Program-made: the position numbers and the translations under genes | The notes under the pieces: generated by a model | Databases searched by the model: none | Seen by the model: the letters and a program-made list of their open reading frames with translations, nothing else | Told to the model about the DNA's origin: nothing | Part shown: in pieces, positions 1-64,000 of the stretch | How positions within the stretch are numbered: the stretch's first letter is position 1 | Layout of the letters: each line of letters begins with the position of its first letter | Source: Rhodococcus oryzae | GTDB taxonomy: Bacteria; Actinomycetota; Actinomycetes; Mycobacteriales; Mycobacteriaceae | Reading direction: 5' to 3' | Length of the DNA stretch: 64,000 bases | NCBI RefSeq assembly: GCF_005049235.1 | Contig: NZ_SUMD01000002.1 | Location: 496,001 to 560,000, forward strand

Positions 1-319
1 CGTCTGCGCCGAGCGGATGCGTCAAGGCGATGACCTGGCCATCTTCCCGGAGGGGACCTGCAACTTGGAGGATCCGACCCGGCTGCAGAAGATCGGCAGC
101 GGGATCGGCCACATCATGAGCAGGGCGGTGAGACTCGGGGTCCGCCCGGTGCTGGTCTACATGGGGATCAGCTACGGTCCGGTGCCCGGCAAGGAGACGC
201 GGGCGAGCGTGTACCTCGACAATCCGGTCACCGAGATCCCGGAGAAGCCGGCCGATATCGCGCGGCTGGTGGCGGCAGGCCTACAGCGCGCGGTGGACGG
301 GGCGGTCGCGCGTTACTGA
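1..319 (+). CDS. 1-acyl-glycerol-3-phosphate acyltransferase-like protein, 3' part
   Basis: The window opens inside this gene. The reading frame is open from base 2 and ends with TGA at 317-319, giving about 105 C-terminal residues. It contains the PlsC motif FPEGT followed by a conserved basic stretch, as in membrane-bound enzymes that transfer an acyl chain to lysophosphatidate or a related acceptor. The HxxxxD catalytic motif would lie upstream and cannot be seen. The tail has no membrane segment. The family call is fairly sure; the substrate is not determinable. Confidence 0.75.
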   Translation, partial: VCAERMRQGDDLAIFPEGTCNLEDPTRLQKIGSGIGHIMSRAVRLGVRPVLVYMGISYGPVPGKETRASVYLDNPVTEIPEKPADIARLVAAGLQRAVDGAVARY

Positions 320-330
320 GCTCTCCTTCG

Positions 331-346
331 ATACCCCCTTGGGTAT
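331..346. promoter_or_regulatory. CsoR/CstR-type operator palindrome
   Basis: ATACCC-N4-GGGTAT is a perfect inverted repeat 32 bp before the rhodanese start. This is the layout of operators bound by CsoR/RcnR/CstR-family copper, nickel or persulfide sensors. A persulfide sensor would make sense in front of a rhodanese. No such regulator gene lies in the window. Confidence 0.6.
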
Positions 347-377
347 GATCTGGGCATTCGACGAGGAGAGGAACCTC

Positions 378-686
378 ATGCAGGAAGTGGATCTGGTGGC
401 GCTCGACGCCGCCCTGGCCGCCGGCGCGCCGGTGATCGACGTGCGCGAAGCCGATGAGTACGCCCGCGGGCACGTGCCGGGGGTCCGGCTGATCCCGCTC
501 GGCGAGCTGGTGGCCCGCATCGACGAGGTGCCCGCCGCGCCGACCGTCTACGTGATCTGCGCGATGGGCGGCCGCAGCGCGCACGGCGCCTCCCTGCTGG
601 GGGCCGCGGGTATCAACGCGGTGAACGTCGCGGGTGGCACGGACGCGTGGATCAGCTCCGGTCGAGCGGTGGAGTCGGGCGCGTAG
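378..686 (+). CDS. Single-domain rhodanese-like sulfurtransferase
   Basis: A 102-residue protein made of one rhodanese domain. The active-site loop is CAMGGRS with the persulfide-carrying cysteine at about residue 61, and the domain-entry motif VIDVREADEY is at about 19-28. It probably moves sulfane sulfur between small thiols or protein cysteines in the cytoplasm. I chose the ATG at 378 because GAGGAG lies just upstream; an in-frame TTG at 339 would start inside the upstream operator. The operator at 331-346 suggests induction by a CsoR-like sensor. No dioxygenase or sulfide:quinone reductase partner is adjacent. Confidence 0.85.
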   Translation: MQEVDLVALDAALAAGAPVIDVREADEYARGHVPGVRLIPLGELVARIDEVPAAPTVYVICAMGGRSAHGASLLGAAGINAVNVAGGTDAWISSGRAVESGA

Positions 687-698
687 TCCGTCGGGCGC

Positions 699-1073
699 CT
701 ACCGAGCCCACAGGCGGCGGTAGGCGTCCTCCTCCGCCTCGCGCGCGGCCTTGCGTCGGGGGTTGTCCAGGTCCATGGGCAGGCCGTTCTTCTGCAGGCG
801 CCGCGCGCGGTTCTGGTGGATGTAGACCACCGAGTAGAACAGGGCCAGCAGGATCCCGAGCAGGACCATCGACCCCCGCAGCCACAGCGGTCCCGGGAAG
901 AGCATGAAGATCACGAACAGCGGGATGAACGGCACCATCGCGCGGGTGAGGTGCCGGGCGACGTAGTGGTCGCCCGTGATGTCGTTGAGCACCCAGTCGT
1001 TCATGGATGCGGGCAGCTTGGCGCCGCAGGCGTAAGCGATCCACTGAATCGGGTTCGGTCGGGTGGCGCTCAT
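699..1073 (-). CDS. DUF5313-type small membrane protein
   Basis: A 124-residue protein with a short conserved-looking N-terminus (RPNPIQWIAYACG), two adjacent hydrophobic segments near residues 45-85 and a basic, charged C-terminal tail. This matches an actinobacterial family of unknown function that I recall as DUF5313. Its ATG overlaps the stop of the upstream MarR gene by 4 nt (ATGA), so the two are translationally coupled and may be co-regulated. No enzymatic motif is visible. The function is unknown. Confidence 0.65.
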   Translation of the reverse strand: MSATRPNPIQWIAYACGAKLPASMNDWVLNDITGDHYVARHLTRAMVPFIPLFVIFMLFPGPLWLRGSMVLLGILLALFYSVVYIHQNRARRLQKNGLPMDLDNPRRKAAREAEEDAYRRLWAR

Positions 1074-1546
1074 TGGTTCAGTGCTCCTGCCTTGAGTGCG
1101 GCCCGGTTGATCCGGGTGAGAACGTCGTGCAGCTCTTCGAGCTCGGGTAGGCCGACGCCGAGGCGCTCGACCACCGCGGGCGGAATCAGCTCGGCCTTGG
1201 CGCGCATGGCCCGCCCGGCCTCGGTCAGGTCGACGACCAGCTGCCGCTCGTCCTCGCTGCTGCGGGACCTGGTGATCAGGCCCGACGCCTCGAGTCGCTT
1301 GAGCAGCGGCGAGAGCGTCGGGGAATCGAGCTGCAGGGCGCTGCCGATCGCCTTCACCGACATCGGCGCCTCGCCCCAGAGGGCGAGCATCACCAGGTAC
1401 TGCGGGTGCGTCAGACCCATCGGCTCGAGCAGCGGGCGGTACACCGAGAGCACCGCCCGATTGGCGACGGCCAGCGCGAAGCAGACCTGGCGGTCGAGGG
1501 CGAGCGGGTCGACCCCGGTAGCCGCTGACTGTTCGACGATGGACAT
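1070..1546 (-). CDS. MarR-family regulator, OhrR-like
   Basis: A 158-residue winged-helix regulator. The N-terminal helix carries VCFALAVANRAV with Cys22 in the position of the peroxide-reactive cysteine of OhrR proteins. The DNA-binding region spans about residues 60-105 and includes LDSPTLSPLLKRLEASGLI and the wing SSEDERQLVVDLT. OhrR proteins are repressors released by organic hydroperoxides. No ohr peroxidase gene is adjacent; the only coupled partner is the DUF5313 gene downstream, so the target here is unknown. The MarR call is firm and the OhrR subtype is likely. Confidence 0.82.
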   Translation of the reverse strand: MSIVEQSAATGVDPLALDRQVCFALAVANRAVLSVYRPLLEPMGLTHPQYLVMLALWGEAPMSVKAIGSALQLDSPTLSPLLKRLEASGLITRSRSSEDERQLVVDLTEAGRAMRAKAELIPPAVVERLGVGLPELEELHDVLTRINRAALKAGALNQ

Positions 1547-1588
1547 GCAGTAGAGCGTACACGAATAGATCGCGCACTAACTAACTCC

Positions 1589-1649
1589 GCCGAGTGTGCA
1601 CCTGCCGGGGCATCGCCCGAGAGGGCGAGCCGGCAGGTGCACACTCGGC
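1589..1649. terminator. Long perfect hairpin downstream of cbiO
   Basis: Two perfect 20-nt arms (1589-1608 and 1630-1649) enclose a 21-nt loop that itself contains a CGCCC/GGGCG mini-stem (1614-1618/1623-1627). It lies just past the cbiO stop and upstream of the MarR gene. There is no T tract, so it may be a non-canonical terminator or an mRNA-stabilising element. Confidence 0.55.
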
Positions 1650-1664
1650 AATCCGAGCGCACCG

Positions 1665-2404
<740 letters not shown>

Positions 2405-2408
<4 letters not shown>

Positions 2409-3172
2409 CCGGCCACCGCCAGCGCCGTCAGGCAGACGGCGACCGCGCCGACGGTGGGGGTGAGGCCGACCAGCCAGCCGCGCGCGGTGGCCGCGGGTGC
2501 GCCGAGGTCGGGCATGGCGCCGGTGAACCCGCGCGATGCCATGGCCAGGTGGACCCGCTCGCCGCGCTCGTAGGTCCGGAGGAACAGCCCGCCCACCCCG
2601 CGTGCGGTGGCGCCGATCTGTCGCAGGGTGCGGGGATCGTCGCCGCGAGAGATTCGCGCGATCCGCATCCGGTTTGCCTCCGCGGCAAGCAGATCCACGT
2701 AGCGCAGCATCAGGACGACGACGGTGGTGACGAGGGCGGGCACCCTCAGTCGGGTCAGCCCCAGCGGCAGGTCCGCGGTCCGGGTGGTGGCCGCGAGTGT
2801 CAGCGAGGTGAGGACCCCGAGAGTGCCCTTGATCAGGATTCCCCAGGCCGCGTACAGGCCGGCCACGGACAGTGACAGCCCCGCCAACCGCACGCGCTCA
2901 CCGCCGTCGCCGAACGGGAGCAGTACCGCGAGCACGAAGAAGGGTGCCTCGATCAGCATCCGTGGCGCGATCCAGCGCAGCGGGATCCGGGCGATCTGCC
3001 ACACCACGAGCAGGACAATGGCATACAGGCCGAAGGCCCACACCTGTTCGCGCGGCGTCGCGACCACCGCGAAGACCCCCACCGTCGCCGCGACGATCTT
3101 CACCTCGACCGGCAACCGGTGCGCCGGAGAGTCGCCCGCGCGGTACAGCGGGTGGGTGTGACCGGCGCCCAT
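2405..3172 (-). CDS. cbiQ: ECF transporter transmembrane protein CbiQ
   Basis: A 255-residue integral membrane protein with about five or six hydrophobic segments and a C-terminal cytoplasmic part. That part carries the coupling motif AxxRG as MASRGFTG, preceded by the first coupling helix around RGVGGLFLRTYERGERV. CbiQ links the CbiM substrate subunit to the CbiO ATPases. The start is the ATG at 3172 (MGAGHTHPLY). The frame is open further upstream but overlaps the cbiN-like gene. It overlaps cbiO by 4 nt. Confidence 0.9.
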
Positions 3173-3174
3173 CG

Positions 3175-3522
3175 TCAGGTCCTGCGGGTGCGGCCCGAGC
3201 GGGCGATCAGCCAGAACAGTCCTCCCGCTACCGCGAATGTCGCAGTAGCGCCCAGGATCCCGGCGATTCCGGAAAGGTTGTCGTTGCCCGCGACGGCGTA
3301 GTCCGCGAGTGGGCCGTCGGCGAGGTGGTGCTCCCCGGCGTTCTGCGCGATGCAGTTGCCGGTCAACTCCTCGCCCGCCGCCGTCTCGATGACGGTGCAG
3401 CCGCGCAGGGTGGTGGAGTCCAGGCCGTCGGGACTCGAGCTGGCGAGGTAGCTGACAACGCCGGCGACAAACAGGGCGACGACGGCGAAACTGGTGAGAA
3501 ACCAGGACCTTCGGGATGTCAT
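3175..3522 (-). CDS. cbiN: CbiN-like PDGLE-domain subunit
   Basis: A 115-residue protein with an N-terminal membrane helix (about 8-28), a short extracytoplasmic loop containing SSSPDGLDS and two cysteines, and a C-terminal membrane helix. This is the layout of CbiN/PDGLE-domain accessory subunits of cobalt or nickel ECF importers, which stimulate loading of CbiM. The ATG overlaps the cbiM stop by 4 nt, and the stop lies 2 nt before the cbiQ start. Confidence 0.85.
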   Translation of the reverse strand: MTSRRSWFLTSFAVVALFVAGVVSYLASSSPDGLDSTTLRGCTVIETAAGEELTGNCIAQNAGEHHLADGPLADYAVAGNDNLSGIAGILGATATFAVAGGLFWLIARSGRTRRT

Positions 3523-4196
3523 GCCGGTACCTCCGTGGCCGGTCGGGGCGCGGTGCGCAGCAGGTACACCAGGTCGGGTCGGGCCCTGGCGACGGCGACA
3601 ACGGTGAGCGCGGTGATCAACCCTTCGCCGACCCCGATCAGCGTGTGGGTGCCGAGCATGTACCAGGCGACGGTGTCGAGCGAGGTCTCCCCGGCGCCGC
3701 CGAGCGCGTACTCGAGCAGGAACCCGGACGCGGCCGCCAGCGTGTTCGCCAGCGCGGCAACGAAAGCCAGCGCGGCGAGGCCGGCATCGCCGAACCGGCG
3801 GCGCAGGGGTCGCAGGGCGACGGCCACCGCGTAGCCGACCCCGACGCCGATCAGCGCCATGTTCGTGATGTTGGTGCCGAGCGCGGTGATGCCGCCGTCC
3901 GCGAAGAGCAGCGCCTGCACCACGAGCACGATGGCCACGCACAGCGCACCGGTGTACGGGCCGACCAGGATGGCCGCGAGGGCGCCGCCGAGCAGGTGGC
4001 CGCTGGCGCCGGGCAGGATCGGGAAGTTCACCATCTGTACCGCGAAGATGAACGCGGCCACCAGGCCTGCCATCGGCGCGGTCCGCTCGTCGAGTTCGGT
4101 TCGGGCCTTCCATGCGGCCACTGCGATGCCCGCGACCGCGACCACCCCGAACAGCAGCGAGGTCGGCGAGTCCACCAGGCCGTCGCTCATGTGCAT
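3519..4196 (-). CDS. cbiM: Cobalt/nickel ECF substrate-binding subunit CbiM
   Basis: A 225-residue polytopic membrane protein that forms the metal-binding subunit. From the ATG at 4196 it begins MHMSDGLV, matching the Met1-His2 amino-terminal metal site of CbiM/NikM. A further conserved histidine is in PGASGHLLGG. The frame can be extended to an ATG at 4247, but that would add 17 non-hydrophobic residues, bury the essential N-terminus, and leave no room between start and operator palindrome. Cobalt versus nickel specificity cannot be read from the sequence. Confidence 0.88.
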   Translation of the reverse strand: MHMSDGLVDSPTSLLFGVVAVAGIAVAAWKARTELDERTAPMAGLVAAFIFAVQMVNFPILPGASGHLLGGALAAILVGPYTGALCVAIVLVVQALLFADGGITALGTNITNMALIGVGVGYAVAVALRPLRRRFGDAGLAALAFVAALANTLAAASGFLLEYALGGAGETSLDTVAWYMLGTHTLIGVGEGLITALTVVAVARARPDLVYLLRTAPRPATEVPA

Positions 4197-4247
4197 CGCG
4201 AGGACGGCGTCGTTCGGGCTGTTCACGAGCGGAGCATAACCAGCCAT

Positions 4248-4271
4248 CTCAACAATTGCTCAGTTGTTCAA
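4248..4271. promoter_or_regulatory. Imperfect 11-2-11 palindrome upstream of cbiM
   Basis: Two AT-rich half-sites (CTCAACAATTG and CAGTTGTTCAA) around a central CT form an imperfect palindrome 52 bp before the chosen cbiM start. A second small repeat, GTTC-N4-GAAC, overlaps its right end. The size and spacing suit an ArsR/SmtB-type metal sensor. I see no cobalamin riboswitch in this leader. Confidence 0.5.
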
Positions 4272-4306
4272 ATGAACGTAACAAGGGCTGCCGAGGGGCT
4301 GACGGG

Positions 4307-4876
4307 TCAGGGAGTCCGGCCGAGGAGCGCGGCCAGTCGGTCGAGGGGGGAAGCGTCCTCGGGCACCGGCCGTGACGGTGCGAACGGGGTGCGTCCTGCC
4401 GGGAGGTTCGGCAGCAGCACCCGACTGAATGCGATCTGGTCCTCGACCACCGAGTCGGGGTAGCGCGGTGTCTGCCCCGACGCTCGGGCGAGATCCCAGC
4501 CGTGCGCGAGCATCTCGGTGATGCGCATGTTCAGGGCCTGCACGGCCGGTACCTGGCCCATCGGCAGGGTGATCTCCCGGTCCAGCACCCCCGGCAGGGC
4601 GAATGCCTGCACCAGTGCGTCGGCAGAGGCGTGAAAGGAGCCCGCGGGGTCCGGACCGAGCAGGTCGGGCGGCGCGCCCACGACGGTGACGGGCAGCGGG
4701 TTGCCCCGCAGGGACGAGGCGAACAGGTGGTTGCCTGCCGTCACGTGGTTGACGACGTCGCGGACGGACCACCCTGTGCAGGGGGTGGGTGCGGACCACT
4801 GGTCGTCGGCGACGCCTGCTACCAGCGTGCCCGTCGCGTCGAGTGCCCGGCTGAGGTCGTCGATCGTCGCGGTCAT
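4307..4876 (-). CDS. TIGR03086-type DinB-like / mycothiol-dependent metalloprotein
   Basis: A 189-residue protein with the four-helix fold of the mycothiol-dependent maleylpyruvate isomerase N-terminal/DinB superfamily. Visible marks are TPCTGWSVRDVVNHV near residues 31-45 and EMLAHGWDLA near 128-137, whose histidines usually bind a divalent metal. Proteins of this type often use mycothiol, but the reaction here is unknown. I start at ATG 4876; the frame is open upstream to 5089 but that part overlaps the divergent monooxygenase and lacks family features. Confidence 0.8.
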   Translation of the reverse strand: MTATIDDLSRALDATGTLVAGVADDQWSAPTPCTGWSVRDVVNHVTAGNHLFASSLRGNPLPVTVVGAPPDLLGPDPAGSFHASADALVQAFALPGVLDREITLPMGQVPAVQALNMRITEMLAHGWDLARASGQTPRYPDSVVEDQIAFSRVLLPNLPAGRTPFAPSRPVPEDASPLDRLAALLGRTP

Positions 4877-4948
4877 GGTTCTGCCTACCACCGCGAGGAC
4901 GGTTTCGGAACCCGTGTTGGGTCGAAGGGGGTGTTGCCGCCGCGGAAA

Positions 4949-4973
4949 GTGCGTGATACTGGCTGTAACGCAC
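4949..4973. promoter_or_regulatory. Inverted repeat in the monooxygenase promoter region
   Basis: GTGCGT and ACGCAC arms are separated by 13 bp and bracket a possible -10 hexamer GATACT (4955-4960). The repeat lies 22 bp before the GTG start of the monooxygenase and could be an operator. No bound regulator can be named. Confidence 0.35.
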
Positions 4974-4994
4974 ATCGGCGAAGGGGTTGGACCT

Positions 4995-6530
4995 GTGGAC
5001 CAGAACGGGCAGTACGACGCGGTGATCGTCGGTGCCGGATTCGGCGGCATGGGTGCCGCCATCCAGCTCAAACGGCTCGGCCTGACCAACCTCGCGATTC
5101 TCGAACGTGAGGACGACCTCGGCGGTACCTGGCACGTGAACCGCTATCCGGGACTCGCCGTCGACATCGCCTCCGTGACGTACTCCTACTCCTTCGAGCC
5201 GAACCCGTACTGGTCGCGGCTGTTCGCGCCGGGCGCCGAGCTCAAGCGGTACGCCGAGCACGTCGCGGACAAGTACGACCTGCGCCGCCACATGCGCTTC
5301 GGTGCGGTCGTCGAAGGCGCCCGTTGGGACGAGGACGCGCAGCGGTGGGAGGTCGCGATCGAGGGCGGCGAACTGGTCACCGCGAAGTACCTGCTCACCG
5401 CGACCGGGTTCCTGTCGCAGCCGCACAAGCCCGACATCCCCGGCATCGATTCGTTCGAGGGCAAGGTCATCCACACGACGGCATGGGACGACACCTACGA
5501 CCTGAGGGGCACGCGCACCGCGATCATCGGCACCGGGGCGACCGCGGTCCAGCTCATTCCCGAGGTGGCCCGGAAGGCCGCCGCCCTGACGGTGTACCAG
5601 CGGACCCCGATCTGGGTGCTGCCGAAGGTGGACACCCCCATCCCGGGTCCGGTGCAGCGGCTGTTCGCCCGGGTGCCCGCGGTCCAGCGTGCGGCCCGCG
5701 GGGTGAGCTCGGGGATCCTCGAGGCCGTGATGGTGAGCGCCGTGCTGCACTACCGGCAGACCAAGCTGCTGAACAAGGGTGCCGCCGCCCTCTCACGAAT
5801 CTTCCTGCGCGCGAAGGTCCGTGACCCGGAGCTGCGTCGTCAGCTGACCCCGGACTACGACTTCGGCTGCAAGCGGCCGACCTTCTCCAACAGCTACTAC
5901 AGCACCTTCACCAAGCCGCACGTGCACCTCGAGACGGACTCGATCGAGCGCATCGAGCCCGACGGCATCGTCACCGCGGACGGACGCAAGACCGAGATCG
6001 ACACGCTGGTCCTTGCGACCGGCTTCAACTTGTGGGACGTGAACTTCCCGGCCATCGAGGTGATCGGTCGGGAGGAGCGCAACCTCGGTAAGTGGTGGCG
6101 GGACAACCGGTTCCAGGCGTACGAGGGAGTGGCGGTGCCGCACTTCCCGAACTTCCTGAGCCTGGCGAGCCCGTACTCCTACAGCGGGCTGTCGTACTTC
6201 ACCACCATCGAGTCGCAGATGGCGCACATGAACCGGCTGTTCGGGGAGCTGCGACGACGCGGCGCCGACGTCTTCGAGGTGACCGAGGAGGCGAATGCGG
6301 GCTTCCTGGACCGGATGACCGAGAAGCTGGACGACTCGGTCTTCTACGGCGGCAGCTGCCAGACCGCGCGCAGCTACTACTTCAACCAGCACGGCGAGGC
6401 GGCGATCTTGCGCCCGACCTCGACCGTCAACGCGTTCCGGGAGGCGAAGAGCTTCCCGCTCGACGACTACACGATGCGGCCGTACGCGGTCGACGCGGTG
6501 ACGACGGAGCCGGCGTCGCACACTCGTTGA
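4995..6530 (+). CDS. Flavin-containing Baeyer-Villiger-type monooxygenase
   Basis: A 511-residue FAD/NADPH oxygenase. It has an N-terminal FAD Rossmann motif (VGAGFGGMGAAIQ), the Baeyer-Villiger fingerprint FxGxxxHxxxW as FEGKVIHTTAW, and a second Rossmann motif IGTGATAVQLIPE for NADPH, followed by VYQRTPIWVLPK. Such enzymes insert oxygen next to ketones or oxidise heteroatoms. The substrate is not evident; a ketone or steroid role is possible in this genus. The GTG at 4995 has AAGGGG 8 nt upstream. It is convergent with the M50 gene. Confidence 0.88.
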   Translation: MDQNGQYDAVIVGAGFGGMGAAIQLKRLGLTNLAILEREDDLGGTWHVNRYPGLAVDIASVTYSYSFEPNPYWSRLFAPGAELKRYAEHVADKYDLRRHMRFGAVVEGARWDEDAQRWEVAIEGGELVTAKYLLTATGFLSQPHKPDIPGIDSFEGKVIHTTAWDDTYDLRGTRTAIIGTGATAVQLIPEVARKAAALTVYQRTPIWVLPKVDTPIPGPVQRLFARVPAVQRAARGVSSGILEAVMVSAVLHYRQTKLLNKGAAALSRIFLRAKVRDPELRRQLTPDYDFGCKRPTFSNSYYSTFTKPHVHLETDSIERIEPDGIVTADGRKTEIDTLVLATGFNLWDVNFPAIEVIGREERNLGKWWRDNRFQAYEGVAVPHFPNFLSLASPYSYSGLSYFTTIESQMAHMNRLFGELRRRGADVFEVTEEANAGFLDRMTEKLDDSVFYGGSCQTARSYYFNQHGEAAILRPTSTVNAFREAKSFPLDDYTMRPYAVDAVTTEPASHTR

Positions 6531-6598
6531 CAAGGTCGCACCCCTTGCGGACGTACAAGGCGTGTGCGTTCTCGTCAGAAGGTGTGCGGGGACGGCTG

Positions 6599-7285
6599 CT
6601 AGCCGAGATACTGCGCCCGCCACGCCAGCACCCCGGTCCCGACCGCGACGGCCACCAGCAGGAGCACCCACACGAACCGCGGCAGGTGGCTCAGCGACCG
6701 CAGCTGGTCGAGGTCCGAACGGCCGGACCGGGTGCGGGCGGCCTCGACGATGGTGTGCAGGTTGCCGAACAGCAGCAGCCAGATCGCGGTGTACGCGAAA
6801 TGTAGCTGCAGCGTGGGGGATCCGTAGTACGCGACGACGCCGATCGCCGATCCGCAGACCACGAGCACCAGCAGCCCGAAGACGTTGCGGATGAACGGCA
6901 CCATCGCGACGATCAGCGCGACCGCGCCCCACAGCAGCACCGGGAGCTGGCCTGCCGCGATCAGGAGCGCGCCTGCCAGGCCGAGCAGCGAGGGCGCCAG
7001 GAAGCCGGCCGCCGCGGTGAGCACCATGCCGGGGCCGCGGGGCTTGCCGCGCGAGAGCGTGAGGCCCGAGGTGTCCGAGTGCAGCCGGATCCCGGTGAGC
7101 CGTCGGCCCGTCACCACCGCGGCGATCGCGTGCCCGGCCTCGTGCACGAGCGTCACCGCGTGCCTGGTCAACGACCACAGCGGCCCGAAAAGGACCATGG
7201 CGGCGGCGATGGCGATGGGGAGGTAGGCCGACCACTGCGCCCAGTACGAGTTCACCTGACCAGGGTGCCAGGCCGCCGCGGCCAA
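6599..7285 (-). CDS. M50B-like membrane zinc metallopeptidase
   Basis: A 228-residue protein with about six membrane segments. The zinc-binding motif HEAGH lies at about residues 48-52 and is followed by GRRLTGIRLHSDTSG, as in the Peptidase_M50B family. The classical second ligand motif NxxPxxPLDG of site-2 proteases is not visible; a GNLH motif occurs in a C-terminal membrane region instead. Its substrate is unknown, and it could be a degenerate or atypical intramembrane protease. The start at 7285 is uncertain because no clear ribosome-binding site precedes it. Confidence 0.75.
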   Translation of the reverse strand: MAAAAWHPGQVNSYWAQWSAYLPIAIAAAMVLFGPLWSLTRHAVTLVHEAGHAIAAVVTGRRLTGIRLHSDTSGLTLSRGKPRGPGMVLTAAAGFLAPSLLGLAGALLIAAGQLPVLLWGAVALIVAMVPFIRNVFGLLVLVVCGSAIGVVAYYGSPTLQLHFAYTAIWLLLFGNLHTIVEAARTRSGRSDLDQLRSLSHLPRFVWVLLLVAVAVGTGVLAWRAQYLG

Positions 7286-7330
7286 CTAGCATCGGTACCG
7301 GGTCACGATGTCTGAGGGTGGAGGGACTCG

Positions 7331-8341
7331 ATGGAAGCCGTCACGGATTCGACCGCAGCAGTACCCGACCATGGCCGAGTCATGGTGCGCAGTGAGTTCG
7401 CGCCGCTCCGTACGGTCGCCGTCGCCCGGTCGCAGTTCCGCGCCCCGGACGAGATGTCGGACAGCGAGGCGTCGTTCCTGGCTCCCGAGGTGCTGCCGAT
7501 CCTCGAGCGCATGCTCGGACGCGATCACGGCGATGTCTATCCCGACCGCCAGCGGCTCTGGGAATCCGAACGCGAGAACCTGTGCTCGGTGTTCGAACGC
7601 CACGGCGTGGAGGTCCTGCGGCCACGGATGCTGACCGACGCGGAGAAGGCGGCCGGGGGCTCCAACGGCTACGCGAACTTCTTCGTCCGCGACCCCTGGT
7701 TCACCATCGGAGACATCGTCATCGAGGGGAACCTGAGGCTGCCCCACCGCCGACGCGAGGTGCTGCCCAGCCGCGACCTCCTCACCGCCAGGGCGCTCGA
7801 GGGGCGCTGTTCCTACCTGGCGCTGCCGCAGCCTGCGGTTCCCGACGGGGCGCCGGGTGACCTGGGCGCCGGTCCCTTCCTCGAGGGTGGCGACGTGCTC
7901 GTGTACGAGAAGCGTGTCTTCGTAGGCAACTCAGGGCTGGCGTCCAACGCCATGGGGATCCGCTGGCTGGAGAAGCTGCTCACCCCACTGGGCTACACCG
8001 TGGAAACCGTCCGCCTCGCACCGAACTTCCTGCACCTGGACTGTGCCCTCGGCCTGATTCGGGAGGGCTTGCTGGTCGCGTGCCCGGACGCACTCCTCGA
8101 CGGCCTGCCCGCCGCGCTGCGCGGCTGGGAGCGGATCGAGATAAGCGAGAGGGACGGTGTCGGCCTCGGCACCAACGGTCTGCCCATCAGTCCGGAGGTC
8201 TACGTCACCGATCCGGCCTTCCGTCACATCGGGGACCGGATCGCCGCGCACGGCGTCACCGTCGAATATGTGGACTTCGCGATCACCCGCGGCTTCGGCG
8301 GGTCGTTCCGGTGCACCACCCAGCCCCTGCGGCGGGAGTGA
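7331..8341 (+). CDS. Amidinotransferase-family protein
   Basis: A 336-residue protein of the guanidino-group-modifying pentein superfamily. The expected catalytic residues are present in order: Asp in FFVRDPWF, EGGD in GPFLEGGDVLVY, His in FLHLDCALG, and the nucleophile Cys328 in GGSFRCTTQPLRR. The size and the N-terminal EFAPLRTVAV resemble glycine/inosamine amidinotransferases more than dimethylarginine hydrolases. The likely reaction is transfer of the arginine amidino group to an amine; the acceptor is unknown. GGAGGG precedes the ATG. The downstream amidase is convergent, so there is no operon. Confidence 0.82.
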   Translation: MEAVTDSTAAVPDHGRVMVRSEFAPLRTVAVARSQFRAPDEMSDSEASFLAPEVLPILERMLGRDHGDVYPDRQRLWESERENLCSVFERHGVEVLRPRMLTDAEKAAGGSNGYANFFVRDPWFTIGDIVIEGNLRLPHRRREVLPSRDLLTARALEGRCSYLALPQPAVPDGAPGDLGAGPFLEGGDVLVYEKRVFVGNSGLASNAMGIRWLEKLLTPLGYTVETVRLAPNFLHLDCALGLIREGLLVACPDALLDGLPAALRGWERIEISERDGVGLGTNGLPISPEVYVTDPAFRHIGDRIAAHGVTVEYVDFAITRGFGGSFRCTTQPLRRE

Positions 8342-8362
8342 GCCGCGCCTCGTCGGCCGGTG

Positions 8363-9775
8363 TCAGTCCTGGATCCGCCGCCACGGACGGGCCTGCTCCA
8401 GCTCGAACGCGAGCTCGAGCAGGGTCCGCTCGTCGCCGTGGTCGGCCGAGAAGTGTGAGGCCAGCGGCAGCCCCGCGGCGGTCTCGTGCAGCGGCAGCGA
8501 GATGGCGGGCCCGCCGGATGCGTTGTTCAGCGGGGTGAACGCGGTGTAATTCACCAGCTTGGTGAACAGTTCCTCGAAACTCTGTGTCGGAGAGAGGTAT
8601 CCGAGTTTCGGGGTGGTGTGCGCGAGGACGGGCGAGAGCAGCACGTCGTACTTCTGGAACACCTCCGCGTACTGCCGATGCGTGCGCCGCAGCCGGTACA
8701 GCACCTGTGGCGTCTTCGCGATGTTCCTGCGGTACATCGCATCCAGCCCGCGGGTGAGGTTGTCGGTCTTGGACTTGTCGAAGTCCGGTCCGAGCATTCG
8801 CTTTCCACCCGCGCAGATCGCGAACGACAGGAACCCCCAGTAGTTCGAGAAGTCCTCGACGAACGATCGATCGACCGGCAACGGCGCCTCCTCGACATGG
8901 TGGCCGAGTTCGTCGAGCAGGTTCGCGGTCGCGGTGACGGAGGCGCGGGTCTCGTCGTCGGTCGGGATGCCGGTGATCGAATCGATGATCACGCCGATGC
9001 GCAGGCGGGTGCGGCCCGGGCCTTCGACGAGCCGGATGGGAGGGAGTTTCGGGTTGCGGTAATAGCTTTCGGCCGCGGCGTAGAACCGCGCGGTGTCCCG
9101 GACCGACCGCGACAGCACGCCCTGGGCGACGATGCGGATCGGCATCGCCCGGTCCGCCGGGTCCGCGACCGTGCGCCCCCTGGTCGGCTTGAGGCCGACG
9201 AGACCGCAGGCGGCCGCGGGGATCCGGATCGATCCGCCGCCGTCGTTGGCATGTGCGAACGGGAGTACCCCGGACGCGACCAACGCCGCGGATCCCCCGG
9301 AGGAGGCTCCCGAGGAGAACGTCGGATTCCACGGGTTGTGCACGGGTTCGGCCGTGGCGTACTCGTTCGAGGCACTGAACCCGAACTCCGGCAGCCTGCT
9401 CTTGCCGATCGGGACCGCGCCGGTGGACAGGAACTGCCTGGCGAAGTCGCTGTCCGCGCGGGCGGGCCGTGCCACGAACGCCGCGCTGCCGTGATTCGTC
9501 GGCAGGCCCGCGACATCGACGTTGTCCTTGACGATCGTCGGGACGCCCGCGAAGACGCCCGTGTGCGGCCCAGCGGATCGGGTCAGGGCCCGATCGAAGT
9601 CGGGGAAGGCGATCGCGTTGAGCGAGTCCCGGACCGACTCGGCGCGTTCGACCGACGCCAGCACGGCCTCGTGGGAGGACAACTGCCCGGAGGCGATCAG
9701 CTCCGCGATGCCGGTGGCGTCGAGGTCGCCGAGGGCGTCGTCGCGGAAGGCGTGGATGCGTGCGTCGTCGGTCAT
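8363..9775 (-). CDS. Amidase, amidase-signature family
   Basis: A 470-residue amidase-signature hydrolase. The catalytic lysine lies in TIVKDNVD, and the Gly/Ser-rich signature SSGASSGGSAALVASG is followed by GGGSIRIPA, which together supply the Ser-cisSer-Lys triad. The C-terminus ends with PAISLPLHE and GLPLASHF, typical of the family. It hydrolyses an amide to acid plus ammonia or amine; the substrate is unknown. I chose ATG 9775, with GAGG upstream, over an in-frame start at 9805. No signal peptide is visible. Confidence 0.9.
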   Translation of the reverse strand: MTDDARIHAFRDDALGDLDATGIAELIASGQLSSHEAVLASVERAESVRDSLNAIAFPDFDRALTRSAGPHTGVFAGVPTIVKDNVDVAGLPTNHGSAAFVARPARADSDFARQFLSTGAVPIGKSRLPEFGFSASNEYATAEPVHNPWNPTFSSGASSGGSAALVASGVLPFAHANDGGGSIRIPAAACGLVGLKPTRGRTVADPADRAMPIRIVAQGVLSRSVRDTARFYAAAESYYRNPKLPPIRLVEGPGRTRLRIGVIIDSITGIPTDDETRASVTATANLLDELGHHVEEAPLPVDRSFVEDFSNYWGFLSFAICAGGKRMLGPDFDKSKTDNLTRGLDAMYRRNIAKTPQVLYRLRRTHRQYAEVFQKYDVLLSPVLAHTTPKLGYLSPTQSFEELFTKLVNYTAFTPLNNASGGPAISLPLHETAAGLPLASHFSADHGDERTLLELAFELEQARPWRRIQD

Positions 9776-9804
9776 CGGGTGTCCTCGGATCGGGGTTGCA
9801 GGCA

Positions 9805-9830
9805 CGGCCGGCCGGCGGTGTGGCCGGCCG
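9805..9830. terminator. GC-rich hairpin after the ABC-F gene
   Basis: CGGCCGGCC and GGCCGGCCG form a perfect 9-bp stem with an 8-nt loop, 10 bp past the stop of the ABC-F gene and 30 bp before the amidase start. It is a likely terminator without a T tract. Confidence 0.5.
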
Positions 9831-9839
9831 ACTCCGAGA

Positions 9840-11429
9840 TTAACGCGGATCCACCTCGTGCAGCCCCTCCTCGGTGAGTTCGAGCCATCGGGTCACTCCG
9901 ATCTCCCGGAGGAAGGGCAGGTCGTGGCTGGCGACCACGAGCGCGCCGCGGAACTCGGCCAGCGCCGATGTGAGGTGCGCGAGGCTGGGCAGGTCCAGGT
10001 TGTTGGTCGGCTCGTCGAGCATCAGCAGTCGCGGCGCAGGCTCGGCGAGCAGGATCATCGCCAGCGCCGCGCGCAGCTGTTCTCCGCCGGACAGGGCCGA
10101 GGCCTGCGTGTCGGCCGCGTCGCCGCGAAACAGGAACCGGGCCAGCCGCGCCCGGATCTGCTCTGGCGTCGCATGCGGTGCGGCATCGGCGACGTTCTGC
10201 GCCACCGTGCGGTCGCCGTCGAAGATGTCGAGCCGCTGTGGAAGGGACCGCCAGGGCACCCGCGGGCTCGCATCGGCGATCGCGCGGAGCAGGGTGGTCT
10301 TGCCGATCCCGTTCCGTCCGACCAACGCGATTCGCTCCGGACCGGACACGGTGAGCGACACCGTCGGACCGCAGGCCAGCGTGATGTCCTCGAGCTCGAT
10401 CACCTGCTGGCCCGGGTGGACGGCGGTGTCCGGCAGGTCGATTCGGATCTCGCGGTCGTCGCGGATCATCTCCTCGGCCTCGGTGAGGGTCTGCCTGGCC
10501 TCCTCCAGCTTGTCGATGTGGCTGCCGCGGAGCTTGCCGGCCGACACCTGGGCCTGGCGCTTGCGCTCGCCGGCCAGAATTCGCGGGACACTGCCCTCCA
10601 TCTTCTTCCCGTACCGCACCCTGCGCGCGATCTTGGTCTGCGCCTCGACGAGCTCGCGGCCCTGCTTGCGCACGTCGCTGCGGGCGTCGCGGACCGCCGC
10701 CCTGGCCGCCTCCTGCTCGGCGTCGACGACGGCCCGGTAGGCACTGAAATTGCCGCCGAACATCCGCACCTCCCCGCGGCGCAGTTCGGCGATGGAATCC
10801 ATCCGCTCGAGCATCTCGCGGTCGTGGCTGACCACGACCGCGGTGCCGGGGAACTGTCCGACCGCCGCATACAACCGGGACTTCGCGGACAGGTCGAGGT
10901 TGTTGGTCGGCTCGTCGAGCAGCAGCACCTGTGGTTCGCCGAGCAGCGCGGCGGTGAGACCGAGCAGCATCGTCTCCCCGCCCGACAGCGTGCCGACGGT
11001 CCGGCCGAGCGCATCGGTCGAGGGGGCGATATGCGCGAGCCCCAGCCGGTCGAGAGTGGCGACGGCGCGTTCCTCGATGTCCCAGTGTCCGGCGGCGACG
11101 GCGAAGTCCTCGTCCGTTCCCGCGCCGGATTCAATGCGGTGCAGTGCCTTTCGTGCGGACTCGATGCCGAGTATGGCGTCCACCCGACGGTGTGGGTCGA
11201 GGGCCAGGTCCTGGCGCAGGTATGCCAGCGACCCGTGCACGGTCACCGAACCGCGGTCGGGGGTCAGCTCCCCGGCGATCAGCCGGAGCAGCGTGGATTT
11301 GCCCGCGCCGTTCAGGCCGACGAGTCCGGTTGTACCGCTGCCGAACACGGCGTCGAGGCCATCGAAGACGGGGTCGCCGTCGGGCCAACTGAAGGTGACA
11401 TCGGACAGGGCGAGATAGGGCTGGGCCAT
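9840..11429 (-). CDS. ABC-F ribosome-associated ATPase
   Basis: A 529-residue soluble protein with two ABC cassettes and no membrane segments. Cassette 1 has GLNGAGKSTLL and LSGGETMLLGL; cassette 2 has GRNGIGKTTLL and LSGGEQLRAAL. Both Walker B regions read LDEPTNNLDL, and a charged linker rich in Arg/Lys/Glu separates them. This is the ABC-F plan: proteins that enter the ribosomal E site to relieve stalling or displace antibiotics. The subtype (resistance versus housekeeping) is not settled, but the structured leader suggests regulation. ATG 11429 has AGGAG upstream. Confidence 0.88.
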   Translation of the reverse strand: MAQPYLALSDVTFSWPDGDPVFDGLDAVFGSGTTGLVGLNGAGKSTLLRLIAGELTPDRGSVTVHGSLAYLRQDLALDPHRRVDAILGIESARKALHRIESGAGTDEDFAVAAGHWDIEERAVATLDRLGLAHIAPSTDALGRTVGTLSGGETMLLGLTAALLGEPQVLLLDEPTNNLDLSAKSRLYAAVGQFPGTAVVVSHDREMLERMDSIAELRRGEVRMFGGNFSAYRAVVDAEQEAARAAVRDARSDVRKQGRELVEAQTKIARRVRYGKKMEGSVPRILAGERKRQAQVSAGKLRGSHIDKLEEARQTLTEAEEMIRDDREIRIDLPDTAVHPGQQVIELEDITLACGPTVSLTVSGPERIALVGRNGIGKTTLLRAIADASPRVPWRSLPQRLDIFDGDRTVAQNVADAAPHATPEQIRARLARFLFRGDAADTQASALSGGEQLRAALAMILLAEPAPRLLMLDEPTNNLDLPSLAHLTSALAEFRGALVVASHDLPFLREIGVTRWLELTEEGLHEVDPR

Positions 11430-11575
11430 GGGTGCTCCTAGAGGTGGGTGCGGGGCGACGGCGTGCACGAGCACGCGACGCGATGCGATCACTACCTCTG
11501 AATGAGCAAGGGCCCTTCTCCGATCGTCGACAACAAGACGGCCACCACGATAGGACGACCCCGGTCGTTCGGCAA
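11430..11575 (-). promoter_or_regulatory. Promoter and structured leader of the ABC-F gene
   Basis: On the minus strand TTGCCG (11575-11570) and TATCGT (11552-11547) are spaced 17 bp, a good sigma-70-type promoter. The roughly 110-nt leader can form a GTGC-tcgt-GCAC hairpin and a longer pairing of AGAGGT (11499-11494) with ACCTCT (11445-11440), which ends directly at the ribosome-binding site. A GTG at 11492 is in frame with the gene. This could be an attenuator, but it is unproven. Confidence 0.45.
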
Positions 11576-11594
11576 GGGAATTATGAGCGGCGCC

Positions 11595-12149
11595 TCAGAT
11601 GTTCGGCCCCTCGGACCGCAGCTCGTCGACCCGGCCCATCGCCTCGCGCAACTCGGCGAGCCATTGTTCGCTGTGCTCGCCCGCGAGCTTGACCGCCCAG
11701 GTCAGCGCGTCCGCCCTTGACCTGGCCACCCCGGCATCGACCAGGGTGTCGAGCACCCGGCGCTCGGGCTGGCGCAGCCGGGTCATCACGGGCACCGCCA
11801 GATGGGTGAACAGCACGTGCTGCTCGCCCACGGTGACGCCCCAGGCCACCTTGCGCCCGTAGCGGGCCTCGGCCTCGTCGGCGATCCGCATCCGGTCCGC
11901 CCGTGTGGTCTCCCGGAACCGGGAGATCCGGCCGTCGACGGCGGCCTGGGAGGTCTCCTCCGGCGCGGGCAGCTCGCCGGTGACGACGATCTCCTCGCGG
12001 TCCACCACCGCCGTGGCCGGTCCGGTGAACCAGTCCTCGGGTAGTCGTCCTGCGAACCACTCGCTCGCGTCGCTCGCGTCGGGGGTGTCCGCCTGCTGCC
12101 AGCCGCCGGGCCGCCCGAACCTGCGGCCGCCGTGTCCCGTGTATCCCAT
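11595..12149 (-). CDS. Conserved hypothetical protein with possible RHH-like C-terminus
   Basis: A 184-residue soluble protein I do not recognise by name. The N-terminus is Gly/Arg-rich (MGYTGHGGRRFGRPGG), the middle is acidic, and a basic RFRETTRADRMRI segment follows. The last 60 residues hold RRVLDTLVDAGVARSRADALTWAV, which resembles the helix-turn-helix part of ribbon-helix-helix antitoxin-type proteins. ATG 12149 has AGAGGTGAG upstream. A tandem TGATTAC repeat sits in its promoter region, which would suit autoregulation. No toxin gene is adjacent. The DNA-binding idea is inference. Confidence 0.6.
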   Translation of the reverse strand: MGYTGHGGRRFGRPGGWQQADTPDASDASEWFAGRLPEDWFTGPATAVVDREEIVVTGELPAPEETSQAAVDGRISRFRETTRADRMRIADEAEARYGRKVAWGVTVGEQHVLFTHLAVPVMTRLRQPERRVLDTLVDAGVARSRADALTWAVKLAGEHSEQWLAELREAMGRVDELRSEGPNI

Positions 12150-12172
12150 CGAGCTCACCTCTAAGGTTGCGA

Positions 12173-12187
12173 TGATTACTTGATTAC
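12173..12187. promoter_or_regulatory. Tandem TGATTAC direct repeat
   Basis: Two TGATTAC heptamers with an 8-bp period lie 24-38 bp upstream of the 184-residue protein's start, in a notably AT-rich patch. Short direct repeats at about this spacing are typical of ribbon-helix-helix operators; binding here is inference. Confidence 0.4.
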
Positions 12188-12234
12188 AGTCATACGCCTG
12201 TTTCGGTGAATGCGCTATGGGTCGCCGATGGCAA

Positions 12235-12264
12235 AGACCCCGCATCGGTATCGATGCGGGGTCT
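12235..12264. terminator. Hairpin terminator of the 103-residue secreted protein gene
   Basis: A perfect 13-bp stem (AGACCCCGCATCG and its complement) with a GTAT loop lies 30 bp past the stop codon at 12295. It may also insulate the next gene on the minus strand. Confidence 0.7.
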
Positions 12265-12294
12265 GCCAGATCGGGGCAGGGGGCGAACGACTTC

Positions 12295-12606
12295 CTAGCC
12301 CTGCGACAGCCCCGGCTGCGTCTGGATCTTCCCGGGACCACCGGCGCCGCCGCCCGCCTTCGCAGGCATGTGCCATTCGCCGTCCGCGCCGCAGACCAGG
12401 CCGTGGCTGACATCGCCCGGCTTCTTGTTGATCACCGTTTCATTGCCCTGGTCGTCGGTGTTCACGATCGGGCACGGCCCCGTCGGGCCGTTGGGACCGA
12501 TGGGGGTGCTGGGCTCGGCATTGGCGACGGACGCCGCCCCGAAGGCGCTCAGGATCGGAAGGGCCGCGATAGCGACGACGGCAAAGGTGCGACGGGCGTT
12601 GAACAT
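12295..12606 (-). CDS. Small secreted protein
   Basis: A 103-residue protein with a Sec-type signal peptide: basic MFNARR, a hydrophobic core from about residue 9 to 25, and a likely cut after ASVANA. The mature part of about 73 residues is Gly/Pro-rich (GPNGPTGPCP) and contains two cysteines that could form a disulfide. I know no family for it. It is divergent from the penicillin-binding lipoprotein gene with about 200 bp between them, and has its own terminator at 12235-12264. Confidence 0.7.
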   Translation of the reverse strand: MFNARRTFAVVAIAALPILSAFGAASVANAEPSTPIGPNGPTGPCPIVNTDDQGNETVINKKPGDVSHGLVCGADGEWHMPAKAGGGAGGPGKIQTQPGLSQG

Positions 12607-12810
12607 TCAGTATCTCCTGGGGTGATGGTGGGTGAGGTGTGTTGGTGACAGGGACTACTCTGCCCAGTCCGGACCCCACTCAGAAGCGACCCAAGGGTGC
12701 GGCGCAGCCACCCATGGAATGGATCCTCGCCACCCCAGGATCGGCGCCGCTTCGGCCGCGCGAGGTGCGGAAACTGCGCGCCGGCGGCGGGGCCGCCTAA
12801 CCTCGAGGCC

Positions 12811-14691
12811 ATGCGGATGAAGCTGAGTGTGGCGGGGATCGCGGTGTCGGCGCTGGTGCTGGGCGGATGCACCATCGGGCAGACCCAGTCGGAAACGGAG
12901 ATCGCGGCGCAGCAGTTCGCCGACGCGCTCACCCAGCGGAACGCGCAGGCGGCCGCGGACCTCACCAGCGACCCGGCGGCCGCGGCGGCCGCGATCACCC
13001 AGATGTTCGACGGCCTCGCCGCCCGGGATGCGACCTTCGTGGTCGCGGGCACCGACAACGATGCGGGCACCTTCACCCTCGACGCGGACTGGACCCTCGG
13101 CGCCGAACCCGAGCCCGAGGCGGAGTCCACCACGACCACGACCCCGACCTCCGGGACGACGAGCGCCACCCCGACCGCCGAGACGGACTCGGCGCAGACC
13201 TGGAGCTACACCACGACCGGCGGCGGCCAGGCCGTTGCCGACGGCGGCAAGATCCCATGGGACCCGCAACTGCTGGCGCCGGGGCTGACGGCGGACAGCA
13301 CGCTGCGCTACACCACCCTCGCCGGTGGCTCCCCGCAGGTGCTCGACGCCGCCGGTCGCCCGCTGATGACCGAGCAGACCGTCACCCTGGTCAATCTCGA
13401 CCCGGCGACGATCGCCGACTCGGCCGGTACCGCCGCCGCGGTCGCGCAGTTGGTCGGCCCGGTGGCGCCCACGGTCACCGCGGCCTCGCTGCAGGCGGAC
13501 CTGGCCGGGTCCCAGGGCAAGACCGTCACCGCGATCACGCTGCGGGACGCGGACTTCCAGCCGATCGCCGATCGGCTCGCCGAGATCCCCGGTGTGCAGT
13601 TGGTGAAGCAGGCCCGGCTGCTGACCGCGGACAAGTCCATGACCTCACCGACCCTCGACGGACTCCGGGAACTGTGGCAGCAGGGCCAGGATGCCTCCGC
13701 CGGCTGGGCGGTACAGCTGGTGTCCGCCAACGGATCCGCGCAGCGGCTGGCCGGTGAGGACGGCACGGTTCAGCCCGACATCGCCACCACCCTCGACCCC
13801 GCGATCCAGGGCGCCGCCCAGGCGGCCATCGCCGATCTCCCGCAGCAGTCCGCGATCGTGGCACTGCGGCCGTCAACGGGGGCGGTGCTCGCGGTGGCGC
13901 AGAACCCGGCAGCCACCGCTCAGGGCCCGATCGCGCTGACCGGCCTGTACCCGCCGGGGTCGACCTTCAAGACGGTCACCACTTCCGCAGCGCTGCAATC
14001 GGGTTCGGTCACCCCCGACACCGTGCTGCCGTGCCCGGGCAGCGCGAACATCGAGGGCCGCACCATCCCCAACGACGACAACTTCGACCTCGGTTCGGTG
14101 CCGCTGCACACCGCGTTCGCCCGTTCCTGCAACACCACCATGGGCGCGCTCGCGGTCGCGCTGCCGCCGACCGCCCTGCCCCATGCCGCCCTGCAGTTCG
14201 GTCTCGGGGTGGACTACGTGACGCCGGGGTTGACCACGGTCACCGGCAGCGTGCCGCCCGCGGACACCCCGGCGCAGCGCGTCGAATCCGCGATCGGGCA
14301 GGGGCAGGTGACGGCGACGCCGTTCGGGATGGCGCTCGTGGCGGCATCCATCGCCAAGGGCTCCACGCCCGCGCCGACGCTGGTCGCGGGGATGCCGGGC
14401 GTCGCGAACACGACACCCGCCCCTGCGCCCCCGCAGGTCACCGAGCAGCTGCGGACGATGATGCGGGAGACGGTCACGGCGGGCACCGCCACCCAGCTCG
14501 CGGACATCGCCGACCTGCGCGGCAAGACCGGCACCGCCGAGGTCGGCGACGCCCCCGCGCACGGCTGGTTCGTCGGCATCGACGGCGACGTGGCCTTCGC
14601 GGTGTTCGTCGCTGGGGCGGACAGCTCCGCCCCCGCGGTGGACGCGGCCGGCCGGTTCCTACGACCGATCCAGGCCCAGATCCCGCGATGA
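12811..14691 (+). CDS. Penicillin-binding lipoprotein (transpeptidase)
   Basis: A 626-residue class B-type penicillin-binding protein anchored as a lipoprotein: the signal ends LVLGGC with the lipid-accepting Cys at residue 20. An NTF2-like domain (MecA_N type) covers about 25-130, then a dimerisation region and a transpeptidase domain with STFK (Ser384), SCN (439-441) and KTG (Lys572). It cross-links peptidoglycan outside the membrane. As I recall, the closest mycobacterial relative is Rv2864c. A Thr/Ser-rich stretch lies near 110-128. The ATG at 12811 has only a weak ribosome-binding site (CGAGG). Confidence 0.9.
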   Translation: MRMKLSVAGIAVSALVLGGCTIGQTQSETEIAAQQFADALTQRNAQAAADLTSDPAAAAAAITQMFDGLAARDATFVVAGTDNDAGTFTLDADWTLGAEPEPEAESTTTTTPTSGTTSATPTAETDSAQTWSYTTTGGGQAVADGGKIPWDPQLLAPGLTADSTLRYTTLAGGSPQVLDAAGRPLMTEQTVTLVNLDPATIADSAGTAAAVAQLVGPVAPTVTAASLQADLAGSQGKTVTAITLRDADFQPIADRLAEIPGVQLVKQARLLTADKSMTSPTLDGLRELWQQGQDASAGWAVQLVSANGSAQRLAGEDGTVQPDIATTLDPAIQGAAQAAIADLPQQSAIVALRPSTGAVLAVAQNPAATAQGPIALTGLYPPGSTFKTVTTSAALQSGSVTPDTVLPCPGSANIEGRTIPNDDNFDLGSVPLHTAFARSCNTTMGALAVALPPTALPHAALQFGLGVDYVTPGLTTVTGSVPPADTPAQRVESAIGQGQVTATPFGMALVAASIAKGSTPAPTLVAGMPGVANTTPAPAPPQVTEQLRTMMRETVTAGTATQLADIADLRGKTGTAEVGDAPAHGWFVGIDGDVAFAVFVAGADSSAPAVDAAGRFLRPIQAQIPR

Positions 14692-14699
14692 TGGCGATC

Positions 14700-14727
14700 C
14701 GGCCGACGGGCGTGTTCGGGTCGGCCG
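14700..14727 (+). terminator. Hairpin after the penicillin-binding protein gene
   Basis: CGGCCGAC (14700-14707) and GTCGGCCG (14720-14727) form an 8-bp stem, 9 bp past the stop codon, followed by TTC. A plausible terminator. Confidence 0.5.
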
Positions 14728-14743
14728 TTCTACGGCTGAGATA

Positions 14744-14767
14744 GCCCCTGGATCGCTCGACAGGGGC
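14744..14767 (-). terminator. Hairpin after the 58-residue secreted protein gene
   Basis: GCCCCTG (14744-14750) and CAGGGGC (14761-14767) form a 7-bp stem 16 bp downstream of the small gene's stop on the minus strand. Confidence 0.45.
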
Positions 14768-14782
14768 GTTCCGCGGCGCAGC

Positions 14783-14959
14783 TCAGATGCACCAGACGAG
14801 TGCGGCGGACCCGAGCGGGACGCTGAAGCAGAGGGCAACCGAGCCAAGAGCGGGCGTGGCGGCCACGGTGTCGCTCGCGGAGGCGGCGGGGGCCGCGAAG
14901 ACTCCGACTGTCAGGGCGATTGCGGTCGCAGCGAGGGTTTTCGTGATCTTGGTGGACAT
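14783..14959 (-). CDS. 58-residue small secreted protein
   Basis: A tiny gene on the minus strand. The signal peptide is clear (MSTKITK, a hydrophobic core, likely cleavage near APAASA), leaving about 30 residues that are hydrophobic and hold two cysteines near the C-terminus (ALCFSV and LVWCI). No known family. A downstream hairpin at 14744-14767 supports a transcription unit. It could be a secreted peptide or a surface-anchored fragment. A downstream start is unlikely because the signal peptide would be lost. Confidence 0.6.
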   Translation of the reverse strand: MSTKITKTLAATAIALTVGVFAAPAASASDTVAATPALGSVALCFSVPLGSAALVWCI

Positions 14960-15072
14960 TGTGCTCACACCTTTTGATTGGGACGAACCTGCGGTCGAGC
15001 CACCCCTCATGGCTCCCAACCATCGTCCGCCCGATGCGACACCACGCACAAGGGTGCGGCCGCCGGAGGTTG

Positions 15073-16542
15073 CTAGTGCACCCCGCGCATCATCCGGCTG
15101 ATCCACGGCGAGAGCAGGATCATCACGACGCCGACCGCGATCGACGCCGCGCCGACCCAGGTGAAGTACGACACCTCGTCGTTCTCGTTGTAGTACTTCG
15201 CCAGCGTGCCCGCCATCGACGACCCCAGCGCCACCGAGAGGAAGAACAGCGCGACCATCTGGGTGTGGAATGCCTTGGGCGCCAACTTGGTCGACAGGGA
15301 GAGCCCGACAGGGGAGAGGAACAACTCGGCGAAGGTGAACAGCAGCAGGATGAACATCAGGCCCAACAGGGGGGTGCTGTTCGGCCCGCCGCCCGCGAAC
15401 GGCAGGAACGCGAGGAAGGCCAGGCCCATGATGATGGTGCCCGCCGCGAACTTGAGCGGTGAGGACGGCTGGCGGGGGCCGAGCTTCGTCCAGATGGCCG
15501 CGAACACGCCCGCGAAGATGATGATGAAGACCGGGTTGATGGACTGCACCCAGGAGGCCGGGAAGTCCCAGCCGAACAGGTTGCGGTCCAGGCGCTTGTC
15601 GGAGTAGATCGCGACGACGGTGAACTGCTGCTGGAACAGGGACCAGAACGCGGCGCTTGCCAGGAACATCGGGATGAAGGCGATGACGCGGCTGCGCTCG
15701 GTGCTGGTGATCTTCTTGCTGGTCAGGATCACCAGGAAATAGGTGATCGACGCGACGATCGTCAGGCCGACGACCACGTCGGAGAGGTTGTCGGTGGTGA
15801 TGAGCCCGATCAGGCAGAGCACGAGGATCGCGAGGATCGCGACGGCGCCGAGGGCCGCGTACCGCAGTCGCTGCGCGTGCGGCATCGGGTTCAGCGGCCG
15901 CTCGCCGATCCCGGCGAGCCGCTTGCGACCGAGCGTGTACTGGATCAGGCCGAGCGCCATGCCGATCGCGGCGAGCGCGAAGCCGACATGGAATCCCCAC
16001 TCCTTCTGTGCCCACCCGGTCAGCAGCGGGCCGACCAACGCGCCCAGATTGATGCCCATGTAGAAGATCGAGAACCCGGCGTCGCGGCGGTCGTCGTTCT
16101 CGGCGTACAGGTCGCCGACCAGGGAGGTGGCGTTCGCCTTGAGTCCGCCGCTACCGACGGCGATCGCGATCAGGCCGACCCCGACGCCCGCCAGGCCCGG
16201 GATCACGGCCAGGGCGATGTGGCCGCACATGACCAGGACCGCGCTGTAGAAGAGGGTGCGCTCGGACCCCAGGATGCGGTCCGCGATCCAGCCACCGAGG
16301 ATGGTGGAGAGGTAGACGGTGCCGCCGTACGCCCCGACGATGCTGGTCGCGGCTGCCTGCGAGATGCCGAGCCCGCCGTCGGCCACCGAGTAGTACAGGT
16401 AGTAGATGAGGATGCCCTGCATCCCGTAGAACGAGAACCGCTCCCACATCTCGACGCCGAACAGGTTCGCGAGCGCTACTGGCTGGCCGAAGAAGCCGTG
16501 GTCGGCCTTGGGATCACGGGGTGGCGAAGTGATTTCGCTCAT
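15073..16542 (-). CDS. POT/PTR2-family proton-coupled peptide transporter
   Basis: A 489-residue major-facilitator protein with about 14 membrane segments, the size and layout of bacterial di-/tripeptide permeases. The family signature ExxERFxYYG appears as EMWERFSFYG near residues 30-40, followed by a GGWIADRILG loop between early helices. It imports short peptides with protons. I use the ATG at 16542, which has GAGAAAG upstream, rather than an in-frame TTG at 16548. The downstream small secreted-protein gene is on the same strand 113 bp away. Confidence 0.9.
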   Translation of the reverse strand: MSEITSPPRDPKADHGFFGQPVALANLFGVEMWERFSFYGMQGILIYYLYYSVADGGLGISQAAATSIVGAYGGTVYLSTILGGWIADRILGSERTLFYSAVLVMCGHIALAVIPGLAGVGVGLIAIAVGSGGLKANATSLVGDLYAENDDRRDAGFSIFYMGINLGALVGPLLTGWAQKEWGFHVGFALAAIGMALGLIQYTLGRKRLAGIGERPLNPMPHAQRLRYAALGAVAILAILVLCLIGLITTDNLSDVVVGLTIVASITYFLVILTSKKITSTERSRVIAFIPMFLASAAFWSLFQQQFTVVAIYSDKRLDRNLFGWDFPASWVQSINPVFIIIFAGVFAAIWTKLGPRQPSSPLKFAAGTIIMGLAFLAFLPFAGGGPNSTPLLGLMFILLLFTFAELFLSPVGLSLSTKLAPKAFHTQMVALFFLSVALGSSMAGTLAKYYNENDEVSYFTWVGAASIAVGVVMILLSPWISRMMRGVH

Positions 16543-16595
16543 CGCCAAACTTTCTCATGAGTGCGTGGTGCGGGGTGGGACTCGACGCCAACTTG

Positions 16596-16973
16596 TTAGG
16601 CGGCTGCCGAGCGCTTCATGACCGTGGCGTAGATCGCGCGCCAACCCAGCAGGAAGACCGCCAACACACTGGTCGCGACGATGATGAAGCTGAACGCGGT
16701 GCCCTGACCGCCGATGACCCGCAGGATCATCCCGACCACCACCGTGCTCAGCCAGATGATCACTCCGGCCGGGACCACCGACGCCGGGAGTGACTTGTTG
16801 CGGTACAGCGCCTCGTTGGCCAGCCAGCCGGCCGCCAGCCCTCCGAGGAACGGCCATGCCGTGGTCGCCAGACCGGCGAGGGCGTTCGCCTCGTCGTGGC
16901 TCCGTCGGCCGATCGCGCAGAACACCACCACCAGGACTATGTCGACGGCCAGGACGGGCAGGCGCTTGTTCAC
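16596..16973 (-). CDS. DUF3054 membrane protein
   Basis: A 125-residue protein of four predicted membrane helices. It carries VVFCAIGRRSHDEANALAGL near the N-terminus and WPFLGGLAAGW in the second helix, matching the actinobacterial DUF3054 family of unknown function. The GTG start at 16973 (VNKRLPVL) is the only start before the first helix that fits the family length. The frame is open far upstream, antisense to the kstD-like gene, but that part is non-coding shadow. The gene is divergent from kstD. Confidence 0.75.
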   Translation of the reverse strand: MNKRLPVLAVDIVLVVVFCAIGRRSHDEANALAGLATTAWPFLGGLAAGWLANEALYRNKSLPASVVPAGVIIWLSTVVVGMILRVIGGQGTAFSFIIVATSVLAVFLLGWRAIYATVMKRSAAA

Positions 16974-17066
16974 GGATCCAGGGTAGGCCGCGGATCTCCG
17001 GGCGCCGAACCAGGATGTTCCCTCTGACCGGGAGGTTGCTGTGATGCAGGTCTCGCGGCCGCCTAC

Positions 17067-17081
17067 CTTGGGCATACCAAG
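17067..17081. promoter_or_regulatory. Short inverted repeat upstream of the kstD-like gene
   Basis: CTTGG-N5-CCAAG lies 61-75 bp before the kstD-like start in the divergent intergenic region. It is a possible operator. I looked for a KstR box in this region and found none. Confidence 0.3.
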
Positions 17082-17141
17082 ACGGTCCGGTCGAGCCGAC
17101 GAATGCCGCCCTGGCGGGCGGCGGTGTGAGAGGTGCAGAGA

Positions 17142-18686
17142 ATGGTGCAGTGGAACGAGACGTGTGACGTGCTGGTGGTCGGGTCGGGTGGCGGCGGCGT
17201 CACCGGCGCCTACACCGCGGCCCGCGAGGGCCTGGACGTGATCCTGGTGGAGGCCACCGACAAGTTCGGCGGCACCACGGCGTACTCCGGCGGCGGCGGG
17301 GTGTGGTTCCCGTGCAATCCGGTGCTCAAGCGCGCGGGCACAGACGACACCATCGACGACGCGCTCGAGTACTACCACGCCGTCGTCGGCGATCGCACCC
17401 CTCGTGAGCTGCAGGACGCGTACGTCCGCGGCGGCGCCCCGCTGATCGAGTACCTGGAGCAGGACGAGAACCTCAAGTTCGAGATGCTGCCGTGGCCCGA
17501 CTACTTCGGCAAGGCCCCCAAGGCCCGCCTCGACGGCCAGCGGCACACCATGCCGTCGGTGCTGCCGGTGTCGGAGGCCCCCGAGCTGCGCGAGGTGGTG
17601 CGCGGACCGCTCGACACCGACCGGCTCGGCACACCCGCGCCCGACGACTACTTCATCGGCGGCCGCGCGCTGATCGCCCGGTTCCTCAAGGCCATCGAGA
17701 AGTACCCGAACGCCGCACTGCACCGCAGCACCACGCTGGTCGAGCTGGTGGTCGAGGACGGCACCGTGGTCGGCGGAATTGTCGAGCGGGACGGCGAGCG
17801 CATCGCGATCCGCGCCCGTAAGGGCGTGGTGCTCGCGGCGGGCGGCTTCGAGGGCAACGACGAGCTGCGGCAGAAGTTCGGCGTGCCGGGCGAGGCCCGC
17901 GACACCATGGGCCCGTGGGCCAACCTCGGCAAGGCGCACGAAGCGGGCATCGCGGCAGGCGCCGACATCGACCTGATGGGCGAGGCCTGGTGGTCGCCGG
18001 GCATGACCCACCCGGACGGCCGCTCCGCGTTCGCGCTGTGGTTCACCGGCGGCATCTTCGTCAACCAGGACGGCCAGCGGTTCGTCAACGAGTCCGCGCC
18101 GTACGACCGCCTCGGTCGCGAGGTGATCCGCCAGCTCGAGGAGGGCACCGCCACCCTCCCGTACTGGATGATCTACGACAACAAGGAGGGTGAGGTGCCG
18201 CCGGTCAAGGCCACCAACGTCTCCATGGTCGAGACGGAGAAGTACCAGGCGGCGGGCCTGTGGCACTCCGCGGACACCCTCGAGGAGCTCGCCGAGAAGA
18301 TCGGCGTCCCGGCCGAGAACCTGGCCGCCACCGTCGCGCGGTTCAACGAGTTCGTACCCAAGGGCGTCGACGAGGACTTCGGCCGCGGCGACGAGGCCTA
18401 CGACCGGGCGTTCTCGGGCGGCGAGCCGCCGCTGGTCACGATCGATCAGGGCCCGTTCCACGCGGCCGCGTTCGGCATCTCCGACCTCGGCACCAAGGGC
18501 GGTCTGCGCACCGACACCGCGGCGCGGGTGCTCGACCAGTCGGGCAACCCGATCGCCGGCCTGTACGCCGCGGGCAACACGATGGCCGCGCCGAGCGGCA
18601 CCGTCTACCCCGGCGGCGGTAACCCGATCGGTACCAGCATGCTGTTCAGCCACCTCGCCGTGCTCGACATGGCAGCGGGCAGCTAG
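17142..18686 (+). CDS. KstD-like 3-oxosteroid delta1-dehydrogenase family flavoprotein
   Basis: A 514-residue FAD enzyme. The N-terminal Rossmann motif is VGSGGGGVTGAYTA with VEATDKFGGTTAYSGGGG, and the C-terminal motif SGTVYPGGGNPIG keeps the Tyr-x3-Gly pair that is catalytic in KstD proteins. These enzymes remove the C1/C2 hydrogens of the steroid A ring, a step toward ring opening. Other flavin dehydrogenases (fumarate-reductase type) share the fold, so the steroid substrate is probable rather than proven. The start is ATG 17142; a GTG at 17133 is also possible. A strong terminator follows. Confidence 0.8.
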   Translation: MVQWNETCDVLVVGSGGGGVTGAYTAAREGLDVILVEATDKFGGTTAYSGGGGVWFPCNPVLKRAGTDDTIDDALEYYHAVVGDRTPRELQDAYVRGGAPLIEYLEQDENLKFEMLPWPDYFGKAPKARLDGQRHTMPSVLPVSEAPELREVVRGPLDTDRLGTPAPDDYFIGGRALIARFLKAIEKYPNAALHRSTTLVELVVEDGTVVGGIVERDGERIAIRARKGVVLAAGGFEGNDELRQKFGVPGEARDTMGPWANLGKAHEAGIAAGADIDLMGEAWWSPGMTHPDGRSAFALWFTGGIFVNQDGQRFVNESAPYDRLGREVIRQLEEGTATLPYWMIYDNKEGEVPPVKATNVSMVETEKYQAAGLWHSADTLEELAEKIGVPAENLAATVARFNEFVPKGVDEDFGRGDEAYDRAFSGGEPPLVTIDQGPFHAAAFGISDLGTKGGLRTDTAARVLDQSGNPIAGLYAAGNTMAAPSGTVYPGGGNPIGTSMLFSHLAVLDMAAGS

Positions 18687-18695
18687 CGACGCGAG

Positions 18696-18741
18696 AACGC
18701 CCCCGTCGCGATCCTTGGAGGTGGGTCGCGACGGGGGCGTT
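18696..18741. terminator. Bidirectional terminator between kstD-like and yceI-like genes
   Basis: Perfect 16-nt arms (18696-18711 and 18726-18741) with a 14-nt loop. The stem ends AA/TT on each side, and the hairpin lies between convergent genes. Confidence 0.8.
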
Positions 18742-18756
18742 GTTGCGTGTGGGGGA

Positions 18757-19308
18757 TCAGGCCTGCAGGCCGGCCTCGATCTCCAGGGTGATGGTGATCT
18801 TGTCGCCCACCACGGCGCCGCCGCCCTCGAGCGGCATGTCGATGCTGATGCCGAAATCCTTGCGGTTGATCACGGTGCTGGCCTCGAAGCCGGCGACCGG
18901 GCCGTGGCCCATGCCCGGGTTGACGCCGTTGAACTCGAGCTTGAGCTCGACCGGGCGGGTCACGCCGTGCAGGGTGAAATCGCCGTCGACCACGAAGTCC
19001 TCGCCCTTGGCGCGCACGCCGGTGGAGGTGAAGGTGGCGGTGGGGAACTGCTCGGCGTCGAAGAAGTCAGCCGCGCGCAGGTGGTTGTCGCGCTGCTCGT
19101 TGTCGGTGGTGATGGAGGCGACCTGGATCTCGGCGGTGACCGACGGGGTGCCGTCCTCGGCGACGGTGATGGCGCCCGAGAACTCCTGGAAGCGTCCGCG
19201 GACCTTGCTGACCATCAGGTGCCGGACGGAGAAGCCGACGGTGGAGTGGCTCGGGTCGATGGCCCAGGTGCCGGTGGTCAGGGTGGGGAGGGCGATGGCG
19301 GTGGTCAT
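18757..19308 (-). CDS. YceI-family lipid-binding protein
   Basis: A 183-residue protein of one YceI lipocalin-like beta-barrel: it begins TGTWAIDPSHSTVGFSVRHLMVSKVRGRF and contains the family's HGVTRPVELKLEF segment. Relatives bind isoprenoid-type lipids. There is no signal peptide, so a cytoplasmic location is likely. ATG 19308 has GAGGAG upstream; a start at 19332 would skip it. An AT-rich stretch with TTGAAATTTGAAC lies upstream and may be the promoter region. A shared terminator separates it from the convergent kstD-like gene. Confidence 0.88.
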   Translation of the reverse strand: MTTAIALPTLTTGTWAIDPSHSTVGFSVRHLMVSKVRGRFQEFSGAITVAEDGTPSVTAEIQVASITTDNEQRDNHLRAADFFDAEQFPTATFTSTGVRAKGEDFVVDGDFTLHGVTRPVELKLEFNGVNPGMGHGPVAGFEASTVINRKDFGISIDMPLEGGGAVVGDKITITLEIEAGLQA

Positions 19309-19410
19309 GTGGACTCCTCGTAAGTAGTTCAAATTTCAAGCATGTGCTCCGTCCAACTGCGCCCCGGCCGCGAAAATTTCCTCGAGGTGATGTGACCTCC
19401 AACACACAGA

Positions 19411-19439
19411 ACCGCCGGCCGAGGGAATCGGCCGGCGGT
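19411..19439 (-). terminator. leuA terminator hairpin
   Basis: ACCGCCGGCCGA and its exact complement form a 12-bp stem with a 5-nt loop about 30 bp downstream of the leuA stop. Confidence 0.7.
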
Positions 19440-19470
19440 CCTCCTGGGATCACCCGATGAGCACCAGGGA

Positions 19471-21168
19471 TCAGTCGAGCGTCGCCGCGGCCAGCACCGC
19501 CCGCAGTGCCGACGCCGTGACCGACGACTCGATGCCCATGCCCCACTGCGTCTTGCCGTTCATCCGGCACTGGGCGAAGGTGATGGCCTGCCCGCCCGCG
19601 CCCTCGGCGACCGACTGCAGCGACATCGCGAGCACCTCCACCGGGCAGCCGTGGTCGGCCAGGATCAGGGTGAGCGCCTCGACCGGCCCACTTGCCGAGG
19701 CCTCTCCGTTGACCTGCACATCGCCGAGCGTCGCGCGGACCGTCAGGTGGTCGCCGTTCCCGAGGTGTTCGAGCGACCACTTGTCGAGGGCGCCGTGGTG
19801 GGCGTACTCGGCCGTCAGCAGCTTCCACAGCTCCTCGGCGTTCACCTCACCGCCGCCGTCGTCGGTGGTGTGCTGCACCCGTCGCGCGAAGTCGATCTGC
19901 AGGGCGCGCGGCAGGTCGAGCCCGTAGCCGGTCTGCAGCAGGTATGCGACGCCGCCCTTGCCGGACTGGCTGTTCACCCGGATGATCGCCTCGTAGTCGC
20001 GGCCGATGTCGGCGGGATCGATTGGCAGGTAAGGCATCTCCCACGGCTGCTGCACCGGCTCCACGCCTGCCGCCTTCGCCGTCGCGTTGTGCTTGGTGAA
20101 CCCCTTCTTGATCGCGTCCTGATGGGTACCCGAAAACGCCGTGAACACCAGGTCGCCCACGTACGGGTGGCGCGGGTGCACATCGATCCTGTTGCAGTGC
20201 TCGGCCGTTCGCCGCACCGCGTCGAGATCGGAGAAGTCGATCATCGGGTCGATGCCCTGCGAATGCAGGTTCAGCCCGAGCGTCACGAGGTCCACGTTCC
20301 CGGTCCGCTCACCGTTGCCGAACAGACAGCCCTCCACGCGCTGTGCGCCCGCGAGCATCGCCAACTCCGATGACGCGACGCCGGTGCCCCGGTCGTTGTG
20401 CGTGTGGACCGACAGGATCACCGACTCGCGACGGTCGAGGTGCCGGTGCATGTACTCGATCTGATCGGCGAAGACGTTCGGCGTTGCCGTCTCGACGGTG
20501 GTCGGGAAGTTGTGGGAGACCGGCCGGTCCGGGCTGGCATCCCAGACTTCGGTGATGCTGTTGCAGATCTCGAGGACGAAGTCCGGCTCGGTCAGGTTGA
20601 ACACCTCGGGGGCGAACTGGTACCGCATGCCCGGAATGGTGTCGCCGATGCGGGCCACGTACTCCACCGACTTCAGGATGTGGGCGAGCAACTCCTTCCG
20701 GTCCTGGCCCAGCACCATGGACCGCCACATCGGGGCCGTGGGGACGTAGACGTGGAGCACCACGTTGGCGAGGCCGCGCACCGACTCGAAGGTCCGATCG
20801 ATCAGGTCGGGCCGCGCGGCGGTGAACGCCACGACCGTGACATCGTCTGGCACCAGGTCGAAGGTCACCAGGTCGCGGGTGAAGTCGAACTCGGCCTGGC
20901 TGGACGCCGGGTAGCCGCACTCGATCTCCTTGTATCCCATCCGGACCAGCTGCTCGAACATCAACCGCTTGCGGGCGGTATCCATCGGTTCGGGGAGGGC
21001 CTGGTTGCCGTCGCGTAGGTCGACAGGCGCCCACAGTGGGGCCTCGGTGAGGCGGTTGGACGGCCACTGACGCCCGATGCCGTCATCCGGTGGCGTCGGC
21101 ACCCGGTCGTAATGCGACCGATAGCGGTGCGAGGGCATCCCGGACGGGACTTGGCGATTCCACTTCAT
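19471..21168 (-). CDS. leuA: 2-isopropylmalate synthase
   Basis: A 565-residue enzyme of leucine synthesis that condenses acetyl-CoA with 2-oxoisovalerate. The metal-binding LRDGNQAL opens the TIM barrel near residue 51, and HTHNDRGTG plus the glycine-rich LFGNGERTGNVDL are conserved active-site regions. The C-terminal regulatory domain (about 430-565) carries the leucine feedback site, with GEASASGPVEAL and ASALRAVLAA. It is the long actinobacterial type beginning with a 50-residue extension. AAGGAG precedes ATG 21168. The leader at 21212-21271 may regulate it. Confidence 0.95.
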   Translation of the reverse strand: MKWNRQVPSGMPSHRYRSHYDRVPTPPDDGIGRQWPSNRLTEAPLWAPVDLRDGNQALPEPMDTARKRLMFEQLVRMGYKEIECGYPASSQAEFDFTRDLVTFDLVPDDVTVVAFTAARPDLIDRTFESVRGLANVVLHVYVPTAPMWRSMVLGQDRKELLAHILKSVEYVARIGDTIPGMRYQFAPEVFNLTEPDFVLEICNSITEVWDASPDRPVSHNFPTTVETATPNVFADQIEYMHRHLDRRESVILSVHTHNDRGTGVASSELAMLAGAQRVEGCLFGNGERTGNVDLVTLGLNLHSQGIDPMIDFSDLDAVRRTAEHCNRIDVHPRHPYVGDLVFTAFSGTHQDAIKKGFTKHNATAKAAGVEPVQQPWEMPYLPIDPADIGRDYEAIIRVNSQSGKGGVAYLLQTGYGLDLPRALQIDFARRVQHTTDDGGGEVNAEELWKLLTAEYAHHGALDKWSLEHLGNGDHLTVRATLGDVQVNGEASASGPVEALTLILADHGCPVEVLAMSLQSVAEGAGGQAITFAQCRMNGKTQWGMGIESSVTASALRAVLAAATLD

Positions 21169-21211
21169 GTCGGCTCCTTGGGTGAGAGGAGGCGGTCGAC
21201 ATACTCGAATC

Positions 21212-21271
21212 CCGCGGTGGAGAGGGGCCTGATCAATTCTCTCCGCGGCTCACGGCGTGTCGCCCGTACAT
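21212..21271 (-). promoter_or_regulatory. leuA leader with hairpin and tiny ORF
   Basis: The mRNA can fold GGAGAG against CTCTCC (21219-21224/21239-21244) and extend with CCGC/GCGG across a 3-nt bulge. A 12-codon frame MYGRHAVSRGEN (21271 to 21233) ends in the hairpin. It has no leucine run, so it is not a classical leucine attenuator; a role is speculative. Confidence 0.35.
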
Positions 21272-21377
21272 GGCATGAGAGTTAGGCTATGTGAGATCGG
21301 CCACGGCGGAGAAGGCAATTGCCCGATTCGGGTAATGGGCACCCCCGCAGCATGAGTGCGCTCGATCTACCCGCTGA

Positions 21378-22589
21378 TCAGCTGTTTTCCCGGCGCTGCC
21401 GCTCGCCCTTCGGGCTCTCGAGGCCGTCGATCTCGACGGCAGGCGGCTCGTGCAGCGCCCGCTGTTCGCTGCGTTCGAGCTCGACATCGAACTCCAGATC
21501 CTCGTGCTGATGGCGGCGGAAGAGGAAGAGGAAGACGATCCAGCCGACGATCGCGACCAGGATGAAGCTCACCCCGCGGTACACGAAGGCGGCCGCAACG
21601 GCCTGCGAGGCGCTGATGCTGGCGGCGGTGGTGAGGGTGGCGATCAGGGTGGCGTCGACGAACACCAGGCCGCCCGGCGCGAGCGGGATGGTCGCGACGG
21701 CCTTGCCTGCCGCGAAGGCGATCAGCAGTCCGGACAGGGCGGGGTCGGCACCGATCGCGTAGCAGGCAGCGGCGAGACAGGCGATGTCCGCGACGCGGTG
21801 CACCGCGGACCAGCCGAGGGTGATCGCGCCGTCCCGCTTGCCCAGCTGCACCGACTCGAGTTGTTGGAGCATCTCCCGCACCGTGGACATCCCGGTGTCG
21901 GCCGGCTTGTTGCGCATCGCGTTCACGCGCACGAGCGCCCAGCGGACTGCCGCCTCGATGGAGTTCGGATGCGCGGAGACGTAGTGGACGGCGAAGATCA
22001 GGGCGATCAGGCCTGCGATGGAGAAGGTCAGCGTGAAGGGGCTGACCGACCCGCCGACCAGCAGCGCGCCCCCGACCCCGATCAGCGCCAGCCCGATCCC
22101 CGCGATCACCCCGGAGATCGCCAGTTGCCAGGAGGCCACGACGGGGCTGGCGCCCCACCGCCGGGTTTCCCGGTAGGTGAACGCCGTCGAGAAGACCTGA
22201 CCGGCTGGCAGAGTCACCGCCATCGCCGTGGACGCGTAGACAACCGAGACCGACTTGCGCTGGCTGACGGCCACCCCGCCGGCCCGGAGCAGCTGCTTCT
22301 GAACGCGTCCGTAGCCGCTGAGGGAGACGGCCTGCGCGACGATGCACGCGGCCAGCCAGCCCCAGTGGATCTCGGAGAGCGCGATCCAGGATTCGTGCAG
22401 CCGCGGCCACAGGTACACGCCCTCGGCGACGAGCAGGGCGACGAGCAGCACGCCTGCCACCCACTTGAGCCACCAGAACCGCCCGCGCGGGCGATCGGGT
22501 GTCGACCCCTCCGATGCGTGGGGGACGACCTCGCTCCGGTCGGGCTGCGGCGTTACCACCTGCCCAGCGTAACCAAGCACTGCGCTCAT
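21378..22589 (-). CDS. YbhN/UPF0104-family flippase-like membrane protein
   Basis: A 403-residue protein with about eight membrane helices of the lysylphosphatidylglycerol synthetase transmembrane-like (UPF0104) family. The family mark APGGLGxxD/E appears as [10 protein letters not shown]. Relatives move or modify lipid-linked substrates, and the synthetase domain is absent. The first 40 residues and last 45 are charged and cytoplasmic. Its ATG abuts the stop codon of the upstream adenylate cyclase gene, so translation is coupled and the two proteins probably act together. Confidence 0.78.
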
Positions 22590-24104
22590 CTAGGGATACT
22601 GGACCGGCCAGGCGAGGTGGGTGACCCGGTTGCGCCCGCGCAGCTGCACCTGATCGCCCAGCTCCCACTCGGCCTGTTCCTCGTCATCGGCGAAATACAG
22701 TGCGCTGGTCGAGGCCAATACCCGGCTCGGCCGCAGTTTGGCCAGCTCGGTCAGCCGCGACGCCTCGTTGACCGGGTCGCCGATCACGGTGTATTCGAAA
22801 CGCTCGGCGGCGCCGATGTTCCCGGCCACCGCCAGGCCGGCCGATACGCCGATACCGATGTCGAGCCCGGTGATGTCGTTGAGTGCGAACCGCAACTCCC
22901 TCGCCGCGGCCAGCGCCGCGGACGGTGCGTCCGGCCGGTCAAGAGGCGCCCCGAAGATGGCAAGCGCGGCGTCGCCCATGAACTTGTTGACGAATCCGTG
23001 GTGCTGGTCGACGACGTCGACGACCACCCGGAAGAACTCGTTGAGCAGCCGGACGACTTCGCCCGGGGGCTGTTCGGCCGCCGCGCCCGTCGAGCCGACC
23101 ATGTCCACGAACAGCACGGCCACGAACCGGGTCTCGCCGCCCAGCTCCGTACCGAACTGCAGCGCCCGGCGTGCCACGTCCTCCCCGACGTGCTGGCCGA
23201 ACAGTTCGCGAAGCAGCTTGCGCTCACCCGCGTCCTTCATCATCCGGTTGAATCCGACCTGCAGCCGACCGATCTCGCTGCCGTCGAACACCTCCACCTG
23301 GACATCGGTGGCCCCGCGCTGCACCCGCTCGATTGCCCTGCGGAGCTGCCGGATCGGATCCGAGATCTGGCTGGCGGTGAGCATCGAGAGGGAGAACGCG
23401 GTGGTGATGGCCAGCCCGGACAGCAGGATGATCGCGATGGCCAGCGCGTTGGTCGAGAACTGCAGGTCGGTGCTCAGCTGGGTGGCGCACAGCAGGATGA
23501 TCCCGATCACCGGCATCAGGGTGCCCAGACCCCAGGTCATCGCCATCCGGGGCCCGACGCCAGGTGCGAGGAGGCGGTCGAATTGCCCCTCGCTCAGGGC
23601 CTTTGCCGCGACCGGCCGGAGGATCCGCTCGCCGAGCATGTAGGTGAACCCGAAGGTGGTGGTCGCCGCCATGCACACCGTCACGATCACCGCGACGGCG
23701 AGCTCCGGCATCTCCCAGACGGTGAGGAAGACGAACAGCACGCCACCGATGACCCAGAGAACCAGGTGCACGATCGCCTGCCGGAGCGGGGCGTGCAGCG
23801 CGGACATCTGCTCGCCGCGGGTCGGCGGGCCCCCACGAAGCTGCCAGCGGATCACCGACCGCAGCATCATCGCGGCCGCGCCGAGGCTGACGATCCCGGC
23901 GAAGAACAGGTAGATACCGAAGATGACGACGTTGCGGACCCGATCCGCGATGATCGCCTGGGACTCCGAGATGGGCAGGCCGTACCGGATGAAGGCCAGC
24001 ACGAGGACCGCGCCGAAGAAGTTGGCCAGGATCATCGAGCCCATGTAGAGCGGCCATCGACTACGCATGGTCAGCGCGACCGCTCGATAGGAGGATGCCA
24101 GCAC
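22590..24104 (-). CDS. Membrane-bound class III adenylate cyclase
   Basis: A 504-residue cyclase: about six membrane helices over residues 1-240, a HAMP linker (SQISDPIRQLRRAIERVQRG), then a catalytic domain with metal-binding aspartates in FVDMVGST and FMGDAALAIFGAP. The pattern EYTVIGDPVNEASRL supplies the substrate and transition-state residues. This resembles the mycobacterial Rv1318c-Rv1320c group. It makes cAMP from ATP, probably in response to membrane state. The downstream YbhN-like gene starts at the base next to its stop codon. Confidence 0.88.
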   Translation of the reverse strand: MLASSYRAVALTMRSRWPLYMGSMILANFFGAVLVLAFIRYGLPISESQAIIADRVRNVVIFGIYLFFAGIVSLGAAAMMLRSVIRWQLRGGPPTRGEQMSALHAPLRQAIVHLVLWVIGGVLFVFLTVWEMPELAVAVIVTVCMAATTTFGFTYMLGERILRPVAAKALSEGQFDRLLAPGVGPRMAMTWGLGTLMPVIGIILLCATQLSTDLQFSTNALAIAIILLSGLAITTAFSLSMLTASQISDPIRQLRRAIERVQRGATDVQVEVFDGSEIGRLQVGFNRMMKDAGERKLLRELFGQHVGEDVARRALQFGTELGGETRFVAVLFVDMVGSTGAAAEQPPGEVVRLLNEFFRVVVDVVDQHHGFVNKFMGDAALAIFGAPLDRPDAPSAALAAARELRFALNDITGLDIGIGVSAGLAVAGNIGAAERFEYTVIGDPVNEASRLTELAKLRPSRVLASTSALYFADDEEQAEWELGDQVQLRGRNRVTHLAWPVQYP

Positions 24105-24226
24105 AGGACCAACTTAGTCGTGCGGTGCCGGTGCCGAGCGCACCGCGTCGACGCGGCGTGACCTGGACCTCACCGCCCGCCCTGCCGCGCCGATCTCCGC
24201 CTCCCGCACAACGCCCGATCGGCCGA

Positions 24227-24240
24227 TAGGCTCGCCGGGG
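24227..24240 (+). promoter_or_regulatory. Leaderless promoter of the AI-2E gene
   Basis: The -10 hexamer TAGGCT (24227-24232) is followed after 7 nt by the GTG start, so the transcript probably begins at the start codon. No good -35 is visible. Confidence 0.5.
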
Positions 24241-25400
24241 TGAGCGCGAACGAGCCGCGACCGGATCTGCCGCCCTACGGTGACGCCCGGGCGGTGCACC
24301 CCATCGTGCGGGTGGGCGCCGAATGGACGTGGCGGCTGCTCGTCCTCTTCGCCGGGCTGGTCACCCTCGGCTACCTGATCAGCAAACTGGACACGGTGCT
24401 CATCCCCGTCGGCCTGGCGCTGCTGGCCGCCGCCCTGCTCTACCCGCTGGTGGACTGGATGCAGCGCAGGGGAGTGCCGCGATCGGCTGGCGTGGTGGTG
24501 GTGCTCGTCGTCGCGATCGGCGTCGTCGCCGGGATCATGACCTTCGTCGTCGAGCAGTTCATCGCAGGCCTGCCGGAGCTGACCGACCAGTTCACCCAGT
24601 CCATCGATCAGATCCAGGATTGGCTGACCGCGGGCCCGTTCCACTTCTCCGAGGACCAGATCCGGCAGGCCGGCGATTCGGTGGTCAAGTCGATCCAGGA
24701 CAACAAGGAGGCGGTGACCAGCGGCGCGCTGACCACCGGCAAGGTGATCGGGGAGCTGTTCACCGGCGCCGCGCTGACCCTGTTCACGGTCATCTTCTTC
24801 CTGTACGGCGGCGAACAGATCTGGGAGTTCGTCACCCGGGTGGTCCCTACGGCCTCGCGCGAGCGGGTCCGGCTGGCGGGCAGCCAGGGCTTCGGCTCCC
24901 TCGTCGGGTACGTCCGGGCCACCGTCGTGGTCGCGGCGGCCGACGCGGTGGGGATCGGGGTCGGGCTGGCGATCCTCGGGGTGCCGCTGGCGCTGCCGCT
25001 GGCCTCACTGGTCTTCGTCGGCGCGTTCATCCCGATCGTCGGTGCCTTCGTGACGGGCTTCGTCGCGGTGCTCGTCGCGCTGGTCACGAAGGGACTGATC
25101 ACCGCCCTGATCACCCTCGGCATCATCATCGGGATCATGCAGCTCGAGGGTCACGTGCTGCAGCCGCTGCTGCTCGGGCGCGCGGTCCGGCTGCACCCGC
25201 TCGCGGTGGTGCTGGCGATCACCACCGGCATCGTGCTCGCCGGGATCGTCGGCGGCCTGCTCGCGGTGCCGATCGTCGCGGTGCTCAACACCGCGATCCG
25301 GTCGCTGCTCGCCTCCGATCAGGAGGAGGTGCCGGACGAGGTGGAGGTCGCCGACCCGCGGATTCCGCTCTTCCCGGCGACCCAGGACGAGGTGCCGTGA
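24240..25400 (+). CDS. AI-2E family permease
   Basis: A 386-residue membrane protein of the AI-2E/UPF0118 family with about eight helices. The family's central segment shows as FFLYGGEQIWEFV, and the glycine-rich C-terminal half holds GIIIGIMQLEGHVLQPLLLG, the usual QxxExxxxxP signature. Substrates of relatives range from signalling molecules to sodium/protons, so the cargo is unknown. It starts with GTG behind a leaderless-type promoter and shares a GTGA overlap with the histidine kinase gene, which makes them an operon. Confidence 0.82.
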   Translation: MSANEPRPDLPPYGDARAVHPIVRVGAEWTWRLLVLFAGLVTLGYLISKLDTVLIPVGLALLAAALLYPLVDWMQRRGVPRSAGVVVVLVVAIGVVAGIMTFVVEQFIAGLPELTDQFTQSIDQIQDWLTAGPFHFSEDQIRQAGDSVVKSIQDNKEAVTSGALTTGKVIGELFTGAALTLFTVIFFLYGGEQIWEFVTRVVPTASRERVRLAGSQGFGSLVGYVRATVVVAAADAVGIGVGLAILGVPLALPLASLVFVGAFIPIVGAFVTGFVAVLVALVTKGLITALITLGIIIGIMQLEGHVLQPLLLGRAVRLHPLAVVLAITTGIVLAGIVGGLLAVPIVAVLNTAIRSLLASDQEEVPDEVEVADPRIPLFPATQDEVP

Positions 25401-26614
25401 GTCGGGGCGGCACCGCCGCCGTGAGTCTTCTCGGCCCGCAGGAGGACCGCAAAGACTCACGGGCCACCGAGCCGCTATGGCGGGCCGCGCAGGTGTTCCG
25501 GTTGGCCACGCTGGTGTATGCGGTCAGCTATCAGGTCGCGTCGGTGTCGGACTACACGCGGCCGACGCTGAGCTGGGTCCTGGTCGCGCTGATGGCGGTG
25601 TGGTCGGGCCTCGCGGCAGTCGGGCTGTCCAGGAACACGGCGGCGCGTCGGTGGTTGGTCGCCGCCGATCAGGTGGTGGTCGTGGCGCTGATGGCCTCGA
25701 CCCGGCTGGTGTCCGATCAGGACTGGTACTCCACGCATCAGACCCTGCCCACCACGCTGTGGGCCACGAACGCGGTGATCTCCGCGGCGATCCTCGGTGG
25801 GCCATGGCTCGGGGTCGCATCCGGGGCTGCGATCTCGGTGGCCAGTGCGCTGGTCCGGGGCCAGATCGATCTCGACCTGTGGCGCGACGCCACCGCACCG
25901 ATCCTGGTCTCGGTTGGGCTCGCGCTCGGGCTGGCCGCCAACACCGCGCGCCGTTCGCACGCGCAGCTCGAGCGTGCCGCGCGGCTGACCGCTGCCGCGG
26001 AGGAGCGGGAGCGGCTCGGACGCGAGGTTCACGACGGTGTGTTGCAGGTGCTGGCGTACGTCCGCCGTCGCGGCACCGAGATCGGTGGCCCGACACTGGA
26101 ATTGGCGACACTGGCGGGTGAGCAGGAGGTGGCGCTGCGGGAGCTGATCTCGGAGCAGGCGGCACCGTCCCCCGCAAGCGGGAGGTACCCCCAGCGCGGC
26201 GACGGTGACGTGGACCTGCGGTCGCTGCTGCGCGGCGAGGCGAGCACCACGGTGTCGGTGTCGGCGCCTGCCGTCCCCGTCCTGATGGCGCGGGAGCGGG
26301 CAGCGGAGGTCGCGGCCGTGGTGCGGACGGCCCTGTCGAACGTCGAGCTCCACGCCGGCGGGGGCGCGAAAGCCTATGTGCTGCTGGAGGACATCGGCGA
26401 GGAGGTGATCGTCTCCGTGCGCGACGACGGCGTCGGGTTCGCCCCCGGTCGGCTTGCCGAGGCCGAGGCGGAGGGGCGAATGGGGGTGTCGCGCTCCATC
26501 CTCGGCCGGGTCGCGGACCTCGGCGGCACCGCGACGCTGGAAAACGCCCCTGGCGAGGGTGTCGAATGGGAGATCAGGGTGCGCAAGCAGGCGTCGGGGA
26601 AGGGGAGAGCGTGA
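25397..26614 (+). CDS. Two-component sensor histidine kinase (HisKA_3 type)
   Basis: A 405-residue kinase with about four or five N-terminal membrane helices (residues 35-180), an H-box LGREVHDGVLQVL and a HATPase with TALSNVELHAG and DDGVGF. It is the actinobacterial MacS/DUF5931-like type that pairs with LuxR-type regulators. GTG at 25397 overlaps the AI-2E stop (GTGA); a GTG at 25421 is an alternative. An 11-bp inverted repeat lies in the first codons. The cognate regulator follows with a 1-nt overlap. The signal is unknown; a membrane stimulus is likely. Confidence 0.85.
   Translation: MSRGGTAAVSLLGPQEDRKDSRATEPLWRAAQVFRLATLVYAVSYQVASVSDYTRPTLSWVLVALMAVWSGLAAVGLSRNTAARRWLVAADQVVVVALMASTRLVSDQDWYSTHQTLPTTLWATNAVISAAILGGPWLGVASGAAISVASALVRGQIDLDLWRDATAPILVSVGLALGLAANTARRSHAQLERAARLTAAAEERERLGREVHDGVLQVLAYVRRRGTEIGGPTLELATLAGEQEVALRELISEQAAPSPASGRYPQRGDGDVDLRSLLRGEASTTVSVSAPAVPVLMARERAAEVAAVVRTALSNVELHAGGGAKAYVLLEDIGEEVIVSVRDDGVGFAPGRLAEAEAEGRMGVSRSILGRVADLGGTATLENAPGEGVEWEIRVRKQASGKGRA
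25419..25462. repeat. 11-bp inverted repeat at the start of the kinase gene
   Basis: CCGTGAGTCTT (25419-25429) and AAGACTCACGG (25452-25462) are perfect complements separated by 22 bp. In mRNA this hairpin would enclose one of the possible GTG starts. Confidence 0.45.
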
Positions 26615-27261
26615 TGGAGCCGCTGACGGTCATGGTGGTCGATGACCACCCCATGTGGCGGGACGGGGTGGCCCGCGACCTCGAGGCGGCCGGCTTCGCG
26701 GTGGTGGCCACCGCGGACGGTGTGACGGCGGCGCGCACGCGCGCCGCGGCGGTGCGGCCAGCCGTGGTCCTGATGGACATGCAGCTGCCCGACGGAAACG
26801 GGGCGCAGGCCACGGCAGCGGTACTGGCGGCCTCGCCGGACTCGACCGTGCTGGTGTTGTCGGCGTCGGCGGAGCGTGAGGACGTGCTCGAGGCGATCAA
26901 GGCCGGTGCCACCGGATATCTGGTCAAGAGCGCCTCGGCCGCCGAATTGGTGGACGCCGTGCGGGCCACCGCCGCGGGCCAGGCAGTGTTCACCCCTGGC
27001 CTGGCGGGGCTGGTGCTCGGCGAGTACCGGCGCATCGCATCCGGCCCCTCCGATGACCGCGCACCCGAGGTGCCCCGGCTCACCGAGCGCGAGACGGAGG
27101 TGTTGCGGTTGGTGGCAAAGGGCCTGAGCGCCAAGCAGATCGCCACCCGGCTCACGCTCAGTCACCGGACGGTCGAGAACCACGTCCAGGCCACGCTCCG
27201 CAAGCTCCAGCTCGCGAACCGCGTCGAGCTGACCCGGTACGCCATCGAACGCGGGCTGTAG
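26614..27261 (+). CDS. LuxR/NarL-type response regulator
   Basis: A 215-residue regulator: receiver domain from residue 1 to about 120 with VVDDH acidic pocket, phospho-acceptor Asp in VVLMDMQLPDG and the conserved Lys in GYLVKSAS; then a LuxR helix-turn-helix (LTERETEVLRLVAKGLSAKQIA and SHRTVENHV). It is the partner of the upstream kinase. GGAGAG precedes GTGATG; I take the ATG at 26614, which overlaps the kinase stop by 1 nt. The DUF1707 and DUF2339 genes downstream are possible targets by position only. Confidence 0.92.
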   Translation: MEPLTVMVVDDHPMWRDGVARDLEAAGFAVVATADGVTAARTRAAAVRPAVVLMDMQLPDGNGAQATAAVLAASPDSTVLVLSASAEREDVLEAIKAGATGYLVKSASAAELVDAVRATAAGQAVFTPGLAGLVLGEYRRIASGPSDDRAPEVPRLTERETEVLRLVAKGLSAKQIATRLTLSHRTVENHVQATLRKLQLANRVELTRYAIERGL

Positions 27262-27291
27262 AGCCGCTTCACGCCTGGCGGCGGAGCCGCA

Positions 27292-27304
27292 TATCCTGGC
27301 GACA
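27292..27304 (+). promoter_or_regulatory. Leaderless promoter of the DUF1707 gene
   Basis: TATCCT (27292-27297) lies 6 nt before the ATG, the usual spacing for a leaderless actinobacterial transcript. Confidence 0.5.
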
Positions 27305-27975
27305 TGGATGCGAGGAATCTGCGGGTATCCGATGCGGAACGCGAGCACGTCGGGCAGCTGCTCCAGCGTGCGGTCGGGCAGGGGATGCTCTCGCTCGGTG
27401 AGTTCACCGAGCGCATGGACACCACGCTCGCCGCGAAGACACGGGGCGAACTGAACGCGGTGCTCGTCGACCTGCCCGGGATACAGCTCGTGGGGGAGCA
27501 CGCGCCGCAGGCCGCGCCCTACCCCCAGCCCGCCCCGTACGCGCAGCCGCATCCCCAGCCTCAGCCGCACTTCGCCCCCGCCGAGCCGTACCGGGGAACG
27601 GTCGGGCACCCGGGCGGCGTGGTGCGCGGACGGATGTCGACGGTGAAACGCCAGGGACCGTGGCAGGTGTCCCCGACGCTGCACGTGGACAGCATGATGT
27701 CCGACGTCACCCTGGACTTCACGGAGGCGATCATGACCAGCCAGGTCGTGGAGATCGTCGTGTCGGACTACTTCAGCTCCATCTCGATCGTCGTCCCGCC
27801 GGAGGCCACCGTCGACCTCAATGCCGTCGAGACGGTCGCGGGCAGCGCCACCAACAAGGTCCGCACCGGCCCCCCGATCGGCCCGCTGCACGTCGTGGTG
27901 CGGGGGAAGGTGCGGTTCGGCTCGCTGACCGCCAAGCACCCGTTCGGCACCACCTGGAAGCGGATGCTCGGCTGA
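27304..27975 (+). CDS. DUF1707 domain protein
   Basis: A 223-residue soluble protein. The first 60 residues are a DUF1707 domain (LRVSDAEREHVGQLLQRAVGQGMLSLGEFTERM). A Pro/Gln/His-rich linker follows at about 66-105. The rest looks like a beta-rich cell-wall-active-regulator/LiaF-like domain (PTLHVDSMMSDVTLDF and SSISIVVPPEATVDLN). Proteins of this plan often sit next to two-component systems in actinobacteria, here the LuxR-type pair just upstream, so a role in envelope-stress sensing is possible. The ATG is leaderless. Confidence 0.78.
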   Translation: MDARNLRVSDAEREHVGQLLQRAVGQGMLSLGEFTERMDTTLAAKTRGELNAVLVDLPGIQLVGEHAPQAAPYPQPAPYAQPHPQPQPHFAPAEPYRGTVGHPGGVVRGRMSTVKRQGPWQVSPTLHVDSMMSDVTLDFTEAIMTSQVVEIVVSDYFSSISIVVPPEATVDLNAVETVAGSATNKVRTGPPIGPLHVVVRGKVRFGSLTAKHPFGTTWKRMLG

Positions 27976-28071
27976 CCCCGAGGGGGCCCGCGTGGATCTC
28001 GCGCAAAACCCCCATTCCGATTGGGTAGGACTACTCATGTGATCGACGGCCCGTGCGCCGATCGTTGACGC

Positions 28072-29988
28072 ATGGTCAATCTCGAAGGCAATTCTGTCGT
28101 GAGCCCCCAGATCGATCCGCAGTTGGTCGCGCGGCTGTCCGGTGAGTTCGACGCGCTCGGGCTGCACATGCGCGGCGTCGCTGCGGATCTGACGCGACTG
28201 CGGTCGCAGCTCGAGATCCCCTCGCCCCAGTCGGCGCCGCAGGCGCCCGTGCCGCCGCCGGTCCACGCGGCGCAGCCTCCGCAGCCTCCGCAGCCGCAGG
28301 TCCAGTGGCCGATGACACCGGCTCCGCCTGCGCCGCAGGCCGTTCCGCCGGTTTTCGCGCAACCCGCCCAGTGGCCGCCGGTTCGCCCGCCGGTCCCCCG
28401 GCGAGAGCCTCGCGAGCCGTGGTGGCAGCGCGACGGCATGGTCAGCCGGGTTCTCGCCGTCGCGGGCGCGGCGGTGACCCTGATCGGCGTGCTGATGCTG
28501 CTGGTGCTGGCCGCGCAGGCCGGGTTCTTCGGCCCGGTGGCCCGGGTGAGCGCCGGCGCCGTGTTCTCGGTGGCCCTGGTCGCGGCTGGCATCCGCGTGT
28601 TCGGGCTCCCAGGCGGACGGGTCGGTGGCCTCGCCCTGGTCGGCACCGGCGTCGCGGGTGGGTACCTGGACGTGGTCGCCGCGACCTCGTACTACGGCTG
28701 GCTGCCGCCCGTCGTCGGCCTCGCGGTCGCCTTCGGGATCGCTGCGGGCGGAATGACGCTGGCGACGCGCTGGCAGTCGCAACCGCTGGCCGCGCTCACC
28801 GTGGTCGCGGTGGCGGTGCTCGCCCCGGCCCTGGCGGACGGACTCACCGTCACCCTGCTCGTCTTCCTGGTTCTGCTCCAGGTCGCCGCGTTCCCGCCCC
28901 AGCTAGGCAGGGACTGGCCGTATCTGCATGCGGCACGGACGATTCCGGTGGTGCTCGCACTACTGATCGCGCTCGCCGATGCCACCGGGAACGGGGTCAC
29001 GCCGTGGTCCGGCGGGCACCGCCCGGTCGCGGTGGCGCTGCTGGCCCTTGCGGTGGTGGTCGCCGTGGTCGGTGTCGGATCGGCGCTGGTGCTGCTGCGT
29101 CGCAACACCTCTGACGTCACCGCGACGGTCATGCTCGCGCTGTCGACGTTGCCGCTGCTGTTCTCGGGCGGCGTCGCGGGTCGCTGGACGGAGGTGTTGC
29201 TGCAGTGCGGGCTCGCGGCCGGGCTGCTCACCGTGCTGGCGGTGGTGCGCCCGCTGCCCGGGCACACCCGGGTTGCGATGGCGGCGGTCGCGTCCCTGGC
29301 GGTGCTGCAGGCGAGCGCCGGTGCCACCCCGCGGGACGCACTCCCGGTGGTGCTGCTCGCGTTGGCGCTCGGACTGGTCGCGGTCGCCGGTCAGGCTCGT
29401 TCCCGGATCGCCTACTGCACCGGGATCGGGTTCGGGTCGATCGGCGCGCTGCTGTTCCTCGACGCCGCCCCGCCGGAGGCACTGGTGAACCAGGCCGACG
29501 CGGTCGGCTCGCTCGCCGTCATCGCGTCCGGCTCGATGCTGGCTGCTCTGGTGGTTCTCGTTGTCGGGCAGGCGCATTCGATGGGTCTGCTCGACGATCG
29601 GTGGGCCGATGTGGCCTGGGTCGCGGCCGGAATCGGCGCCCTCTACGCGGGTACCGCGGCAGTGGTGGCGACCGGTGTCGCGGCGCTGGGTGCCGACCGA
29701 GGCTTCATCGCCGGGCACTGCGCGGCCACCCTGATCGCGATGGTGCTCGCGACGGTGTCGCTGCGGTGGGGGCTCGCGCACCCGGAACGGGCGCATCTCG
29801 CGCTCGGCGCGGGCCTGACCCTGACCTTCGCGGCCCTTGCCAAGCTCTTCCTGTTCGACCTGGCGACGCTGGACGGGATGTTCCGCGTGCTCGCGTTCAT
29901 CGGGGTCGGGCTGTTGCTGCTGGCGGCGGGGACCCGGTACGCCCGGGCCTTCGCCGAGGGCGCACAGCGCGGTCGGGTGCAGACATAG
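28072..29988 (+). CDS. DUF2339 polytopic membrane protein
   Basis: A 638-residue protein with a soluble N-terminal 120 residues (short helical stretch, then a Pro/Gln-rich segment) and about 16 membrane helices covering the rest. This is the layout of the DUF2339 family, whose function is unknown. The C-terminal region LTLTFAALAKLFLFDLATLDGMFRVLAFIGVG is characteristic. The ATG at 28072 has no clear ribosome-binding site; GTG 28099 is in frame with AAGG upstream. It is convergent with mmpL3; a hairpin separates them. Confidence 0.78.
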   Translation: MVNLEGNSVVSPQIDPQLVARLSGEFDALGLHMRGVAADLTRLRSQLEIPSPQSAPQAPVPPPVHAAQPPQPPQPQVQWPMTPAPPAPQAVPPVFAQPAQWPPVRPPVPRREPREPWWQRDGMVSRVLAVAGAAVTLIGVLMLLVLAAQAGFFGPVARVSAGAVFSVALVAAGIRVFGLPGGRVGGLALVGTGVAGGYLDVVAATSYYGWLPPVVGLAVAFGIAAGGMTLATRWQSQPLAALTVVAVAVLAPALADGLTVTLLVFLVLLQVAAFPPQLGRDWPYLHAARTIPVVLALLIALADATGNGVTPWSGGHRPVAVALLALAVVVAVVGVGSALVLLRRNTSDVTATVMLALSTLPLLFSGGVAGRWTEVLLQCGLAAGLLTVLAVVRPLPGHTRVAMAAVASLAVLQASAGATPRDALPVVLLALALGLVAVAGQARSRIAYCTGIGFGSIGALLFLDAAPPEALVNQADAVGSLAVIASGSMLAALVVLVVGQAHSMGLLDDRWADVAWVAAGIGALYAGTAAVVATGVAALGADRGFIAGHCAATLIAMVLATVSLRWGLAHPERAHLALGAGLTLTFAALAKLFLFDLATLDGMFRVLAFIGVGLLLLAAGTRYARAFAEGAQRGRVQT

Positions 29989-30002
29989 CCACCCGGCCTG
30001 CG

Positions 30003-30041
30003 GCTGCTCGCCCTCAGTCCTCCTGGTGGCGGGCGAGCAGC
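30003..30041. terminator. Hairpin overlapping the mmpL3 stop codon
   Basis: GCTGCTCGCCC (30003-30013) and GGGCGAGCAGC (30031-30041) form a perfect 11-bp stem. Its loop contains the mmpL3 stop codon and the downstream arm lies in mmpL3's last codons. It sits between convergent genes and could stop transcription from both sides. Confidence 0.6.
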
Positions 30042-32647
30042 TCGCTGACGCTCACCGTCGGCGAGCCGGCCGAGTGCCGGTGCCTGCCCTGATCCTCGCC
30101 CGCGTCCGCGGACTGATCCGAGCCGTTGGTCTGCATCGGAGCCGTCATCGGGGGAGCCGCCTGAGGCGGCCGCGGCACCTTCAGCTCGGCCAACCAGCTC
30201 TCGATCGGACGGGAGTCCCGCTCCGTCTGCGCCGGGGCGGGTGCAACCCTGCTCGACGGTGGCGGGGCGGGTGCCCGACGCGGGGCCTGCTCCGGTGCGA
30301 CGACGGGCGGGTGTGCCCGGGGGATCGGCTCGGTCAGCGGTTCCGACAGCGGCGCCTCGTGCTCGGCGATCGCGGTGGGAGCCGCGGTGCGCGCGGGCAG
30401 GACCTGCTCGACCGCGGCCCTGGTGAGCGGGACGGGATTCGCGGGCCGCGGCTCGACCGGGACGGGCATCGGGGGCGTCACGATCACCGGGACGTCGGAC
30501 GGCATCCGCTCGTCCTCGAGGACCGGCTCGCCCAGGCCCAGCTTCTCCTGGATCCGCTTCATCCAGGCGGGCGCCCACCAGCAGTCGTCGCCGAGCAGCT
30601 TCATGGTCGCGGGCACCAGGAACATCCGGATCAGGGTGGCGTCGATGACGAGCGCGGCGATCATGCCGTAGGCGATGTACTTCATCATCACCAGCTCGGA
30701 GAACGCGAACGCGCCGGTGACGACGATGAGGATCAGCGCGGCCGCGGAGATGATGCGGCCGGTGTGCGCGGTGCCGACCCGAACCGACTCGGTGGTGCTG
30801 GCGCCCTGCGCCCTGGCCTCCACCATCCGCGAGAGCAGGAACACCTCGTAGTCGGTGGACAGGCCGTAGATGATCGCCATGATCAGCACCAGGACCGGCG
30901 ACATGATCGGTCCAGGCGTGAAGTTGAGCAGTCCGGCTCCGTTTCCGTCGATGAAGATCCAGGTCAGGATGCCGAGGGTGGCGCCGAGGCCCAGCGCGGT
31001 CATCAGCACCGCCTTGATCGGCAGTACCAGCGATCCGAACGCCAGGAACATCAGCAGGGTGGTCAGCAGCACCACCATGGTGATCATCAGCGGCAGGTTG
31101 TCCAGCAGCGCGGCGATCGAGTCCTGCTCGATCGCGGGGGTGCCGCCAACCAGCATGGTCACCCCGTCGGGCACGTCCATGGCCCGGAGGTAGTCGATCG
31201 TCGCCTCGGAGTCGTTGCGGTCGACCAGGCCGGCCTTGAAGACCGTCACCCCGTCCTTGGTCGGGTTGTTGATCGTGAACTTCTCGACAAGACCGGGCGC
31301 CCCGTTGGCCTCCTTGACGATCTGGGTGATCTGCGCGCCCTGAGCGCCGTCGAGCACCAGCTTGACCGGCTCGGACCGGGAGTTGGGGAACAGCTCGTTG
31401 AACTCGCCCTGCGCGACGCGGGTCGGGTTGTCCGGGGGCAGGTAGGTCTCGTTGATGCCGCCGAACTTGATGTTCGAGATCGGGATGGTGAGCAGCAGCA
31501 GGCCGATCACGATCGGGATGGTCACCTTGAGCGGGTGCTTCATCACCCACTGGGTCAGCCGGCCCCAGACGCTGTTCTCGATCTCGTCGGTGGTCTTGGT
31601 CTTGCGCATGAACTTCAGTCCGAGCGCGTCCACCCGGCGCCCGAGAATGGCGAGGATCGCGGGCAGCACCGTCACCGAGATCACCGCGGCCAGGATGACG
31701 GCCGCGATGGCGCCGTAGGCGACCGACTTGAGGAAGCCCTGCGGGAAGATCAGCAGGCCGCCGAGGCTGGCGACGATCATCGTCGCCGAGAAGATCACGG
31801 TGCGCCCGGCGGTCATCACAGTTCGCCGCACGGCGTCGCCGGTGCTGTAGCCCTCGGCGATCTCCTCGCGGAAGCGGCTGACCATGAACAGGCCGTAGTC
31901 GATCGCCAGGCCGAGGCCGATCAGCGAGACCACCGGCACAACGAAGGCGTTGACCTCGGTGAAATGGGTGATCAGTTTGACCACGCCGTTGGCAGCGATG
32001 ATGGTCAGGCCGCCGACGATCAGTGGCAGCGCCGCGGCGACGACGCCGCCGAAGATGAAGAACAGCAGCACGCCGACCGCAGGGATCGCCAGGATCTCCA
32101 TCCGGTGCACGTCGTTGGCCATGGTGTCGTTGAGGGTGCCGGTGACGGGCTGCAGTCCGGTGAGCTGGACGTCGACCCCGTCGATGTAGAACTCGTCGCG
32201 GACCTTCTTGAAGTTCGCGGCGACCTCGGTGTCGTTGTCGCCCTTGATGGCGACGCTGGCGAACGCGTGTTCCTTCGAGGCATCGGCCATCAGGGCGATC
32301 TTGGTCGACCAGTAGCTGGCGTTGATCTTGAGGATCTCGTCCGGGTTGTTCGCCGCCAGCTCGTCCAGGCTCTTGGTGATCTTCGCGCCGAACGCCGGGT
32401 CGTCGACCGTTTTGCCCTCGGGCGCGGTGTAGACAGGGATCACGTCGGCGACGGTGTCGCGTCCGAAGGTGCCGTCGGCCAGCTTGGCCGCCGCCACCGA
32501 TTCGGAACCGGGGTCGTCCCAGCCGCTCTGGCTGAGGTTGTTCTCCAACCCGAGGCCGTACGCGCCGAGGGCGAGCATCAGCCCGACCATCGCTCCGATC
32601 ACGGCGAATCGGAGGCGGTAGACGAGTCGGCCCCAGGTGGCGAACAC
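30014..32647 (-). CDS. mmpL3: Trehalose monomycolate transporter MmpL3
   Basis: An 877-residue RND/MMPL transporter: an N-terminal helix, a large periplasmic loop, five helices with LGLAIDYGLFMVSRFREEIAEG, a second loop, and five more helices with IYGLSTDYEVFLLSRMVEA. The Asp-Tyr pairs in both halves match the proton-relay positions of MmpL3. The Pro-rich cytoplasmic tail (about 730-877) is low complexity. The family member moves trehalose monomycolate across the membrane for the mycomembrane. It starts with GTG, AAGGAG upstream, overlapping the NYN gene stop by 1 nt. The gene order matches Rv0206c-Rv0208c as I recall it. Confidence 0.93.
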   Translation of the reverse strand: MFATWGRLVYRLRFAVIGAMVGLMLALGAYGLGLENNLSQSGWDDPGSESVAAAKLADGTFGRDTVADVIPVYTAPEGKTVDDPAFGAKITKSLDELAANNPDEILKINASYWSTKIALMADASKEHAFASVAIKGDNDTEVAANFKKVRDEFYIDGVDVQLTGLQPVTGTLNDTMANDVHRMEILAIPAVGVLLFFIFGGVVAAALPLIVGGLTIIAANGVVKLITHFTEVNAFVVPVVSLIGLGLAIDYGLFMVSRFREEIAEGYSTGDAVRRTVMTAGRTVIFSATMIVASLGGLLIFPQGFLKSVAYGAIAAVILAAVISVTVLPAILAILGRRVDALGLKFMRKTKTTDEIENSVWGRLTQWVMKHPLKVTIPIVIGLLLLTIPISNIKFGGINETYLPPDNPTRVAQGEFNELFPNSRSEPVKLVLDGAQGAQITQIVKEANGAPGLVEKFTINNPTKDGVTVFKAGLVDRNDSEATIDYLRAMDVPDGVTMLVGGTPAIEQDSIAALLDNLPLMITMVVLLTTLLMFLAFGSLVLPIKAVLMTALGLGATLGILTWIFIDGNGAGLLNFTPGPIMSPVLVLIMAIIYGLSTDYEVFLLSRMVEARAQGASTTESVRVGTAHTGRIISAAALILIVVTGAFAFSELVMMKYIAYGMIAALVIDATLIRMFLVPATMKLLGDDCWWAPAWMKRIQEKLGLGEPVLEDERMPSDVPVIVTPPMPVPVEPRPANPVPLTRAAVEQVLPARTAAPTAIAEHEAPLSEPLTEPIPRAHPPVVAPEQAPRRAPAPPPSSRVAPAPAQTERDSRPIESWLAELKVPRPPQAAPPMTAPMQTNGSDQSADAGEDQGRHRHSAGSPTVSVSELLARHQED

Positions 32648-33366
32648 TATTGAACTCCTTGACGCCCGATGAGCAGGGCCGACAGCGGTCTGAACGGCTG
32701 CAACCAGGCACCCTCGTCCGGCAGGGACTCCAGGCTCACCCGCGGCAGCGGCTCGCGGAACACCCCGGGGATGTCCTCGAGGTCTACGAACTCGAGGATC
32801 TCCGAGGCGACCGCCCAGCTCGCGTGTTCGCGGAAGCCGAGAATCTGCACCGGAACACCGGTTGCAGCGATGTCCTCCAACGGTTCGCGAAAGGCCTGAC
32901 CGTCGGCGGAGGCGACCATGATCCCGGCCAGCCCGCCGTCCCGAGCGCGAAGGGCGATGTGGTCGAGCATGTCGGCGTCGACATCGCTGTCCTCATCGAT
33001 CTTCGGCTTGGCGAACACCGCGAAACCCACATTACGCAAGGCCTCGACCCACGGGCGGACTACATCGGCGCTGCCCGAGGCGATGTTCGTGAACACCGTT
33101 GCCTCCGGTTCGAGGCGCACCGCGCTGGTGCCGGACAGCTCGGCGGTCCGGCCGAGGAGCCAGCGTCCGAGGGCGTCGAATCGTGGCCGGTAGGCGGCGG
33201 TGGGGCGGCCACCGAGGATGGCGCCGAGGCCCATGTCCAGGTTCGGCGCGTCCCACACCAGCAGCACCCGCTTCTGGTGCCGCACCTCACGAGGCTCGTC
33301 CGCCAGTGAGTTTGCTCCCACGGCGTCGGTCGGTGTCGTGTCCGGTAACCGCTCGCTCACACTCAT
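32647..33366 (-). CDS. NYN-domain protein upstream of mmpL3
   Basis: A 239-residue protein with a PIN-like NYN fold: RVLLVWDAPNLDMGLGAIL near residues 33-51 gives the first Asp and Asn, and later acidic residues occur in KIDEDSDVDADMLDHI and VASADGQAF. NYN domains are usually metal-dependent ribonucleases. The position corresponds to Rv0207c. It shares 4 nt with trmB (ATGA) and 1 nt with mmpL3, so the three are translated together. A functional link with MmpL3 is suggested by context only. Confidence 0.82.
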   Translation of the reverse strand: MSVSERLPDTTPTDAVGANSLADEPREVRHQKRVLLVWDAPNLDMGLGAILGGRPTAAYRPRFDALGRWLLGRTAELSGTSAVRLEPEATVFTNIASGSADVVRPWVEALRNVGFAVFAKPKIDEDSDVDADMLDHIALRARDGGLAGIMVASADGQAFREPLEDIAATGVPVQILGFREHASWAVASEILEFVDLEDIPGVFREPLPRVSLESLPDEGAWLQPFRPLSALLIGRQGVQ

Positions 33367-34124
33367 GCTCGAACCTTTCCCCAGATCAGCTCTGTGATGG
33401 GTCGGCCCACCTGCTGCGCCTTGTTCTCGAATTTGGTGACCGGACGTTCGTGGGTCATCGGCGAATCGGCCGGGCCCTGCGCGAGATCATCCCAGTCGAG
33501 CGGCGTCAGCAGCGGTTCGGCATTGCCTGCTTCGGCGATCCACTCGGCGTACTCGGCGTGATCGGTCGCGACGTGCAGCACGCCGCCAGGCATCAGCCGC
33601 TCCGCGATCAGCTTGAACGTCGGCCCCTGCAGCAGCCTGCGCTTGTGGTGGCGGGCCTTGGGCCAGGGGTCAGGGAAGAACACCCGGACGCCGGTCAGTG
33701 ATTCCGGTCCGAGCATGTTCTCGAGCACGTCGACGGCGTCGCCCCGCAGCACCCGGATGTTGGGGATCGAGTCCCGCTCGATCGCCTGCAGCAACTGGGC
33801 GAGACCGGGCCGGTACACCTCGATCGCGATCAGGTTCGCGTGCGGCTCGGCCTTGGCCATCGCCGCGGTCGCAGTGCCGGTGCCGCTGCCGATCTCCACG
33901 ATGGTCGGGGCCTCGCGGCCGAACCACCCGGCGACGTCCAGCGGAGCGTCGGAGACATCGGCGCCGATCGTGGGCCACAGCCGGTCCCAGGTCTGCTGCT
34001 GAGGGTCGGTCAGGGCGCCGCGGCGCGAGCGGAAACTGGTCACCCGGGGGTACAGGCGGGAACCCTGTTCGGTGGCCCCTGCCACCCGGGATTTCGCGTC
34101 ATTCACCCGACCATTGTCACGCAT
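33363..34124 (-). CDS. trmB: tRNA (guanine-N7)-methyltransferase
   Basis: A 253-residue SAM-dependent enzyme that methylates G46 of tRNA. The SAM motif is VEIGSGTGTATAAMA and the family hallmark FFPDPWPKARHHKRRL is present, with RGDAVDVLE before it. The C-terminus FENKAQQVGRPITELIW is typical. The start is uncertain: ATG 34124, GTG 34106 and a farther start at 34217 are all open; the first gives the usual size. It is the first gene of the trmB-NYN-mmpL3 operon and divergent from the GTPase-like pair. Confidence 0.92.
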   Translation of the reverse strand: MRDNGRVNDAKSRVAGATEQGSRLYPRVTSFRSRRGALTDPQQQTWDRLWPTIGADVSDAPLDVAGWFGREAPTIVEIGSGTGTATAAMAKAEPHANLIAIEVYRPGLAQLLQAIERDSIPNIRVLRGDAVDVLENMLGPESLTGVRVFFPDPWPKARHHKRRLLQGPTFKLIAERLMPGGVLHVATDHAEYAEWIAEAGNAEPLLTPLDWDDLAQGPADSPMTHERPVTKFENKAQQVGRPITELIWGKVRA

Positions 34125-34364
34125 GATGGAGGGTTGTGGCAGGTGGGTCTGAAGTGAAAGTTGAGACTTTCCCGGGCGGGTGCCGTCGTGCGGGTGTCCG
34201 GAAGCGGGTCGCGCCACCGCGGCCGCCGCCCGTGGACAGGTCGCGACCTGCCGTTTCGGTGATGGGATCGACGAATTCCGGGCCTCGTGGTGCGTCGCGC
34301 CGCAGAGGCTGCGATCATTCGGTGCGCGCCGGGGGGCGCGTTCTTTTCTTTGGGGGGTGACGCG

Positions 34365-35159
34365 ATGGCGTCGATGAAATTCGATGCGACGGTCGATGGG
34401 TTACGACGATCGGCGACGGAGGCGGATCCGGCGGCCGGGGCTCTGGTGAGCCGGGCTGTGCGGCGGTATCGCGCTCCGGTGCGGATACAGGTGACCGGGC
34501 GCGCGGGGGTCGGTCGGTCCGCGGTCATCGCGGCGCTCGGTCCGGTGCAGGGGGCCGAGGTCGCGGAGACCCCCGCTTGGGACGTGCCGGGCGCCGAGGA
34601 CCCGGCATTGACCGCGGAGCTGATCCTGCTCGTGGTGTGCGACCCGCCGCGTCGCGCCGACGTGGCCGCGGCGGGCATCGCGGGGGATCGGGGGCTGGCC
34701 GTCCTGAACAAGGCGGACACGCTGGCCGACTCCGCTGTCGCCGCCGAGCGCGCCGCGGCGGTCCTCGGTGTGCCCTGTCTGCCCGTGGACAGTCGGTCGC
34801 AGTTCGGCGTGGCCGATCTGCGGATCGCGGTCACCGAGCGGCTCGGGGCCTGCCTGGCCGCCAGGGCAGCGGGGCTGTCGGCGGAGCTGCGGGCGCTGAT
34901 CGGGACCGCGAGCGTCCGCGACGCGGTGGAGGACTACCTGGCGTGCGACGAGGCGCTGACGGTCGCGGTCGCGGCGATCCTCCCGCAAGAGGGGGAGATG
35001 CAGGCGGAGCCGCCGCCGGACGATCCGGCTCTCGCGCTGCGTCGGGCCCGGACGTGGCGCGGCCGGATGAACGGCGGCTTCGACGCGCGCAGCACCAGGG
35101 CGGCCCTGACGCTGCACCGGAGTGCGGTTCGGCAGTGGGCCCGCGGGGAGGTCCGGTGA
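34365..35159 (+). CDS. GTPase-like protein A, possibly dynamin-related (Rv0209 position)
   Basis: A 264-residue P-loop protein. The G1 loop reads GRAGVGRS at 45-52, so the usual Walker A lysine is Arg51. The G4 motif NKAD is intact at 115-118 and VDSR follows in the G5 region. A helical tail from about 160 to 264 has no membrane segment. The pairing with protein B by GTGA overlap recalls tandem bacterial dynamins, but this is inference. GGGGGTGA precedes the ATG. In M. tuberculosis the genes here, Rv0209/Rv0210, are unnamed conserved proteins as I recall. Confidence 0.6.
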   Translation: MASMKFDATVDGLRRSATEADPAAGALVSRAVRRYRAPVRIQVTGRAGVGRSAVIAALGPVQGAEVAETPAWDVPGAEDPALTAELILLVVCDPPRRADVAAAGIAGDRGLAVLNKADTLADSAVAAERAAAVLGVPCLPVDSRSQFGVADLRIAVTERLGACLAARAAGLSAELRALIGTASVRDAVEDYLACDEALTVAVAAILPQEGEMQAEPPPDDPALALRRARTWRGRMNGGFDARSTRAALTLHRSAVRQWARGEVR

Positions 35160-36583
35160 ACGACACGGTGCCGCCGGAGTTGGCCGCCGTCCTGCGCCGG
35201 TGGAATCCCGGCGCGCTGGCCGGTCTGGAGCGGCCCGCGCCACCCGAGCCGGATCCGGGCGGCGCGGTGACGGTGCTGGTCCTCGGCGTGCCCGGCAGTG
35301 GTCGCGGCGATCTGATCGCTGCGCTCGCGGAGGCAGGGGCCGGGAGCCGCGAGCTGCGGTTCGCCGAGGCGCCAGATCCCGCGGCAGGCGTGGCCCTGAT
35401 GGTGCTCGACGCCGCGGCGCCGCTCGGTCGGGAGGAACTCGAACTGTTGCGGGACGGCGCCGAGTCCGCGCACACGGTGATCTTCGCGCTCACCGGGGTC
35501 GACGCGCACCACGACTGGGCGGCGGTCGCTCGGCGGAACACCGAGCTGCTCACCGAGTACCTGCCCCGGTTCGCGGGTGCCGTGATCCATCCGGTCTCGG
35601 TGCCGGGCGGTCGCGGCATCGAGGAGCTGCGTGCGGCGATCCTCGAGGCGACCACCGCCGTCCCCGAACGACAGGCACGGCTGCGCATGCGGGCCACGGG
35701 CGCGGCGGAACAGGCCGGGGCCCTGATCCGGGCCTCCGCCGAATCGCTGCGCGCGACCGACGACACCGCGGCGCTCCGAGCAGAGCGGTCCGCGCTGGTG
35801 GCAGACCGGGACGGGTGGCGCGGCGATCGGGCCGCGGTCCTGCGCAGGCTCACCGCGCTGGCCAGGGTGGAGCTGGTGCACGAGGTGAGCGACCAGGTAC
35901 GGGCGGAGTCCGCCGCGGCACGGGAGGCCATCGACCGAGCCGACCGCACCGCGCTGGCGGCATACCCGCAACACCTGCGTGACGCGGTCGCGGCGCTCAC
36001 CGCGAGGGTCGACGCGGCGGCGGATGCGCGCCTGGCCGAGGTCAGCGCGCAGGTGCTGGGTGCGGCGCTGACCGACGAGAACCGAACGCCGACGGTGCCT
36101 GCGATCGAGCCGCCCGCGCCGCGGCACCGTGGGCTCGAGGACCGGATGATGATCGTGTTCGGGGCGTCCGCCGGCCTGGGCCTCGGTCGGATGGTGATGG
36201 CTCCGCTGTCGACAGTGCCCGCGCTCGACCTCGCCAGCATCCCGGTGACCCTGCTGCTGGGCGGCGGCGCCGCGTGGTGGCTCACCCGGGCCCGCGGGCA
36301 CCTCGCCGATCGCGCGCACCTCCGTCAGTGGGTGGTGGAGACGCTTTCGGCGGTGCGGTCGGTGTTGGAGCAACGGGTGCTCGGCCGGCTGGTCGACACC
36401 GAGGCCAGGTGTGCGGAGGCGGTCCTGGCGAGGCATCGGGAGCGGACGCGCGAGTCCGAGGACCGGCTGGCCGCGCTCGATCGGCAGCTGCGTGAGCGTG
36501 CGGGCAGCAGGGCAGGGAAACTGGCCTCCTGCGACCGTGACCTCGCCGTGTTGGAGGCGTACGCGAGCGTCACCGTTCGGTAA
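35156..36583 (+). CDS. GTPase-like protein B with membrane hairpin, possibly dynamin-related (Rv0210 position)
   Basis: A 475-residue protein: a P-loop-like domain (1-170) with degenerate motifs, a helical region rich in Ala/Arg/Glu (about 180-320), a membrane hairpin at about 331-376 (MMIVFGASAGLGLG and LLLGGGAAWWL) and a charged coiled tail. The G1 loop is GVPGSGRGD at 44-52, so Lys is Arg50 and the Ser/Thr is Gly51. G4 reads TGVD at 113-116. It therefore probably binds nucleotide poorly or not at all. GGGGAGG precedes the GTG, which overlaps gene A. The domain order resembles bacterial dynamin-like proteins. Confidence 0.6.
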   Translation: MNDTVPPELAAVLRRWNPGALAGLERPAPPEPDPGGAVTVLVLGVPGSGRGDLIAALAEAGAGSRELRFAEAPDPAAGVALMVLDAAAPLGREELELLRDGAESAHTVIFALTGVDAHHDWAAVARRNTELLTEYLPRFAGAVIHPVSVPGGRGIEELRAAILEATTAVPERQARLRMRATGAAEQAGALIRASAESLRATDDTAALRAERSALVADRDGWRGDRAAVLRRLTALARVELVHEVSDQVRAESAAAREAIDRADRTALAAYPQHLRDAVAALTARVDAAADARLAEVSAQVLGAALTDENRTPTVPAIEPPAPRHRGLEDRMMIVFGASAGLGLGRMVMAPLSTVPALDLASIPVTLLLGGGAAWWLTRARGHLADRAHLRQWVVETLSAVRSVLEQRVLGRLVDTEARCAEAVLARHRERTRESEDRLAALDRQLRERAGSRAGKLASCDRDLAVLEAYASVTVR

Positions 36584-36656
36584 CGGTGGAACCGCCCGCG
36601 GCGGCGCTGCGTCCAATCAGTAGCGACCAGTCCAGCCAACGGAAGGAGTCGTGGTG

Positions 36657-36956
36657 ATGATGCACGACGACATGCTGCTGCTCGGCACGCTCGGCCCCGC
36701 CCAGCACCCGATGGGCCCCGACGCCGGCGAGATGGAGCTGCACGCTCCCACCGCGGACCTGGACGGTGACGGGATCCTCGACACCAGGACCTACTCGACG
36801 GGCGGGACCCTGTACGTGGCCTCTGACCTGGACGAAGACGGGTTCGCCGATCACATCACCGCCATCGAGGGCGACGGTGGGTACGAGTCGTGGCATGCCA
36901 ACCGCGGGGCCGACGGCGAGGTCCTGTGGGCCAGGACTGACCACGGCAGCCTGTAG
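36657..36956 (+). CDS. Small acidic protein with EF-hand-like repeats
   Basis: A 99-residue acidic protein without signal peptide. Two loops, DLDGDGILDT (about 33-42) and DLDEDGFADH (about 55-64), match the calcium-binding DxDxDG pattern of EF-hand or dockerin-like loops. The protein is otherwise rich in Asp, Gly and His. I do not know its function. GGAAGGAG at 36641-36648 places the start at ATG 36657 (GTG codons at 36651 and 36654 are in frame). The gene is on the same strand as the GTPase-like pair, 73 bp downstream. Confidence 0.7.
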   Translation: MMHDDMLLLGTLGPAQHPMGPDAGEMELHAPTADLDGDGILDTRTYSTGGTLYVASDLDEDGFADHITAIEGDGGYESWHANRGADGEVLWARTDHGSL

Positions 36957-37176
36957 GCACCAGGCGTTGGATCCGCGGCCTGGGTGGAGCGGATCGCGAG
37001 GGAGCAGGGCTGTGCCGTTGGCGATTATTCGCAATTGCCTGTGGGGTTGGACACTTGTCCGTATAAAGGTCACGGTGCGATGACCTCGCGCACCCCTTGC
37101 AAATCCGGCGCCCGTCGGCCGTGACAGTCCGGCACTACGTGGTTGGCGCTGTAACTGATCGAATGGAGATCTCCAC

Positions 37177-37893
37177 ATGTCTCACACCCCGATGCGCCGC
37201 GCTGCGGCAGTGGCCGCGTCTGCCGCCCTGGTTGCGACCGGCCTGACGGTCGGCCTGGGCGCCGGCACCGCCAGCGCCGCCGAGTGCAACCAGTCCAGCA
37301 CGGCCAGCAAGAACGACATCTCGACGTGGGGGATCACCCACAACTACTCCAAGACGGTCTCGGCCACCCAGGCCGCCCCGGGCACCCTCGTCACGTACAC
37401 GACGGTCGTCTCCACCACCGGCATCGGTAACCCGTATGTCAACACCATCAACGACATCCCGCCGGTGGGCTTCGGCGCGCCCGTCAAGGCGACCGTGACG
37501 GCGTTCTCGGTTGGCATCCCGACCGGCCAGCACGAGGCCGAGGTCACCCCCTCGGCGAACGGCGACGGCTGGAAGGTGACCAGCACCGGTTGGTTCGTCA
37601 ACTCCGGCAACCCGGTCACCCTGAAGACGACCTACAAGGTTCCGGCCAATGCCGCGCCCGGCTCGCAGATCACCAGCCGGGGCACCGGCGTCGCAGGCAC
37701 CGTCGGCGTCGGCACGGAATTGCCGAACCTGACCGCCTGCTTCACCGTGCGCATCCCTAACCCGGGTGAGGCCGTGCTCAGCGTCGCGGACGGCACCGGC
37801 ACCGGTTCCGCCGAGGGCCAGCTCAGCTCCACCGGCTCGATCAGCGACGTTCTCGGTGACACCATCACCAACGTCATCAACAACGGCAGCTAG
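37177..37893 (+). CDS. Secreted beta-rich (DUF11/Ig-like) protein
   Basis: A 238-residue protein with a Sec signal peptide: basic start, hydrophobic core, likely cut after ASA near residue 34. The mature part begins AECNQSS, is beta-rich and Thr/Val/Gly-rich with the look of an Ig-like or DUF11 repeat, and has two cysteines (AECNQ and LTACFTV) that could form a disulfide. The end is Gly/Ser-rich and carries no LPXTG anchor. It is preceded by 220 bp with possible promoter elements (TATAAA near 37061) and followed by a structured element. Confidence 0.7.
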   Translation: MSHTPMRRAAAVAASAALVATGLTVGLGAGTASAAECNQSSTASKNDISTWGITHNYSKTVSATQAAPGTLVTYTTVVSTTGIGNPYVNTINDIPPVGFGAPVKATVTAFSVGIPTGQHEAEVTPSANGDGWKVTSTGWFVNSGNPVTLKTTYKVPANAAPGSQITSRGTGVAGTVGVGTELPNLTACFTVRIPNPGEAVLSVADGTGTGSAEGQLSSTGSISDVLGDTITNVINNGS

Positions 37894-37914
37894 TCCTTCT
37901 GAACAGCTAGACCA

Positions 37915-38001
37915 CGAACACCTCCGGAATGACAGGAGGGGGCCGTCGGGGACCCCTCCGAGGACGAGCACTCGGTCCTCAGTCGCCTCCGGGGGTGTTC
38001 G
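37915..38001 (+). ncRNA. Multibranched RNA-like element (candidate)
   Basis: A 13-bp closing stem (CGAACACCTCCGG at 37915-37927 with its partner at 37989-38001, one G.U pair) encloses two further stems: GGAGGGG/CCCCTCC (37935-37941/37953-37959) and GAGGAC/GTCCTC (37960-37965/37975-37980). It lies 22 nt past the secreted-protein stop and about 295 nt before pckG. It may be a terminator, a cis element or a small RNA. Confidence 0.45.
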
Positions 38002-38059
38002 GCTGTCTCGGGCCGTCTCAGGCCTGCGCGCGGCCCAGAACGCCCCGCGTGGGATCACT

Positions 38060-38096
38060 GAATCGGTCTTGTGACTCATCGGACAAGACCCGATTC
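38060..38096. terminator. Hairpin in the pckG upstream region
   Basis: GAATCGGTCTTGT (38060-38072) pairs with ACAAGACCCGATTC (38083-38096) with one bulged base and a 10-nt loop. The rest of the 402-bp gap 37894-38295 holds only weak promoter-like sequence (TTAACCT near 38117) and no ORF I would support. Confidence 0.45.
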
Positions 38097-38295
38097 CCTA
38101 CGGGGGGACACTCAGCGTTAACCTCGTACCAGGACACCCGGCGCCCGTGTCCTCCGTTTGCCGTCTGCGTTCGCACGCATGCGTCGACGGAGCAGCGGGA
38201 TGCGCCCCGCCGAGAGGGGAAAACCGACTACATCGTCAAGTGCATTCGTGCAGCTGGCGGTGGTTGGACGGTACCGGCACACCCAGGAGAGTTTG

Positions 38296-40125
38296 ATGAC
38301 CTCAGCGACCATTCCCGGTCTGAACGGAACTGACGGCACCGCACCCACCTCGCACAGCGAGCTGCTCGCCTGGGTGCAAGAGGTTGCCGAGCTCACCCAG
38401 CCCGACCGCGTCGTGTTCGCCGACGGCTCCGACGAGGAGTGGGAGCGGCTCACCGACAAGCTGGTCGAGGCGGGCACCTTCACGCGGCTCAACGCGGAGA
38501 AGAAGCCGAACTCGTTCCTCGGCAATTCGGATCCCTCCGATGTGGCGCGCGTCGAGTCGCGGACCTACATCTGCTCCCGCGAGGAGATCGACGCCGGCCC
38601 CACCAACAACTGGATGGACCCGGCCGAGATGCGCGGCCTGATGACCGACCTCTACCGCGGCAGCATGCGCGGACGCACCATGTACGTGGTGCCGTTCTGC
38701 ATGGGCCCGCTCGGTGCCGACGACCCGAAGCTGGGCGTGGAGATCACCGACTCCGAGTACGTCGTCGTCTCGATGCGCATCATGACCCGGATGGGCCAGG
38801 CCGCGCTCGACAAGCTGGGCTCCGACAAGCCGTTCGTGAAGGCGCTGCATTCCGTTGGCGCGCCGCTGGCCGATGGCCAGGCCGACGTGCCGTGGCCCTG
38901 CAACGACACCAAGTACATCACCCACTTCCCCGAGGACCGCGAGATCTGGAGCTACGGCTCCGGCTACGGCGGCAACGCCCTCCTGGGTAAGAAGTGCTAC
39001 TCGCTGCGCATCGCGTCGGCCATGGCCCACGACGAGGGCTGGCTGGCCGAGCACATGCTGATCCTCAAGCTGATCTCGCCCGAGGACAAGGCGTACTACG
39101 TCGCGGCGGCCTTCCCGTCCGCATGCGGCAAGACCAACCTCGCGATGATCCAGCCGACCATCCCCGGGTGGCGTGCCGAGACCCTTGGCGACGACATCGC
39201 GTGGATGCGCTTCGGTGAGGACGGCCGCCTGTACGCCGTCAACCCGGAGTTCGGTTTCTTCGGCGTCGCGCCGGGCACCAACTACGGCTCGAACCCCAAC
39301 GCGATGAAGACGCTCGAGGCGGGCAACTCGCTGTACACGAACGTCGGACTCACCGACGACGGTGACGTGTGGTGGGAGGGCCTCGAGGGCGACCCGCAGC
39401 ACCTGGTCGACTGGAAGGGCAACGACTGGACCCCCGAGTCCGGCGAGAAGGCCGCCCACCCGAACTCGCGCTACTGCACCCCGATGTCGCAGTGCCCGAT
39501 CCTGGCCCCCGAGTGGGACGACCCGCAGGGCGTGCCGATCTCGGCGATCCTGTTCGGCGGCCGTCGCAAGACGACCGTCCCGCTGGTCAGCGAGTCCTTC
39601 GACTGGCAGCACGGCACCTTCCTCGGCGCGACGCTCTCCTCCGAGCAGACCGCCGCGGCCGAGGGTGCGGTCGGCACCGTTCGCCGCGACCCGATGGCGA
39701 TGATCCCGTTCATCGGATACAACGCCGGTGACTACCTGAACCACTGGATCACCCTCGGCAAGAACGCCGACTCGGAGAAGCTGCCGAAGATCTTCTACGT
39801 CAACTGGTTCCGTCGCGGCGACGACGGCCGGTTCCTGTGGCCCGGGTTCGGCGAGAACTCCCGCGTGCTCAAGTGGATCATCGACCGCATCGAGCACAAG
39901 GCAGGCGCGCAGGCGACCCCGATCGGCTACGTGCCGACCGCGGCGGACCTCGAGCTGACCGGGCTCGACGTCGTGGCCGCTGACGTCGACGAGGCGCTCG
40001 CCGTCAACGTCGACGAGTGGAAGCAGGAGATCCCGCTCATCACCGAGTGGTTCGAGTTCCTCGGCGAGAAGGTGCCCTCCGGCATCCGCGACGAGTTCGA
40101 GGCGCTCAAGCAGCGTCTGGGCTAG
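38296..40125 (+). CDS. pckG: GTP-dependent phosphoenolpyruvate carboxykinase
   Basis: A 609-residue enzyme that converts oxaloacetate and GTP to phosphoenolpyruvate, the entry to gluconeogenesis. The P-loop/catalytic motif FPSACGKTN has Cys277, and [22 protein letters not shown] and VNWFRRG are conserved substrate- and nucleotide-binding regions. The size is that of GTP-type enzymes (about 600 residues). AGGAGAG precedes ATG 38296. A 180-nt leader and two hairpins lie upstream; a perfect palindrome follows. The position matches Rv0211 (pckA in M. tuberculosis). Confidence 0.96.
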
Positions 40126-40142
40126 TCCGACCCAGTTCTCCA

Positions 40143-40187
40143 CCGATGCCACATCGGTTCACCTTGCGTGAACCGATGTGGCATCGG
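40143..40187. terminator. 19-bp perfect hairpin between pckG and the EccA-like gene
   Basis: CCGATGCCACATCGGTTCA (40143-40161) and its exact complement (40169-40187) with a 7-nt loop. It starts 18 bp past the pckG stop and ends 6 bp before the convergent EccA-like stop. There is no T tract on either side. Confidence 0.65.
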
Positions 40188-40192
40188 GTCGT

Positions 40193-41986
40193 TCAGGGGG
40201 AAGTGACGGCGAAATCGGGATGGCGATCCCGGATGGTGAGGACCACGTCCTGCCGTTCGATGCGGGTGCGGTCTGCCGCCGAGAGCGACTGCAGGTCCGA
40301 GGTGGTGGAGACGAGCCGCAGGTCCCGCTCCTCGGTGGCGCCCTCGAGCAGGTTCCGGACGAAGCGTCCGTTTCCCTCGCGGTCGATCAGAGTGCGCACA
40401 CCGCCGCTCGGGGTCGACTCGGTGGCTGTACACATGTGCTCGACTATTCGCCTGATCTCGTCTGAGGCCTCTTCCGACAGCGTTGCCGCGTATTTGTTGC
40501 GGGCCATCGCGCCGGCGATCTCGGCAAGCTCCGACGGGGTGTACGAGGGGAACCGGATCTGCTTGGCGAACCGGCTCTTGAGACCTGCGTTCCGCTCGAG
40601 GAAGGCATCCATGGCGTCCTCGTAGCCGGCCACGATCACGACCAGCCGGTCGCGATGGTTTTCCATGGTCGCGAGCAGTGCATTGATGACAATTGTGCCA
40701 AAGGCATCACCGCCGGTGAATCCATCCTGATAGAGCGAGTAGGCCTCGTCGATGAACAGCACCCCGTCGAGGGCGCGTTCGAAGATCTCGCGCGAGCGAT
40801 GCTCGGGCGTTCCATATCCGGGTGCGAAGAAGTCGTTCGGGGCCACCTCGAGCACCGTGTCGGTCTTGAGGAGTCCGAGTCCGTGGTACATCTTTCCGAG
40901 AATCCTCGCGACCTCGGTCTTGCCGACGCCGGGCGGTCCGGTGAAGACCAGGTGCCGCGACCGGGGAGCGGACGAATTGGCCTCGCCTGAGGATCGGGCC
41001 AACAGGGTTGCCGCGGTGAGCTTCTCCACCTCGCGTTTGACGGATCCGAGCCCGATCATCGCGTCCAGCATGCGCCTGGACTCGGCGAGGATGGCTTCGC
41101 CGCGCTCTCGCCGGTCCGCTTCCTGAAGATCCTCCTCTGGTGGCGCGGACGCCGGATCCCACGGATCGAGGCGGCAGGCGATCTGTTCGGCGCTCGTCCG
41201 ATTGAGCCGAAATCCCGTATCGCCCATGGCTCGAGTGTTATCGGCGAATCCCGGCTCGGATGCGTACACCCGCTCGAACAGCGCCCGCGCGCCCGGCTCG
41301 TCGTCCCGATCGCGGGCGATCAGGCCCCGCATGAACTGGGCATGTCGCGCCGCCGCGGCGATCGGCCCCGCGTCCACCAGTCGCAGGCGTCGGTCCGCCT
41401 CCTCCAACAGGCCGAGGTGTGCGCACGCGTGGCCGACCATCGAGTTCGCCCCGGCCCGGAGGAAGTCGTCGGTCCAACGCTCGGACTCGGCCAACGCCTC
41501 GAGCAGGTCCGGCCAACGCTGGGTGCGCAGGTACAGCACAGCACGGACATAGTCGGCGACTGGCAGGTTGCTGCCTGCGGGCAGGCTGTCGAGGATGCCG
41601 AGGGCGGTTGTGTACTGCCTGGATTCGATCATGTTCGCCGCGGCCGCGACCCAGATCTGGTTGCCGTTCGACAGCGGGTAGCTGACCAGGTAGCCGGTTT
41701 CGAAACGCGCCGACAGAGTGCCCGGCCGCAAGCCGATCCGGGTCTGCTCACGGCCCAGGCTGATCCGGGCCGTGCGATAGAGGTTGACGATCACCCGTGA
41801 GTCGACGAGACCGGTGGCGGCAAGCCCGAGCCAGGCATCGCACATATCGGGGTCGAGTTCGAGGGCCTGTTGGAACTGCGATCGCGCGCGAGTGGAATCG
41901 GTTACCCCACGTCGGCCGTTCACCATGAATCCGAGTGACAACAGGCCAGCGTCGAAAAGATTGCGCGCACGCGAGTGCTCGAACAC
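40193..41986 (-). CDS. EccA-like AAA+ ATPase (orphan CbxX/CfqX type)
   Basis: A 597-residue protein: an N-terminal TPR-like helical region (1-280) with DPWDPAS at the junction, then an AAA+ domain with Walker A GPPGVGKTE (about 347-355), Walker B VLFIDEAY and sensor-1-like VVIVAGYEDAMD. This is the layout of EccA ATPases of type VII secretion, including the TPR part. No esx, ecc or mycosin gene is in the window, so its substrates are unknown. The start is GTG 41986, with GGGGAA upstream, rather than 42013. It is convergent with pckG. Confidence 0.85.
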   Translation of the reverse strand: MFEHSRARNLFDAGLLSLGFMVNGRRGVTDSTRARSQFQQALELDPDMCDAWLGLAATGLVDSRVIVNLYRTARISLGREQTRIGLRPGTLSARFETGYLVSYPLSNGNQIWVAAAANMIESRQYTTALGILDSLPAGSNLPVADYVRAVLYLRTQRWPDLLEALAESERWTDDFLRAGANSMVGHACAHLGLLEEADRRLRLVDAGPIAAAARHAQFMRGLIARDRDDEPGARALFERVYASEPGFADNTRAMGDTGFRLNRTSAEQIACRLDPWDPASAPPEEDLQEADRRERGEAILAESRRMLDAMIGLGSVKREVEKLTAATLLARSSGEANSSAPRSRHLVFTGPPGVGKTEVARILGKMYHGLGLLKTDTVLEVAPNDFFAPGYGTPEHRSREIFERALDGVLFIDEAYSLYQDGFTGGDAFGTIVINALLATMENHRDRLVVIVAGYEDAMDAFLERNAGLKSRFAKQIRFPSYTPSELAEIAGAMARNKYAATLSEEASDEIRRIVEHMCTATESTPSGGVRTLIDREGNGRFVRNLLEGATEERDLRLVSTTSDLQSLSAADRTRIERQDVVLTIRDRHPDFAVTSP

Positions 41987-42016
41987 GACTTCCCCCCAGA
42001 AGATCAGCACCACGGT

Positions 42017-42038
42017 GCATCGATATGCGGATCGATGC
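42017..42038. promoter_or_regulatory. Inverted repeat between the CDF and EccA-like genes
   Basis: GCATCGAT (42017-42024) and ATCGATGC (42031-42038) with a 6-bp spacer, 31 bp upstream of the EccA-like start and 24 bp past the CDF stop. It is either a short terminator or an operator. Confidence 0.35.
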
Positions 42039-42061
42039 TACCGCGACTCGGGGGCCGGGTC

Positions 42062-43039
42062 TCAGACGAGCAGGCTCGGCTCGTCCTCGTTCGACGGCGT
42101 GAGTACGGCCTTGACGATGTGCGGGTGCGCCTCGAGCTGACCCTCCAGGTCGCGCAGGATGCCTGCGACCGTGTGCTCGGCCAGGTCGCCCACCAGGTCG
42201 ACGCCCGCGACCAGGTACACCTGCCGGGGGCCCAGGTACTCCATCCGCAGGAACGTCACCCGGCTCACCTCGGGTAGCGACAGCAGCGTCTCGAGACCCG
42301 CGCCGCGCAGCTGCGGCGACGCCTCCTCGCCGACCAGGAACCGCCGGTTGCGATCGATGAGGATCAGCGCGATCACGCCGAGCAGAATGCCGACCGCGAT
42401 GGACCCGAGGGCGTCCGGGATCGGCGAGCCGGTCAGCTGGTGCGCCAGCACACCCGCGAACGCGATCACCAGACCGATCAGCGCGGCGGCATCCTCCGCG
42501 AACACGGCGCGGACCGTCGGGTCGGACGTCTTGAGCGCGTGCTCGAGCAGATCCCGGTCGGCGTCGGACGCCTCCGCGCGCAGCTGCCGGAACGCCTGCC
42601 GGAAGGAGATCGCCTCCAGCACGAACGAGATCCCGAGGACCGCGTACGCCACCCCGAAGTCGCTGGCCGGTTCCGGATTGAAAAGCTCCTGGACGCCGTG
42701 GGTGATCGAGACGCCCGCGCCGAGGGCGAACAGGCCGAGTGCCGCGAACATCGACCAGATGTAGGCCTCGCGGCCGAACCCGAGCGGGTGTGCCTTGTCG
42801 GCCGCGTGCCGGGACCGCCGGTTGGCGATCAGCAGCAGCACCTCGTTGCCGGTATCCGCCCAGGAATGGGTCGCCTCGGCGACCATGGAGGCGGAACCCG
42901 TCATTGCGGCGGCGACCGACTTCGCCACTGCGATAGCGAGATTCGCGCCGAACGCGAGGAGCACGGTGAGCGTGCTCTCGTCGTCGGCATTCGCGTTCTG
43001 CTCCGGACCGGAGTCTGGCTGTGTATCGGACTGGCTCAC
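42062..43039 (-). CDS. Cation diffusion facilitator transporter
   Basis: A 325-residue CDF efflux protein with six membrane helices and a C-terminal cytoplasmic domain. Metal-site motifs are HSWADTGNE in helix 2 and AEDAAALIG in helix 5, which resemble the SLC30A9/ZnT9-type subgroup. It exports divalent metals (zinc, cobalt, iron or manganese) in exchange for protons; the metal is not readable from sequence. The last 80 residues form the usual dimerising domain (LSLPEVSRVTFLRMEYLG). The gene is upstream of the EccA-like gene on the same strand. Confidence 0.85.
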   Translation of the reverse strand: MSQSDTQPDSGPEQNANADDESTLTVLLAFGANLAIAVAKSVAAAMTGSASMVAEATHSWADTGNEVLLLIANRRSRHAADKAHPLGFGREAYIWSMFAALGLFALGAGVSITHGVQELFNPEPASDFGVAYAVLGISFVLEAISFRQAFRQLRAEASDADRDLLEHALKTSDPTVRAVFAEDAAALIGLVIAFAGVLAHQLTGSPIPDALGSIAVGILLGVIALILIDRNRRFLVGEEASPQLRGAGLETLLSLPEVSRVTFLRMEYLGPRQVYLVAGVDLVGDLAEHTVAGILRDLEGQLEAHPHIVKAVLTPSNEDEPSLLV

Positions 43040-43180
43040 TCCCGAACAATAGTTGCCGCGCCCCAGCCGTGTGAATTGTCCAACCGTTGCGCGGATCGTC
43101 CACGCGAGACCCCCCGGACGCCTTACCCTTTCGGTTTGTCAGTGTTCATGTGGACATTCGTTCAGTTGAGAGGGTCGAAA

Positions 43181-43693
43181 ATGCAGGCAGCAACCCGGAG
43201 CGGTCTCAAGCGTCTCGCCGGCGGTGCGGCGATCGCCGTCGCCACCGTCGCCACCGTCACGATGACCATGCCGGCCACGGCATCCGCGGCGTCGATCCTG
43301 CCGCCCGAGGTCAACGCCTCGTCGTCGGGCAACAGCATCACCATGTCCATCAAGAACCCGAACCCCATCCTGAGCCTGACCGGCTGCCAGGCCTTCGTGG
43401 TCAACGCGGCGGACGTGCCCGCGGTGGTCGAGAACCCGGTCAAGCTCCTCGATCCGGGCGTGGTCGTGTACCCGAACGTGGCGAACCCGCTGACGCTGTT
43501 CGGCGCCCTCCCCGGCATGACCGTCAACAGCACCACCAACGAGATCCCGACCGGGGTGTACGGCGTCATCGGCGGTTGCGTGAGCCTGCTCGACCTGATG
43601 AACCCCGTCATCGACAGCCCCAAGATCATGCAGGTGGGGCTCCTGCCCGGCGGTAGCTCGGACGGCAGCTCCGCCCTCCCGTTCGGCAGCTAG
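43181..43693 (+). CDS. Secreted protein of unknown function
   Basis: A 170-residue protein with a long signal peptide: a basic, Ala-rich start, then a hydrophobic core ending near ATASAA (residue 36). The mature part has two cysteines (LTGCQAF and IGGCVSL) and is Pro/Val/Asn-rich, beta-like, ending in a Gly/Ser tail similar in style to that of the 238-residue protein at 37177. No known domain. GAGAGGG precedes ATG 43181. A strong bidirectional terminator follows. Confidence 0.7.
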   Translation: MQAATRSGLKRLAGGAAIAVATVATVTMTMPATASAASILPPEVNASSSGNSITMSIKNPNPILSLTGCQAFVVNAADVPAVVENPVKLLDPGVVVYPNVANPLTLFGALPGMTVNSTTNEIPTGVYGVIGGCVSLLDLMNPVIDSPKIMQVGLLPGGSSDGSSALPFGS

Positions 43694-43702
43694 TCCACAC
43701 AC

Positions 43703-43744
43703 CAGAACGGCCCCGCGAACCGAATGGTTCGCGGGGCCGTTCTG
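43703..43744. terminator. Bidirectional terminator between secreted-protein and aldehyde dehydrogenase genes
   Basis: Perfect 19-nt arms (43703-43721 and 43726-43744) with a GAAT loop; a very stable hairpin between convergent genes. Confidence 0.85.
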
Positions 43745-43760
43745 CTGTGTCTGTCGTCGA

Positions 43761-45209
43761 TCAGGCGCCGTAGCCGGGGGGCATCAGCACCGACTTGAGC
43801 TCGCAGTACTCGTCCAGGCCCTCGGGTCCGTTCTCGCGGCCGATGCCGGAGTTCTTGTAGCCGCCGAACGGGGAACCCGGATCGAAGGCGTACCAGTTGA
43901 TCCCGAAGGTGCCGGTGCGGATCTGCTTGGCGACCTCGAGGCCCTTCTCGATGTCGGTGGTGTAGACCGAGCCGGCCAGACCGTAGTCGGAGTCGTTGGC
44001 GATCTTGATGGCCTCCTCGACGCTGTCATAGGGGATCACCGACAGGACCGGTCCGAAGATCTCCTCGCGAGCGATCGTCATCGAGTTGTCGACGTCGGCG
44101 AAGATGGTCGGCTCGACGAAGTAGCCCTTCTCCAGGCCGGCAGGCACGCCACCGCCGACGACGAGGCGGGCGCCCTCTTCCTTGCCCTTGTCGATGTAGC
44201 CGAGGACCTTGTCTCGCTGCTTGGCGGTGATGATCGGGCCGAGCTGCGCGGCCGGATCGTCCGGCATACCCATCGGCAAGAACCCGACGAAAGCGGCCAT
44301 GGCCTCGACGATCTCGTCGTAACGCGAGCGCGGCGCCAGGATACGGGTCTGGCCGACGCACGCCTGGCCGGAGTTCATCAGGCCCGACAGCACCAGCATC
44401 GGCATGGTTGCCGGCACGTCCATGTCCTCGAGCAGGATCGCGGCGGACTTGCCACCGAGCTCGAGGGAACAACGCTTGAGGTTCTGCGCGGCGATCGCGC
44501 CGATCTTGCGGCCGACGGCGCTGCTGCCGGTGAAGGTGATCTTGTCGACGTCGGGGTGCGAGACGAGGTACTCGCCGGTCTCCGCGCCGCCGGGGACGAT
44601 GGACAGCACGCCTGCGGGCAGACCGGCCTCGGCGAAGATCTCCGCGACGAGGTTGGCGCTCATCGGGGTTTCCGGCGCGGGCTTGAGCACCATGGTGCAA
44701 CCGGAGATGATGGCGGGCGCCAGCTTGTTGACCAGCAGGAACAGCGGTACGTTCCAGGCGATGACGGCGGCGACGACGCCGACCGGCTCGCGCATGACCT
44801 TGCAGACGCCGAACGGTCCGGTGCGCTCCTCCTCCCAGGAGAACGTCTCGGCCAGCGCCGCGAAGCTGTTCATTGTGGCCAGCGTCGGTGTCTTCTGCAT
44901 GAGTTCGACGCTCGCGCGCGGCGCGCCCATCTCGGCCGAGATCATGGTGCACAGCTCGTCGGAACGCTCCTCGATCAGCTTCGCCGCCTTGACGAGGATC
45001 TCGGCGCGCTGCGCCGGGGTGGTCTGCGGCCAGGGGCCGGTCTCGAGTGCGGTGCGCGCGGCGGCGATCGCGGCGTCGATGTCGGCCGGGGCGGCGACCG
45101 GGACGCTGCCAACCCGCTCCTCGGTCGCGGGCGAGAACACCTCGAGGCGCTCGTCGGTGGCGGGTGCCACCCACTCCCCGCCGATGTAGAGCTTGTCGTA
45201 ATCAGTCAT
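43761..45209 (-). CDS. NAD(P)-dependent aldehyde dehydrogenase (Rv0223c type)
   Basis: A 482-residue aldehyde dehydrogenase. The catalytic Cys284 is in SGQACVGQT, the general base Glu250 in LELGGKS and the oxyanion Asn in IAWNVP. The C-terminal NSGIGRENG is typical. It oxidises an aldehyde to an acid; the substrate is unknown. It follows the phosphotransferase gene on the same strand with an 88-bp gap, downstream of a KstR box. In M. tuberculosis Rv0223c is, as I recall, in the KstR cholesterol regulon. AAGGAAG precedes the ATG. Confidence 0.93.
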   Translation of the reverse strand: MTDYDKLYIGGEWVAPATDERLEVFSPATEERVGSVPVAAPADIDAAIAAARTALETGPWPQTTPAQRAEILVKAAKLIEERSDELCTMISAEMGAPRASVELMQKTPTLATMNSFAALAETFSWEEERTGPFGVCKVMREPVGVVAAVIAWNVPLFLLVNKLAPAIISGCTMVLKPAPETPMSANLVAEIFAEAGLPAGVLSIVPGGAETGEYLVSHPDVDKITFTGSSAVGRKIGAIAAQNLKRCSLELGGKSAAILLEDMDVPATMPMLVLSGLMNSGQACVGQTRILAPRSRYDEIVEAMAAFVGFLPMGMPDDPAAQLGPIITAKQRDKVLGYIDKGKEEGARLVVGGGVPAGLEKGYFVEPTIFADVDNSMTIAREEIFGPVLSVIPYDSVEEAIKIANDSDYGLAGSVYTTDIEKGLEVAKQIRTGTFGINWYAFDPGSPFGGYKNSGIGRENGPEGLDEYCELKSVLMPPGYGA

Positions 45210-45297
45210 GAGTGCTTCCTTGCTGGTCTGTTCGGGGTCCGTCGTGAAAGGGGCAACGCGGGTTACGTCGGGGGTCCTCCTCGGTGAAGGTCGTCCA

Positions 45298-46500
45298 TCA
45301 GCGCACCTGCGCCCAGTACGTGTCGTCGAGCATGGCCTCGAGTGCCTTGCGGTGCAGGATCATGTCGTCCGGATCGGCCGGGCGCTCGGACTGGCCGAAC
45401 GCGATCGCGCGGCTCTGCACCCGGAACATGACGATGGCGTGCCGCAGGGCGGCGTAGAGGCTGTAGTAGTCCAGGTTCTCCGGCTGGTGCTCGGTGAGTT
45501 CCCGGTACCGCGCGGCCATGTCGTCGCGGCGCATGAAGTCGGGCAGGCCCGGCAGCCCCGCCATCGTGGTGAGATCCTCGAAGAAGCGGTGCAGGAAGAT
45601 CATCCACGCGAGGTCCATCTCGCGCGGGCCGATCGCGGCCATCTCCCAGTCGAGCACCGCAACCGGCGTGAAGTCGCGGTACATGACGTTGCCGATCCGG
45701 GAATCGCCCCAGCAGAGCACGGCGGGGGAGTCGTCGGCGGGCACGGTCGCCTCGAGCCGGTCGAGGCAGCGCTCGATCAGCGGCGAGCGCGGCCCGTCCG
45801 CCGTCGCCCACTCGTAGTAGCCGCGCTGACGGGCCAGGTGCGCCCGGAACGACTCCTCGGCGGTGGATCCCGCCTCGTGCAGTCGCAGGAACGGGAAGTG
45901 CTCCAGCGGATCCGGGATCGCGTGCAGCCCGGCCAGGATCTCGACGGACGAGTCCTGCAGGGCGCGGCGCTGCTCCTCGGTGGCCTCGGTGACCCAGGAA
46001 CCGAAGTTGTAGGGCATCACGTCGGGCGGCACGTCGCCGTCGATCCGCTGCATGACGAAGAAGGGGGCGCCGAGTGGCCCGGCATCCGGCTCGTTCCAGT
46101 AGGCCGCGGGGACGGGGACGTCGGACAGTTCGCGGACGGTCTTCATGACCGCGAACTGGGTGCCCATCTCGTAGCTCGGGAAGATCGGCATCGAGGAGGC
46201 GCCGGGTTCGACGCGTGCGACCAGTTCGTGCGTGCGGCGGGTACCCGGCTCCGCATCGGCAAGCGGGTCCGTGGCGGATTCGGTCCAGGTCGCGTCGAAC
46301 AGGATGGTCTCGCTGGACATGCCGTTCGCGGCAGGGAGTCGGACGTCGGAGACCGCGGGGTCGGCGCCGTCGGGCAGCCTGCCCGTCAGCCATTCCTGGA
46401 GCTCGCGGCCCAGTTCGGCGGTGTCGCGCTGCGATCCGGTGGGGCGGGCGACCTCGGCAAAGTTCTCGCCGTTGTCCTGGGTGATGTCGGCTGTACTCAC
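45298..46500 (-). CDS. Aminoglycoside-phosphotransferase-fold kinase, ACAD10-like
   Basis: A 400-residue protein of the APH/choline kinase fold. The catalytic loop reads CWGDSRIGNVMY with VLDWEMA as the metal-binding Asp motif, and the N-terminal lobe carries GMSSETILFDATW. The domain is the kind fused to acyl-CoA dehydrogenases in ACAD10/11, which act on hydroxyacyl-CoA substrates. GTG 46500 has GAGGG upstream and a KstR box lies 42-55 bp before it. It precedes the aldehyde dehydrogenase gene. I suggest a lipid or steroid catabolic role, by context. Confidence 0.82.
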   Translation of the reverse strand: MSTADITQDNGENFAEVARPTGSQRDTAELGRELQEWLTGRLPDGADPAVSDVRLPAANGMSSETILFDATWTESATDPLADAEPGTRRTHELVARVEPGASSMPIFPSYEMGTQFAVMKTVRELSDVPVPAAYWNEPDAGPLGAPFFVMQRIDGDVPPDVMPYNFGSWVTEATEEQRRALQDSSVEILAGLHAIPDPLEHFPFLRLHEAGSTAEESFRAHLARQRGYYEWATADGPRSPLIERCLDRLEATVPADDSPAVLCWGDSRIGNVMYRDFTPVAVLDWEMAAIGPREMDLAWMIFLHRFFEDLTTMAGLPGLPDFMRRDDMAARYRELTEHQPENLDYYSLYAALRHAIVMFRVQSRAIAFGQSERPADPDDMILHRKALEAMLDDTYWAQVR

Positions 46501-46541
46501 GGTGCCCTCATTCGTCGTCAGAGGTGTGGTGAGAAGCACAC

Positions 46542-46555
46542 TAGAACACGTTACA
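46542..46555. promoter_or_regulatory. KstR operator
   Basis: TAGAACACGTTACA matches the known KstR consensus TnnAACnnGTTnnA at every fixed position. It lies 42-55 bp upstream of the phosphotransferase GTG. KstR represses sterol-catabolism genes and is released by cholesterol metabolites. Confidence 0.75.
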
Positions 46556-46589
46556 GAACTTCCGGGCGCAAATCAGCCCCCTTTTCGTG

Positions 46590-47501
46590 TCAGGCTTGAA
46601 CGAAACCTGGATCCGGCTGATCGCCGAGTGTCAGGGCGCCCGCGCCGATCAGGGTGGCGCGCCCGCCGAGCTCCGCGGGCACGATCCGGAGCCCCCGGGT
46701 GAAGGACAGGCCTGCGCGGGCCGCGGCGGCCCGCCGCATCGCTTCCCACATCGGCGGGCCGGACTGCGCGAAACCGCCCCCGACCACCGCAAGGTCCAGG
46801 TCCAGCAGCGCGGCGGCGGAGGCGATCGCCACCCCGACCGCGGTCCCGGACCGGCGCAGCGCGGCCAGCGCGATCGCGTCGCCCGCCTGCGCGGACTCCG
46901 AGAGCTCGAGCCCGGTCGTGCCCGTCCAGCCCTGTTCGTTCGCCCAACGCACCGACGAGGGTCCGCTCGCCACCGCCTCCAGGCAGCCGATGCCGCCGCA
47001 CGCGCAGGCGATGTCCTCGGCGCCAGGCACCACGACGTGCCCGATGTGCCCGGCGTTCCCGGTGCGGCCGCCGACGGGCCTGCCGTCGAGCAGTACCCCG
47101 CCGCCCACCCCGGTGGAGACGATCATGCCCAGCATGTTGCCGGTCCCGCGGCCCGCGCCGAAGCGGTACTCGCCGAGCGCGGTGCAGGTCCCGTCCATCG
47201 CCATCCGGACCGGCACCCCGGGGAACAGCTCGCGGACCGCGTCGACGATCGGGAAGTCGCGCCAGTCGGGGATGTTCAGCGGGCTGACCGTGCCGGCCTC
47301 GATGTCGACCGGTCCCGCGGAGGCGATCCCGACACCGGTGATCGTGTGCCCGTCGGCGACCGCGCGCAGCAGCGTCGCGGCGGCGTCCCACACCCCGGTG
47401 GCCGGGGTCGGGCTGCGCTTCTCGGCGAGCAGCTCGCCGTCGGGGGAGATCAGTCCCGCCGCGAGCTTGGTGCCGCCGATGTCCAGGGCCAGTCCCGTCA
47501 T
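46590..47501 (-). CDS. ROK-family sugar kinase (glucokinase-like)
   Basis: A 303-residue ROK protein: DIGGTKLAAG near the N-terminus binds ATP, and CACGGIGCLEAVASG gives the zinc-site cysteines and the signature. Where many glucokinases read NDANAAALGE, this protein has MDGTCTALGE, so the catalytic Asp is kept but the neighbouring Asn residues are not. Glucose or another hexose is the likely substrate. ATG 47501 is preferred to the in-frame TTG at 47507. No helix-turn-helix domain is present, so this is a kinase rather than a repressor. Confidence 0.82.
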   Translation of the reverse strand: MTGLALDIGGTKLAAGLISPDGELLAEKRSPTPATGVWDAAATLLRAVADGHTITGVGIASAGPVDIEAGTVSPLNIPDWRDFPIVDAVRELFPGVPVRMAMDGTCTALGEYRFGAGRGTGNMLGMIVSTGVGGGVLLDGRPVGGRTGNAGHIGHVVVPGAEDIACACGGIGCLEAVASGPSSVRWANEQGWTGTTGLELSESAQAGDAIALAALRRSGTAVGVAIASAAALLDLDLAVVGGGFAQSGPPMWEAMRRAAAARAGLSFTRGLRIVPAELGGRATLIGAGALTLGDQPDPGFVQA

Positions 47502-47526
47502 GGCCAAGAAGCGTAGGCGGCTGCGC

Positions 47527-47576
47527 CGCCCGTGCGCGGTTGACGAGTCCAGACACTCGTCAACCGCGCACGGGCG
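47527..47576. terminator. 22-bp perfect hairpin downstream of the methyltransferase
   Basis: Arms 47527-47548 and 47555-47576 are exact complements with a 6-nt loop, 10 bp past the stop at 47586 and 26 bp upstream of the ROK kinase gene. No T tract is seen. Confidence 0.65.
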
Positions 47577-47585
47577 CGTCAGCGC

Positions 47586-48356
47586 CTATTTCTTGCGCAG
47601 CACCACGACGAGGTTGCTCACCAGCAGTTCGCGCAGGCCGGGGATGCGGACCATCCACCAGGCCCAGCGCGGGTGGTACCGCGGGAACGCCGCGAGCAGT
47701 TCGCCGTCCGCAGTCGTGCGCGCCCACCGCAATCCGTCGGCAGCACCGACGTCGAAGAGCGACACCCCGAACCGGTTCTTGGGCTCGCGGCCGTTCTTGC
47801 GCGCGTAGCGGCGGGCGGCGTACTCGCCGCCGAACACGTGCCAGGGTCCGGTCTCGTGCCCGCCGAACGGTCCCCACCAGAGGGTGTACGAGAGCACCAT
47901 CAGCCCGCCCGGCTTGGTGACCCGCAGCATCTCGTCGGCCATCGTCCATGGCTCGGGCACGTGCTCGGCGACGTTGGAGGAGAAGCAGATGTCGACGCTG
48001 TCGTCGCGGAACGGCAGTGCCATCCCGGAACCCCTGATCGCCCCGCCGACCGTCAGCCCAGCCGCGTGCATCTCGGTCGGATCCGGCTCGACCGGGATGT
48101 AGCGCGCGCCTGCCCGGTGGAAGGCCTCCGCGAAGTAGCCGGGACCGCCGCCGACGTCGAGCACGGTCCGCCCGGTCAGGTCCTGACCGGTCATCCCGGC
48201 GTACAGGTCCTCGATCAGCTCCAGCGAATCTCGTGCCAACGCGCCGTAGAAGAGGTCCGGGTCGTCCTGCTCGTGGCGGAAGTCGCCGAGCAGTCCGACG
48301 GACCGGCGGAGGGTGGCCCGGCGGGCGAAAATGCGGGTCACGGGAAGGGCGGTCAC
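47586..48356 (-). CDS. Class I SAM-dependent methyltransferase (Rv0224c type)
   Basis: A 256-residue methyltransferase of Methyltransf_11 type: motif I VLDVGGGPGYFAEAF, acidic post-I VEPDPTEM, and NVAEHVPEPW with a KPGGLMVLSYT loop. The substrate is not known. The position and sequence correspond to Rv0224c. There is a hydrophobic C-terminal segment (WWMVRIPGLRELLVSNLVVVL) that could associate with membranes. The start at ATG 48356 is divergent from the glycosyltransferase gene, with 140 bp between. Confidence 0.85.
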   Translation of the reverse strand: MTALPVTRIFARRATLRRSVGLLGDFRHEQDDPDLFYGALARDSLELIEDLYAGMTGQDLTGRTVLDVGGGPGYFAEAFHRAGARYIPVEPDPTEMHAAGLTVGGAIRGSGMALPFRDDSVDICFSSNVAEHVPEPWTMADEMLRVTKPGGLMVLSYTLWWGPFGGHETGPWHVFGGEYAARRYARKNGREPKNRFGVSLFDVGAADGLRWARTTADGELLAAFPRYHPRWAWWMVRIPGLRELLVSNLVVVLRKK

Positions 48357-48496
48357 GGGTAGGAACCATAGCGGCCGCGCCGAGACGCCCGGATCGACGG
48401 ATCACCGTAGCGGACACGATCGCGCTGCGCAGCGGTTATTGTGTCCTCTTGACCGCCACCCCGCGGCCGTAGCCATCCGAAACAGGAGTTGTGACC

Positions 48497-49735
48497 GTGC
48501 GCGAGGTTCTGCTGTTGTGCTGGCGTGACAGCGGGCACCCGCAGGGCGGCGGCAGCGAGCGTTACCTGGAGCAGGTCGGGGCCGGCCTCGCCGAGCAGGG
48601 CATCAAGGTCACGCTGCGCACCGCCCGCTACCGGGGCGCGCCGCGCACGGACACCCTCGACGGCATCGCGATCAGTCGCGGCGGCGGGCGGCTGACCGTC
48701 TACCCGCGGGCGCTGGTCGCCATCGCGCTCGGTCGCCTCGGCATCGGCCCGCTCAAGGGCGTACGCCCGGACGCGGTGATCGACACCCAGAACGGCATCC
48801 CCTTCTTCGCGCGCGCGGTCGCGGGCGCCCCGGTCACGGTCCTCGTGCACCACTGCCACCGCGAGCAGTGGCCGGTGGCCGGACGGCTGATGGCCCGCGT
48901 CGGCTGGTGGGTCGAGTCCACCCTGTCGCCGCGGGTACACCGCCGCAACCAGTACCTGACGGTGTCGCTGCCCTCCGCGGAGGAGCTCACCGCGCTCGGC
49001 GTCGACAGGGAACGGATCGCGGTGGTGCGCAACGGCGCCGACTCGGTCCCGCCCGCCGTGCGGATCGGGTCCGACGACACCCGCACCGAACACCCCAGCG
49101 TGTGCGTGCTCTCGCGGCTGGTGCCGCACAAGCAGATCGAGGACGCCCTCTCCGCCGTCGCGACGCTGCGCCGCGACACCCCCGGCCTGCACCTGGACGT
49201 GATCGGCGGCGGCTGGTGGGAGGAGAACCTCCGGGTCCGCGCGCACGAACTCGGCATCGCCGACGCCGTCACCTTCCACGGGCACGTCCCCGAGGATCGC
49301 AAGCACGAGCTGCTCTCCCGGGCCTGGGTGCACGTGATGCCCTCGCGCAAGGAGGGCTGGGGTCTCGCCGTGATCGAGGCCGCCCTGCACGGCGTCCCGA
49401 CCGTCGGCTACCGCAGCTCGCGGGGCCTGACCGATTCGATCATCGACGGGGTCACCGGGTCGCTGGTCGGCGGCGACGAGGTCGCGGACAGCGACGTCGC
49501 GGACCTGACCGAGGCGGTGGAATCCCTTCTGGTGGACGCCGAGCAACGCGCCGAGCTCGGTGAGAAGGCCCGCGCGCGGGCCGCGGAGTTCTCCTGGGCG
49601 CAGACCGCGTCCGGGGTGCGCACCGTGCTGTCGGCGTCGGCCGCCGGACGGTCCGTTTCAGGCCTGATCGGCGCGGCCCCGGCCGCGGCGGTCGCGGGCC
49701 CGGTGGGCCAGAAGTCCCAGCGCGCTGCCGGCTAG
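48497..49735 (+). CDS. GT4-family glycosyltransferase (Rv0225 type)
   Basis: A 412-residue retaining glycosyltransferase with two Rossmann-like domains. The acceptor domain begins LLLCWRDSGHPQGGGSERYLE; the donor domain has VLSRLVPHKQIEDALSAV and the EX7E-like MPSRKEGWGLAVIEAALHG. It adds a sugar to a cell-envelope precursor or glycolipid; donor and acceptor are unknown. GTG 48497 is preferred over GTG 48491 because AGGAG is only 2 nt from the latter. Its 3' end overlaps the convergent membrane-protein gene by 78 bp. Confidence 0.88.
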   Translation: MREVLLLCWRDSGHPQGGGSERYLEQVGAGLAEQGIKVTLRTARYRGAPRTDTLDGIAISRGGGRLTVYPRALVAIALGRLGIGPLKGVRPDAVIDTQNGIPFFARAVAGAPVTVLVHHCHREQWPVAGRLMARVGWWVESTLSPRVHRRNQYLTVSLPSAEELTALGVDRERIAVVRNGADSVPPAVRIGSDDTRTEHPSVCVLSRLVPHKQIEDALSAVATLRRDTPGLHLDVIGGGWWEENLRVRAHELGIADAVTFHGHVPEDRKHELLSRAWVHVMPSRKEGWGLAVIEAALHGVPTVGYRSSRGLTDSIIDGVTGSLVGGDEVADSDVADLTEAVESLLVDAEQRAELGEKARARAAEFSWAQTASGVRTVLSASAAGRSVSGLIGAAPAAAVAGPVGQKSQRAAG

Positions 49736-51454
49736 CAGCGCCGCCCACACCAGGTGGGCCGCGACGGAGGCCGCGCGGCGCACGGGGTCGGCGGCGGTGA
49801 CCTCGACGGGCCCGGCCATCCGGTACAGCGACAACTCCTCGTCGGCGTACACCTCGTCGAGCTGATCGAGCGTGCGGCGCGACTGCCCCAGCGGGCCGGG
49901 GGTGCTGTGCTCGAGCAGCACCCACCGCACCCCCAGGTTCGCCAGGCCATCCGCGTCTTCGCCTGCGAGCAGCAGTCGTTCGACGTCGCGGGCCCTGCTG
50001 CCCTCGCCCTCGACGGTGCCCTCCGCGACGATCAGTTCGCCGGTCTGCAGCACGTCCTCGGGCAGCATCCGCGGCGCCGGGTCGAGGACAGGGGCGTCGC
50101 CGCTGTAGGGGAAGAGCCGGAACATCCCGGCGGGCAGCACCGCGACGTCGCCGCTCTCGTCGGCGGTCCGCAGCTGCGAGGCGACGCGCTCCCAGGACGC
50201 CGGATAGTGCACCGGCCGCAGCGCCCCGCCCACCCCCCAGGCCAGGTCGGGCAGTGCGATCAGCACCGCGACGATCCCGACCGCGGCGGCGGCCCCCGTT
50301 CGATTCCGTCCTGCTGTCGCCGTGCCGAACACCCGGCCGCCGAGCCGGGCCAGCGCGCCGGCCCCGGCCGCCGCGGCCAGAGCGTAGAACGGCACCGCCA
50401 GCGCCACCCACTTCTGGGCGTCGCGGAGCAGCCCGGCGCCGGGCACCCGGGTCGCCGCCCATTCGCCCGCGGTCAGGCCCCAGCCGGTGGCGGCCAGCGC
50501 GGGCAGCAGGACCGCCGCGGCCGCGACCACGGCCAGCGCCACGATCACCGGGTTGCCGCGGCGCCGCCACAGCGCGGGCAGCCCGCACGCGACCACCGCC
50601 AGCAGCACCGCCGTCCCGACAAGGGCGAAGATCCCGGTCCTGGTCGCCGGGACCGCCGTGGAGTTCCAGATCCCGCCGAGCCCGGCCAGGCTGCCGAGCG
50701 TCCCCAGTCCCGGCTCAGCGCGCGCGGCGAACGCCGCCACCCCGGCCGGGTCCGATCCCTGTGCGCCTGCGCCGGAGAGCGCCGTCGCGGTCAGCCACGG
50801 CGCCGACGCCGCCACCGCCAGCGCGGCGGTCACCGCCAGCCGCGACCACCGCGCGCCCGCGCCGCCAGGAAGGGCCAGCAACACCGCGGCCAGCGTGGTG
50901 GCCAGCAGCGCGCCGGTCGGGGTGAGCCCGGCGGCCGCCAGTGTGAGCCCGAGCGGGCACCACGACCGCGGCGACCACGGGACGGGCGAGCGCCGCAGGC
51001 GCAGCGCGGCGAGCACCGTCCACGGCAGCGCCGCGTACCCGGTCAGCAGGCTCCAGTGCCCCTGCAGCAGCCGCTCGGCCACGTACGGGTTCCATAGCAA
51101 CACCGTCGAGGCCAGCAGCTGCGGACCGAGTCCGGTCGTCGGGAGCAGCGCGGCGACCATCCGGGCGGCACCCCACCCCGCGAGCCACAGCGCCGACAGC
51201 AGGATCGCCTTCACCACCAGGCCGCCGTCCACGACCGACGTCAGCGCGGCGATCAAGGCGTCCTGCGGGACCGCGCGCGCGGCGGCGTCCGTCAGCCCCA
51301 ACGCCGAATCGGTCAGGTACGAGCGCGGGGTGCTCACCGCGTCGCGCAGCAACAGGTAACCAGGGCCGAGCAGCGGCCCGAGGATGAGCGCCGCGAGCGC
51401 CAGCGAATACAGCGCGGGAACGGCCCGGGTGAGCCCCGCGGGCCGCGCGATCAT
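49658..51454 (-). CDS. Polytopic envelope membrane protein (Rv0226c type)
   Basis: A 598-residue protein with about 11-13 membrane helices from residue 10 to 430, an exported segment containing VHYPASWERVASQLRTADESGDVAVLP and a final membrane helix. It has the look of a GT-C-type or envelope sugar-handling protein and corresponds to Rv0226c, a membrane protein I know no function for. The start is ATG 51454 with a possible leaderless TATCGT upstream; ATG 51481 is also in frame. Divergent from the flippase gene with about 33 bp between, and overlapping the glycosyltransferase by 78 bp at its end. Confidence 0.75.
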   Translation of the reverse strand: MIARPAGLTRAVPALYSLALAALILGPLLGPGYLLLRDAVSTPRSYLTDSALGLTDAAARAVPQDALIAALTSVVDGGLVVKAILLSALWLAGWGAARMVAALLPTTGLGPQLLASTVLLWNPYVAERLLQGHWSLLTGYAALPWTVLAALRLRRSPVPWSPRSWCPLGLTLAAAGLTPTGALLATTLAAVLLALPGGAGARWSRLAVTAALAVAASAPWLTATALSGAGAQGSDPAGVAAFAARAEPGLGTLGSLAGLGGIWNSTAVPATRTGIFALVGTAVLLAVVACGLPALWRRRGNPVIVALAVVAAAAVLLPALAATGWGLTAGEWAATRVPGAGLLRDAQKWVALAVPFYALAAAAGAGALARLGGRVFGTATAGRNRTGAAAAVGIVAVLIALPDLAWGVGGALRPVHYPASWERVASQLRTADESGDVAVLPAGMFRLFPYSGDAPVLDPAPRMLPEDVLQTGELIVAEGTVEGEGSRARDVERLLLAGEDADGLANLGVRWVLLEHSTPGPLGQSRRTLDQLDEVYADEELSLYRMAGPVEVTAADPVRRAASVAAHLVWAALLAGSALGLLAHRARDRRGRGRADQA

Positions 51455-51487
51455 GGTCCCGACGATAACGGGTGCGATCATGGGCGG

Positions 51488-52690
51488 ATGACACCTCGCC
51501 CCGCCGCCACCTCCGCGGTGGCCGGGATGACGATGGTGACCGTCGGCTCGATGACCGCGAATCTGGCCTCGTACGTGCTGGCCCTGCTCGCCAGCCGCTG
51601 GCTGGGGCCGGCCGGCTACAGCGAGTTCGCGAGCCTGCTCGCCGCCCAGTTGGTCCTCGCGGTGCCCGCGCTGGCCCTGCAGACGGTGGTCGCTCGCGAG
51701 GTGGTGCTCGGCGACGGCGATGCCGCCCTGCGCGGACTCGGCCGCCGGTGCGCGGTGATCGTCGCAGTGATCGCTGCTGCGCTGGTGGTCCCGGTGGCGG
51801 CGGTGCTGGACACCGGGGTCGGTGCGACGGCCGCCGCGCTGCTCACGGCGCCGCTGCTGGTCCTGCTGGCCACCGAACAGGGAATCCTGCAGGGGCGCGG
51901 CCGCTTCGGTGAGCTGAGCGTGATCCTGGCCGCCACGGGCATCGCGAAGGTGGTGCCCGCGGTCGCGGCCCTGGCGATCGGCTGGGGGGCGGGCGCGGCG
52001 CTGACGGTGGCGGCGATCGGGACCGGCGCGGTGGCGGCGGGCGCCCGGGTGCTGGTCGGCCGCGAGGGCGCGATCGCCGGTGCCGAGCGGGCCGTCCCGG
52101 TCGGGGTCGCGGCGGTGCTGCGCGCCTCTCAGGTCCAGCTGGCGCTGATCGCACTGTCCTCGGCGGACCTGCTGCTGACCCGGGTGGTGCTCGACGAGTC
52201 GCAGGCCGGGCAGTACGCGCTTGGCGCGGTGGCGACGAAGGCGGCATTCTGGCTGCCCGCCGCGGTCGGGGTGGTGCTGTACCCGCGGATGGCCAGCCCG
52301 ACGCACTCGGCGCGGGCGGTGCGCTCGGCGCTCGGCGTGCTGGTGGGGCTCGGCGCGGTCACGGTCGCGGGCGTCGCACTGGTCGCGCCGCTGGCGCCGC
52401 TGCTGGTCGGGCAGGCCTACGCCCCGGTGCAGGGCCTGCTGTGGTTGTTCGCGCTCGACGGGGCGTGCCTCGCGGTGCTGCAGGGGGCGCTCCTGTCGGC
52501 AATCGCCCGCGAGCGCACCCGGCTGGCGCTGGCCGCATGGGCGGCGCTGGCGGTGGAGGTCGTCCTGATCCTGGGCTTCGCATCGACGATCGAGCAGTTG
52601 ATCACCATCGCGGTGGGCACGGCCGCGCTGGCGGCGGCGGTGGTGAGCGTCGCGGCCCTGCGCGGCGCCGACCGCGCCGCGGAGAGCTAG
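51488..52690 (+). CDS. MOP-superfamily polysaccharide flippase
   Basis: A 400-residue protein with about 12 membrane helices, Wzx/MurJ-like in layout. The N-terminal stretch GSMTANLASYVLALLASRWLGPAGYSEFASLL is typical of oligosaccharide flippases. It probably moves a lipid-linked sugar across the membrane, which fits neighbours in glycosyl transfer. It is not part of the M. tuberculosis cluster as I recall it. It is convergent with the Ub-Mut7C gene, overlapping by 4 bp. ATG 51488 is close to the divergent start of the Rv0226c-type gene, so promoters overlap. Confidence 0.82.
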   Translation: MTPRPAATSAVAGMTMVTVGSMTANLASYVLALLASRWLGPAGYSEFASLLAAQLVLAVPALALQTVVAREVVLGDGDAALRGLGRRCAVIVAVIAAALVVPVAAVLDTGVGATAAALLTAPLLVLLATEQGILQGRGRFGELSVILAATGIAKVVPAVAALAIGWGAGAALTVAAIGTGAVAAGARVLVGREGAIAGAERAVPVGVAAVLRASQVQLALIALSSADLLLTRVVLDESQAGQYALGAVATKAAFWLPAAVGVVLYPRMASPTHSARAVRSALGVLVGLGAVTVAGVALVAPLAPLLVGQAYAPVQGLLWLFALDGACLAVLQGALLSAIARERTRLALAAWAALAVEVVLILGFASTIEQLITIAVGTAALAAAVVSVAALRGADRAAES

Positions 52691-53442
52691 AGCCGCACCC
52701 CGACCGCGGCCAGGCGCCGACGCAGCCGCACCAGGTGACTGCCCGGCCAGTACATCCGGCCGCAGGAACCGCAGCGGCTGAACTCGCGCTGTTCGCGGGC
52801 GACGCCTGCCGGTACCAGTCCCGCCGCGAACCGTCTCGGCACCGGGGCGATGGGCCCGTTGCAGCGGGCGCACCGGGTCAGCGGCGCGATCCGCGCATCC
52901 AGCTGGAACCGGTCCAGCACCTCTCGGAGCTGCCGACGCGGGTCGGTCTCGTGCAGGAAGGCGCCGCGGCGCAGGGCCGCGCGTTTGAGCAGACCGATGT
53001 CGCGGGTCAGTACCGTCCGGTGCTCACTCAGCGAGAGCGCGAGCAACTCCTCGTCCGCGAAGTCGTTGCGGTACAGGCAGTCGAAGCCGAGCAGGCGGAG
53101 GTAGGAGGCGAGCCGGCCCAGGTGCACATCGGCCGCGAACAGCGGCTCCCGCAGCGGCAGCGGGCGCAGTCGGGTGAGGCCGTCGAGAGCGAAGCGCTCG
53201 AACACGGGGTAGACCGCGACCCGTTCGCCGCCGCGCAGCCGGTGCCCGAATCCGACGGAGTCGCCGTCGACCAGGATCAGGTCGACCTCGGTGTGCGGCA
53301 CCCCCAGCGACTCGATCCGGTCCTTCACCGTCGGGGTGCCGTCGAAGTCGTGCGGGACGTCGGCCTTGCGCAGCGCGGGCGGCAGGAAGTCGTTCAGCTC
53401 CTCGTAGAAGCGGAACTCGCAGCGGTGACGGGACGGACTCAT
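52687..53442 (-). CDS. Ub-Mut7-C RNase-like protein
   Basis: A 251-residue protein. Residues about 6-90 form a ubiquitin-like (ThiS/MoaD-like) domain, FRFYEELNDFLPPAL to GGERVAVYPVFE; residues 95-245 are Mut7-C, a PIN-type nuclease domain with acidic residues in ADVHLGRLASYLRLLGFD and TVLTRDIGLLKR. A zinc ribbon follows (CARCNGP and CGSCGRMYW). It is a predicted RNA nuclease; the target is unknown. ATG 53442. The gene's end overlaps the flippase by 4 bp. Confidence 0.85.
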   Translation of the reverse strand: MSPSRHRCEFRFYEELNDFLPPALRKADVPHDFDGTPTVKDRIESLGVPHTEVDLILVDGDSVGFGHRLRGGERVAVYPVFERFALDGLTRLRPLPLREPLFAADVHLGRLASYLRLLGFDCLYRNDFADEELLALSLSEHRTVLTRDIGLLKRAALRRGAFLHETDPRRQLREVLDRFQLDARIAPLTRCARCNGPIAPVPRRFAAGLVPAGVAREQREFSRCGSCGRMYWPGSHLVRLRRRLAAVGVRL

Positions 53443-53477
53443 GTGCGCGCTCTCGACTACCGCCCAACCTACGCCCG

Positions 53478-53526
53478 GCAACGCGAAGGGCCCGCACTCG
53501 AGATGAGTGCGGGCCCTTCGCGTTGC
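53478..53526. terminator. 22-bp hairpin downstream of the DUF3068 gene
   Basis: Perfect 22-nt arms (53478-53499 and 53505-53526) with a 5-nt loop, 18 bp after the DUF3068 stop and 36 bp upstream of the Ub-Mut7C start. Confidence 0.75.
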
Positions 53527-53543
53527 GTGCTGAGGCGTGGTGC

Positions 53544-54719
53544 CTACAGGCGGGTGGTCGGCGGTTCCTGGTCGCGGGTGTCGACGGCCGGGAACTCCTC
53601 CGTCTTGTCCGAGGTCCAGTCGTGACGCGGGAACTGCTCGGTCTCCGCGTTGCCGGAGTCGTACGACTCGTGCGCGGGGCCGCTCGGGGTGGTGTCCGCG
53701 CCGTTCGCGGTGGCGGGGGTCTTCGGTCCGCTGCCTCCGCGGACTCCGAGGAAGATGCCCGCGATCAGGGAGATCAGGCCGAGGATGCCCAGGATGATCG
53801 GCAGGGTGCGGCCGAACATGGACAGCTTGTCCGCGCCGTCCTTGGCCTGGCCGATCTGGTACTCGATGGTGTCCTCGTTGAACGGCAGCGTGGCCTTGAT
53901 GACCGTGACCTCGGGCTTGTCGGCCGTGCGGGCGTAGTACTGGTACAGCTTCTCCTGGCCCTTGACGACGACGCCGGTGACCGGGTCGGCCCAGATGTCG
54001 CGCTCGTTGGCGTACCAGCGGGTCATGGTGACCGGCGCGTCGCCGCCCTCGACGCCCCAGACGGCGGCGGGCAGGGTCAGCTTGTTCGTCGGCGATGCGA
54101 CGACCTTGGACAGGTCGACCGGCTCCACCGTCTGGTTGTAGTGGTACACCTTCATCCCGTTGATCTCCGTCTCCTCGACGAAGTTGATGTCCTGGGTGGA
54201 ACGGGCGTTCAGGTCGAAGTACGGGTACGCCTGCTGCTCGGCGTCGAACGGCCACTTGTACTGCAGGCCGGTGTGCTCGACCTCCTCGGCCGGCTTGTCG
54301 GGCTGCGTCTGGATCGACCCGATCGGATCCTGGATCGGCATCGAGCTGACCCGGTCAAGGGTGACGGTGTCGACGCTCGCGGTCAGCAGGCCGGTGTCGC
54401 CCTGCTTGTCGGTGCGGCGCAGCGTCTGGCCGGCCTGGACGGTGATCTTCTCGGCGTCGGACGGGTCGACGACGGTGACGTAACGCTGGGCGACCAGCGG
54501 CACGTTGTTGTTGACGACGGCCTTGCCCGCGGTGAGGGACTTCGAGTCGAGGACGTCGCCGATGCCCTCGGCCACCGTGGTGACCTCGAGATCGAGCGGT
54601 GTCTTCTTCAGCTTGCCGACGGTGTACGTCGGGATGAGGAGAGCGGCCGCCAATAGGAAAGCGCCGAGCCCCACCAGGATGCAGGCAAGTGTCCTGCTCG
54701 GCCCTGAGCGTCCCGCCAT
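53544..54719 (-). CDS. DUF3068 envelope protein (Rv0227c type)
   Basis: A 391-residue protein with a membrane helix at about 13-32, a large extracytoplasmic beta-rich domain (35-305) that contains DPVTGVVVKGQEKLYQYY, a second helix near 312-333 and a disordered cytoplasmic tail of 50 residues (Pro/Thr/Asp-rich). DUF3068 proteins are specific to mycolic-acid actinobacteria and are sometimes called PorA-family porins, but I would not infer a pore. AAGGAG precedes ATG 54719. It is divergent from the acyltransferase gene. Confidence 0.85.
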   Translation of the reverse strand: MAGRSGPSRTLACILVGLGAFLLAAALLIPTYTVGKLKKTPLDLEVTTVAEGIGDVLDSKSLTAGKAVVNNNVPLVAQRYVTVVDPSDAEKITVQAGQTLRRTDKQGDTGLLTASVDTVTLDRVSSMPIQDPIGSIQTQPDKPAEEVEHTGLQYKWPFDAEQQAYPYFDLNARSTQDINFVEETEINGMKVYHYNQTVEPVDLSKVVASPTNKLTLPAAVWGVEGGDAPVTMTRWYANERDIWADPVTGVVVKGQEKLYQYYARTADKPEVTVIKATLPFNEDTIEYQIGQAKDGADKLSMFGRTLPIILGILGLISLIAGIFLGVRGGSGPKTPATANGADTTPSGPAHESYDSGNAETEQFPRHDWTSDKTEEFPAVDTRDQEPPTTRL

Positions 54720-54921
54720 GCTGAATCTCCTTCGTCAATCATTGTCAGCCCGAGGTGCTGCCGTGGGCGGCACCGATCGCAGAGCGTCCGGGTTGCGACA
54801 CTCAGTGAGCCAGACAGTAACAGTGTCCAGTGTCCGATTGCGCTGGCACGCCGTATTTCCGTGTCATGGCATCCGGGTGTCCTCCTCGGACACGCCGAGG
54901 CTGGGGCAGACTGGTCGGCAA

Positions 54922-56136
54922 ATGAGTACCGAGGCTTTCCACCCGCAGCAGGTCGTGTCAGCACCGCGCGGGTTCATCCCCGCGTTGGAGGGCATGCGGG
55001 GATTCGCCGCGCTCGGTGTGCTGGTCACCCACGTCGCATTTCAGACAGGCGCGACGGGTGATCCGGTGCTCGGCCGCATCTGGGGCCGATTCGACATGGC
55101 GGTGGCGTTGTTCTTCGCGCTGTCCGGGTTCCTGCTGTGGCGCCCGCACGCGGCGGCTGCCCGCGGACTGGGCACGTCCCCGCCGGTCGGGCGGTACCTG
55201 CTGCACCGCGCCGCCCGCATCCTGCCCGCCTACTGGGTGGCGGTCGTGCTGATCCTGCTGTTCCTCCCGGAGGCCGGCGGCGGGCTGCAGGTGTGGCTGG
55301 CGAACCTCGGCCTTGCCCAGGTGTTCGTACCGCTGACGCTGACCGGCGGACTGACCCAGATGTGGAGCCTGTCGGTGGAGGTGGCGTTCTACGCGCTGCT
55401 CCCGCTGATCGCGCTGGCGTTCGTCGGCCTGCGCGGTGTGACCGCGCGACTGCGGGTCCCGGTGCTGCTCGGCGCGGCGGCGCTCAGCCTGGGCTGGGTG
55501 TTCCTGCCGGTGCCGACCCCGGACGCCATCCACTCCGACAACTGGCTGCCCGGATACCTGCCGTGGTTCGCGGCGGGCATGGTGCTGGCCGAACTCGCGC
55601 TGCAGGTCGACAGCCCGGTGCACCGGCTGGCGCGGAGGCGCGTGCTGATGGCGGCGATCGCGGTGGCCGCGTTCGCGCTCTCGTGCACGGATCTCGCTGG
55701 GCCGGAAGGGCTCACGCGCGCCGAGCCGTGGCAGTACTCGGTGAAGATCGCGTTGGGCGCGGTGCTCGCGTTCGCGCTGTTGGCGCCGCTGGTGCTCGGC
55801 GACACCGAGAAGCACCGGATCCTGGCGAGCCCGCTCTCGCTGACGATCGGGCGCTGGTCCTACGGGCTGTTCATCTGGCACCTCGCGGTGCTGTCGATCA
55901 TCTTCCCGGTGTTCGGCATCGTGCCGTTCAGCGGGAGTTTCGTGTTCGTGCTCGTGGTGACGACCTGCCTGAGCCTGGCCGTCGCCTCCGCGAGCTACGC
56001 GCTGGTCGAGGAGCCGACCCGCCTCGCGGTGAATAACTGGGAGAGACACCGCAAGGCCCGGGCGGCGCGGGCCGAGGAAGCCAGCGGCAACGCGGCCAGC
56101 CCCACCGCGACCACCGCGATCAGCGCCGGGAGCTGA
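54922..56136 (+). CDS. Membrane acyltransferase, acyltransferase_3 family (Rv0228 type)
   Basis: A 404-residue protein with about ten membrane helices. The N-terminal motif EGMRGFAALGVLVTH supplies the catalytic His, WGRFDMAVALFFALSGFLLW is the conserved helix 2 region, and the C-terminal YALVEEPTRL matches the family's final motif. It O-acylates a sugar or lipid in the envelope with a donor unknown. The last 142 bp overlap the 3' end of aftD on the other strand. ATG 54922 has no ribosome-binding site; a leaderless start is possible. Confidence 0.85.
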   Translation: MSTEAFHPQQVVSAPRGFIPALEGMRGFAALGVLVTHVAFQTGATGDPVLGRIWGRFDMAVALFFALSGFLLWRPHAAAARGLGTSPPVGRYLLHRAARILPAYWVAVVLILLFLPEAGGGLQVWLANLGLAQVFVPLTLTGGLTQMWSLSVEVAFYALLPLIALAFVGLRGVTARLRVPVLLGAAALSLGWVFLPVPTPDAIHSDNWLPGYLPWFAAGMVLAELALQVDSPVHRLARRRVLMAAIAVAAFALSCTDLAGPEGLTRAEPWQYSVKIALGAVLAFALLAPLVLGDTEKHRILASPLSLTIGRWSYGLFIWHLAVLSIIFPVFGIVPFSGSFVFVLVVTTCLSLAVASASYALVEEPTRLAVNNWERHRKARAARAEEASGNAASPTATTAISAGS

Positions 56137-59100
56137 ACGAGCACCGAGTGGCCGACGTAGCCGTCGAGCGCCCGCCACGGACCGGTGGACAGCAGGGCGG
56201 CGCTGAGCATGCTGCCCGCCCCGGCGATTCCGACCAGGATGCGCGCGGCGCTCGCAGGCCCGCGTCGGACGCGAAGCGCCAGTGCCAGGCCGGTGACCAG
56301 CGCCGCGACGATCGTGCCCGGCAGTCCGGCGATCACCGTCGCGAGCGCGAGTAGCCCGAGGTAGCCGACGGTGACGGCGTGCCAGGTCCGCGGCGCCGGG
56401 CCCGCGGCCACGCATCGACGGGCGGGGAGAACCGCGAGCAGCAGCAGCGGGATCAGCAGCAGGAGGCCGCCGAAGATGCCGAGCCGGTACCAGCGGTCGG
56501 TCGGGAACTCGAGGACGACGGTGCCGTCGGTGCCCGCGGGCACGATCCAGCCCTGCTGCCAGCCGTTGACGACGACCGGCGTCAGCTCGGCGCCGTCGGG
56601 TGCCGTGGCGACCCAGCCGATGTTGTGGGACTCCGGCACCACCAGCAGCCGGTCGCCGTCGGGGGCGGCCACCCGCAGTGCCCGCTGGTTGGGGGTCCAT
56701 CCGTCGGTGGCCACGCGGACGGCGTCCTGCGCCGCCGTCGCAGCGGTGGTTCCGGCCGAGGGGGTGGCGGCGAGCTGCAGTCCGTCGACGAAGAATGCGG
56801 CGCCGGGCGCGACGGTGACGTCCTGACGTCCGGCGGGCAGCGAGATCGCGGTTGCCGCGAGCACATCGGGATCGACTGCGGTGCTCTCGGTTTCGTCGAC
56901 GCCGGCGGTGTCGCCCGCGCACACGGTTGCGGGCACCGGCGCGCCGGATCGCAACTGCCCCACGGTCGCGGTGACGGAGGCGCGCAGCGTCCGCCCGGCG
57001 AGCGAGAGCGTCGGCCCGTCGGCGCAACCGACGGTGACGGTCCGGTCGGTGGGCTGTTCCTCCACCCCGGTGCCTGCCACCACCAGGTCGGTTCCGTCCT
57101 CGGTGGTGGTGAGGACGCCGATCTCCGCGAGCCCGGCCGGCTGCACCTTCGCGAAGCCGAGGGCGGTCTGGTCGAGGACATCCTCCCAGTCGACCAGGCT
57201 GAGCACGATGCGGTCGGTGACGGCGGGTTCGAGGCGGATCGGTTCGTCACCGGTCAGATCCCGGACCTGGGGTCCGGTGCCGAGGTCGACCGCGACGGTG
57301 GTCGGGGCCGCGGGGAGGGCGCCGAGGCTCGGTGTCAGGTTCAGTCCCGTCACCAGTGTCGGCTCCGGAAGATTCACCGTCAGAGTCGGTTTCGCATCCT
57401 TGCCGCTGGTGGTGTCCTCGGATGCGGTCCATGCCGTGCGGGGGTCACCATCGGTGGCGGCGAAGGCGGACCCGCGCAGGTCGCCCACGGCGGCCTGCCC
57501 GACGGCCTGCGCGCGGCCGGGCTCGGCGAGCAGTGCGTCGAGCGCCGGGCCCTGCCGGGAGCGGAGGACCAGCTGCGGTGTCACCGCGGTGGCGGCAGGT
57601 GCGGACAGGGTGCGCTGGAAGGTACCCGGCTCCTCCGGGGCGAGGCCGAGTCCCCGGCTGCACCGCACCCGGTCCGGGGCCTCGACGCAGCCGGTCCGGC
57701 CGGGCAGTTCCTGGCCGAGGTCCCAGCCGGCGACGGTCGCGTCCGCCGGGGTGGGCGGCAGCACGGTGCGGAACCGGATCGGCACCGGTACCGGGGCGTC
57801 GCGATCGGAGAAGTCCTCGACGGAGATCTCGCTGACACCGAACTGGGTGCCCACCGAGCCGTCCTCGGTCTTGGTCGCGGTGATCTTGAGCCAGTCCGTC
57901 TTACCGGTCGGCAGGGACACCGTGATCACCTCGCCCGGCTTGCCGACGCGGACGGCGGTGCTGCCGTTGGGTGTGGTCACCTCGAGCTGCTTGACGGGCA
58001 CACCGAGCGACCCGGGACTGGTCCGCAGTTTCAGCAGGCCGCTGGTCACGGGCGCATCGAAGTCCAATCGGATCCACTGTCCGAGAGCGCTTTCCAGGCC
58101 GTTGCTGAACCAGCCGGTCGCCGGGTCGCCGTCCACGGTTGCCGCCGGACCGCTGCCGGGCGAGGTGCCGCCGAGCTGGGTGGCGTCGGAGGCCGAGCTG
58201 GACACCGTGATCCGCGCGCCGTCCCATTCGCCGGTGACGAGCGGCGCTCCCGACACCGGGTAGTCCGGCACCAGGTTGTGGGTGCGCCGCGGGTCGTCGG
58301 GGGTGCGCAGCGCCGAGCTGTGGTTGTCGACCTGGCCGTAGTCGGTCTCGCGGTCGGTCGGGGTGTCCGTCACGACCACCGAGTCCACCGGCAGTCCGGC
58401 GCGCTCGGCGTCGGCGGCCAGCAGCACCGGGCCGGCGGGCAGGTCCAGGCCGGCGTCGCCCAGGTCGCGCCGTGCGGCCAAGCGCTGCAACGATTCCGGT
58501 CCGCCCTGCACCCTCGGAGCCCCGTTCAGGTCCACGGTGTACGGGCCGGAGCCTGCGGCGCCGGGCAGGGTTGGTGGGGGTACCTCCCGCTCGCGGGGGA
58601 CGGTGACCCGGTAGATCTCGACGGCCGGGTACCTGGGCCGCAGGTCGCTGTCGGTGACCAGCCCGTCGGCCTCGCCCGCGCCGATGTCCTCACCGAACTG
58701 CGCGACCTTCTCCAGCCCGGGCGACCCGTCGATGGCCTGGTGGACCAGCGCCGGACGGGTCGAGCGGGACGTCTCCGGGTCCAGGTCGTTGCGCACCACG
58801 ACGTAGCCGATGCCCTGTCCCAGCAGGGTTTCCGCCAGACCGGCCGACGGGCTGCCGTCCGCGATGAGGCGCTGAACGGAATCCAGGGCGCGGATGGCGC
58901 CTGGCGGCACGAGCGGCACCGCGTCGCGCACCGCCCATGGGGTGTCCGCCAGTGCCTGCATCGGCTCGTCGCGGGTCAGCCCCCAGAACTGGGTGGCGAA
59001 CGGGGCGCCGGGCACCACCAGCGCGCGCTGCGCGTCGGATCCGTCGGGGGAGGTGCCCGCCGCGTGCTCGCCGAGCCAGTCCGCGGCCTCGTGCCAGTAC

Positions 59101-60506
59101 GCCGGCACCTCCGGATAGGCGCCGCGGGGCGCGAGCTTGCCGGTCCAGGCCAGCGAGGTCGCCAAAGTGAGCGCGACCAGGATCAGGCTGGTGAGGGCGA
59201 CCATCGGCTCGCGTTCGGGGTGCGCGAGCGCGGTCCGCCAGCGGGCGCGGGGGACCGACCCCGGCAGCGGGACCTTCCCGAGCAGGTGCGCGAGACCGAG
59301 GACCAGCGGCAGCCGGACCAGCGGCTCGAGCTTGTGCACATTGCGCAGCGGGGCGCCGCCGGAGTCGAGGAACACCCGGACCTGCTCGGCGATGGGGGAG
59401 CCGAGGTCGCCGACGTAGCCCGCGGCCAGGCCCGCCAGCCCGACGAACAGGATCAGCGCCAGCCTGCCCTTGGCAGGCATCGAGCGCATCGCCAGCCCGG
59501 CCATGCCTGCGGCGGCGATCAGTCCGGTCGCGAGGACCGCGGCGGGCTGGGTGACCAGCACCGCGCCCGCGATCCGCTCGGGCGAGACGAACGGCGTCCA
59601 GCTGTCGGTGCCGCGCAGCACCTCCGCCAGGTTCGTCCACTGGGTGGTGACCCCGGACGACTCGATGTAGTCAAGGAACGGGGGACTGACCTTGCCGAGC
59701 AGCAGCAGCGGCACCATCCACCACGCCGTCGCGACCAGGCAGAGCGGGATCCACCACGCGGTGAAGATCCACCAGCGCCGGTTCGGGCGGTGCGCGGCCC
59801 ACCACAGGGCGGCGACCAGGCACGCGGCCGCGGTGGCGACGGCGTTCACCGAGCCCATCAGCGCGACCGCGAGCGCCGACTGGGCGGCGAGCCGCGCCGG
59901 TGAGTACTTCTGGTCCCCCTGGGGGCCGGACGTACTCACGAGCGACGACGTCGCCAGGATGACCGGCAGCAGCACCCAGGGCGCCAGCATCATCGGCAGG
60001 GTCTCGGAGGAGATCGACCCGAGGGTGGTCAGGACCCGCGGCGACAGCGCGAACGCCACGGCCGCGATGATCCGGGAGCTGCGACTGCCGATGCCGAGGG
60101 CCTCGGCGACCCGGATGATGCCCCAGAACCCGGCGATGAGTAGCAGCGCCCACCAGATGCGCTGGGTGATCCACGGCGGGATGTGCGCGAGTTCGCCGAG
60201 GCTGAAGAAGGCGCCGTGCGGGAAGAAGTAGCCGTAGGCCTGGTTCTGCACCTGGCCCAGAGGTGCCTGGCTACTCCACTGGTGCGACGCGCGCTCGAGG
60301 AACCCGAGCGGGTTCTGGGTGAGGTCGAACTTGGTGTCGGCGACCAGCTGGCCGGGGGCCTGCAGGAACGCCAGAAGAAACGCTATGGCGGAGGCGCCGA
60401 ACAGCCACCGACGGGTCAGTGGGGCGTTGTTCGGCGCCTCGGACGCCAAGACAGAAGGAGTGCGGGAACTCGCGCTTCCAGCGTTCTTAACGGCTGCCGT
60501 ACTCAA
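55995..60506 (-). CDS. aftD: Arabinofuranosyltransferase AftD
   Basis: A 1503-residue GT-C glycosyltransferase. The first 430 residues hold about 11 membrane helices with FLQAPGQLVADTKFDLTQNPLGFLERA in the first loop. A long extracytoplasmic part follows with beta-sandwich (F5/8C-like carbohydrate-binding) modules, for example around residues 765-880 and 1035-1130. Membrane helices end the protein (about 1380-1480). The family adds arabinose branches to arabinogalactan and lipoarabinomannan. Corresponds to Rv0236c. A TTG at 60506 is the first start and overlaps the DUF2613 gene by 20 nt; a later start is possible. The 3' end overlaps the acyltransferase gene by 142 bp. Confidence 0.92.
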   Translation of the reverse strand: MSTAAVKNAGSASSRTPSVLASEAPNNAPLTRRWLFGASAIAFLLAFLQAPGQLVADTKFDLTQNPLGFLERASHQWSSQAPLGQVQNQAYGYFFPHGAFFSLGELAHIPPWITQRIWWALLLIAGFWGIIRVAEALGIGSRSSRIIAAVAFALSPRVLTTLGSISSETLPMMLAPWVLLPVILATSSLVSTSGPQGDQKYSPARLAAQSALAVALMGSVNAVATAAACLVAALWWAAHRPNRRWWIFTAWWIPLCLVATAWWMVPLLLLGKVSPPFLDYIESSGVTTQWTNLAEVLRGTDSWTPFVSPERIAGAVLVTQPAAVLATGLIAAAGMAGLAMRSMPAKGRLALILFVGLAGLAAGYVGDLGSPIAEQVRVFLDSGGAPLRNVHKLEPLVRLPLVLGLAHLLGKVPLPGSVPRARWRTALAHPEREPMVALTSLILVALTLATSLAWTGKLAPRGAYPEVPAYWHEAADWLGEHAAGTSPDGSDAQRALVVPGAPFATQFWGLTRDEPMQALADTPWAVRDAVPLVPPGAIRALDSVQRLIADGSPSAGLAETLLGQGIGYVVVRNDLDPETSRSTRPALVHQAIDGSPGLEKVAQFGEDIGAGEADGLVTDSDLRPRYPAVEIYRVTVPREREVPPPTLPGAAGSGPYTVDLNGAPRVQGGPESLQRLAARRDLGDAGLDLPAGPVLLAADAERAGLPVDSVVVTDTPTDRETDYGQVDNHSSALRTPDDPRRTHNLVPDYPVSGAPLVTGEWDGARITVSSSASDATQLGGTSPGSGPAATVDGDPATGWFSNGLESALGQWIRLDFDAPVTSGLLKLRTSPGSLGVPVKQLEVTTPNGSTAVRVGKPGEVITVSLPTGKTDWLKITATKTEDGSVGTQFGVSEISVEDFSDRDAPVPVPIRFRTVLPPTPADATVAGWDLGQELPGRTGCVEAPDRVRCSRGLGLAPEEPGTFQRTLSAPAATAVTPQLVLRSRQGPALDALLAEPGRAQAVGQAAVGDLRGSAFAATDGDPRTAWTASEDTTSGKDAKPTLTVNLPEPTLVTGLNLTPSLGALPAAPTTVAVDLGTGPQVRDLTGDEPIRLEPAVTDRIVLSLVDWEDVLDQTALGFAKVQPAGLAEIGVLTTTEDGTDLVVAGTGVEEQPTDRTVTVGCADGPTLSLAGRTLRASVTATVGQLRSGAPVPATVCAGDTAGVDETESTAVDPDVLAATAISLPAGRQDVTVAPGAAFFVDGLQLAATPSAGTTAATAAQDAVRVATDGWTPNQRALRVAAPDGDRLLVVPESHNIGWVATAPDGAELTPVVVNGWQQGWIVPAGTDGTVVLEFPTDRWYRLGIFGGLLLLIPLLLLAVLPARRCVAAGPAPRTWHAVTVGYLGLLALATVIAGLPGTIVAALVTGLALALRVRRGPASAARILVGIAGAGSMLSAALLSTGPWRALDGYVGHSVLVQLPALIAVVAVGLAALPLASSARAARALRCLSQLFTARRVGSSTSA

Positions 60507-60657
60507 CCTGGTTCAGCAGGGAGGAATCGGCGTTGCCGCTGCGATCGATGTCCGGACGAGTGTTGTCCGACGCGGCCGCAGTAACCCCGAAGACGGCGCC
60601 CAGACCGAGCACCGCACCGATCACTGCGCTTGCCACACCGGGGACAAGGAACTTCAT
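60487..60657 (-). CDS. DUF2613-type small secreted protein (Rv0236A type)
   Basis: A 56-residue protein, MKFLVPGVASAVIGAVLGL then a short mature part with DNTRPDIDRSGNADSSLL. The hydrophobic N-terminus is a signal peptide or anchor; the tail is acidic. It matches the DUF2613 family and the place of Rv0236A, upstream of aftD. The stop overlaps the aftD start by 20 nt on the same strand in another frame, so coupling of translation is likely. No function is known. Confidence 0.82.
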   Translation of the reverse strand: MKFLVPGVASAVIGAVLGLGAVFGVTAAASDNTRPDIDRSGNADSSLLNQVEYGSR

Positions 60658-60740
60658 CTCGGATCTCCCATTTGCTACTGACCGGAAACGTCTCGCGTCA
60701 AGGTATCACCTGGGACCCGACGGTCGGGTTCGCTTACCGG

Positions 60741-61847
60741 TTACGCGCCGCGGCCGACCGGCTCGGGGTCGACGCCGAGCGCCCCGAGCAGCGTGCGGAG
60801 CTTCGCGGACGTCTCCGCCAGCTCGGAATCGGGGTCGGAGGCGGCCACGATGCCCCCGCCCGCCCACGCCCGCGCGCGCAGCCCGTCCGCGTCGATCTCG
60901 GCGCACCGGATGGCCACCACCCACTCGCCGTCCCCGTCGTGGTCGCACCAGCCCGCCGCGCCGCCGTAGAACCGGCGCGGCTCCTCGCACTCGCGGATCG
61001 CGACGATCGCACCGTCGGTGGGGGTGCCGCCGACGGCCGGCGTCGGGTGCAGCAGGCGGGCCAGCTCCAGCGCCGACGGACCCGGGTCGCGCAGCACACC
61101 CGCGATCGGGGTGCCGAGGTGCCACACCGCGGGGGTGCCGATCAGTCGGGGCGACTGCGGCACCGTCAGTTCGGTGCAGACCGGGGCGAGGACGGAGCGG
61201 ATCCATTCGGTCACGAAGGCGTGTTCGGACAGGTTCTTCGCCGAGGCCAGCAGCCGCTGTCCCTCGGCGCGGTCCTCGTCGGGGTCGGGGTGTCGCGGGG
61301 CGGTGCCTGCCAGCGGGAAGCACTCGACCTCGCGGCCGGTGCGGCGCAGCAGCAGCTCGGGGCTGGCCCCGACGAGAGCGTGCCCGGCGTAGCCGTCGCC
61401 CGCGGGCGACAGGTCGACGCCGAAGCCGTTGCCCGCGTGGTCCCGCGACACCAGCCGGGCCAGCAGCGACCACGGGTCGATGGGCGCGGCGGCCGAGAGC
61501 ACCACCGAGCGCGCCGCGACCACCTTCTGCAGGTCGCCGTCGCGGAGCCGGTCGATCAGGCGGGCCACCCGGCGCAGGTGCTCCGCGGGCGCGGGCAGTT
61601 CCTCGGTCAAGCGCACGGTGGGCAGGGCGGGCAGCGATTCCGGCCGCCACGGGCCGTCGGTGAAACGCGCGGTCTCCGGCGCGGTCAGCGCGGCGGGCTC
61701 GGCGGGGTCGAACGGCAGCGCGCCGACCACCAGCGGTACGTCACGCCGCGCGAGAGCCTCGGCGGCGGCGTCGATCTCGTGGAACCGTTCCCGGCTCCCG
61801 GAGGTGCGCAGGGTCCGGTCGGCGCGGGAGAGCAGGAAACCGTCCAT
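60741..61847 (-). CDS. Isochorismate synthase
   Basis: A 368-residue chorismate-binding enzyme. The conserved core is present: LQKVVAARSVVL, ALVGASPELLLR, PLAGTAPR, SAKNLSEHAFV, HLGTPIAG, HPTPAVGGTPT and WAGGGIVAASDPDSELAET. It converts chorismate to isochorismate for menaquinone or a catechol siderophore; the genes around do not tell which, and MenF/EntC/DhbC types are similar. No partner genes of either pathway are adjacent. The length and the absence of an amidotransferase fit isochorismate synthase rather than anthranilate synthase. Confidence 0.9.
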   Translation of the reverse strand: MDGFLLSRADRTLRTSGSRERFHEIDAAAEALARRDVPLVVGALPFDPAEPAALTAPETARFTDGPWRPESLPALPTVRLTEELPAPAEHLRRVARLIDRLRDGDLQKVVAARSVVLSAAAPIDPWSLLARLVSRDHAGNGFGVDLSPAGDGYAGHALVGASPELLLRRTGREVECFPLAGTAPRHPDPDEDRAEGQRLLASAKNLSEHAFVTEWIRSVLAPVCTELTVPQSPRLIGTPAVWHLGTPIAGVLRDPGPSALELARLLHPTPAVGGTPTDGAIVAIRECEEPRRFYGGAAGWCDHDGDGEWVVAIRCAEIDADGLRARAWAGGGIVAASDPDSELAETSAKLRTLLGALGVDPEPVGRGA

Positions 61848-61914
61848 CGGTTCACGACGATAGTCCCGCGCCCGCGCGGCGGCCTGCCCGGCCGGTGGCT
61901 CGGTGCCCGGTGGC

Positions 61915-62382
61915 CTATGCGCCCGGCGGGACGATCAGTACGGGGCGGTGACTGTGCCGCAGGACGTGGTCGGCGACCGAGGACTGCAGCAGGGACCGCA
62001 GCCCGGTGGTGCCGCGGGTGCCGGTGACGATGATGTCCGCGTTCAGTTCGTCTGCGGCTTCGACGATGGTGGTCCAGATGGTGGTGACGCACTCCACGGT
62101 CCGGCCCTCGGCGTTGAGGCCCGCGTCCCGCGCCAGATCCAGGCCCTCGATGTTGATGGCCTTGGCGTCGGTCAGCGCGATGTCCTCGGACTCCTCGTCC
62201 GGAACCCATTCCGGCTGCATCACGCCGGACAGCCCGGACATCCGGGCGGCCTGGCGGACCATCGGCTCCCAGGCGGTCATCACCACTGCCCGTTCGGCGC
62301 TGAGAAAGCGGCCGGCGTATTCGATTGCGCGCTTGGCATTGTCGGAGCCGTCGTAGGCGATGAGCATCAGATCTGCAGGCAT
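61915..62382 (-). CDS. Universal stress protein
   Basis: A 155-residue single-domain UspA protein. It begins LMLIAYDGSDNAKRAI, with the adenine-contact Asp. The ATP-binding signature near the C-terminus reads GTRGTTGLRSLLQSSV, so the usual G-x2-G-x9-G-S/T has Ser in place of the last Gly. It may still bind nucleotide. ATG 62382 has GAGGAGG upstream; an in-frame start at 62412 is less likely. It is divergent from the lpqI-like gene with about 88 bp between. Confidence 0.88.
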   Translation of the reverse strand: MPADLMLIAYDGSDNAKRAIEYAGRFLSAERAVVMTAWEPMVRQAARMSGLSGVMQPEWVPDEESEDIALTDAKAINIEGLDLARDAGLNAEGRTVECVTTIWTTIVEAADELNADIIVTGTRGTTGLRSLLQSSVADHVLRHSHRPVLIVPPGA

Positions 62383-62458
62383 CGAGACCTCCTCGTTTCG
62401 GGGGCGATCCACATCTCACGCTACCCGTTGGAGGGTGTGGCGGCCGGGCGATCTGTCC

Positions 62459-62471
62459 TACCCTCGAACTG
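62459..62471 (+). promoter_or_regulatory. Leaderless promoter of the lpqI-like gene
   Basis: TACCCT (62459-62464) lies 6 nt before the GTG start, the spacing of a leaderless transcript. Confidence 0.45.
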
Positions 62472-63652
62472 TGAAGATCACTCGAGTGCCCCGCGCCGTT
62501 GCCCTCGTCCTCGGTCTCGGGATGCTCGTGTCCTGCGGCAACAACGCGACCGACACCACGCCGTCGCCCCCCGCCTCGCCTTCCCCCTCGGCGGTGCCCG
62601 AGCACGACCTCGTCACCGGCGCCAGGGACCAGACGCTGCCTGCGCACTGCGGTGCGGACTTCCTCGCCTCCCTGACGGGCCGGCAGAAGCTGGCGCAGCT
62701 GCTCAACGTGGGTGTGACCGGGACCGCCGACGCGGTGGACGTGGTGCGGAAGGAGCAGATCGGCGGCATCTTCATCGGCAGCTGGACCGACGAGTCGATG
62801 CTGGCGGGCAAACAGGTGCCGCAGGTCGAGGCGGTGGCGAAGGTGCCGCTGATGGTCACCATCGACGAGGAGGGCGGCCGGGTGTCGCGGGTCGCGGACC
62901 TGCTCGGTGAGGATCCGCCGCCGCGCACCGTTGCCGAGACGATGACGCCCGAGCAGACCTACGAGATGGCGCTGGAACGCGGGCGGGGCCTGCGGGGTCT
63001 CGGCATCACCGTCAACTACGCCCCCGTCGTGGACGTCAGCAGCCAGCCCGCGAACTCGGTGATCGGGGACCGTTCGTTCAGCGACGACCCGGACGTCGTC
63101 ACCGAGTACGCCGGGGAGTACGCCCGCGGCCTGCGCGACGCGGGTGTGCTGCCGGTGATCAAGCATTTCCCGGGACATGGTGCGGCGTCGGGTGATTCGC
63201 ACACCGGTGCCGTCACCACGCCGCCGCTGGACCAGCTGCAGTCCCGCGACCTGGTGCCGTTCCGAGAGCTGGTGGACACCGGCGTCGGGGTGATGGTCGG
63301 GCATCTGGAGGTCCCCGGGCTGACCGCGCCAGGCGTGCCCGCGAGCATCAGTCCCGCCGCGATGACCCTGCTGCGGACGGGGACCGGGTACGGCGCGCCC
63401 GCCTTCGACGGACCGATCTTCACCGACGACCTCAGCGGCATGCGTGCGATCACCGACAAGCTCGACACCCCGCAGGCGGTGGCGGCGGCCCTGACGGCGG
63501 GCGCCGATGTCGCGCTGTGGCTGACCACCGACGAGGTGCCCGAGGTCCTCGACCACCTCGAGGCGCTGGTGGCCTCCGGCAAGCTCAGCCAGCAGCAGGT
63601 GGACGATTCCGTGTTGCGGGTGGCGCGGGCCAAGGGCGTCGTCACCTGCTAG
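62471..63652 (+). CDS. lpqI: Lipoprotein beta-N-acetylhexosaminidase (GH3, LpqI/NagZ type)
   Basis: A 393-residue GH3 hydrolase with a lipoprotein signal ending MLVSC (Cys22) and a Pro/Ser-rich linker. The NagZ signature KHFPGHG is present, DSHTGAVTT carries the catalytic His in the flexible loop, and the nucleophile Asp is in FTDDLSGMRAI. It removes N-acetylglucosamine from peptidoglycan fragments at the cell surface for recycling. This corresponds to Rv0237 (LpqI). The GTG start is leaderless. The downstream TetR gene is on the same strand. Confidence 0.93.
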   Translation: MKITRVPRAVALVLGLGMLVSCGNNATDTTPSPPASPSPSAVPEHDLVTGARDQTLPAHCGADFLASLTGRQKLAQLLNVGVTGTADAVDVVRKEQIGGIFIGSWTDESMLAGKQVPQVEAVAKVPLMVTIDEEGGRVSRVADLLGEDPPPRTVAETMTPEQTYEMALERGRGLRGLGITVNYAPVVDVSSQPANSVIGDRSFSDDPDVVTEYAGEYARGLRDAGVLPVIKHFPGHGAASGDSHTGAVTTPPLDQLQSRDLVPFRELVDTGVGVMVGHLEVPGLTAPGVPASISPAAMTLLRTGTGYGAPAFDGPIFTDDLSGMRAITDKLDTPQAVAAALTAGADVALWLTTDEVPEVLDHLEALVASGKLSQQQVDDSVLRVARAKGVVTC

Positions 63653-63735
63653 CGGCGGCTTTTTCCGGCGCACAAACCGGCCGCGTGCGGGCGCAACGGG
63701 CGGATCCGGCAGAATGTAGGACGTCAATCGATCTA

Positions 63736-63751
63736 CTTACTCTAGAGTAAG
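63736..63751. promoter_or_regulatory. TetR-type operator palindrome
   Basis: CTTACTCT-AGAGTAAG is a perfect 16-bp palindrome 28 bp before the TetR start, with a further half-site CTTAC at 63761-63765. This is probably the autoregulatory operator. Confidence 0.65.
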
Positions 63752-63778
63752 ATAAAGGGTCTTACCTCTGGAGGGCAC

Positions 63779-64000
63779 ATGGCTGGCGGGACCAAACGCC
63801 TACCTCGGGCGGTTCGCGAGCAGCAGATGCTCGACGCCGCGGTCGAGGTGTTTTCCGTCAACGGGTTTCACGACACGTCGATGGACGCCATCGCCGCTGC
63901 CGCGCAGATCTCCAAGCCGATGCTCTACCTGTACTACGGCTCCAAGGAGGAGCTGTTCGCGGCCTGCATCCACCGCGAGGGCCTGCGGTTCGTCGAGGCG
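63779..64000 (+). CDS. TetR-family regulator, 5' part (Rv0238 position)
   Basis: The window ends inside this gene; 74 N-terminal residues are visible. The helix-turn-helix is clear: REQQMLDAAVEVFSVNGFHDTSMDAIAAAA followed by ISKPMLYLYYGSKEELF. The ligand domain lies beyond the window. GGAGGG precedes ATG 63779. The position downstream of the lpqI-like gene matches Rv0238. The palindrome at 63736-63751 suggests autoregulation. Confidence 0.88.
   Translation, partial: MAGGTKRLPRAVREQQMLDAAVEVFSVNGFHDTSMDAIAAAAQISKPMLYLYYGSKEELFAACIHREGLRFVEA

What the first reader, a model, noticed from the sequence alone, without database searches (positions are those of the whole stretch)
34365..36583. Tandem GTPase-like pair with Walker A lysine replaced by arginine in both
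Protein A has GRAGVGRS and an intact NKAD; protein B has GVPGSGRGD and a degenerate TGVD, plus a membrane hairpin and helical arms. The pair is coupled by a GTGA overlap and is divergent from mmpL3's operon. A nucleotide-handling subunit with a membrane-anchored pseudo-GTPase would be a new two-part membrane-remodelling or envelope-assembly device. This is my first candidate for an undescribed system.
Basis: partly seen in the sequence, partly recalled or inferred. Interest (0 to 1): 0.7.

Follow-up and report, generated by a model that had tools for sequence, protein, structure and literature searches.

The report
Switch-less dynamin pair in mycolic-acid bacteria
Two neighbouring genes in a Rhodococcus are the shrunken descendants of a pair of membrane-shaping GTPases (bacterial dynamins); both partners have lost moving 'switch' parts needed to burn GTP, yet the pair is kept in most relatives examined, Mycobacterium included, so it probably works as a GTP-independent membrane scaffold.

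Summary
In detail: A (34365-35159) and B (35156-36583) overlap by GTGA, lie divergent from trmB-NYN-mmpL3, and both have Arg at the Walker lysine. The Arg is not the main point. At the same place (between trmB and pckA) two early-branching genera of the family, and near pckA other families of the order, carry full-length versions of both genes: Dynamin_N GTPases with GKS, DTPG and mostly N/TKxD. Compared with these, A lacks switch I and most of switch II, and B lacks both; very roughly 90 residues are gone between G1 and G4. Of 157 loci with both genes measured, 140 are short/short, 17 full/full, none mixed; the species tree needs one change. The short genes are under purifying selection. In A the P-loop glycines, a mostly basic Walker position, the G3 aspartate and the G4 Lys/Asp are kept; in B these erode and the membrane hairpin is the best-conserved part. 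Best reading: a degenerate bacterial dynamin pair, unable to hydrolyse GTP in the usual way, serving as a hairpin-anchored scaffold or tether with a possibly still guanine-binding cap (A). The ancestry is firm; function is inferred. Structure prediction could not be run. New variant of a known kind.

The parts
34365..35159 (+). Gene A, 264 aa: short G domain plus C-terminal remnant, no membrane segment seen
   Evidence: profile match to full-length A of other families, prob 99.9, E 6.6e-38
34497..34520 (+). A, G1/P-loop GRAGVGRS (Walker Lys replaced by Arg51)
   Evidence: R or K at this place in 52 of 65 and 70 of 76 short-type A
34536..34556 (+). A, junction where switch I and its strand are missing relative to full-length A (approximate)
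   Evidence: G1-G4 spacing 62 against 146-177
34581..34592 (+). A, G3 remnant DVPG (residues 73-76), aligned to DTPG of full-length A
   Evidence: Asp73 85% conserved in 46 short-type A
34707..34718 (+). A, G4 NKAD (residues 115-118)
   Evidence: K116 0.89, D118 1.00
35156..36583 (+). Gene B, 475 aa: eroded G domain, helical arm, membrane hairpin, helical arm (arms inferred from the alignment to full-length B)
   Evidence: profile match to full-length B of other families, prob 100, E 4.2e-58, 472 columns; short-type B profile matches IniA, E 1.9e-10
35156..35159 (+). GTGA overlap of A stop and B start
35285..35308 (+). B, G1 relic GVPGSGRG (residues 44-51)
35333..35386 (+). B, junction where switch I and G3 (DTPG) are missing relative to full-length B (approximate)
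   Evidence: G1-G4 spacing 61 against 145-151
35492..35503 (+). B, G4 relic TGVD (residues 113-116)
36137..36295 (+). B, membrane hairpin region (residues 328-380), most conserved region of B
   Evidence: (mean major-residue frequency 0.73 for 326-385 against 0.46 in the G domain)

Best explanation
A and B are a degenerate bacterial dynamin-like pair. Shown by sequence: (1) they descend from a tandem pair of full-length Dynamin_N GTPases that still sits at the same locus in early-branching relatives; (2) switch I (both proteins), G3/switch II (B) and most of switch II (A) were lost, in both genes, most simply on one branch of the tree; (3) the shortened genes are under purifying selection. Inferred: (4) without the switches the pair cannot run a GTP-driven power stroke; (5) B is held in the inner membrane by its hairpin and keeps the dynamin-type helical arms as a scaffold or tether; (6) A is a soluble cap that pairs with B's head and may still hold a guanine nucleotide without hydrolysing it, as in septin pseudoGTPases. 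So it would work as a constitutive, perhaps nucleotide-sensing, membrane scaffold near division or growth sites. My estimates: (1) 0.97, (2) 0.95, (4) 0.9, (5) 0.6, (6) pairing 0.7, guanine binding 0.5.
For: Full-length orthologues at the same locus with GKS, DTPG and mostly N/TKxD, Dynamin_N above cut-off in 4 of 4 tested. Co-linear profile matches of short to full-length forms from other families: B E 4.2e-58, A E 6.6e-38. Full-length B profile against IniA 8e-30, positions 38-613 to 19-598; short-type B alone against IniA 1.9e-10. G1-G4 spacing bimodal (A 41-100 against 146-177; B 53-103 against 145-151) and 140 short/short, 17 full/full, 0 mixed of 157 loci with both measured. One change on the species tree, SH-aLRT 99. 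Purifying selection. Hairpin the peak of conservation in B; G1 glycines and G4 Lys/Asp kept in A. Paired bacterial dynamins form hetero-oligomers and tether membranes (PMC6104087, passages); pseudoGTPase septins keep assembly roles (PMC10731463, passages).
Against: No structure, binding or localisation data; structure prediction never ran. The short-type B profile matches GTPase Der almost as well as IniA (1.2e-9 against 1.9e-10), so the direct dynamin signal in the short form alone is modest and the case rests on the full-length orthologues. A has lost much of its C-terminal part in the window (264 aa against about 490-510), so it may not keep a dynamin neck/trunk. Conserved G4 residues in A could be structural. 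The hairpin signature could equally be a docking site for another protein. That A touches B rests on adjacency and co-change only. The report of nucleotide-independent lipid mixing by DynA, a precedent for such work, is questioned in PMC6715688 (passage).
Confidence: 0.62

Rival explanations
1. A is a still-working guanine-nucleotide switch or sensor, and B is its membrane receptor: A binds GDP/GTP through the Arg P-loop, DVPG and NKAD and signals through B, with no membrane remodelling at all.
For: In 46 short-type A, G45, G50 and D118 are invariant, K116 0.89, D73 0.85; the Walker position stays basic in 52 of 65 and 70 of 76; G1 and G4 decay in B instead.
Against: Switch I is gone from the short-type A read, so a GTP/GDP conformational readout is hard to see; some genera lose the basic residue (V, C, A, T, G) and keep the gene.
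Confidence: 0.2
2. The pair is a protein-protein adaptor for the MmpL3 / cell-elongation machinery next door; the dynamin fold is just recycled scaffolding.
For: Place between trmB-NYN-mmpL3 and pckA in family loci; the NYN neighbour's orthologue Rv0207c binds MmpL3 (PMC6656915, passages).
Against: In six order-level full-length loci pckA is near but mmpL3 was not found in the fetched 15 kb (L057, L059, L063, L065, L068, L069; the rest of those genomes was not searched for it), so the mmpL3 neighbourhood may be inherited position only. The MmpL3 interactome text had no hit for Rv021, dynamin or MSMEG_02, and none of the 12 of 17 passages shown names Rv0209.
Confidence: 0.12
3. Decaying genes on the way out: pseudogenes without function.
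For: Loss of catalytic motifs; fast divergence; dN/dS 0.41-0.47 against the more distant R. spelaei and R. tukisamuensis; listed as non-essential in M. tuberculosis (PMC6306742, one table passage); Rv0210 is among five sites differing between two sets of tuberculosis isolates (PMC8415957, passages).
Against: Open frames in 24 of 31 genus codes of the family, dN/dS well under 1, invariant hairpin residues in 46 rows.
Confidence: 0.03
4. Anti-phage defence pair of the LeoBC kind.
For: Full-length A and B of L063 match PADLOC LeoA (2e-11, 2.4e-14) and LeoBC (4.4e-4, 1.6e-13), as dynamins in general may.
Against: The window's A and B match nothing in PADLOC at E<=0.01; fixed position beside pckA and a pattern that fits vertical inheritance are unlike a defence island.
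Confidence: 0.03

Closest known systems
IniA (mycobacterial bacterial dynamin-like protein, PDB 6J72/6J73)
   Same: Closest solved relative by sequence: full-length B profile aligns almost end to end; short-type B profile still matches it, with GTPase Der next
   Different: IniA has a canonical GTPase domain and mediates membrane fission (PMC6715688, abstract and passages); B has lost switch I/II and P-loop chemistry. The window's genome holds a separate adjacent pair with intact P-loops and DTPG (C23)
DynA/DynB of Streptomyces
   Same: Tandem dynamin-like pair; DynB has two membrane segments (PMC8748795, passages)
   Different: Orthology not shown: none of 60 class-level genomes matched the full-length B profile at E<=1e-60, a cut that also missed the window's own genome, so this shows little; of ten of them searched again, two matched at E<=1e-15 (2.4e-43 and 2.4e-18). 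Window pair lacks GTPase motifs
Campylobacter Cj-DLP1/2 pair
   Same: Side-by-side dynamin-like genes whose products form a hetero-oligomer that tethers membranes (PMC6104087, passages)
   Different: Cj pair hydrolyses GTP when assembled
Septin pseudoGTPases
   Same: GTPase-fold partners that lost hydrolysis but keep a role in ordered hetero-oligomers (PMC10731463, passages)
   Different: Eukaryotic septins, not dynamins; there some monomers lost hydrolysis, in some cases with substitutions in the pocket; removal of the switches from both partners is not what the passages describe

Membership tests
Bacterial dynamin-like proteins (dynamin superfamily) | Common descent with Dynamin_N GTPases | tested here: met
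   Co-linear profile matches to full-length forms; four full-length proteins tested score over the Dynamin_N cut-off; IniA match
Bacterial dynamin-like proteins (dynamin superfamily) | GTPase domain with G1 GxxxxGKS/T, G2, G3 DxPG, G4 N/TKxD | tested here: not met
   Walker Arg in both; switch I/G2 absent in both; G3 absent in B, relic DVPG in A; G4 intact in A only. Dynamin_N not among the Pfam matches at E<=0.01 of 46 A and 46 B short-type proteins
Bacterial dynamin-like proteins (dynamin superfamily) | Helical neck/trunk with membrane-binding tip | tested here: inconclusive
   B aligns co-linearly to full-length B through the arms and hairpin; no structure could be predicted (and later)
Bacterial dynamin-like proteins (dynamin superfamily) | Genes in side-by-side pairs | tested here: met
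   Both on one strand in 157 of 157 loci measured; A upstream of B in 155, downstream in 2 (the extra pairs L102, L104); 1991 nt apart in one (L067)
Bacterial dynamin-like proteins (dynamin superfamily) | GTP hydrolysis and membrane remodelling | not testable with these tools
   Needs purified protein
PseudoGTPases | G-domain fold with loss of one or more of G1-G5, function kept | tested here: inconclusive
   Motif loss and purifying selection shown; fold and nucleotide binding not tested
IniA/IniC | Orthology to iniA/iniC | tested here: inconclusive
   Homology to IniA shown; no tree was made. The own genome carries another adjacent pair with intact P-loops at C23; whether that is iniA/iniC is not shown
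DynA/DynB of Streptomyces | Orthology | tested here: inconclusive
   Two of ten class-level genomes matched at E<=1e-15, all unnamed
LeoABC defence-type dynamins | Match to PADLOC LeoA/LeoBC models | tested here: not met
   0 families for window A and B at E<=0.01; full-length L063 A and B do match

The most novel reading that the evidence does not exclude
On one branch early in the radiation of mycolic-acid bacteria, both members of a dynamin-like pair lost their switches together and were turned into a permanent two-part membrane scaffold: B a hairpin anchor, A a guanine-nucleotide-holding cap that never hydrolyses. It would be a lineage-wide 'pseudo-dynamin' pair, the first that I know of, kept beside mmpL3 in Mycobacterium, Nocardia and Rhodococcus.
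Probability: 0.35. Interest if true: 0.78.

Novelty: new variant of a known kind. Interest (0 to 1): 0.62.

Why it matters
Dynamins are defined by GTP-driven membrane work. A pair that lost its switches in both partners, most simply on one branch, and was then kept under selection across most of a family asks what a dynamin does without GTP hydrolysis. It also gives two uncharacterised genes next to a known drug target (mmpL3) an ancestry and testable predictions. The intact pairs in early-branching genera are natural controls.

Tried and rejected
Single-protein searches of Pfam and NCBIfam with A and B: no family over its cut-off, a few sub-threshold GTPase matches. Single-sequence search for A alone found it in 17 of 61 relatives; position and profiles were needed. 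One search reports a match in 401 of 401 family genomes at E<=0.001, but weak ones (for example genus code g3, mostly 1e-5 to 1e-12) may be other GTPases, so I do not count it as presence. The idea that the Arg itself is the story was dropped. Orthology to Streptomyces DynA/DynB was looked for and not shown. A defence role was tested and not supported. A link to mmpL3 could not be separated from inherited position. Some family hits show a 'stop inside'; I did not follow these beyond noting single long B frames for three of them among the fetched loci (L108, L109, L114). Structure prediction was asked for (one search was a wait), each time 'machine busy', so no model, no fold search and no A-B complex.

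Full report
What is there. A (34365-35159, 264 aa) and B (35156-36583, 475 aa) overlap by GTGA. They are divergent from trmB, an NYN-domain gene and mmpL3, and pckA follows downstream. The window lies in a 5.37 Mb genome. Three same-genus genomes have contigs of the same lengths as records named (G002 = Rhodococcus maanshanensis, G005 = R. spelaei, G003 = R. tukisamuensis), so I take the window as a Rhodococcus of that group (inference).

Same locus, two forms. A single-sequence search found B in 43 of 61 relatives. I read 43 regions of 10-15 kb, 42 round B hits and one round an A hit. In the family loci where trmB, B and pckA were all found, B lay between the other two. In two family genera (g12, g18; L052, L053 and L120, the last being the same contig as the named MAG L125) and in eight other families of the order with both genes measured, both genes are full-length: A about 490-510 aa in five trimmed examples, B 505-907 aa as extracted in eleven loci (L065 has an in-frame stop), with GKS, DxPG and mostly N/TKxD. 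All four full-length proteins tested match Pfam Dynamin_N over its cut-off (E 5.6e-16, 2.7e-18, 1.5e-13, 8.5e-16), while three short ones in the same call matched nothing. pckA lies downstream of B in six of the eleven order-level full-length loci fetched (L057, L059, L063, L065, L068, L069) and mmpL3 was not found in any of the eleven stretches, so the neighbourhood with pckA seems older than that with mmpL3 (inference; the rest of those genomes was not searched for mmpL3).

What was lost. In the window's proteins the stretch between G1 and G4 is 62 (A) and 61 (B) residues, against 146-177 and 145-151 in full-length forms. Over all loci read, short forms span 41-100 (A) and 53-103 (B; 103 is one outlier, L162), with nothing between these and the full-length values. 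In the window the DNA between the motifs is that short too, so no frameshift hides the missing part. In A, switch I is gone and most of switch II; DVPG (residues 73-76) aligns with DTPG of full-length A. In B, switch I and DTPG are both gone. Homology is not in doubt: profile-profile comparison of 46 short B with 9 full-length B from other families gives probability 100, E 4.2e-58 over 472 co-linear columns, and of 46 short A with 8 full-length A gives 99.9, E 6.6e-38 over 334 columns. Dynamin_N is not among the Pfam matches of the 46 short A and 46 short B proteins; a few match other P-loop families weakly, eight A the RsgA GTPase.

Both at once. Of 84 unnamed-set entries (window included), both genes could be measured in 79: 64 short/short and 15 full/full; of 80 named loci, 78: 76 and 2. 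Of these 157, none was mixed. Not counted because one or both were cut or unmeasured: L044, L060, L061, L078, L103, L134, L169. These are loci, not independent species: the two sets share organisms (L037 and L138; L120 and L125), and the 17 full/full include two extra pairs away from the locus (L102, L104) and one Nonomuraea pair (L175) whose neighbourhood I did not check. By genus code, 24 of the family's 31 codes have short pairs and two have full pairs at the locus; five (g3, g5, g14, g15, g28) were not measured or only in part; g9 and g27 have in addition a full-length pair elsewhere. On a tree of 38 rows from pckA, trmB and NYN the form needs one change, SH-aLRT 99 (quick method, no bootstrap; one row, L059, is mostly gaps and four end branches are long). 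The full-length family genera branch first, so loss on one branch is the simplest history.

The Arg. The Walker position in short-type A is Arg in 46 of 65 (unnamed) and 52 of 76 (named), Lys in 6 and 18, other in the rest; in short-type B it is Arg in 10 of 65 and 10 of 77, Lys in 11 and 18, with V (19) commonest in the unnamed and T (36) in the named set. Full-length forms have Lys in 15 of 15 A and 17 of 17 B (unnamed) and 2 of 2 each (named). So Arg is seen only in short forms and does not define them. In A the position stays basic in 52 of 65 and 70 of 76, in B in 21 of 65 and 28 of 77.

What is kept. In 46 short-type A, G45, G50, D118 and R167 are invariant, K116 0.89, D73 0.85, P75 0.80, Walker Arg 0.61. 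In 46 short-type B the hairpin region (326-385) has mean major-residue frequency 0.73, the G domain 0.46, arms 0.48 and 0.52, and 12 of the 17 invariant columns fall in the hairpin region. The window's B has a moderately hydrophobic region at 331-372, A none above the same threshold. dN/dS against R. maanshanensis is 0.27 (A) and 0.19 (B), against trmB 0.03, NYN 0.07, pckA 0.10, mmpL3 0.21 and the gene at 37177-37893 0.52; against R. spelaei and R. tukisamuensis A and B rise to 0.41-0.47 with dS 0.76-1.1, above all neighbours there (simple NG86 counts). So the pair is constrained but fast.

Closest solved relatives. The full-length B profile finds IniA (E 8e-30, positions 38-613 to 19-598) and BDLP (3.3e-14); a full-length A finds BDLP (9.2e-8), 5owv (3.7e-5; 'GTP-binding protein', by recall the Campylobacter pair) and IniA (2.9e-4). 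The short-type B profile alone finds IniA first (1.9e-10, entering it only at residue 164, beyond the missing part) and GTPase Der next (1.2e-9), with weaker GTPases after. The window's genome also has another adjacent pair with intact P-loops and DTPG at C23; by recall this looks like the iniA/iniC type, not shown.

Mycobacterium. Genus code g29 is taken as Mycobacterium because its mmpL3 matches solved MmpL3 chains (mycobacterial, by recall) at 1377 bits, against 750 for g6. Eleven g29 loci all have short/short pairs, with A GRxGxG and NKAD in 9 of 11, and B GPWL/MAG. By position these correspond to Rv0209-Rv0210 (recalled; PMC9363015 names the Rv0208c:Rv0209 interval, passages). A search for either name listed 7 papers. 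I saw passages of three: a table marks both non-essential (PMC6306742); Rv0210 carries one of five sites differing between two sets of tuberculosis isolates and is called hypothetical protein there (PMC8415957); the Rv0208c:Rv0209 interval is in association lists (PMC9363015). None of these passages speaks of dynamins; the other four I did not open. Searches for 'bacterial dynamin-like' with 'pseudogtpase' and dynamin with Rhodococcus and MmpL3 returned none; the library is open-licence papers only.

How it likely works. A Campylobacter dynamin pair needs both partners for activity and tethers membranes (PMC6104087, passages). In Streptomyces the two DynB membrane segments seem needed to bind SepX (PMC8748795, passages). 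[quoted passage not shown] Septins show that GTPase-fold partners can lose hydrolysis and keep an assembly role (PMC10731463, passages). On this footing I infer a hairpin-anchored, hydrolysis-free scaffold or tether, with A as a cap that may still bind guanine nucleotide. That the loss is never seen in one gene alone is the best evidence here that A and B act together. What they act on is unknown; the mmpL3 neighbourhood is weak evidence for envelope work.

Limits. No structure prediction ran (queue full at every try). Named loci are the best 80 of 160 found with a query whose first row was a full-length family B, so they favour Rhodococcus and Nocardia.

Noticed in passing
window 36657-36956 +: Small protein of 99 aa between B and the gene at 37177, a DUF6802 family member (E 1e-27).
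   Followed up: partly
window 37177-37893 +: Fast-evolving protein with a signal-like start (by eye) and no Pfam match, dN/dS 0.52 against R. maanshanensis.
   Followed up: no
L102, L103, L104 (genus codes g9 and g27): Full-length dynamin-like genes away from the pckA locus in genomes that also carry the short pair (G225, G243, G158); in L102 and L104 the A-like gene lies downstream of B.
   Followed up: partly
G000:C23:20320-22478 (L080, L081): Adjacent pair of Dynamin_N proteins with intact P-loops (638 and 564 aa frames) in the window's own genome.
   Followed up: partly
L142, L163, L168, L179, L180, L183 (Hoyosella, Lolliginicoccus): Short-type A with Val at the Walker position and G/ARAD at G4, that is, nucleotide-site features lost in A as well, while B keeps TKTD.
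   Followed up: no
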